A stretch of 25,002 nucleotides of DNA from a virus. The notes below the pieces were generated by a model. That model searched no databases. It worked only from the letters and a program-made list of their open reading frames with translations, and was not told the origin of the DNA. The first letter of the stretch is position 1, and each line of letters starts with the position of its first letter. Location: the IMG/VR virus record IMGVR_UViG_3300037088_000715, positions 1 to 25,002 of that record; one strand, given 5' to 3'. The position numbers and the translations under genes are program-made. Shown in pieces: positions 1 through 25,002 of the stretch.

Positions 1-197
1 ACATACTGGTTATTGCCGGCGGTGTCTGTGTAGGGCATTCCGTACTCTGGCCACGCGCAGGTTCCGCCCGGCGCGCCTGATCCGGTAGCCGCCGGCCAGT
101 TGATCTGGCTTGTGGGGTTGATCTGCGCGCGCGCCATCGCCGCCAGCAGCCCCAGCGCCGTTAATCCGGCAATCCTAACTAACGATGCACAACGCAT
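1..197 (-). CDS. Secreted tail-tip/fibre-like protein, N-terminal fragment (runs off the left edge)
   Basis: Reverse-strand reading from the ATG at 197 is open to the window edge (65 codons seen). A strong ribosome site (GGAGACAGG) lies just upstream. Residues 1-24 form a textbook signal peptide: Arg at positions 2 and 8, a Leu/Ala-rich core, and an Ala-Arg-Ala cleavage site before QINP. The mature start is polar and rich in Gly, Pro, Trp and Tyr (INWPAATGSGAPGGTCAWPEYG), like surface or fibre proteins. It overlaps the end of the preceding gene by 23 bases, so it is probably co-transcribed as the last visible gene of the late operon. A signal peptide is unexpected for a virion protein assembled in the cytoplasm. 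It could instead be a secreted phage-encoded cell-surface protein. The product is not identified. Confidence 0.6.
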   Translation of the reverse strand, partial: MRCASLVRIAGLTALGLLAAMARAQINPTSQINWPAATGSGAPGGTCAWPEYGMPYTDTAGNNQY

Positions 198-759
198 AAA
201 TCCTGTCTCCTGCCTGCGTGCTAAAGTTCAGCGCGATCGTGGATCCGGTCACAGTGTAACTCAACTCCGGCGCGCTCAGCCCCGGCTCCAGCAGCACGCC
301 GTTATAGGCCACGGCTACAATCTGGCCCGGCGCCGTATAGTTCGTTCCCGGCACGGCGCCCGTGCAGGCTTGAAAAACCAGTTGCGCCAATCCCGCCGGT
401 TGCGGCGGAGTAATCTGCGGGGCGCTGCTCAAGTCAATGGTCGCCATGCCCGTAAATTGGTAGATGCCGCTCTGCACCACGTTGCGGTTGGTGTCGAGCA
501 CGCTGATCTGGTAGTAAGTTCCCGCCGGCGTAATCTGGTCGTTGCCCCACAGCTTCACCGTAATCTGCGCGCCCGGATACGGCACATCCACAAACCAGCT
601 CGATACCTTGCCGATGTTCGCGGTTCCCGGTATGCACGGCAGCGTCGGCCCGTAATTGCAAAGCGCGATGCGCACCCACGCCGGCTGCGTGGCCGAGCCC
701 AGCGCGGCGCCGCTATAATCTACCAGCGTCGCCGTCAGCGTAATTTGCGGTGTGGCCAT
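175..759 (-). CDS. Putative tail fibre / appendage protein (beta-sandwich)
   Basis: 194 residues starting at an ATG with a GAGGGG site upstream. The sequence is almost entirely alternating beta-strand with polar turns. The first half (about 1-100) reads as a beta-sandwich repeat unit containing WGNDQITPAGTYYQISVLD, a pattern I associate with phage fibre or adhesin domains. A Pro-rich linker (APQITPPQPAG) near residue 115 leads to a second beta-domain ending in YALCIVS. It starts 6 bases after the hydrolase-like gene and overlaps the signal-peptide gene downstream. Position at the end of the late block and composition support a fibre or tip role. I do not recognise a named family, so the function is inferred. 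Confidence 0.5.
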   Translation of the reverse strand: MATPQITLTATLVDYSGAALGSATQPAWVRIALCNYGPTLPCIPGTANIGKVSSWFVDVPYPGAQITVKLWGNDQITPAGTYYQISVLDTNRNVVQSGIYQFTGMATIDLSSAPQITPPQPAGLAQLVFQACTGAVPGTNYTAPGQIVAVAYNGVLLEPGLSAPELSYTVTGSTIALNFSTQAGDRIYALCIVS

Positions 760-765
760 CGCCCC

Positions 766-1209
766 TCACTCGTAGAGATACATAAACCCCAGAATGCCGC
801 GCTGCCGGTGCTCTTCCGGCTGGCACGCGATCGTTTCCCTGAACCACGGCCGCACCGGACGATCCACAAACACCCAATAGAGCAGCGGCCCGTGTTCTTT
901 GTCCTGGCGCGCGCACATCCGGCTTACGTCGTCCTCTTGGTCGCCATAAAAAATGCCGTCGATCTCCCGCGTCAGTTGCTGCAATCGCCGGTCGTTGATA
1001 TCGAGTTTCGCCGCGGCCATGGTTCCCGGCGCGTTGCCGGCAAATTCACCCGCATTCTCGATCAGTTCGAACCAATCGCCCCATCCCGCCTGCACGCGGT
1101 TGCGCGCGACATGGCAAATGGCGCGCATCTGCTCCACGCTCGCGCTAGGCCCCGCCTCCCGCGCCGCAAAAAGCACCATCGCCGCCCGCTGCAGATCGTT
1201 CAGGGTCAT
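766..1209 (-). CDS. Possible SleB-like cell-wall hydrolase (endolysin candidate)
   Basis: 147 residues with a strong GGAGG site 7 bases before the ATG. The start overlaps the upstream stop as ATGA. Residues 8-40 (helix, AAREAG, then ICHVARNRVQAG) resemble the start of SleB/CwlJ cell-wall hydrolases, where an EARGE-type motif is followed by xxNRV. The C-terminal third (LLYWVFVDRPVRPWFRE...EHRQRGILGFMYLYE) resembles the family's ending, where His and a terminal Phe/Tyr pair surround the active site. The usual first Glu of EARGE is Ala here and a Glu sits two residues later, so the catalytic residue is uncertain. There is no signal peptide, so a holin would be needed for lysis, and none is evident in the window. 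Role and family are inferred. Confidence 0.42.
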   Translation of the reverse strand: MTLNDLQRAAMVLFAAREAGPSASVEQMRAICHVARNRVQAGWGDWFELIENAGEFAGNAPGTMAAAKLDINDRRLQQLTREIDGIFYGDQEDDVSRMCARQDKEHGPLLYWVFVDRPVRPWFRETIACQPEEHRQRGILGFMYLYE

Positions 1210-1502
1210 TTAGCATCCTCCACCCATTTATGCAGCCGCCCAATCGCTTTCAGGATTTCATCTCTGCGGTATTCTCCCCCAACATAGTGAGTAAAATAGC
1301 GGTCATCCCCGGTACCCGTGACCGCCACCAGCGCAAAAGCACGGAACGGCCTACCGTCCCCCTGCTGAACCTCTCTGAAGACGTGAGTCAGATAGGCAAT
1401 CGCTGTGCCATCCGGCCGCCAATCGATCGCATGGATCTTCTTGGAATTCTTGCGTTGCTTTAGCTGTGGCCAGTTCGTCGGGCTTGGAACCGTCTTGTTC
1501 AT
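1206..1502 (-). CDS. Hypothetical protein, 98 aa
   Basis: I do not recognise this protein. It is basic at the N-terminus (residues 15-22, LKQRKNSK), followed by an alternating strand-helix pattern with aromatic residues (HAIDWRPDGTAIAYLTHVF; ALVAVTGTGDDRYFTHYVGG) and a final charged helix (RDEILKAIGRLHKWVEDAK). It has no membrane segment, so it is not a holin. It overlaps the GroES homologue upstream by 4 bases (ATGA) and the hydrolase candidate downstream by 4 bases. That suggests translational coupling of all three. Confidence 0.55.
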   Translation of the reverse strand: MNKTVPSPTNWPQLKQRKNSKKIHAIDWRPDGTAIAYLTHVFREVQQGDGRPFRAFALVAVTGTGDDRYFTHYVGGEYRRDEILKAIGRLHKWVEDAK

Positions 1503-1912
1503 CGCATCGCTCCCAGAATCTCATCCCCGCGCAGCAGGCGCAGCTCTTCCCCGCGCAGCACGATCGTGCCTCCGGCATATTTCCCGTAGAGCACGCGGTC
1601 TCCCGGCTGCCATTCCATTGGAATCTCCCGGCCCGCCATATCGGCGCGGCCGCGCCCCACCGCCAGGGCCACGCCTTCCATGGGTTTTTCCTGCGCGGTT
1701 TTGGGAATCACAATCAGCCCGCTCTCGCTCATCTCTTCCTGCGTGCACGGCCGCACCAGCACCGTATCGCGCGGCGGCATAAAAGCGGTTGCCTGGCGCC
1801 GCATCGGCTCCGGCTTGGGCTCTTCGAGCTTTTGTTTCAGGCTCACGTCGAAGGTCCGCTGTGGCGCGGCCTCGAGCTCCGGCTGTTCTCTCACGGTCAA
1901 TGCTTCTTCCAT
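1499..1912 (-). CDS. Phage-encoded GroES-like co-chaperonin (Cpn10)
   Basis: 137 residues. The chosen ATG at 1912 overlaps the upstream stop as TGATG and has GGGAG 6 bases before it; the longer open frame upstream only shadows the preceding gene. Residues about 46-137 align by eye with GroES: PPRDTVLVRP (strand 1), SESGLIVIPKTAQEKP matching the mobile loop whose hydrophobic tripeptide (IVL in GroES, IVI here) binds GroEL, VALAVGRG (GEVLAVGNG in GroES), the dome hairpin ADMAGREIP, WQPGDRVLYGKYAG, and the ending ELRLLRGDEILGAM. Residues 1-45 are a Glu/Pro-rich extension absent from bacterial GroES. No GroEL gene is visible, so it probably works with the host GroEL during capsid or tail folding, as known for T4 gp31. 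Family membership is strong; its role is inferred. Confidence 0.85.
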   Translation of the reverse strand: MEEALTVREQPELEAAPQRTFDVSLKQKLEEPKPEPMRRQATAFMPPRDTVLVRPCTQEEMSESGLIVIPKTAQEKPMEGVALAVGRGRADMAGREIPMEWQPGDRVLYGKYAGGTIVLRGEELRLLRGDEILGAMR

Positions 1913-2880
1913 CAGTTTCTCCCGCTCCACTCGAAGATCTGTTGCTTGTACCACGTTGCTTCCGGCCCCAGCCCCACCGGAAACGCCCGGTGCGCTTCCT
2001 CTTCGCTCACGTAGCCGCCGCGGATCAATGCCAGCAGCGCCGTTCTCCATCCCAGGTAGCGCGGCGTCCTGGGCACACCGAATTCGTCGAAGCGCATTAC
2101 CATCCACTCGGTCGAGAACGGCCACTGCACGGTGGCAATCTGCACCGGCTCCTCGAAGCGCGCCGCTTGCCCGGGCAGAATCAGCGGCGTGTCGGCGTGG
2201 GCAATGGTCAGTAGCGCCACGCGCCCGCTCTTGTCCCATGGGTGCACTTTTTTCACGTGTCGCGCCAGCAGGATGCGCCCCGTTCCGACAGCGCGAACAT
2301 AGGTATCCTCGCCGCCATCCGCCTTGGCGTAATCCACCTGCCGGCAGGGAATGTCGTGCGACGCAAACAGGTCGGGCGGCTTGCCCAGCCCGTCGCGCAT
2401 CAGGCGCTCGTAAAATTCAATCGGCGACAGGATTTTCCCTTTGCGCGCCTCCAGCACGTCGTCGTTCTGCCAGCGCTCCTGTCCTTCCCATCGCTGAGCG
2501 CGGCGCGTGTTCTCGATGGTCTCCTGGATCATGGCCGCGCGCTCCACATATTCCTGCCCGCTTTTACTCTCCTGCTTCTCCGCTTCCAGGCGCGCCAGCG
2601 CCTCCTGCACTCTGGGATGGCCGGCCAGCACCAGACTCTCATCCGTCTGGTCAAAATCCTGCTGTGTCCAGGGCGCGTTCACGGCTTCCGCATTTCCCGC
2701 GCGCAGTGCCAGACCTGGAACACTGTCGATCTCGTCCAGCGCCTTCTGGTCCGGCTTCCAGTGGCCTTCTCGGATCTCGTCCGCGGCCAGCCGCACCGCC
2801 TTGTCCGCTTCCGTTTCCCGGGGCGCGCTCTGGTGTCTGCGGTCGATGTGGACAGCCGGGAATTTACCGGTCTCGCTCAT
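1912..2880 (-). CDS. Hypothetical late protein, 322 aa
   Basis: The frame is open further upstream, but the start chosen is the ATG at 2880 (MSETGKFPAVHIDRR). It overlaps the stop of the preceding small gene as ATGA. The N-terminal half is charged and helical with many Arg, Glu and Gln. The C-terminal half is mixed alpha/beta with aromatic-rich stretches (VQWPFSTEWMVMRFDEFG; RYLGWRTALLALIRGG). Its last residues (ATWYKQQIFEWSGRN) end 1 base into the GroES homologue. I do not recognise a family. Position suggests a late protein; it could be the substrate or partner of the co-chaperonin, but that is speculation. Confidence 0.6.
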   Translation of the reverse strand: MSETGKFPAVHIDRRHQSAPRETEADKAVRLAADEIREGHWKPDQKALDEIDSVPGLALRAGNAEAVNAPWTQQDFDQTDESLVLAGHPRVQEALARLEAEKQESKSGQEYVERAAMIQETIENTRRAQRWEGQERWQNDDVLEARKGKILSPIEFYERLMRDGLGKPPDLFASHDIPCRQVDYAKADGGEDTYVRAVGTGRILLARHVKKVHPWDKSGRVALLTIAHADTPLILPGQAARFEEPVQIATVQWPFSTEWMVMRFDEFGVPRTPRYLGWRTALLALIRGGYVSEEEAHRAFPVGLGPEATWYKQQIFEWSGRN

Positions 2881-3089
2881 CCTTGTACCATTCCTTCCAC
2901 GGGAATCCGCTGGCTCTTCGGCGCTTCGTGCAAGTGCTCGATGCGCCAGCAGATCAGTTCCTCGAAGCATTCATAATACTCCCGGCTGCGTTCGCGCACC
3001 GCCTGCGGAAGACACGTCATCCGCATCAGTTCCTTTTCCTTGTCGCGGAATTTATAAATCGTCTCCAGCGGTACGGTCAGTTCCGGCAT
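2877..3089 (-). CDS. Hypothetical small protein, 70 aa
   Basis: Predicted mostly helical and charged, with a Cys/Glu-rich middle (YYECFEELICWRIEHLHEAP). It lies 11 bases after the stop of the large ejection protein and overlaps the next gene by 4 bases (ATGA), which supports a real, translationally coupled gene. The ribosome site is weak (AAGGGA about 6 bases before the ATG). No family recognised and no membrane segment. Confidence 0.55.
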   Translation of the reverse strand: MPELTVPLETIYKFRDKEKELMRMTCLPQAVRERSREYYECFEELICWRIEHLHEAPKSQRIPVEGMVQG

Positions 3090-3100
3090 GGTTCATCCCT

Positions 3101-4966
3101 TCATGGCTGCGGTGCAGTTTCGTTTTTCTCTTCCGTGGCGCCCTCGGTCTGCTCCTGGATCATGCGGCTGATCATGGGTGCATAGACGGCCGGCCGCGCG
3201 CCCATCTCAATGGCCGATGTAAAAAACTGTCCGATGCGCGGATTGCTCTGGATGGCGCGCAACACAAACTCCGCTCCCGGCTTGGCGCCCATCGCCGCCG
3301 CGCCTACTGTGGCTCCGGCAATGCGTTCCCCTCCGGCAATCTCGCCCGCCAATCCGCCGATGATGGCGCCATGAAACATATCCCGTACCACCGCGCGCAC
3401 CCCGTTGTAAAAAACCCGCTGCTGGGGCACGGTTTGATTCATGCGCGCAATCGTCTCCAGGTTTTCCAGCCGCCCCGGCCCCAGCGCTTCTTCGAGCGCC
3501 GGCCGCGTGTAACTCTTCACCGCGCGTTGCAGCCCGCTCATCAGCCGCTTGCCGTTCACGCCCAGGTTTTCTCCCGCGCTCACGTTGCCCGGCACGCGCC
3601 CCAGGCTCGAGTCCCAGGCGTTCCCCATATCGCGCAGGATGTAGCTCTGCCGAAAGAGCGCTTTGGCCGATTGCAGGATCTCCGGCGTCACCGTCCCTTT
3701 GGTGCTGTCGATCAGCGTGTTCATTTCGGCCAGCTTCTTTTCGTATTCCGCCTGCGCTCCCGGCGCGCCCTTCCACGCCGCTTTTTGCGCCGCCGCAACC
3801 TCCGCGTTCAACGGGCGGTAGGCTCCGCCCGTCGCTTTGTCGATTGCCGCATACATGGGGTCCGCCACAGCCACGGCGCGATCCGCGGCTCCGGTAAAAT
3901 CGTGTACCTGGTTGAGCACCGCATCCACGTTAAAGGGCGCGGCTTTCGCAGTTGCGCCTCCCGGCCGCGCCAGCATGTTGGTCTTGGCCAGCGCCGTCGT
4001 TTGCGCCGGTTCAGCCGGCGGTCTTTCCATGGCTTCGCCCGCGCGCTCCAGTTGCGGCCGCACCGCAGCGCGCGCTTCGCCGGCATACTCCGCCGCTCCC
4101 GGCACCGCCGCCTCCGCTCGCGTCAACGGAATCCGCGCCGCGCCCGCCATTCCCGCGCCAAGCACAGCGGTAGCGCCTGCGGCCTCCGCCGCCGCGCCCG
4201 CATTCCCGCCGGTCTTCACGTAAGTCTGGCCTCCGGCAATGGTCGCTGTCTTGGCCTGCGCCATGCCCAGCTTCAGCACCTTAGCCAGCAGGGTATTTTT
4301 TTCGAGTACCTGGGCCAGCCCGGTTGCCGCTTTCAACTTCTCCGCAACGCCCATGGCTTGCCCGGTGCGCCCCAGCAGCCCCATCAACTCTTGGCCGGTA
4401 AAAAACTCGCCGATATTTTCGCCCAGTTCTCCGACGTTTTCCATGCCCTTTGAGGGCGTTTGCGCCGCGAGTTGCAGATCCTGCTCGCCTCTCGTCGTCG
4501 GTGTCCGGTCGAAAGCTGTCAAAGTTTTGTCGGCCGCGCCGCCGATGCCGCTCAGCACATCGCGCGCCATGCGCATGGGATGATACCAGGGCATCTGGTC
4601 GATGGTGCGGTCCAGCGTATCTTCATTGATCGGCTGCGCCGCATGATCGCGCGCGTATTGCGCCAGCGTCGGCTTGTCGACGAATAGGTAGCCTTGCATC
4701 GCCGCCTTTTCTACCTGGCTGAAAGGAATGGCCTGCGGTTGTCCGCCTTTCGGCGCCATCTGGTAGACGCCTTCGCCGCTGGGGTTGTCGGTAAGTTTCG
4801 CTGGCGCTGTTTGCACAGGTGGCTTCGCTGCCGGCGGCGCGCTCGTCAGCTTGGCTCCGCTGGGCAGCGGCGGCAATCCGTTTTGCGGCGTGGATGCGCC
4901 TTGCAACTGCGCGCCCGGCGGCAGCGGCGGCAGCGAATTCGCGGTTATGGCTGCGCCGGTACCCAT
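3101..4966 (-). CDS. Putative internal virion / DNA-ejection protein (gp16 position)
   Basis: 621 residues with a GAGG site 8 bases before the ATG. It begins with two copies of a Pro-rich motif (LPPLPPGAQL and LPPLPSGAKL, residues about 12-40). A long Ala/Gly-rich helical body follows, with two glycine-zipper stretches likely to enter membranes: one around residues 240-270 (AGAAAEAAGATAVLGAGMAG) and one around 535-565 (GAIIGGLAGEIAGGERIAG). The C-terminus is acidic. T7-like phages place long Ala-rich ejection proteins gp15 and gp16 in this order after gp14, and this gene holds the last slot. It is much shorter than T7 gp16 (about 1,300 residues), and I see no transglycosylase domain. It overlaps the preceding ejection protein by 22 bases. 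Function comes from context and composition. Confidence 0.55.
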   Translation of the reverse strand: MGTGAAITANSLPPLPPGAQLQGASTPQNGLPPLPSGAKLTSAPPAAKPPVQTAPAKLTDNPSGEGVYQMAPKGGQPQAIPFSQVEKAAMQGYLFVDKPTLAQYARDHAAQPINEDTLDRTIDQMPWYHPMRMARDVLSGIGGAADKTLTAFDRTPTTRGEQDLQLAAQTPSKGMENVGELGENIGEFFTGQELMGLLGRTGQAMGVAEKLKAATGLAQVLEKNTLLAKVLKLGMAQAKTATIAGGQTYVKTGGNAGAAAEAAGATAVLGAGMAGAARIPLTRAEAAVPGAAEYAGEARAAVRPQLERAGEAMERPPAEPAQTTALAKTNMLARPGGATAKAAPFNVDAVLNQVHDFTGAADRAVAVADPMYAAIDKATGGAYRPLNAEVAAAQKAAWKGAPGAQAEYEKKLAEMNTLIDSTKGTVTPEILQSAKALFRQSYILRDMGNAWDSSLGRVPGNVSAGENLGVNGKRLMSGLQRAVKSYTRPALEEALGPGRLENLETIARMNQTVPQQRVFYNGVRAVVRDMFHGAIIGGLAGEIAGGERIAGATVGAAAMGAKPGAEFVLRAIQSNPRIGQFFTSAIEMGARPAVYAPMISRMIQEQTEGATEEKNETAPQP

Positions 4967-6852
4967 GCGCCGTTCCTCACTACCAAGGTAGTTTTTCCAT
5001 CGGCCGCCAGAGCCGTCGGCTCACCCGGCTGCACGCGCACGGGTGCCGCCCCCGCCGCATACTTCGTTTTCAATGCCTGCACTTCCGCAAAGAGCGAGTG
5101 ATCATAATCCGGATCGAGGCTTTTGAGCGCCGCGACGCCTTCGGGCGAGATACCCGGCATTTGCGCTTCGTACACATCGCTCGGCGCGGCATTCTTCCAT
5201 TGCTGCGCGTAGCTATCGATTTTTTTGCCCATGCTGCGCGCCTGCGTATCGATGGCCGCTTGACGATTGCTGGGCAGGATTGCGCCAAGGGTCTTCTTGA
5301 GCGCTGCAATGGCCGGAATCGTGGTGTCGCCATAAAATTTTGCCAGTTCAGGCCCAAGCGTATCAAGTTGGTTTTGGTACGCGTTGTAACCCGCTGTGCC
5401 GTAGATATGGCTTTTCACCGTATTCAGTTTGGCTAGATTGGCGAGATGCTTCAAAGCCGTGTCGCCCGCGTTCAGTGCGCCTCCAGCCTGATTAATTTTC
5501 GTTGAAATGAACTCCTTATAGGCTTCCGTATAAGCGCTCACGCGTGAAATATCGAAGTCAGGATATTGCTCTGCAACCTGTTCACCGATCTGCGGATTTT
5601 TCATCAGCAAACGCCCCAGAACATAAGGGTTCGCCAATTGTCCGCGTCCGATGAGATCGATGAGGGAATTCTGTTCAGCGCCCAGCTTGGCAAATTCCTT
5701 CCATGCGCCCGGCGTAAGGGCTTCAGCTTGCTTATCTTTTAGCTTCTTTTCCGCCCATTGCGCGGCTGCTTCGGCGTTATTCTTCGCAATCTCAGACGGC
5801 ACTTTTCCTGCGTTGGCTTCAGCTTCCTTTTCCTGGGCTTTTTTGGTTGCCAAGTCCTGTTCGTCGATCTGCCATTTGTGCCGCGCATTGCCCGCCGCCG
5901 TGTAGGCATTGTTGATGTCCGCCTTCTTCATCGGCGCGGTGGTCTTTTGCGTTTCGATCTCGCCGCTCACGGGGTTAAAAAACGGGATCTCCGTTCCCGC
6001 CGGCGCCATCTCTTCCCCGTAGCCTGCAGGCATCCGGTAGACCGTGAAGCCCGCCGCCTTCCCGTCCGGCCCAAACTGCGCTACCGGAACCATCAGCGCC
6101 TGCCCATTCATGGCGTCGTGGAAGCCCGGCGTCTCGCGGATCAGCGCCGCGGCTTCAGGCAACGTGTTGGCATGGCCCACCATGACGCCGTGGTTTTTAA
6201 TTAGCCAATCCTCGCGGTTCTCGCTGAATTCAATATCGTGTTCCTGGCCTTCGACCTGTTTGCGCGTCATCTCCAGGGCAAAGGCCGCATTCTGGTGCTG
6301 CAGCGCCTGGGAGTTTGCAACCTCTTCCTGTTGCCGCTTCTCCTCCTGGGTTTGCGCCTGCTTGAATTGCAGCCCGGTTTGAATTCCCGCCTCCGCCGCC
6401 TTCCCCATATTGCCCGCGCCCTTGCCCGCGGCCAATCCCGCGCCCGCGCCTGCTAAGGCTTCGGCGGCAATCTTTAGCCACTGCTGCCCGCGGCTCATGG
6501 TCCCGTGCTGGATGTAGAGGTTTCCGTCCTTGTCGGTGCGCACTTTGCTGGTGTCGGTTCCCGCCAGCGTGTCGGCTACCTTGTCCATGAATCCGCGAAA
6601 GCCGCCATGCTTCACCGGCGCGGCTTCCGCCGGCGGCGTGGGCACTGTGGTCACGGCGGCCGGCTTTGCCGCAGGTTGCGCTGCCGGCGTGCCCGTCGCG
6701 GTTTGGCCCGCCGTCACTCCCGGTTGCGGAGTTACTGCCGCTGCCGGTGCTGGCTGGTTCTGGATTGGCTGTGGAGGCGCCTGCTGCGCTTGCGCGCCCG
6801 CATCCTGCGCCGCCCCCGCCCATCCGCCTCCGCCGTTGCTCCCTGCATCCAT
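4945..6852 (-). CDS. Putative internal virion / DNA-ejection protein (gp15 position)
   Basis: 635 residues from the ATG at 6852, which has GAGG upstream. A TTG at 6897 in the same frame would add 15 residues and overlap the previous stop; I prefer the ATG because those 15 codons lie in a duplicated segment. Residues 1-80 are a low-complexity Ala/Pro/Gln-rich region. A glycine-zipper follows (AEALAGAGAGLAAGKGAG, about residues 125-145). Then come long charged helices rich in Lys, Gln and Glu (about 160-215 and 320-380). The C-terminal part is helical and ends in a small beta motif (TTLVVRNGAWVPAQP). Length and position match the gp15-type ejection protein of T7-like phages. No enzymatic motif is visible. 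Confidence 0.55.
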   Translation of the reverse strand: MDAGSNGGGGWAGAAQDAGAQAQQAPPQPIQNQPAPAAAVTPQPGVTAGQTATGTPAAQPAAKPAAVTTVPTPPAEAAPVKHGGFRGFMDKVADTLAGTDTSKVRTDKDGNLYIQHGTMSRGQQWLKIAAEALAGAGAGLAAGKGAGNMGKAAEAGIQTGLQFKQAQTQEEKRQQEEVANSQALQHQNAAFALEMTRKQVEGQEHDIEFSENREDWLIKNHGVMVGHANTLPEAAALIRETPGFHDAMNGQALMVPVAQFGPDGKAAGFTVYRMPAGYGEEMAPAGTEIPFFNPVSGEIETQKTTAPMKKADINNAYTAAGNARHKWQIDEQDLATKKAQEKEAEANAGKVPSEIAKNNAEAAAQWAEKKLKDKQAEALTPGAWKEFAKLGAEQNSLIDLIGRGQLANPYVLGRLLMKNPQIGEQVAEQYPDFDISRVSAYTEAYKEFISTKINQAGGALNAGDTALKHLANLAKLNTVKSHIYGTAGYNAYQNQLDTLGPELAKFYGDTTIPAIAALKKTLGAILPSNRQAAIDTQARSMGKKIDSYAQQWKNAAPSDVYEAQMPGISPEGVAALKSLDPDYDHSLFAEVQALKTKYAAGAAPVRVQPGEPTALAADGKTTLVVRNGAWVPAQP

Positions 6853-6871
6853 CGTCCCGTCCTCAGAAACT

Positions 6872-6920
6872 AAAATCGCCCGGTCCTGCGCCGTCAATGT
6901 CTGCGCGCCGCAGCGCCGCC
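6872..6920. repeat. Copy A of a duplicated ~50-base segment
   Basis: This stretch matches 11592-11645 with a 21-base exact core (6878-6898 equals 11598-11618). It then shares a 12-base block (gtctgcgcgccg) and a 10-base block (cagcgccgcc), separated in the other copy by insertions of 3 and 2 bases. Copy A spans the end of the 200-residue virion gene and the region just before the start of the next gene. Copy B is inside the adaptor gene. Confidence 0.75.
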
Positions 6921-7496
6921 AATTTCTCCTGCCGCGCCGATTGCTGCGTTCACCCAGCTATTGTTTTCCTGGGCAATCTGGTCGGCTACGGTGCCCGCCG
7001 CATTAGCCTGGCTGGTCACCGCCCCGGCATAACCCAACGGGTTTTCTCCGGCCGCTACCGCCATCTCTCCCTGCGTGGCCTCTTCAAACTCTTGCGCTCC
7101 GGTCTGGTAGCCTTGCTCCTCGATCTGTGTCTCTTCGCTGCTTTCCTGCTGGGCCGCGCTCGCCGCTATTTCTCCCTGGAGCTGCGCCTGTCCTCCGCCG
7201 GTCACAAACGTATTGCCTCCGCCTTCGGCAGCTGTCTTTTCGCCCACCGCCTTCGATGCCTGACGGTAGTTTTGCGCCGTCCCTTCCACGGCCTGCGCGT
7301 TCAGCGTTGCTTCCTCTTCCCCGGCAAAGGCATTCTGGTTCGGCCCTTTAGCCAAGATCGGCTGCAGCACGCTGTTCACTTGGGAATAAAGCGCCTGCTG
7401 GTTGGCATACTGCTGCTGCATCATGGTGTCGTATTGCTGCAGTGTCGCCATATCCTCGGCTTGCAGTTGCTTCTGCGCGCTGGTTGCCCCACACAT
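6894..7496 (-). CDS. Putative internal virion protein (gp14-like)
   Basis: 200 residues beginning MCGATSAQKQLQAED, preceded by GGAAGGGG about 10 bases upstream. It is Gln/Ala/Glu-rich and helical throughout (QQYDTMMQQQYANQQALYSQ around residues 21-40), with a Gly-rich C-terminus (AAIGAAGEIGGAAARRH). T7 gp14 has nearly the same length (196 residues), also starts MC, and has a similar Ala/Gln-rich helical composition. The gene sits between a GNAT-fold protein and a long ejection protein, exactly the gp13-gp14-gp15 order. Direct sequence similarity to T7 gp14 is too weak to assert by eye, so the assignment rests on position, length and composition. Confidence 0.55.
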   Translation of the reverse strand: MCGATSAQKQLQAEDMATLQQYDTMMQQQYANQQALYSQVNSVLQPILAKGPNQNAFAGEEEATLNAQAVEGTAQNYRQASKAVGEKTAAEGGGNTFVTGGGQAQLQGEIAASAAQQESSEETQIEEQGYQTGAQEFEEATQGEMAVAAGENPLGYAGAVTSQANAAGTVADQIAQENNSWVNAAIGAAGEIGGAAARRH

Positions 7497-7501
7497 CGCT
7501 G

Positions 7502-8023
7502 TTACACCCCTTCCGCCTTTGCCGTCCCGGCCTTTGCTTCTCCCAGCCTCCTATACAACCTTTGCTCACCCTTGGGCGCGTCCAGTCCTTCCTTAAATCC
7601 AAGACGTTTTACCGCAAATCTTAGCAGGGTTTGGTTCCTGGTGGCGAAGTATATTTCCCTGGCTCCGCTCCGTTCCAGAATCGGTATCAGCCATTCCATC
7701 CCCTTCATCAGCGCGCAGCGCGTTCTTTCCCGCTCCCCGGGCGCAAACTGAACATGCAATTCCGCGTGCCATTCCGTCTCGGTGAAGCAGTGCTTCACGA
7801 TTTTTAAAAACAGCAGCGGCCCGCTTCGGTCGCTCGCCAGGTAACTATCCACGCCGATTCCCTGCTGCAGCCAGAATCCCGGCTCAATGCGCCCGGCATG
7901 ATCCGGATCGGCAGCGGTCCAGGCCCGTGCCAGGTCCAGGTCCGCCATGCGCCGATTCAGCAGGTTCCCGCCTGCCGGCCGCAGCATATAGCCTCCGAAT
8001 TGCAACATGTTCAAGGCCGTCAT
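7502..8023 (-). CDS. GNAT-fold protein (gp13-like position)
   Basis: 173 residues with GGAG 7 bases before the ATG. Residues about 68-145 follow the GNAT acyltransferase pattern: a strand (GPLLFLKIVK), a beta-bulge strand (EWHAELHVQFAPGERERTRCALMKGMEWLIPIL) whose loop and helix take the acetyl-CoA-binding place, then EIYFATRNQTLLRFAVKRLGFKEG, the usual strand, helix and 'LGF' ending. The canonical Q/RxxGxG/A loop is not clear (the equivalent is PGERERTR), so activity is doubtful. T7-like phages carry a small GNAT-like protein (gp13 family) at this slot just before gp14, so a virion or assembly role is more likely than metabolism. Confidence 0.6.
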   Translation of the reverse strand: MTALNMLQFGGYMLRPAGGNLLNRRMADLDLARAWTAADPDHAGRIEPGFWLQQGIGVDSYLASDRSGPLLFLKIVKHCFTETEWHAELHVQFAPGERERTRCALMKGMEWLIPILERSGAREIYFATRNQTLLRFAVKRLGFKEGLDAPKGEQRLYRRLGEAKAGTAKAEGV

Positions 8024-8027
8024 TCGG

Positions 8028-8261
8028 TCACTCCGGCGTTCCCGCTTCGCCCCTCTCGTTCAACTGCCGAATCTCCAAAGCCACCAGCCGTATCCGGTCA
8101 ACGATCAATTTTCTAAACTCCTCTTTCTTGCGTTCGCGGTATTCCTGTTGCGCGGCATTTTTATGCTTCCGGCAGTACCTTTGGCTGCGCACGCGCCGCT
8201 CCTCGCACCCCTTGAAGCTGCATTCCTCTCGCTTCACCGCCGCGCGACAATCCTTCATCAT
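8028..8261 (-). CDS. Small Cys/His (putative zinc-binding) protein, 77 aa
   Basis: The start taken is the first of two adjacent ATGs at 8261, with GAGG 9 bases before it; a TTG at 8276 is in frame but less likely. Residues 14-33 hold Cys-x4-Cys-x10-Cys-x2-His (C14, C19, C30, H33), a compact four-ligand zinc site. A very basic helix follows (KNAAQQEYRERKKEEFRKL). The fold could bind nucleic acid. It lies between the nozzle-like gene and the GNAT-like gene, interrupting the T7-type order. No family recognised. Confidence 0.55.
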   Translation of the reverse strand: MMKDCRAAVKREECSFKGCEERRVRSQRYCRKHKNAAQQEYRERKKEEFRKLIVDRIRLVALEIRQLNERGEAGTPE

Positions 8262-8276
8262 TGCAATGGCCCTCAA

Positions 8277-8292
8277 GGTTCCACATGGAACA
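8277..8292. promoter_or_regulatory. parS-like 16-base imperfect palindrome
   Basis: GGTTCCACATGGAACA sits in the 40-base gap between two late genes. It differs at 2 of 16 positions from TGTTCCACGTGGAACA, the form of the ParB-binding parS site used in several GC-rich bacteria. The 6-base arms (GTTCCA / TGGAAC) are perfect around a CA centre. The match is seen directly; binding by ParB is a guess, and a single site may be chance. Confidence 0.3.
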
Positions 8293-8316
8293 TTTCGCTA
8301 TTTGTTCGCTAGCGCC

Positions 8317-11300
8317 TCACTGTGCCGGCCGGTCCGCGGTCACGATCCCGTTGATGGCGAATTCGTAGAGTTCGTCGCCGTAGGCTTGGCTGCCGTAGTC
8401 GAACTTCACCAGCGCCGCATCGCCGCGCGGCGTCTGCGTATTCTGCTGCGTGCTATAGCGATCGCTGTAGTAAGTGTTCGAAGGCGGCAGATCGGGAGGG
8501 TCGGAGCTGGTTGGTTGCAGCGGGATCCACGGCAGCGCCACGGTCGGGCCAATCTCGTCCAGCAACACACTCATTGTCGGCCGCGCTCCGGCCAGCTTCG
8601 ATTTGGCCGCAATCCATCCCAGGGTCGCCACATCGCCGGAGCTGCACAGAATCATAACTCCCCTGACATTCCAGCTTGGGTAGGGCGTCGCGGTCCCGCT
8701 TATGGGATCTGTCCACACCGTTCCCGTAACGTCTCGCATCAGCACCGGCCCGGTGGTTCCCGCCGCCGGTCCCATCAGCAGGCGGTAGACTCCAGGCGCA
8801 ATCTCCACCGATTGCACCGCGCTCGTGCCTCCTCCGATGGCGGCGCGCGGCGACCACACATAGCCTGACTCCGGCGGCGACACCATGCTCATGCGGAACC
8901 ATCCCACCGCGCCGTCGGCTACATACATTGCCGTGTCCTGCGTGTTGGCCACGCACCAGCTCAGGAAGCAATTCGCTGGATTGTAGAGGGCGCTGGTAAC
9001 GCCTCCCGTCGTCACTTTCAAAAACTGGTCGCCGATGGGGTAGCCGATTTCCGTATACCCGCTCTGCGGGTTGAATGGATACTCGATCTGCAAATTGCTT
9101 ACGCGCGCGTTGGCTTCCATCAGGTAAATCAGAGTGCCCTGCGTGTCCAGCACATCGTAGTTGGCCAGGTTCACCTTGTCGCACCATTGCGTCGAATAGA
9201 ATGGGTTGGCGCTTGTCCCCGTACTCAGCACGATCTGCACGCCCGAGGTCGTGAACACCAGCAGTCCGCCATTCTCCACCGTCACCGGCAGTGTGCGCAG
9301 GATGGCCGCCTGATAGGTGAACTTGTTCAGCGGAGGCCACGCCGTAATCCCGTTGCCGGTCACCGTGTCCGGGCCGCCGGAATAACTCAGCACGTTGCCG
9401 TTGAACATCCATGCGCGGCCCATGTGGTAGACCGGGCCCGTCGCGCCTGCCGGCGGCGGATCGTTTTCTTCCGCAATGGGCGCCGCAATCAGCGCGTTCA
9501 GGCTGCCGTTGCCGTTGGTGCTGGTGTCGGGTATGCCGATCTCATTGTAGGTAAAACTTCCGCTCACGCCGTCGGCTGGGATCTGGTCTTCCAAAATCAG
9601 CGTGGCCTGCCCCTGCGCGGTGCGGAAAATCCATATCTGATCGATCTGCGAATCGGTCTGCCAACTTCCGGCCATTTGGATGTAGTCGACGATTCCCGTG
9701 TTCGCCGGTCCCACGATCGGTCCTTGAATGATCGCGGGTGGCGCCGCCGTCGATACGCTGCCGTCAACCGAATGCGTGGCAAAGCTGTACGAAATTGTCT
9801 TGTAGCTCAGGACCGCTCCTGGCCCGAGACAAGTCCAGGTAATGCCGTTATCGGTCGTCGTCGCACTTAGAGTCGTCGCCCACGTCGGCGCGGTCGCTCC
9901 CGATTTTCCGGTTCCCGTGCTGCCCGTAAGCTGCTGCCAGTTTCCATTCGAATCCAGAATGATATTGGGTTTGTTGTTGCCAGCGCCGAAAGCGGTGTTC
10001 GCCGCCCACGCGCCCGGCGGTCCAATGTTCTGCCAAAAGGCAGTACCGTCTTGGGTGCTTGGCGGCGGAGCGCTCGCACTATACGCGGGCCAGGTGGGAT
10101 AGGTCAATCCCGTCTTTCCAGATGCCGCGATCTCTACATTTCCGTTGTTATCCAGGATGGCCTGGAAAACTGCGATGGTATAGTCGGCTTGCCAATAGCT
10201 CACGTTGGTTCCAGCGGTCAGCGTGGGCGCTTGCGCCGGCGTTGCCAGTCCCCAATTTTTGATTGCCGTACCGTAGCACTTCCATTGCTGGCCGCCGTCC
10301 GCCGCCACGGTAAACTCCGTCGCGCTGAAGCTCGACGGAGTTCCTGCGGTATATCCGGTTCCTGTCGTCGCCGTTCCCGTGTCCGCAGTCTTCGGAGCTA
10401 CTGTCTCGCTCAAGGTGATCGTAAAGATTCCCAGCGTCGAAGAAACGATGCTGGCGATGGCATAGCTGTTGCCGTTCAGATAGGTGGCCGTCGTAAGGCC
10501 GGCAAATGCGACCGTCGCGCCTTTCAGGTTGGGGAAGTTCAACGGAATCGATTGCGGAGCAATCCAAATGGTGATCACGGTTCCCGACGAAGCCACGGCG
10601 GCAATCTGCATCGTGATCCCGCCCAGCGCCATCTGCAGCGTGCCCGGCTCTGTCCCTTCGTTGATCAGCGTTCCCGGCTGCACTTGGCTGTTCGCCTGCC
10701 AGGTAGTCGCCGTCTCCATCCATTTCACCAGGTCCGCGCCGTCTGACATATAGAGCGTCGGCCCCAGATTCATGAAGCGGGTTTTCGATGCGCCGGCGCT
10801 CTTTGAAAATACGCTCGTGTAACTGCCGCTTGTCGTGATGTCGAGAACGGCATCGACTCCCACCCTCACCACGCCCGTTCCGGTATCGCTCGTCGGTCCA
10901 TAGACGCCAAGGTTGATTGAGAACGCCTGCTGATAGGCGGTCAGCGTCACGCCGGGATGCATTGCGAGCGCAAGCGTCAAGCCATTCAAAGCGGTGGCGC
11001 TGGTCAGGCCCGCAAATTGGTAGGTTTGGCCATTTACAGAAGCGGGAACCGTTGTGGTGAATGTGACCACGACGAACCATATACAGTACGGCCCGGGCCG
11101 CAAATGGTAGGCGTAGCCTTGCGTGCTGGCCACGGTTAAAGTCACCGGCGTCGTCGCCTGGCGCGCATCCTGGAGCACCTTTACAATTTCCACGCCGTTC
11201 TGCGCGTATTTGAAACTGGTAAAGCAATTCGCCGGCGGCAACGCGGCGCTGTTGAACACTGCGCTTCCCGGGCGCCGCCCGTCGGTTAGTCGGGAGGTAA

Positions 11301-11496
11301 TTTCCCGATTGATTCCGTCGATTATGCGATCGAATCGCGTGCCCTGGTAGAACTTGCGAATGAGGTATTGCGTCGGCGAATCGCGGAACGGACCCGATTG
11401 CGTCCATAGCCCCGTGAAGAGCTCGCCCTGCATACTCAGCGCGGCATGTCGGCTGGGCTCTTTTTGCGCGCCCGCGGCTTCAAACGGTCCCGGCAT
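8317..11496 (-). CDS. Large tail nozzle-like protein (gp12 position)
   Basis: 1,059 residues, almost wholly beta-strand and rich in Thr, Ser, Gly and Asn. Two related motifs occur at residues about 160-175 and 330-345 (FAGLTSATALNG and FAGLTTATYLNG). Two copies of a Trp/Gly module occupy about 435-492 and 497-558, each with DNNGN or DSNGN, then G-x-P-T-W and DG-x-x-W. The C-terminal half (AWMFNGNVLSYSG; GGLLVFTTSGVQIVLSTG; ANYDVLDTQGTLIYLMEANA) reads like successive propeller blades, as in podovirus nozzle proteins such as T7 gp12. It follows the adaptor candidate by 10 bases and precedes the GNAT and internal virion genes, the T7 gene 12 position. It is longer than T7 gp12 (about 794 residues), probably because of the inserted modules. 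A receptor-binding role for the modules is possible. Confidence 0.6.
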   Translation of the reverse strand: MPGPFEAAGAQKEPSRHAALSMQGELFTGLWTQSGPFRDSPTQYLIRKFYQGTRFDRIIDGINREITSRLTDGRRPGSAVFNSAALPPANCFTSFKYAQNGVEIVKVLQDARQATTPVTLTVASTQGYAYHLRPGPYCIWFVVVTFTTTVPASVNGQTYQFAGLTSATALNGLTLALAMHPGVTLTAYQQAFSINLGVYGPTSDTGTGVVRVGVDAVLDITTSGSYTSVFSKSAGASKTRFMNLGPTLYMSDGADLVKWMETATTWQANSQVQPGTLINEGTEPGTLQMALGGITMQIAAVASSGTVITIWIAPQSIPLNFPNLKGATVAFAGLTTATYLNGNSYAIASIVSSTLGIFTITLSETVAPKTADTGTATTGTGYTAGTPSSFSATEFTVAADGGQQWKCYGTAIKNWGLATPAQAPTLTAGTNVSYWQADYTIAVFQAILDNNGNVEIAASGKTGLTYPTWPAYSASAPPPSTQDGTAFWQNIGPPGAWAANTAFGAGNNKPNIILDSNGNWQQLTGSTGTGKSGATAPTWATTLSATTTDNGITWTCLGPGAVLSYKTISYSFATHSVDGSVSTAAPPAIIQGPIVGPANTGIVDYIQMAGSWQTDSQIDQIWIFRTAQGQATLILEDQIPADGVSGSFTYNEIGIPDTSTNGNGSLNALIAAPIAEENDPPPAGATGPVYHMGRAWMFNGNVLSYSGGPDTVTGNGITAWPPLNKFTYQAAILRTLPVTVENGGLLVFTTSGVQIVLSTGTSANPFYSTQWCDKVNLANYDVLDTQGTLIYLMEANARVSNLQIEYPFNPQSGYTEIGYPIGDQFLKVTTGGVTSALYNPANCFLSWCVANTQDTAMYVADGAVGWFRMSMVSPPESGYVWSPRAAIGGGTSAVQSVEIAPGVYRLLMGPAAGTTGPVLMRDVTGTVWTDPISGTATPYPSWNVRGVMILCSSGDVATLGWIAAKSKLAGARPTMSVLLDEIGPTVALPWIPLQPTSSDPPDLPPSNTYYSDRYSTQQNTQTPRGDAALVKFDYGSQAYGDELYEFAINGIVTADRPAQ

Positions 11497-11506
11497 CTCA
11501 AATCCC

Positions 11507-12214
11507 TTATCGCGTCAATCCCGCGTTGCCCGCTTTGCTAAAATCCTGCGCGCTGGCCAGCGATCTCATGCTGCGCTCCCACTCGCCCAGAAAGATTGCC
11601 CGGTCCTGCGCCGTCAATCCGGTCTGCGCGCCGAACAGCGCCGCCGCGCCTTCCTGGCCCCACATCTGCGCGCGCAGATCGCCGGTCAGCCACGCCGCCG
11701 CGGCCAGGAAAAGCTTGGTGTAGATATACCCGTACTCGTCCGGGAAGGGCGTCCATGAGCATCCGTAGCTGGTGATCGGCGGCGCCTTCCTCTGGTAATC
11801 CACGGCAATGGTGTCTGCCGCCGTGGGCACCGCGTTCAGCCGGAATGTGATGTTGCCGGCATTGTCGTCGTAGACCGGAGCCATCACCTTGGGCCGCATC
11901 GGCGTCGTAGTCATGGCCAGCTCCACCGCGCCTTCCAGTTGGTGAATGATTCCCGCCGCATCCACCAGCCATTGCGTCTCGATCCAGCCCAGATCATTTA
12001 CGACCACAATGTAGTCGGTGCCGCCGGCAGGCGAAATTGCGAAGCTGAAGTTTCCTCTGTTGAAGCGCCAGCGCATGGGCGGTCCCAGCATCCGCTGCAA
12101 CACGATCTGCGCCGACGTCAGGCCCGGCTCCATATTGGCAACCTGCAGCGGATTCTGTTTCAGAATCGTCGCCGCCCAGTTGATCGTGTCCTGAACCGTC
12201 CGTGTGCTCGCCAT
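11507..12214 (-). CDS. Putative head-tail adaptor protein (gp11 position)
   Basis: 235 residues with a GGAAGGG site before the ATG. The start (TVQDTINWAATILKQNPLQVANMEPGLTSAQIVLQRMLG) is helical. A beta-rich middle follows (FAISPAGGTDYIVVVNDLGWIETQWLVD...ITFRLNAVPTAADTIAVDYQRKAPPI). The C-terminus is helical (YIYTKLFLAAAAWLTGDL; then TAQDRAIFLGEWERSMRSLASAQD). The helix-beta-helix layout, the size (T7 gp11 is 196 residues) and the position directly before the nozzle-like gene support an adaptor or tubular A role. The C-terminal TAQDRAI stretch is the part duplicated at 6872-6920. Confidence 0.55.
   Translation of the reverse strand: MASTRTVQDTINWAATILKQNPLQVANMEPGLTSAQIVLQRMLGPPMRWRFNRGNFSFAISPAGGTDYIVVVNDLGWIETQWLVDAAGIIHQLEGAVELAMTTTPMRPKVMAPVYDDNAGNITFRLNAVPTAADTIAVDYQRKAPPITSYGCSWTPFPDEYGYIYTKLFLAAAAWLTGDLRAQMWGQEGAAALFGAQTGLTAQDRAIFLGEWERSMRSLASAQDFSKAGNAGLTR
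11592..11645. repeat. Copy B of a duplicated ~50-base segment
   Basis: Partner of 6872-6920: a 21-base exact core at 11598-11618, then two further matching blocks (11622-11633 and 11636-11645) after small indels. Here it is in frame inside the adaptor gene and encodes FGAQTGLTAQDRAI. Confidence 0.75.
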
Positions 12215-12241
12215 ACAGCCCTTCCGTTTTTCTTCCGCGCC

Positions 12242-13270
12242 TTAGAACGGCTGATCGGCCGTATAGCGGTAGTTTCCCGGCCAGATGTTGTCTACCGGGC
12301 TGGTTGCCGGCATCAGGCCGTAGGCGTTCATTTCCTTGTCGCCCTGTTGCGCCGCGCTCTTCAAGCCCACCAGCCACAGCGGATACTCCTTCAGCGCCGC
12401 CGAACGCACGTTGGGATCCGGATCGGCCATCTTCGACTGGAATTCAAGCGCCCTGCGAAAGTGCCGGATAAAGCTGTTCGGAATCGGATTCAGCGCCTGC
12501 CCGATCGAGGTCAGCACCGGCGGCTCGAGCTGGAAGTTGGGAATGATCTGGTAGACCGGCCCCGACCCTCCCGGCAGCGGCCAAATCCTGAATCCCTGGC
12601 TGGTCCCGCTCACGACCGTCCACTGGCAATTGCCGTCGATCACCGTGACGCCTTCCGCGCTATTGGCGGGCGCGCTTGGCGCCGTCGTGCCCGTCGTGCC
12701 GTAGCCGGTTAGGATCAGGTAGTTTCCGTTGCTGTCGATAAAGTTCATGATCGGGTTCTGCGGCACGGCGCCGCTCGTAATCAGCGGCGCATAGGTCACG
12801 CCCGCGCCCGGCCACGTTCCCCAGCTCAGATCGTTGTTATACATCCAGCACAAGGCTGTAGGTCCGCCCACGATGCCGTTGAACTGCGCCGAAATGCGGC
12901 TCAGGTTGCGTTTCCATTTGGGGCTCGATGGCACGTTCACCGGCTTGGGAACCATCGTGTTATTGATGTCGATCTTGTCGCAATCGTCGCCCCATCCAAC
13001 GATTCCGCTGGGTTGTGCAAGTTGTGGATAATCCTGTTGAAAACTGTTGGTCAAAAAGGGCGTGGCGATGGCCCGGTTCCACTTCCAATTGAAGCGCAGA
13101 TACTCTCCATTTGGCCCCGGAGGTCCGGCGATCAGGTCGCTCAGGGTATCGTTGCCCAGGCGCAGCGCCAATTGCAGGCCGTAGCCTGAAGGCGCGTTGC
13201 GCGGGTCGTAGATCCCCATCGCCGCCTGTTCGTCGAACACGTTTTCCAGAGTAATGCTTGAGTTGCCCAC
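12242..13270 (-). CDS. Virion structural protein with a Trp/Gly module
   Basis: 342 residues from the GTG at 13270, which has GGAG 6 bases upstream. ATGs at 13327 and 13309 are in frame but have no ribosome site. The protein is Asn/Pro/Gly-rich with many Trp (GEYLRFNWKWNRAIATPFLTN). Positions 12608-12760 encode the FIDSNGNYLILTG...DGNCQWTVVSG module that also occurs twice in the nozzle-like protein. The C-terminal part (NSFIRHFRRALEFQSKMADPDPNVRSAALKEYPLWLVGLKSAAQQ) is helical. It sits between the Ig-like protein and the adaptor, so a neck or tail-component role is likely. No named family recognised. Confidence 0.6.
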   Translation of the reverse strand: MGNSSITLENVFDEQAAMGIYDPRNAPSGYGLQLALRLGNDTLSDLIAGPPGPNGEYLRFNWKWNRAIATPFLTNSFQQDYPQLAQPSGIVGWGDDCDKIDINNTMVPKPVNVPSSPKWKRNLSRISAQFNGIVGGPTALCWMYNNDLSWGTWPGAGVTYAPLITSGAVPQNPIMNFIDSNGNYLILTGYGTTGTTAPSAPANSAEGVTVIDGNCQWTVVSGTSQGFRIWPLPGGSGPVYQIIPNFQLEPPVLTSIGQALNPIPNSFIRHFRRALEFQSKMADPDPNVRSAALKEYPLWLVGLKSAAQQGDKEMNAYGLMPATSPVDNIWPGNYRYTADQPF

Positions 13271-13363
13271 CGGCCGCTCCAGAAAAGTAAGTCGGCAAGC
13301 CTGAAGCATAGAAGTGTGGCTTCGCATCGGGCTTGCTACTTGTTGCTATCTGAGCTCCACGGT

Positions 13364-13825
13364 TTAGCTGAAAACGATCTCAGCGCTCATCGTGCGCGCG
13401 GCTGGCGGCGCTGCCGCCGTCACCACATCGGTGTTCGTGCTTGTCAGCGGCGCGGTCACCGTTCCATCGGGATCGGTGAACACACCATCACGGGCGGTCA
13501 CGGTCACTGTTCCAGGCGCCACGCCGGTGATCGTTGCCGTTCCATCGCCGTTGTCCACAAGTGTGGCAATGGTAGGGTCGGAAATCGTGAAGTTGGGGGG
13601 CGTGGTCAGTTTCGCGCCGGGTGTCTGGGTCACGCCATCTGCTTCGATGGGTACAAAGGTCGCGGTAAGAGTCGATCCTACTGCCTGTGTTCCGCTATTC
13701 ATATTTTCTCCAAAAACAACTTCTGCCCGCGTTGTGTGATGGTGAAAGTGGCAGAGGATCCTGCGCAGATCGCGCTGGTTTTCCTCTAATAGTTTCAGCA
13801 CACGTTCTTCAAACTTCTTCGCCAC
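13364..13825 (-). CDS. Ig-like (BIG2-type) virion surface protein
   Basis: 153 residues from a GTG at 13825 that has no clear ribosome site. An in-frame ATG at 13702 has an excellent one (GGAG, spacing 5) and would give a 112-residue product. The first 30 residues are an amphipathic charged helix (KKFEERVLKLLEENQRDLRR) followed by a His-rich stretch. Residues about 45-150 form a bacterial Ig-like domain with the typical ATLVDNGDGTATITGVAPG turn and TVTVTARDG strand. Ig-like domains decorate phage heads and tails and help attachment to host surfaces. It begins 3 bases after the preceding virion gene. Confidence 0.6.
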   Translation of the reverse strand: MAKKFEERVLKLLEENQRDLRRILCHFHHHTTRAEVVFGENMNSGTQAVGSTLTATFVPIEADGVTQTPGAKLTTPPNFTISDPTIATLVDNGDGTATITGVAPGTVTVTARDGVFTDPDGTVTAPLTSTNTDVVTAAAPPAARTMSAEIVFS

Positions 13826-13828
13826 CGC

Positions 13829-14770
13829 TTACGCCACCACTTCGATCTGCGCCAGTTGCAATTGCGCGCTCGGGATCGCGGCCACGCCCGCCGACATGGC
13901 TACGGCCAGCGTCAGCGCCGAGGTCAAATCCACCGGCGTATTGCTGAACGTGATTTTGGCCGGCACGCTGGTGCCTACGATGGGCATAAAACCTGCCACG
14001 GCGCTGGTCGCCACGACCACTCCGCTGCTCGGGTTGGTGTAAACCGCCTTGGCGATGTTCGCGTCCGTTGAGGCATTCAGGAAGGTATAGAGCGCGGTTG
14101 CCGTTGCCGCGGCGGTTGAGCCCAGCGCCACCTGGTTGCCCACCGGCGTGCCGCCATTCACGATGAAGGCCACCGCAGTGCCGTTCACTGTCACCGTATC
14201 GCCTACCGCCGGGTTGGTTCCGATGGTGATGGTATCGATGGCGTCGAGTACATTGTCGATGAACTGGACGATGGCTGTGGTCGCCGCCGTGCCCAGCTCG
14301 GCTTTCACATTGCCGTGCACGCTTACCGCGCCGATCTTCCCCGTAGAGCTCACGCTGAGCAGGAATTCAAAGGCAATCGGCAGGTTGACGCTGGCTGCGG
14401 TATTGGTCGCCGTCGTCGCGATGCTGCAAAGCGTCACCGAACCCAATCCCAGGGCCAGGGTAATGGTGGCCACATTCGAGCCCGTCGTCGAATACACCAT
14501 CCATCCCTTGACGCGCAAAGTCCTTCCCGCCCGGTTCAGGAAATAGGCTTTCAGGCTTTTTGAAAAGAGCGTTTGCGCGGTAGTGATCGCGGTGATGGCC
14601 GTCTGCGCGCGAAGCAAGGCGAACTGCGTTTCCAGAACGCTCTCCGTGGCCGAGAGTCCCACGCTGGCCACAATGTTGTTTTGCGCATCCAGCGTCAGCC
14701 CATTGGGCGCACATGCCGGATTCTGGCCGGTCGCATTGCTCGGCCCTTCGGTAATCAGTTCGAACGCCAT
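13829..14770 (-). CDS. Beta-rich virion protein with a nested domain (decoration/head-fibre candidate)
   Basis: 313 residues with GGGAGA 7 bases before the ATG. Residues about 50-180 make a beta-sandwich of strands such as TLRVKGWMVYSTTGSNVATITLALG and LPIAFEFLLSVSSTGKIGAVSVHG. Residues about 185-275 look like a separate small domain inserted in it (TITIGTNPAVGDTVTVNGTAV...ATATALYTFLNAS), a pattern found repeatedly in phage structural proteins. The outer domain then resumes and ends TLAVAMSAGVAAIPSAQLQLAQIEVVA. The same outer fold without the insertion seems present in the protein at 22580-23185. Position just downstream of the capsid genes suggests a head decoration or fibre; the name is inferred. 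Confidence 0.6.
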   Translation of the reverse strand: MAFELITEGPSNATGQNPACAPNGLTLDAQNNIVASVGLSATESVLETQFALLRAQTAITAITTAQTLFSKSLKAYFLNRAGRTLRVKGWMVYSTTGSNVATITLALGLGSVTLCSIATTATNTAASVNLPIAFEFLLSVSSTGKIGAVSVHGNVKAELGTAATTAIVQFIDNVLDAIDTITIGTNPAVGDTVTVNGTAVAFIVNGGTPVGNQVALGSTAAATATALYTFLNASTDANIAKAVYTNPSSGVVVATSAVAGFMPIVGTSVPAKITFSNTPVDLTSALTLAVAMSAGVAAIPSAQLQLAQIEVVA

Positions 14771-14813
14771 GTTAAATCTCCCGTTTTCCTGCGTTGTCGG
14801 TGAATGTTTAAGC

Positions 14814-15350
14814 CTACCGCGGCTCCGGCATCACGGGGATGCCGTCGGCGTCGGTAAACTCCCACGTCGGCCCTTCCATGGGCGGCAATTTGTTGCCGCG
14901 GCTCTCCGCCAGCAGCTTGTTGTAGTAAGCCAGGTCGGCCTCGTACTTTTTCACTCGCTGATCGCGCTGCTCCGCCGTCTCGCCCGGCCGCGGCTTGCGG
15001 TTCTTCATCGCCGGATGCGGCCGTTGCAGCTTTAGCCCGCACCATACGCACTGGATCAGATAGTTGCCCGAGAAAAAGATGCGGCTGCGGGTCAGGCAGC
15101 TCGGTCCCGTTCCTTCGTAGATGTTGTCCGGGCTCGCGCCCTGGCGATGATTGCAGAAAGCCTGCAACGCCGAGGCCTTTTTGGCATTGGCCTGCGAAGT
15201 CAGTTGCATCTGCTCGCGCTGCCGCACCAGCATCTTCTTCCGTTCCAGGTAGCTGGTGTTGTCCTCGCGAGCGCGCTCCAGATTCAGCCTGCGCGTCTCC
15301 AGTTCCACTTCCAGGATCTCGCGTTGCAGTTCGTCGTTGCTCTTGGCCAT
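14814..15350 (-). CDS. Hypothetical coiled-coil protein with Cys/His cluster
   Basis: 178 residues with AAGGA 8 bases before the ATG. Residues 5-60 are a long charged coiled coil (ELQREILEVELETRRLNLER). A putative zinc site follows: C66-x-H68, then C101-x2-C104 (IQCVWCGL). A third, basic helical part covers residues 110-150. It lies directly after the capsid gene, behind a hairpin. Function unknown; a role in head completion or in binding nucleic acid is possible. Confidence 0.55.
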   Translation of the reverse strand: MAKSNDELQREILEVELETRRLNLERAREDNTSYLERKKMLVRQREQMQLTSQANAKKASALQAFCNHRQGASPDNIYEGTGPSCLTRSRIFFSGNYLIQCVWCGLKLQRPHPAMKNRKPRPGETAEQRDQRVKKYEADLAYYNKLLAESRGNKLPPMEGPTWEFTDADGIPVMPEPR

Positions 15351-15384
15351 GATGTGGTTCCTTCGGTTCAGCCATTTTGCTCTT

Positions 15385-15410
15385 GCGGCCGGTCAGGTTC
15401 GGCCGGCCGC
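15385..15410 (-). other. GC-rich hairpin after the capsid gene
   Basis: Perfect 8-base arms (gcggccgg / ccggccgc) flank a 10-base loop, 22 bases after the capsid stop codon. There is no T-run on the minus strand, so it is not a classical intrinsic terminator. It may partly terminate transcription or protect the capsid mRNA. Confidence 0.4.
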
Positions 15411-15432
15411 TCGAGCCGTCGCAGTTCTGGGG

Positions 15433-16653
15433 TTAGGTGGTTTGCGGCACGGCGCGCGCAATCCGCGCGAGGCTGGTGTTGTTCGGGCTGGGCCCGATGC
15501 CGCTGATCATGTTGTAGCTGGTTCCGGCCGCGATCACTCCCGCGCCGTCATAGGCCGAGCGCGCATACTCGCCCGCCCACAGGTCGAGGTTTTCCCACTT
15601 CATGCCCGGATTGGTGTGGCGCGCGCTTTCGAGCGTCACCCGGATCATGGCGTCCTCTCCGGCCAGGTAGGTCGAATACGCCGTCAGGCTCGATCCCTGC
15701 CAACTGGCGCTGCTGGTGCAGTTGGTCGATGGGAACCAGTCGCCGCCGAACAGCCGCAGAATGCCCACCGCCGTCTCGCCTTCGTCCTCGTCGGACAGCT
15801 CTTCCAGCTTGGTCTGGCCTTCGCCGGTATGCTTCAGGATGTCCACGATGGAGTTGTTGGTGTTGTCGAGCGCCGTCAGGTCGCCGATGAATGCGGGCAG
15901 GATCTTCCCGATAAACCGTCCCGCCTGCGGCATCGGCCGTACCTTGGCCTGCAAGAGCGACGCCGGCATCTGCTCGATGATCTGTTTGGTGAAGGCATAG
16001 AGCGGCCCTACCGTCGAATCCTGGTTGTTGGTGTTCGCGTCCAGCGTGCCCAGGTAATCGAAGTTGGTCATGATCAGGTCGTCGTAGGTCTGGCCCAGCA
16101 TGTAGGCCAGCATCTTCCGATAGTTCATCAAGTCGTCTGAAATCGATGTCATGAACGTGAAATCCGAAAAGTTCAGGTAGTTGGCCCATTGTCCCAGCAC
16201 GATGTCGCGGAAGTTGCAGCTAACCGAGACCGGCGATCCAATGGTCCCTTGCGTTTGTTGCACCAGATCCGGCCCGACGGGCGACAGCATGAAGTTGCGG
16301 AAAGACATACCGCTCTTCACCGGCTGCGTCATCGGCGTGCACATCCTGAACATGAAGAGGTTCGCCGCCAGCCACTTCATAAAAGCTTTGTTGTAGTGCA
16401 CCGTCAACGATGCCTGCGGCATGTTGCCGGTCTGCATTGAGGCTGGACTGGGCCCATCGCCCAGCACGCCGCCGCGCGCCAGTATGCTGGCTCCCGCAAA
16501 AAATTGATCGGCATAGCCGTAGCAGGTCAGCGTCAAAACCAGCAGGATCCAGCCCAGGCCCACGATTGTCCATTCCACGGGTTTCAGCACAAAGCGAATC
16601 AGCATCTCGCTCGCTCTGCTCACGCCATTCAAATCCATCGTCCTCCGCTTCAT
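15433..16653 (-). CDS. Major capsid protein (N4 gp56-like) with N-terminal hydrophobic segment
   Basis: 406 residues from the ATG at 16653, preceded by GGGGAG at 6 bases; the longer open frame only overlaps the preceding gene. From residue about 80 the protein reads like N4-gp56-type HK97-fold capsid proteins: VHYNKAFMKWLAANLFMF, a beta stretch (GSPVSVSCNFRDIVLGQWANYLNFSDFTF), helix NYRKMLAYMLGQTYDDLIM, the P-domain-like RFIGKILPAFIGDLTAL...KLEELSDEDEGETAVGILRLFGGDWFPSTN, and the final AGEDAMIRVTLES. Residues 26-48 are a strongly hydrophobic helix (VEWTIVGLGWILLVLTLT) preceded by Lys and Arg and followed by CYGYA-DQ, like a signal anchor. The ATGs at residues 73 and 78 lack ribosome sites. 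Gene order portal, scaffold candidate, capsid supports the call. Confidence 0.75.
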   Translation of the reverse strand: MKRRTMDLNGVSRASEMLIRFVLKPVEWTIVGLGWILLVLTLTCYGYADQFFAGASILARGGVLGDGPSPASMQTGNMPQASLTVHYNKAFMKWLAANLFMFRMCTPMTQPVKSGMSFRNFMLSPVGPDLVQQTQGTIGSPVSVSCNFRDIVLGQWANYLNFSDFTFMTSISDDLMNYRKMLAYMLGQTYDDLIMTNFDYLGTLDANTNNQDSTVGPLYAFTKQIIEQMPASLLQAKVRPMPQAGRFIGKILPAFIGDLTALDNTNNSIVDILKHTGEGQTKLEELSDEDEGETAVGILRLFGGDWFPSTNCTSSASWQGSSLTAYSTYLAGEDAMIRVTLESARHTNPGMKWENLDLWAGEYARSAYDGAGVIAAGTSYNMISGIGPSPNNTSLARIARAVPQTT

Positions 16654-16673
16654 CTCATTCTCCCCATCTGGCC

Positions 16674-17510
16674 TCAGGCGGTCGCCTGTTGCCGTGCGCC
16701 ATACCAGAAGTCGCAGGCTTCCCGGTAGTCCTTCCCTGCCTGTCCGCGATCTTTGAGCAGGCGGTCGGTCTCCTTGGTAGTCAGCTTTTCCAGTTGCGCC
16801 CGTGTGTACTTCGGCTGCCAAGTTGCCTGTTGCGTCGCATTCAGCCGCGTTGCCCGATGGCTGGTCGCAAAGGCGCCTTCTTGCCTCGACGGTACGGGAG
16901 CCGGCGTCTCCGCCGGTGGCACTGCGGGGGTTGATGTGCTGTTCTCAAGGGCCGCCTCCTCCTGTGTCAACAGGTAGCCGCCCGCCGTCAATTCCTGGTA
17001 GACCATCTCCAGCGTCTCCGTTCGAATGGCCTCAAGCCGTCCTCCCACGCGCATCCGTGCGTTGTCGGTAATCAGCTTTTTGTTGTAGAGCGAATCCTTC
17101 AGCTCCGGATGCGTCGCCGCCCAGGCTGTCGCGGTACGCTCGAAGGCTTGCGCTTTTTCGTGTTCCAGCGCGCGATGGCTCCGGGCCAACCGCTCGCTGG
17201 CTTCCGCGGCCCGTTTCGGGTCCTGCAGCGCCTCGGTCAGTTGCAGCGTTTCGTCGGCGGTCAGGATGTCAGGACTCCGCGCCGGCACAAGTTGCGGGCC
17301 TGCGGCGGTTTTTCCGGCGCCCTTCTTCAGTTCGCTGATCAGCGACTGGCCAAGCATACTGGTGCGCTCGATCTTGCTCAGCACGGCCTCCTGGTCCTTG
17401 CCGTAGACGCGAATGGGCGCGCTGCCATCTTCTGGGTCCAGCACGCGGCACACGCGGCCGTCCGTGATCTTGGTTCCATCCGGCTTCTCGTCCGTCCAGT
17501 AAGCTTTCAT
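16674..17510 (-). CDS. Putative scaffolding protein
   Basis: 278 residues with AGGA 5 bases before the ATG. A short beta-rich start (KAYWTDEKPDGTKITDGRVCRVLD) leads to long charged helices (about residues 85-165, e.g. RAAEASERLARSHRALEHEKAQAFER). A Pro-rich linker lies around residues 190-205. The C-terminus is basic and helical (ARQQATA). Position between portal and capsid, high helix content and lack of enzymatic motifs match phage scaffolds, though sequence similarity cannot be claimed by eye. It stops 20 bases before the capsid start codon. Confidence 0.5.
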   Translation of the reverse strand: MKAYWTDEKPDGTKITDGRVCRVLDPEDGSAPIRVYGKDQEAVLSKIERTSMLGQSLISELKKGAGKTAAGPQLVPARSPDILTADETLQLTEALQDPKRAAEASERLARSHRALEHEKAQAFERTATAWAATHPELKDSLYNKKLITDNARMRVGGRLEAIRTETLEMVYQELTAGGYLLTQEEAALENSTSTPAVPPAETPAPVPSRQEGAFATSHRATRLNATQQATWQPKYTRAQLEKLTTKETDRLLKDRGQAGKDYREACDFWYGARQQATA

Positions 17511-17511
17511 C

Positions 17512-17910
17512 TCAGTCCTGCTTTGCGGCGCTTCGTTTCAGCGCCTTCACTTCCTCGTCGATCAGCGCCTGCAACTGCTTCCGCATGTCCTTCCACATGC
17601 CAAAATACGCCCAGCCTCGGGCAATCGCGTCGGCATTGGCCAGCGGATCATTCTGACTCAGCACGATAGCACTTCTTTCCAGCGTGGCGCAAGTCCTTTC
17701 CATCAGCCGTTCCAGCACCCGCCAGCCGGCGCTCGCCACCAGCCGCGTCAGTTCCTTGCGCTCTTCGTCGTAAAGCGGCCGTTCCAGGTCGTCAAACGCC
17801 GCCTCCGGCTGTTCCTGCGAGGCTTCGGGGCGCTCCTCTACCCCATCTCTCAATCTTTCCAGTTCCGGCGTCAGCGGCTTCCCCGCCTGAAAGTCCTCAA
17901 GCCGCGGCAT
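17512..17910 (-). CDS. Hypothetical helical protein next to portal
   Basis: 132 residues from the ATG at 17910, which shares one base with the portal stop (TGATG); a GTG at 17913 is an alternative. GGAGGGG lies inside the portal end. The first 50 residues are Glu/Pro-rich; residues 50-130 are helices with a repeating Leu pattern (RVLERLMERTCATLERSAIVLSQ; WAYFGMWKDMRKQLQALIDEEVKAL). Its place after the portal gene suggests a head-assembly accessory. No family recognised. Confidence 0.55.
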   Translation of the reverse strand: MPRLEDFQAGKPLTPELERLRDGVEERPEASQEQPEAAFDDLERPLYDEERKELTRLVASAGWRVLERLMERTCATLERSAIVLSQNDPLANADAIARGWAYFGMWKDMRKQLQALIDEEVKALKRSAAKQD

Positions 17911-20114
17911 CACCCCTCCATCCCCGGCACGCCGCTGCGCAGGTAGCCTTCGTCCTCGTTCCGTTCCAGCAGCCCTTCGGCGCGCTCCAGCTCCACGCTT
18001 CCCGCCGCACGCTCCGCGGCCACGGTGGCCAGCTTGGTGGTCAGGTCGCCCTGGCTGCGCACCTGCTGTTCGGCAATCTTGTTCTTGCCCCGCTGCGTTT
18101 CCACCGCCAGCTCGCCCTGCACCTTCTGCGCCGCCGGGTTCTGCTGCTTATAGGTCACGCGCTCGCGCGCCGTCATGGCGCGGAAGATGTTGTCCGCGTT
18201 CCCATCCAATTCGCTCATGCGGATAAAGAGCGCCTCGATGGCCTCGAAGTCAATGGTCCTTCCCGTCTGGTGCAGCGCGTCCAGCAGTTGCGGCTGTTGC
18301 AGAATCTGCAGCAGGAAGGGAATCAGTTGCAGGATCGCCGCCTTGGCCGACATTTTTTGTCCAGCCAGCACGTTCACCGTAAACTCGGCGTTCAAAAACT
18401 GGTCGAAGTCGATTTCGTCGATGATGGCCTTAGCGAATTTCTTGGCCAGAATCTCGCGGATCTCGGCCAGCGGCATCTTCAGCCGCACCATCTCGATCAG
18501 GAAATAGATGAACCGCTCCAGCGCCCAGCTTTCGTAGAGCACCGGCTTTGAAACATTTTCGTCCGCCTTGCCGCCCACGCGGTTCACGCCCGCCGCGGTA
18601 CGCATGGCGCTCGATCCCGGTCCGCCCAGATTGCCCTGCATGGTGGTCGAGTTCGCTCCTACCACGTCTTCACCGCCGTGCAGCGCCATGTCCAGCACGC
18701 GCCACGCATCCGGCGGAATGATCGGCTTCTCGGCGTATCGCGCCGCCTTGGTCACGTCGCCGCCCGGCGCATCCACCTGCCAGAATGTGCCCAGCCCAGC
18801 GACTACGTTCTGGGTCGGAGTGGTCATTCCCCGCGGGATCATCAGCGGCGTGTTGAACCACATGCCGATCATCTTCAGCACTTCGTTCAATACTCCGGTT
18901 TCCATGCGCTGATCGTCGAGATTGATCTTTCCGATGCCCATGCCGTAGCCGGAGTTGGGCATATTCCACCAGTTGAAGGCGTAGTGCAGCGCGTGGTCGC
19001 CCATCTCGTGGGCATCGTTCCGAATCGTGATCTTGCGGTCGTTGAAACAGAGGATCGCCTGCGCGCGCTCCGCCGTCCACATAGTCACGATCATGCCTTC
19101 GCCGTCCAGCGGGCTGGCGCTGGTCTTGCGCTCTTCGCCCTCGGCGTGCATGGCCAGGCTGGATTGCTGTTCCATGCTCTGTGCCACGGCAGACGCCGCC
19201 GGCGCTTCCAGTTGCGGATTCACAAAAAAGAATTCCTTCAGTTCCTCGTCGTCGGGCAGGTTCTTGTAGCAGCTCAACTCGCGCAGTTGCTGCAAATCCT
19301 GGAAGCTCAGGTAATCCACGTCGATCACATAGCCCGCGCTCTCTTCAGGCGCGTTTGGCGTGCACCACTTGGGATCGAAGAATGTGTAGCCCAGCTTGCG
19401 GAACTCGATAAACGGCCAACTCTCCTTCGCGTCCTCCTTCACTTCCTCGAAGGCATCGCTCTTTTCTGTCGGAATGCTGGTCTCGCCTGTCACCGGCAAT
19501 GTAATTTTGGGCTCGGCTACCTTGCGCCGCCGGCGCTTACGCACCACGGTGCGCTCTTCCCATCCCGGCTTTAGGATGCCGGTTCCGAATAGCCGCGAGC
19601 ACTCGCCCGCCAGCCCAAAGTTGTACTCCGCCTTGGCCCGCTTCATCAAGATCCAGAGCAAGTGCGTCCAGGCCTCGAGCATCAATTCCGTGGTCGCGCC
19701 CTCCGGCTGCAGGGCAAACGATTTTTGGTTGGACCAGATGCCGCGGTGCACCTGGTTGTCCATGGTGTTCGCGTTCTTGGCGATGATGTAGCGCGCGATG
19801 CGCACCGGGCGCCCATCGGCCGGGCGCAGCCAGCGGTCGTTGTTCTGGTTCTGGTAGTAGTAATCGATCGCCTGCCAGTCCAGCAGCCAGGAGTTTTGTT
19901 CCAGATAATTTTTGCCCAGGTTGTAGTTTTTCCAAACCAACTCGGCAACCGCGTCGTCGGAGTAAACCGGCTCTTCCACGCCGCCGGCCGTGATTTCGAC
20001 ATCTTCCTGGCGAATCTCGCCCAGCGGACGTTGCCCCGGCGGCATTTCGCCGCCCATCTTCGGCTTTTCGGCGTCTACTACTGTCGTGCCCGCGTTTTCG
20101 TATTCGTCAGCCAT
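17910..20114 (-). CDS. Portal protein
   Basis: 734 residues. The ATG at 20114 overlaps the methyltransferase stop by 8 bases. The N-terminal third has the typical portal wing pattern (WLLDWQAIDYYYQNQNNDRW, IIAKNANTMDNQVHRGIWSNQKSF). The middle contains the crown/stem-like helices (INLDDQRMETGVLNEVLKMIGMWF) and NSTTMQGNLGGPGSSAMRTAAGV, which resembles the flexible clip region. The C-terminal 120 residues are charged coiled coil (AEQQVRSQGDLTTKLATVAAERAAGSVELERAEGLLERN). The length is near that of N4-type portals (about 760 residues), agreeing with the N4-like capsid. Terminase upstream and scaffold and capsid downstream support the call. Confidence 0.8.
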   Translation of the reverse strand: MADEYENAGTTVVDAEKPKMGGEMPPGQRPLGEIRQEDVEITAGGVEEPVYSDDAVAELVWKNYNLGKNYLEQNSWLLDWQAIDYYYQNQNNDRWLRPADGRPVRIARYIIAKNANTMDNQVHRGIWSNQKSFALQPEGATTELMLEAWTHLLWILMKRAKAEYNFGLAGECSRLFGTGILKPGWEERTVVRKRRRRKVAEPKITLPVTGETSIPTEKSDAFEEVKEDAKESWPFIEFRKLGYTFFDPKWCTPNAPEESAGYVIDVDYLSFQDLQQLRELSCYKNLPDDEELKEFFFVNPQLEAPAASAVAQSMEQQSSLAMHAEGEERKTSASPLDGEGMIVTMWTAERAQAILCFNDRKITIRNDAHEMGDHALHYAFNWWNMPNSGYGMGIGKINLDDQRMETGVLNEVLKMIGMWFNTPLMIPRGMTTPTQNVVAGLGTFWQVDAPGGDVTKAARYAEKPIIPPDAWRVLDMALHGGEDVVGANSTTMQGNLGGPGSSAMRTAAGVNRVGGKADENVSKPVLYESWALERFIYFLIEMVRLKMPLAEIREILAKKFAKAIIDEIDFDQFLNAEFTVNVLAGQKMSAKAAILQLIPFLLQILQQPQLLDALHQTGRTIDFEAIEALFIRMSELDGNADNIFRAMTARERVTYKQQNPAAQKVQGELAVETQRGKNKIAEQQVRSQGDLTTKLATVAAERAAGSVELERAEGLLERNEDEGYLRSGVPGMEG

Positions 20115-20514
20115 CGTTTCTCTCGAAGATCACAATCATAGATGGAAAGGGAGCAGCATGGACAGCTTCGCCAAATTTAAGGCGACCACGTATGAATCTA
20201 ATCTCTTTCGCGTGAGGCAGAACGACTTCATGAAACCAATTGACATCCGTGCGCGCTGGCAATAGAAAAACTGCTATCTCCGCTTCGAATCCGCGCTCCA
20301 GCCAATCGCGAATTCCAGGGCCGTAGGGTGGATTGCAAAAAACTCTTTGCTGCGCCCAAGAGGAAAATAGACGTGCCAACCCATCTTCATTACCACCAAG
20401 CGGGCACGGATCGTAAGTAAAATCGAATTCTTCATTCAATTTTTTGTAAAGAGCGCCTGGCGTTCGCCATTCAACGCTTTCGGATTTGAAGTGGACTGCC
20501 AATGCGCTAGCCAT
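20107..20514 (-). CDS. Phage-type DNA N6-adenine methyltransferase
   Basis: 135 residues with GGGAGGG before the ATG. The sequence shows the phage Dam family pattern: VEWRTPGALYKKLNEEFDFTYDPCP (residues 14-38), the catalytic CNPPYG motif (residues 60-65), and LLPARTDVNWFHEVVLPHAKEIRFIRGRLKF toward the end. It is expected to transfer a methyl group from S-adenosylmethionine to adenine in DNA, protecting phage DNA from host restriction or marking it for packaging. It overlaps the terminase by 8 bases and the portal by 8 bases, so all three are probably translated together. The target sequence is unknown. Confidence 0.8.
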   Translation of the reverse strand: MASALAVHFKSESVEWRTPGALYKKLNEEFDFTYDPCPLGGNEDGLARLFSSWAQQRVFCNPPYGPGIRDWLERGFEAEIAVFLLPARTDVNWFHEVVLPHAKEIRFIRGRLKFGEAVHAAPFPSMIVIFERNDG

Positions 20515-22180
20515 CGAGCCCTCCCGGCAGTGGCGAAACTCCGGCCTGATTCTTTACCGCTTCCATCGCCAGCACGGTTGCCTCGGCTTTCTGGCGTTGA
20601 TCCTCGTCGATCGCGTTCATGCCCATCTGCCCGAAAATTTGGTTGAACTGCGCATCCTCGCGCCGTCTCCGCTGGTATTCGATCTCTTCCTCAGTCATGG
20701 CGGCGCGCATCAGGCTCACCGGCACGCGGTCGAGCGCCTGGCTTACGCAGTCCACAATACCATTCTCCTGCACCAGTCCGAAGTGGATAAATTGTTTGCG
20801 GCACTCTGCCGCGTGTTTCATGTTGGTCGCAAACAGCAGCCGTCCCGCCTTCATCATCGGCTCGGCCTGCTTCATGCGCGCCGCCCGCCGATTGTCGTTC
20901 TCCTCGAAATCCATCCAACGGATACGCACGCCGTAATTCTTCCTAAGCGCCTCGTTGCGCACATCGGCAGCCACAAACTCTACCCCCGGCGCCCCTTCGA
21001 TTACCACCGCCTCGGCTTCGTGCTCGCGCATGGCCTTCACAATTTTCACTGCTCGTCCGGTGGGCGTATAGATGCCCTTCCAGGCGTCGATCACAAATAC
21101 TTTGTCGCCGGCCACGCGGATCATCGCGCCTTCATCGTAAGTGTCCATGAATGGCTTGCCGCCATACGGCGGCCGCCAATATAGCATCGTCTCGCCAATC
21201 GGAGGCACGCGCTCCGCGTCAATCTGGGCTCCGTTGTAAGCCGCCTCGGTGAATGTGGCTACGGCGCCGCCCTGAGGATCGTTTTGCTGCTGGCACATAA
21301 AGGTTTCATAGTTGGCCAGAAACTTGTCGCGCAGGTTTTCATAGGTCAACTCCGGCAACTCGGCAAAGTGCAGCGTCATGTCTTCGCGCTCGGGGAATTC
21401 TCCCGGCATCAGCCGTTCTCCGTTTTTGAGCGTCAACGAACTGCGCACCAGCACCTTCCACTTCGCGAAGTTCATGGTGTTCAACTCATGCCCGTACATA
21501 TCAAACGGATGATAGCGGGTGCCGCGGATATTCAGGAATCCGCCTGTGCGCAACAGGTTTTTGTTGGTGTCGTGCACGTCGATCAGCCGCTGGCGGCTTT
21601 CGTCCGGCGCGCTAATGCCGCTATTGAGCGCGTCGCACACGTCGTCCGCGTTGATCAAAAACGGGTGCCATCCGGATTGTGCCGTCTTGGGGCTCGTGTA
21701 TCCCACTGTGGGATCGATGCTCGGCTCCATTCTCAGATCGCTGTCGTAACAGTCTTCGCGCTTGCGCTTGGTGAATTGGACCTCTGGAAACAGCGCCCTC
21801 AGCCAGCCGCGGTTGAAGTGCTGTATTGTTACTTCCATCATGCTCGCTGCCAGCGGCTGAGTTGCCGTTTCATAGAGCAGCGTCAAGCGGCTGCTCCATG
21901 CCGCCAGCCATTGTGCTGTATCTACGAGGCCCAGCGTGGTCTTGAAGGTATGGCGCGGGTCCAGGTGCATCCGGAATTTGATCGGATCCTGATCCTCGAT
22001 CGGCACATTGGGATTTTTGGGAAAGAATAGATCGACTGCGGGCTGGTGCAACTTGCGATTGAACTGCGTATAGCCCATGACTTCGGCGGCGAAAAAGTGA
22101 TCGCTCAGGAAACGATGCCGCATTTCCTCAAGGTATGCGGCATCGTTGGCAATCCTGTCCGTATCGAGGATGGCGCTCAC
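20507..22180 (-). CDS. Terminase large subunit
   Basis: 557 residues from a GTG at 22180 with GGGAG 6 bases upstream. The packaging ATPase domain shows a Walker A-like DPRHTFKTT (residues 74-82), a Walker B-like FLINADD (residues 174-180) and a coupling region GTRYHPFDMYGHEL near residue 220. The nuclease half contains VFVIDAWKG (about residue 360) and AVVIEGAPG (about residue 385), giving acidic residues of an RNase H-like fold. The adjacent methyltransferase and portal confirm a packaging module. No small terminase subunit is evident; one of the small neighbours, such as the 100-residue gene upstream or the winged-helix protein, might fill that role. Confidence 0.85.
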   Translation of the reverse strand: MSAILDTDRIANDAAYLEEMRHRFLSDHFFAAEVMGYTQFNRKLHQPAVDLFFPKNPNVPIEDQDPIKFRMHLDPRHTFKTTLGLVDTAQWLAAWSSRLTLLYETATQPLAASMMEVTIQHFNRGWLRALFPEVQFTKRKREDCYDSDLRMEPSIDPTVGYTSPKTAQSGWHPFLINADDVCDALNSGISAPDESRQRLIDVHDTNKNLLRTGGFLNIRGTRYHPFDMYGHELNTMNFAKWKVLVRSSLTLKNGERLMPGEFPEREDMTLHFAELPELTYENLRDKFLANYETFMCQQQNDPQGGAVATFTEAAYNGAQIDAERVPPIGETMLYWRPPYGGKPFMDTYDEGAMIRVAGDKVFVIDAWKGIYTPTGRAVKIVKAMREHEAEAVVIEGAPGVEFVAADVRNEALRKNYGVRIRWMDFEENDNRRAARMKQAEPMMKAGRLLFATNMKHAAECRKQFIHFGLVQENGIVDCVSQALDRVPVSLMRAAMTEEEIEYQRRRREDAQFNQIFGQMGMNAIDEDQRQKAEATVLAMEAVKNQAGVSPLPGGLDG

Positions 22181-22195
22181 GGCTTGCTCCCGTCT

Positions 22196-22498
22196 TTAGG
22201 CCGGCTCGCCGGCTCCCGCCATCGCCGCGCCGCCTCCGGCCTCGGGCGCTGCCTGGGCCTCTTCTTCCTGCGGGCCCATTTGTTCCTTCACGTGCTCGGC
22301 TACTTCGTCTGCCGTATCGTGCACCGCGGCAGGACGCTCTGCCTCTTGCTCCACGCGCCCATCGGGATGCGTGGTCTCGTAGCGATGGTGCACCACGTAG
22401 CCCTTGTGCTTGCCCTTCTCATCGCGCACGTGCTCGATGCGCATGTGGGTCAGGTGCTTGTGCGGCTTTGCCGCCTTTTTCTCTTTTTCTTCCGCCAT
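22196..22498 (-). CDS. Small charged hypothetical protein, 100 aa
   Basis: GGAG 8 bases before the ATG. It begins very basic and His-rich (KKAAKPHKHLTHMRIEHVRDEKGKHKGYVVHHRYE), with a beta-like core to residue 50. The second half is acidic and Ala/Gly-rich (EQMGPQEEEAQAAPEAGGGAAMAGAGEP) and probably disordered. A stable hairpin lies upstream of its ribosome site. It is 15 bases before the terminase gene, so a small terminase role is possible but unsupported by any fold I can recognise. Confidence 0.55.
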   Translation of the reverse strand: MAEEKEKKAAKPHKHLTHMRIEHVRDEKGKHKGYVVHHRYETTHPDGRVEQEAERPAAVHDTADEVAEHVKEQMGPQEEEAQAAPEAGGGAAMAGAGEPA

Positions 22499-22516
22499 TG
22501 CATGGCTCCTTGATTC

Positions 22517-22545
22517 GCGGCGCGGGCTTTTGTGGCCCGCGCCGC
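22517..22545 (-). other. Perfect 11-base inverted repeat upstream of a small gene
   Basis: Arms gcggcgcgggc and gcccgcgccgc flank a 7-base loop. On the minus strand it lies between the stop of the beta-rich virion gene and the ribosome site of the 100-residue gene. No T-run follows. It may cause pausing, protect the transcript or limit read-through into the terminase operon. Confidence 0.45.
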
Positions 22546-22579
22546 TACCCCGCGATCGGTTGGATTCGTCTCGGCTACT

Positions 22580-23185
22580 TTAGCCGGCGCAGAATGCCTG
22601 CACCGTAATGCTGGTCGGATTGGCTGTCGTTGCGCCGCTCGAAGTCAGCGAAAGGCAGAACGTCAGCACTGGATCGTTGGCATCGTTGACGCCGGTCACG
22701 AAATTGGCCAGCGTCGCTGCCGCCACAACGGTTTTGTTGATGTAGAACTCCACGGTTCCCGCCAATATCCCACTCGTGGAATCGTAGATCAACTTGCCCT
22801 TCACCCAGAACGCCGCGGTGACCTTGCCGCTTCCTACCGCCTGCGCGACGGTGCCGCTCGATTTCAGCAGATTGCCGCTGACGATCGCGCTCCCCGCGTA
22901 CAGGCTCAGGGTGATATTGTTGCTCACCACTCCAACCGTGATGAGACCGCTCGCCACCAGGTCGAAGCACTTCTGCTCCAGTCCCACCTTGGGCGGCAAA
23001 TTGACGGTCAGCGTCAAGCTGGTGTTCAGAGGGTTAACGATCAGCGTCTCTGCGCTCGAGGTGATCGATTGCGTCGCCGGCAGTACACCCTCAACCTGCG
23101 CGCCCTGCGTATTCTGGGCCAAAGTGCTCAGCCCGCTCGGATTGCCCGCGCTGGCTCCAAATGGCCGGTCAAGTACGACTCCCAT
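22580..23185 (-). CDS. Beta-rich virion protein (decoration/fibre candidate)
   Basis: 201 residues from the ATG at 23185, with GGAGGAAGG a few bases upstream; an ATG at 23215 in the same frame lacks this. After a Gly/Ser-rich start the protein is a run of beta strands (ETLIVNPLNTSLTLTVNLPP; GLITVGVVSNNITLSLYAG; GKVTAAFWVKGKLIYDSTSGILAGTVEFYIN) and ends DPVLTFCLSLTSS...TSITVQAFCAG. The layout parallels the outer domain of the protein at 13829-14770. It lies outside the main structural block, ahead of the terminase. Function inferred. Confidence 0.55.
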   Translation of the reverse strand: MGVVLDRPFGASAGNPSGLSTLAQNTQGAQVEGVLPATQSITSSAETLIVNPLNTSLTLTVNLPPKVGLEQKCFDLVASGLITVGVVSNNITLSLYAGSAIVSGNLLKSSGTVAQAVGSGKVTAAFWVKGKLIYDSTSGILAGTVEFYINKTVVAAATLANFVTGVNDANDPVLTFCLSLTSSGATTANPTSITVQAFCAG

Positions 23186-23230
23186 GGTTCCTTCCTCCGC
23201 GCGGCGATCCCGCACGCCAGCAAGTGTACC

Positions 23231-23917
23231 CTAACTCGCCTCGGCTGTGTCAACTGCTGTTTTTTCAGGCGTTCTACCGTAACGGGTGAGCTGGTCGATC
23301 AGGGTCTCCATTTCGATCACGGTCTCCCTGTCGGCGGCATAGCGCGCAATTTCCTCTTTACTCACGTCATTCAAGGCATAAATCTCGACGCTGTTCAGTT
23401 CTTCCACTTTTTTTATCCGGTATTTCACGAGGATTCGGTCGCGGTACCCCTTTGCGACGCGTGTAGCGCCTTGTAACGCTTCGCGAATTTCCTTTTCCTG
23501 CGGCGTCAACCTGGGCCGTCCGCGGCCAGGGATTTGGATCTGTGCCCGAATCGACCCTTTGTTTGCTCTCCAGCGGCGATAATCCTCCCACTCGGCGGGC
23601 GTGCTGGGGTGATAGCAGTGGGGACACTTTTGCATTTTCAGGATGGCCCAGCGGAAACGCCGCATCTCGTTCCGGCAATCCCTTGAACAGGTCTCAGCCC
23701 AGGTCACGTTGGGGCGGTTCGGGATCTCTTTCCGGCACACCTGGCAGAAAAGAGGCTGCGTGCGTTTTGCTGGCGGCGCGTTGCGCCATTTCCGATAAGC
23801 GGCTCGGCAGGTTTGGGAGCACACCTTGCTCCGCATCTTCGCGGCTTTCTCGGGAATCGTTGCGCCGCACATAATGCAGCCTGGAGCCAAGAGGGGAGTC
23901 TCGATTAGTTCTGCCAT
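23231..23917 (-). CDS. Protein with two tandem treble-clef-like Cys clusters
   Basis: 228 residues with GGAGG 4 bases before the ATG. Two copies of Cys-x2-Cys...Cys-x3-Cys (C14, C17, C33, C37 and C58, C61, C77, C81) have closely similar surroundings: CSQTCRAAYRKWR and CSRDCRNEMRRFRW. A further CPHC pair is at residues 98-101. They look like zinc ribbons of the 'FCS/MYM' style. The rest is charged helix with GRGRPRLTPQEKEIREAL, an AT-hook-like GRGRP. DNA binding is likely. It overlaps the resolvase by 13 bases, so a joint role in DNA processing is plausible. Confidence 0.6.
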   Translation of the reverse strand: MAELIETPLLAPGCIMCGATIPEKAAKMRSKVCSQTCRAAYRKWRNAPPAKRTQPLFCQVCRKEIPNRPNVTWAETCSRDCRNEMRRFRWAILKMQKCPHCYHPSTPAEWEDYRRWRANKGSIRAQIQIPGRGRPRLTPQEKEIREALQGATRVAKGYRDRILVKYRIKKVEELNSVEIYALNDVSKEEIARYAADRETVIEMETLIDQLTRYGRTPEKTAVDTAEAS

Positions 23918-24333
23918 ATTGCCTCCAGGCTCACATCGGTGCGGGGGCCGATCTTCCGCGCCTCTTCGCTATCGTGAATCTCGACGATGAGCAGCTTGAT
24001 CCAGGCATCGCTCAGCTCATCTCCTTTCGCGTTGCGCATCATTCCCGCCTTGGCCATGCAGTCGAGAAGGACTTTGTTGAAGTTGTCTACATCGCCCTTA
24101 TTCTTCGGCCCCAGGAAATAATCGACCTCTACGGAAAAACGATTGCCGGTCACAAATTGGCCGCGCACTGAGACCGGCAGCATGGTCAGGAAATTTTCTT
24201 CGAACGCTTTTGCCTCGGGGCTTTTCCTGTGGCGCAAATGCTTCGGCGTAGCACCCCCCAAGTGCTCCACGTAATGATTCACCGATGGTGGTAGTGCCGG
24301 GATAGAGAATCGCAGTCTTGTTTCCTTTGCCAT
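23905..24333 (-). CDS. RusA-family Holliday junction resolvase
   Basis: 142 residues. PPSVNHY (residues 15-21), the strand VEVDYFLGPKNKGDVDN and the catalytic stretch GDVDNFNKVLLDCM (residues 80-93) match RusA endonucleases, in which a cluster of Asp residues binds magnesium and cuts four-way DNA junctions. Phages use it to resolve replication or recombination intermediates before packaging. No ribosome site precedes the ATG, so translation may be leaderless. Its start codon is part of an inverted repeat shared with the divergent ribbon-helix-helix gene. Confidence 0.85.
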   Translation of the reverse strand: MAKETRLRFSIPALPPSVNHYVEHLGGATPKHLRHRKSPEAKAFEENFLTMLPVSVRGQFVTGNRFSVEVDYFLGPKNKGDVDNFNKVLLDCMAKAGMMRNAKGDELSDAWIKLLIVEIHDSEEARKIGPRTDVSLEAIWQN

Positions 24334-24356
24334 AGTAGTGCTATCTTATCACTATG
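24331..24356. promoter_or_regulatory. Divergent promoter/operator between resolvase and RHH genes
   Basis: Only 20 bases separate the two divergent start codons. CATAGT and ACTATG, which contain the two start codons, form an inverted repeat, with a second nested pair (tagtg / cacta). Possible -10-like hexamers (tatctt on plus, taagat on minus) lie close to both ATGs, and neither gene has a ribosome site. A site where the RHH protein represses both genes is a reasonable guess. Confidence 0.35.
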
Positions 24357-24572
24357 ACGACGAAACGTACCCAAAAAATTGTGCGGCGAGCGATTGGATC
24401 GGGCGGCCCATACAGCCAGCGGAGCTTGAAGCTCCGTTTCATCGATGACGAGCACCTGCAGTTGGTTCGGGAAGCGGCAGCTTTTGCCAAGCTGACCATG
24501 AATGCGTGGCTCACCGATGTCACTGTGAAGGCCGCGAGGGCCCAGCTTAAATCGAATCGACAGGCTCGCTGA
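24354..24572 (+). CDS. Ribbon-helix-helix DNA-binding protein
   Basis: 72 residues, the only plus-strand gene supported. A basic start (TTKRTQKIVRRA) precedes the RHH pattern: strand RSLKLRFID (residues 22-30), helix EHLQLVREAAAFAKL and helix TMNAWLTDVTVKAARAQL, resembling Arc/MetJ and DUF1778-type proteins. Such proteins act as dimers that place the beta ribbon in the DNA major groove. No toxin gene lies next to it, so a phage regulator is more likely than an antitoxin. It is divergent from the resolvase and converges with the winged-helix gene, overlapping its 3' end by 26 bases. Confidence 0.65.
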   Translation: MTTKRTQKIVRRAIGSGGPYSQRSLKLRFIDDEHLQLVREAAAFAKLTMNAWLTDVTVKAARAQLKSNRQAR

Positions 24573-24897
24573 GATCGCTCAGTTCGTAGAGGTTTGGCTG
24601 CGGGATGCTCGTCCCGCTCGACGTTCGTTTCGATCTCTTGCGCTTATAAACTATTCCCTTGCTTTCCAGCTCCGCCAATCCCCGAATCAATGTGTTTTTC
24701 GAGACGTTCACCTGGCTGGCGAGTGTTTTCAGGCTTAAATTCTCGCAGGTTCCTGAATCGCCGTCTGTGTAATACGCCAAGGCATTGTAGGCCAGGAGCG
24801 CCCGCCACGATGGCCGGTACTGTTTCAGGAAGTTCTTCGGAATCCAGTAAAACGGCGTTGTCCGGCGTCTCGTGCTGTGCTGTTTTTTGTGTGCCAT
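24547..24897 (-). CDS. Winged-helix (HTH_36-like) replication or regulatory protein
   Basis: 116 residues from the ATG at 24897, with GGAG 9 bases upstream; a GTG at 24912 is an alternative. Residues about 15-80 match the HTH_36 pattern: FYWIPKNFLKQYRPSWRALLAYNALAYYTD (first helices), CENLSLKTLASQVNVSKNTLIRGLAELESKGIVYKRKR (helix-turn-helix plus wing). Such proteins are often replication initiators or phage regulators. The N-terminus is basic (MAHKKQHSTRRR). DnaA-box-like repeats lie about 75 bases upstream of it, fitting a replication or control role. Confidence 0.6.
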   Translation of the reverse strand: MAHKKQHSTRRRTTPFYWIPKNFLKQYRPSWRALLAYNALAYYTDGDSGTCENLSLKTLASQVNVSKNTLIRGLAELESKGIVYKRKRSKRTSSGTSIPQPNLYELSDLSEPVDSI

Positions 24898-24972
24898 TTG
24901 ATTGTGCTCCACCCATTCAAAGCAAGAGCGAGAGATAAATCAACCCCAAAAGGGCGCATTTAGCCTCTATCC

Positions 24973-24994
24973 TGTGGAAAACTTTGTGGAAAAC
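24973..24994. promoter_or_regulatory. Two direct repeats resembling DnaA boxes
   Basis: TGTGGAAAAC occurs at 24973-24982 and 24985-24994, repeating every 12 bases. The reverse, TTTTCCACA, differs by one base from the DnaA box TTATCCACA and equals the box used in cyanobacteria. It lies upstream of the winged-helix gene, so it could be a replication or operator site. Confidence 0.35.
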
Positions 24995-25002
24995 GAGGAA
25001 AA

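Follow-up and report, generated by a model that had tools for sequence, protein, structure and literature searches.

No viral building block is commoner than the HK97-fold coat protein, and the assembly of heads from it is modelled as a soluble, scaffold-driven process. The locus described here raises the question of why a coat protein of this kind should begin with what looks like a membrane anchor. It lies in record IMGVR_UViG_3300037088_000715, positions 1-25,002 of which (the window, a ~25 kb IMG/VR contig that is the entire assembly) were analysed. A preliminary description of this DNA had proposed that the coat protein carries a coding N-terminal extension served by a ribosome site, and that such an extension is unusual for an HK97-type coat protein. 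Both proposals are borne out by the data presented below: the coat leader is genuine, selected and membrane-anchor-like, and it is novel as a variant of a known coat protein.

The coat gene and its head module

The coat frame, on the minus strand, comprises 406 codons and is uninterrupted between the ATG at 16653 and the stop at 15433 (Table 1). Profile searches returned no direct Pfam, PHROG or TIGR04387 match for the window protein and no significant match among solved structures, and a pattern scan found no homologues in bacterial genomes. Four relatives (L036, L047, L048 and Tunturi_3) match PHROG 1357, a major head protein family (E 1e-13 to 2e-6), as well as TIGR04387, at scores that stay under the curated cut-off (E 5e-10 to 4e-7; 5e-10, the best, on L047 and 1.7e-9 on Tunturi_3). 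The TIGR04387 model begins downstream of the leader. When the AlphaFold model of the window protein was submitted to Foldseek, it matched the capsid chains of Pan3, GP4, A4 and N4 (E 1e-11 to 2e-9), all of the HK97 fold, and, in BFVD, an entry named N4-gp56.

The gene sits near the portal and terminase genes, as an N4-gp56 major capsid gene should, in a head module of ordinary order: terminase, SU10-like portal, small gene, scaffold-like gene, coat. The 278-aa product encoded directly upstream of the coat gene has no family match, and its role as a scaffold is inferred from position; it has no N-terminal hydrophobic segment, and its homologues occur in both leader-bearing and leaderless relatives. 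The window protein is a known kind of coat protein (HK97 fold, linked to N4-gp56 through its relatives) bearing an added leader.

Table 1. Features of the coat gene, the head module and the truncated tail-spike-like gene in the window
Feature	Position	Strand	Basis
Tail-spike-like gene, 5' end, with Sec-type signal peptide (..LLAAMARA/QINPTSQINWP)	3..197	-	Open-ended ORF cut by the window end; homologous N-termini
Gene of the 406-aa major capsid protein (N4-gp56 type, HK97 fold) with leader	15433..16653	-	Open frame, family matches of relatives, Foldseek
Coat-protein core, residues 66-406 (disordered linker to ~84, then HK97 fold)	15436..16458	-	AlphaFold, Foldseek
Leader, residues 1-65, upstream of the ordinary coat N-terminus	16459..16653	-	Start of leaderless homologues, dN/dS, AlphaFold helix 8-60
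Small-residue-rich, helix-predicted stretch, residues 49-61, with A55xxxA59	16471..16509	-	
Uncharged hydrophobic segment, residues 28-48 (WTIVGLGWILLVLTLTCYGYA), TM-grade	16510..16572	-	KD19 mean 1.84
Shine-Dalgarno-like GGGGAG	16660..16665	-	Sequence; 6 bases 5' of ATG 16653
Scaffold-like gene, 278 aa, directly upstream of the coat gene	16674..17510	-	Position and homologues
Portal protein, 734 aa	17910..20114	-	PF23899 SU10_portal, E 6.8e-6, under curated cut-off
Terminase large subunit	20507..22180	-	phrog_38, E 3.5e-20

Architecture of the leader

The window leader consists of a Lys/Arg-rich N-terminus, about 21 uncharged hydrophobic residues and an Ala-rich helix. By simple hydropathy, its best 19-residue Kyte-Doolittle mean is 1.84, in a set of 49 distinct leaders that extends from 1.57 to 2.49. 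By the same measure, the window's hydrophobic segment, at least ~19 residues long with charged flanks (the N flank basic), has the make-up of a signal anchor or transmembrane (TM) segment, and all 36 distinct leaders of the window's clade have retained this hydrophobicity. The hydrophobic stretch and basic flank of the preliminary description stand (uncharged residues 28-48, N flank basic). Its reading of the ending as signal-peptidase-like is weak, no site being conserved across the clades.

AlphaFold models were obtained for the window's clade (23 related sequences; mean pLDDT 70.5, pTM 0.59) and for a member of the sister clade, L116. Both consist of a single leader helix (residues 8-60 and 7-50, respectively), a low-confidence or disordered linker and then the HK97 fold. 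Small residues recur along this helix. Counted from the boundary with the core, position -7 is Ala in 31 of the 36 window-clade leaders and position -11 is small in 33 of them, and further small residues are conserved at -23, -25 and -27, within the hydrophobic part. This spacing is suited to helix packing. The N-side flank is more positive than the C-side flank in 37 of the 49 leaders when 15-residue flanks are compared; when the first 35 core residues are included, the N side is the more positive in 32 cases, versus 10.

The boundary of the leader and its start codon

Where the leader ends is indicated by relatives that lack it. Their coat proteins start at the position of D66 of the window protein, so that the extension measures 65 residues and not about 78 as first estimated. 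Just past this point, G67, S69 and P70 are nearly invariant in leader-bearing and leaderless coat proteins alike: Tunturi_3, L098, L105-L111 and the rest of the Tunturi clade start with M-(A)GYSP.. or similar where leader-bearing proteins read ..DGPSP... The coat frame of Tunturi_3 is closed by a stop just upstream of its start. In L102 and L103, the ATG is separated from the Ala codon of AGYSP by 79-82 leader codons; their near relative L106, which has no leader, differs by a clean insertion or deletion directly after the ATG, the 5' untranslated regions (UTRs) being homologous. Since leaderless relatives begin exactly at the 65/66 boundary, the window module comprises 65 residues and the leader is an add-on to a self-sufficient coat protein. 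An inverted repeat of the form GCGTTTCGGATTGAAACGC, which may be an RNA hairpin or a regulator site, is also shared by the coat-gene 5' UTRs of L102, L103 and L106, whether a leader follows or not.

At the other end, the ATG at 16653 is preferred to the one at 16638 because the sequence that precedes M6 (K..RT.DLN) is conserved in L013, L014 and L039, which have Leu in place of M6. The chance fusion of an upstream TM gene was considered as an origin of the leader and rejected: there is no such ORF in the leaderless L106, L119, L126 and L098.

Selection on the leader and its exchange

Pattern scans of IMG/VR yielded relatives ranging from 100% down to ~30% identity, and removal of near-copies left 88 distinct coat cores, including one outgroup from a Paenibacillus phage. 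Alignment of these homologues, a check suggested in the preliminary description, shows the extension to be present in 49 of the 88, including 36/36 in the window's clade, and absent from the remaining 39. The leaders have a median length of 53 aa, 48 of the 49 are preceded by a Shine-Dalgarno-like start site, and a hydrophobic leader is retained in relatives down to ~34% identity. The leader-bearing group is a large set of mostly uncultured soil tailed phages.

Read in frame, the leader has dN/dS values mostly of 0.10-0.5, with values usually above 1 in the other two frames; the ratio is about 1 in two close pairs, where synonymous changes are few. The core evolves more slowly (dN/dS 0.02-0.14). 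When neutral evolution of the window leader down to 45% identity was simulated, the frame stayed open and TM-grade in only 7.7% of runs, in contrast to the 36/36 window-clade members that keep such a leader. As far as sequence comparison can tell, then, the leader is translated, held hydrophobic by selection, and modular.

The distribution of leaders does not follow a single clade. A tree in which the leader-bearing proteins form one clade of single origin is rejected (AU p ~1e-100 for leaders held together), and at least 4 changes are needed, gain and loss being inseparable in a tree without a sure root. L119 and L126, for instance, are leaderless within an otherwise leader-bearing clade. Leaders can also differ far more than the cores to which they are joined: leader dS is 1.11 against a core dS of 0.26 for the pair L081/L085, and 1.47 against 0.29 for L068/L069, while the window and L003 have 88% of the core in common but leaders that can barely be aligned. 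Leaders are swapped between near-identical coats, a pattern that suggests recombination at the very 5' end of this gene.

The presence of the leader tracks a divide in genome size: leaderless Tunturi-type records are mostly 85-99 kb and leader-bearing ones ~20-43 kb, apart from one of 69 kb that has the coat gene at both ends.

Other N-termini, proteases and tail spikes

A survey of the N-termini of 143 genes, each conserved in at least 3 other genomes of a set of nine, found TM-grade N-termini only on coat proteins (5 cases, a minimum since the coat genes of G003 and G006 were displaced by antisense ORFs in simple gene calling). The preliminary description saw no prohead protease, and this is corroborated for the S78 family: Peptidase_S78 (PF04586) has no match in 19 related records, with positive controls. 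Nor was a viral signal peptidase (Peptidase_S26) found in 21 records. Between its small and scaffold-like genes, at a distance of ~1.2-1.3 kb upstream of the coat core, L123 has an additional putative 62-aa ORF with a strong TM segment (KD 2.58).

Classical Sec signal peptides (..AQ/INPxTQIxWP) head the predicted tail spikes that these phages encode farther downstream in the late operon, among them the ORF cut by the left end of the window. Such signals on tail spikes are unexpected, and a literature search on them found nothing on point. Outside the Tunturi clade, 22 of 39 records have the INPxTQIxWP N-terminal domain; inside it, 1 of 11 does. Tunturi_3, which has no coat leader, has no Sec signal on the structural and tail genes examined. 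Yet one trait can occur without the other: G015 and G016, which are leaderless genomes, retain spike signal peptides. The predicted spikes or fibres of G002, G003, G005, G006, G012, G015 and G016 are 343-1185 aa long; some predicted spikes have a pectate-lyase-like YGAKGD motif, and the spike ORFs of G030, G038 and G040 carry the INPxTQIxWP region in several tandem copies near the N-terminus.

A possible role in head assembly at the membrane

Proteins that begin with a basic tail and then a TM-grade helix are the usual substrates of co-translational membrane targeting. From a leader whose translation (by selection), conservation, modularity and predicted helix are documented above, we infer insertion, site of assembly and removal as follows. 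The leader would guide the coat protein, while it is still being made, to the inner membrane of the host, where the bound subunits would be concentrated and a scaffolded prohead would form; a host membrane protease would then clip the leader off near residue 61-66, or it would be kept as a lining of the head. We give this scheme about an even chance of being right. Exchange of leaders between near-identical coats would fit a tuning to different host membranes or targeting machineries. By analogy, leader phages might resemble T4, whose proheads can start on the inner membrane through the gp20 portal, together with gp40 and YidC (PMC9958956).

The weak point of membrane assembly is topology. According to the positive-inside rule, the more positive flank of a TM segment is cytoplasmic, and the N-side-positive flanks of 37/49 leaders therefore predict a cytoplasmic N-terminus; a helix spanning the membrane fully would then put the coat domain in the periplasm, in conflict with a cytoplasmic portal, scaffold and terminase. 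A helix lying in the membrane or dipping into it, or a reversed helix, would avoid this. The lack of a cleavage motif conserved across clades and of a detectable viral signal peptidase also counts against membrane assembly, and the existence of leader-free relatives means that the leader is not essential for making heads. A bolder version, in which the HK97-fold coat protein is itself a membrane protein, heads are templated on the inner membrane or enclose part of it, and the spike Sec signals belong to the same wider use of export signals on virion proteins, appears doubtful to us.

The main rival to membrane assembly, raised alongside it in the preliminary description, is that the leader acts like a delta domain, its helices never entering a membrane but bundling under the capsomers inside the shell, where they would aid assembly or scaffold binding before being shed or kept. 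Delta domains occupy the same end of HK97-type coat proteins; the conserved small-xxx-small positions (-27/-23 and -11/-7) and the prediction of one long helix on a flexible linker speak for such a bundle, and a protein-only bundle would likewise avoid the topology conflict. However, the leader is TM-grade in hydrophobicity, more so than soluble coiled coils are expected to be, and its N-tail is basic; phages with leaders and phages lacking them alike have a separate scaffold-like gene; and the S78 protease is missing from the 19 records. We regard an internal bundle as possible, though well short of probable.

Alternatively, the leader might be a cleavable Sec signal, by which some or all of the coat protein would be sent to the periplasm, with the host's signal peptidase making the cut. 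This is unlikely, even if the positive-inside bias of the flanks, the Sec signals that the same phages place on their spikes and the resemblance of the L099 and L102/L103 leaders to classical signal peptides speak for it. A-x-[AGS], frequent before the boundary in the window's clade (at -7/-5), is not conserved in the sister clade, which has Q/E at -5, and no signal peptidase I site (small residues at -3/-1 shortly after the h-region) is common to the clades. Moreover, unlike the spike signals of the same genomes, the leaders have a long hydrophobic stretch whose end is 12-20 residues away from the candidate sites downstream, and the portal and scaffold-like proteins have no export signal.

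That the leader is released as a peptide with a second function, for example a holin-like timing of lysis coupled to coat production, is very improbable: a basic, single-TM peptide of ~50 aa would indeed be made at coat-protein copy number, and the leader does evolve fast and is exchanged, but leader-bearing genomes have endolysin-like genes with adjoining TM proteins elsewhere (e.g. G012_17 to G012_19). Finally, a mis-called start, with an untranslated extension and a coat protein beginning at one of the window's Met codons 73 or 78, is rejected with near certainty, given purifying selection in frame across the leader, conserved residues upstream of both codons, the absence of a Shine-Dalgarno sequence at either, and homologues that do not consistently start there (Met73 is often Gln and Met78 sometimes absent within the clade).

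Virus heads are thought to assemble free in the cytoplasm; a membrane-anchor-like leader is unexpected on their coat protein, and it suggests that these heads may form on the host membrane. A TM-grade leader that is under selection, exchangeable and cleanly lost in sister phages constitutes a natural experiment on a possible role of membranes in head assembly, and the leader-bearing/leaderless pairs (L102/L103 versus L106; L123 versus L119/L126) make the membrane question directly testable.

Comparison with known systems

No earlier description of signal sequences on HK97-type coat proteins was found in a literature search that left most subscription journals outside its reach. The nearest isolate is Tunturi_3 (PP885686), a podovirus of Tunturiibacter (PMC11924767), with 31% identity over window residues 67-388. 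The window shares with it, as with other N4-gp56 relatives, the HK97 fold and the head-gene order terminase, portal, small gene, scaffold-like gene, coat; unlike the window protein, its coat protein has no leader, its first residue aligning with position 66.

Like the delta domain of HK97 and the pro-sequence of T4 gp23, the leader is an extra N-terminal module of a coat protein that is possibly removed. It differs from both in its TM-grade helix, and in that the 19 related records have no Peptidase_S78. The pVIII procoat of filamentous phages offers a functional parallel, since this major coat protein, too, is synthesised with a signal and enters the inner membrane before virions are assembled; its fold and virion are unrelated, the window coat being a 340-residue HK97-fold domain. 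The idea of prohead assembly on the inner membrane has a parallel in T4 gp20 and gp40 (PMC9958956); there, the portal is attached via a chaperone, whereas in the leader phages every copy of the coat protein would carry its own anchor.
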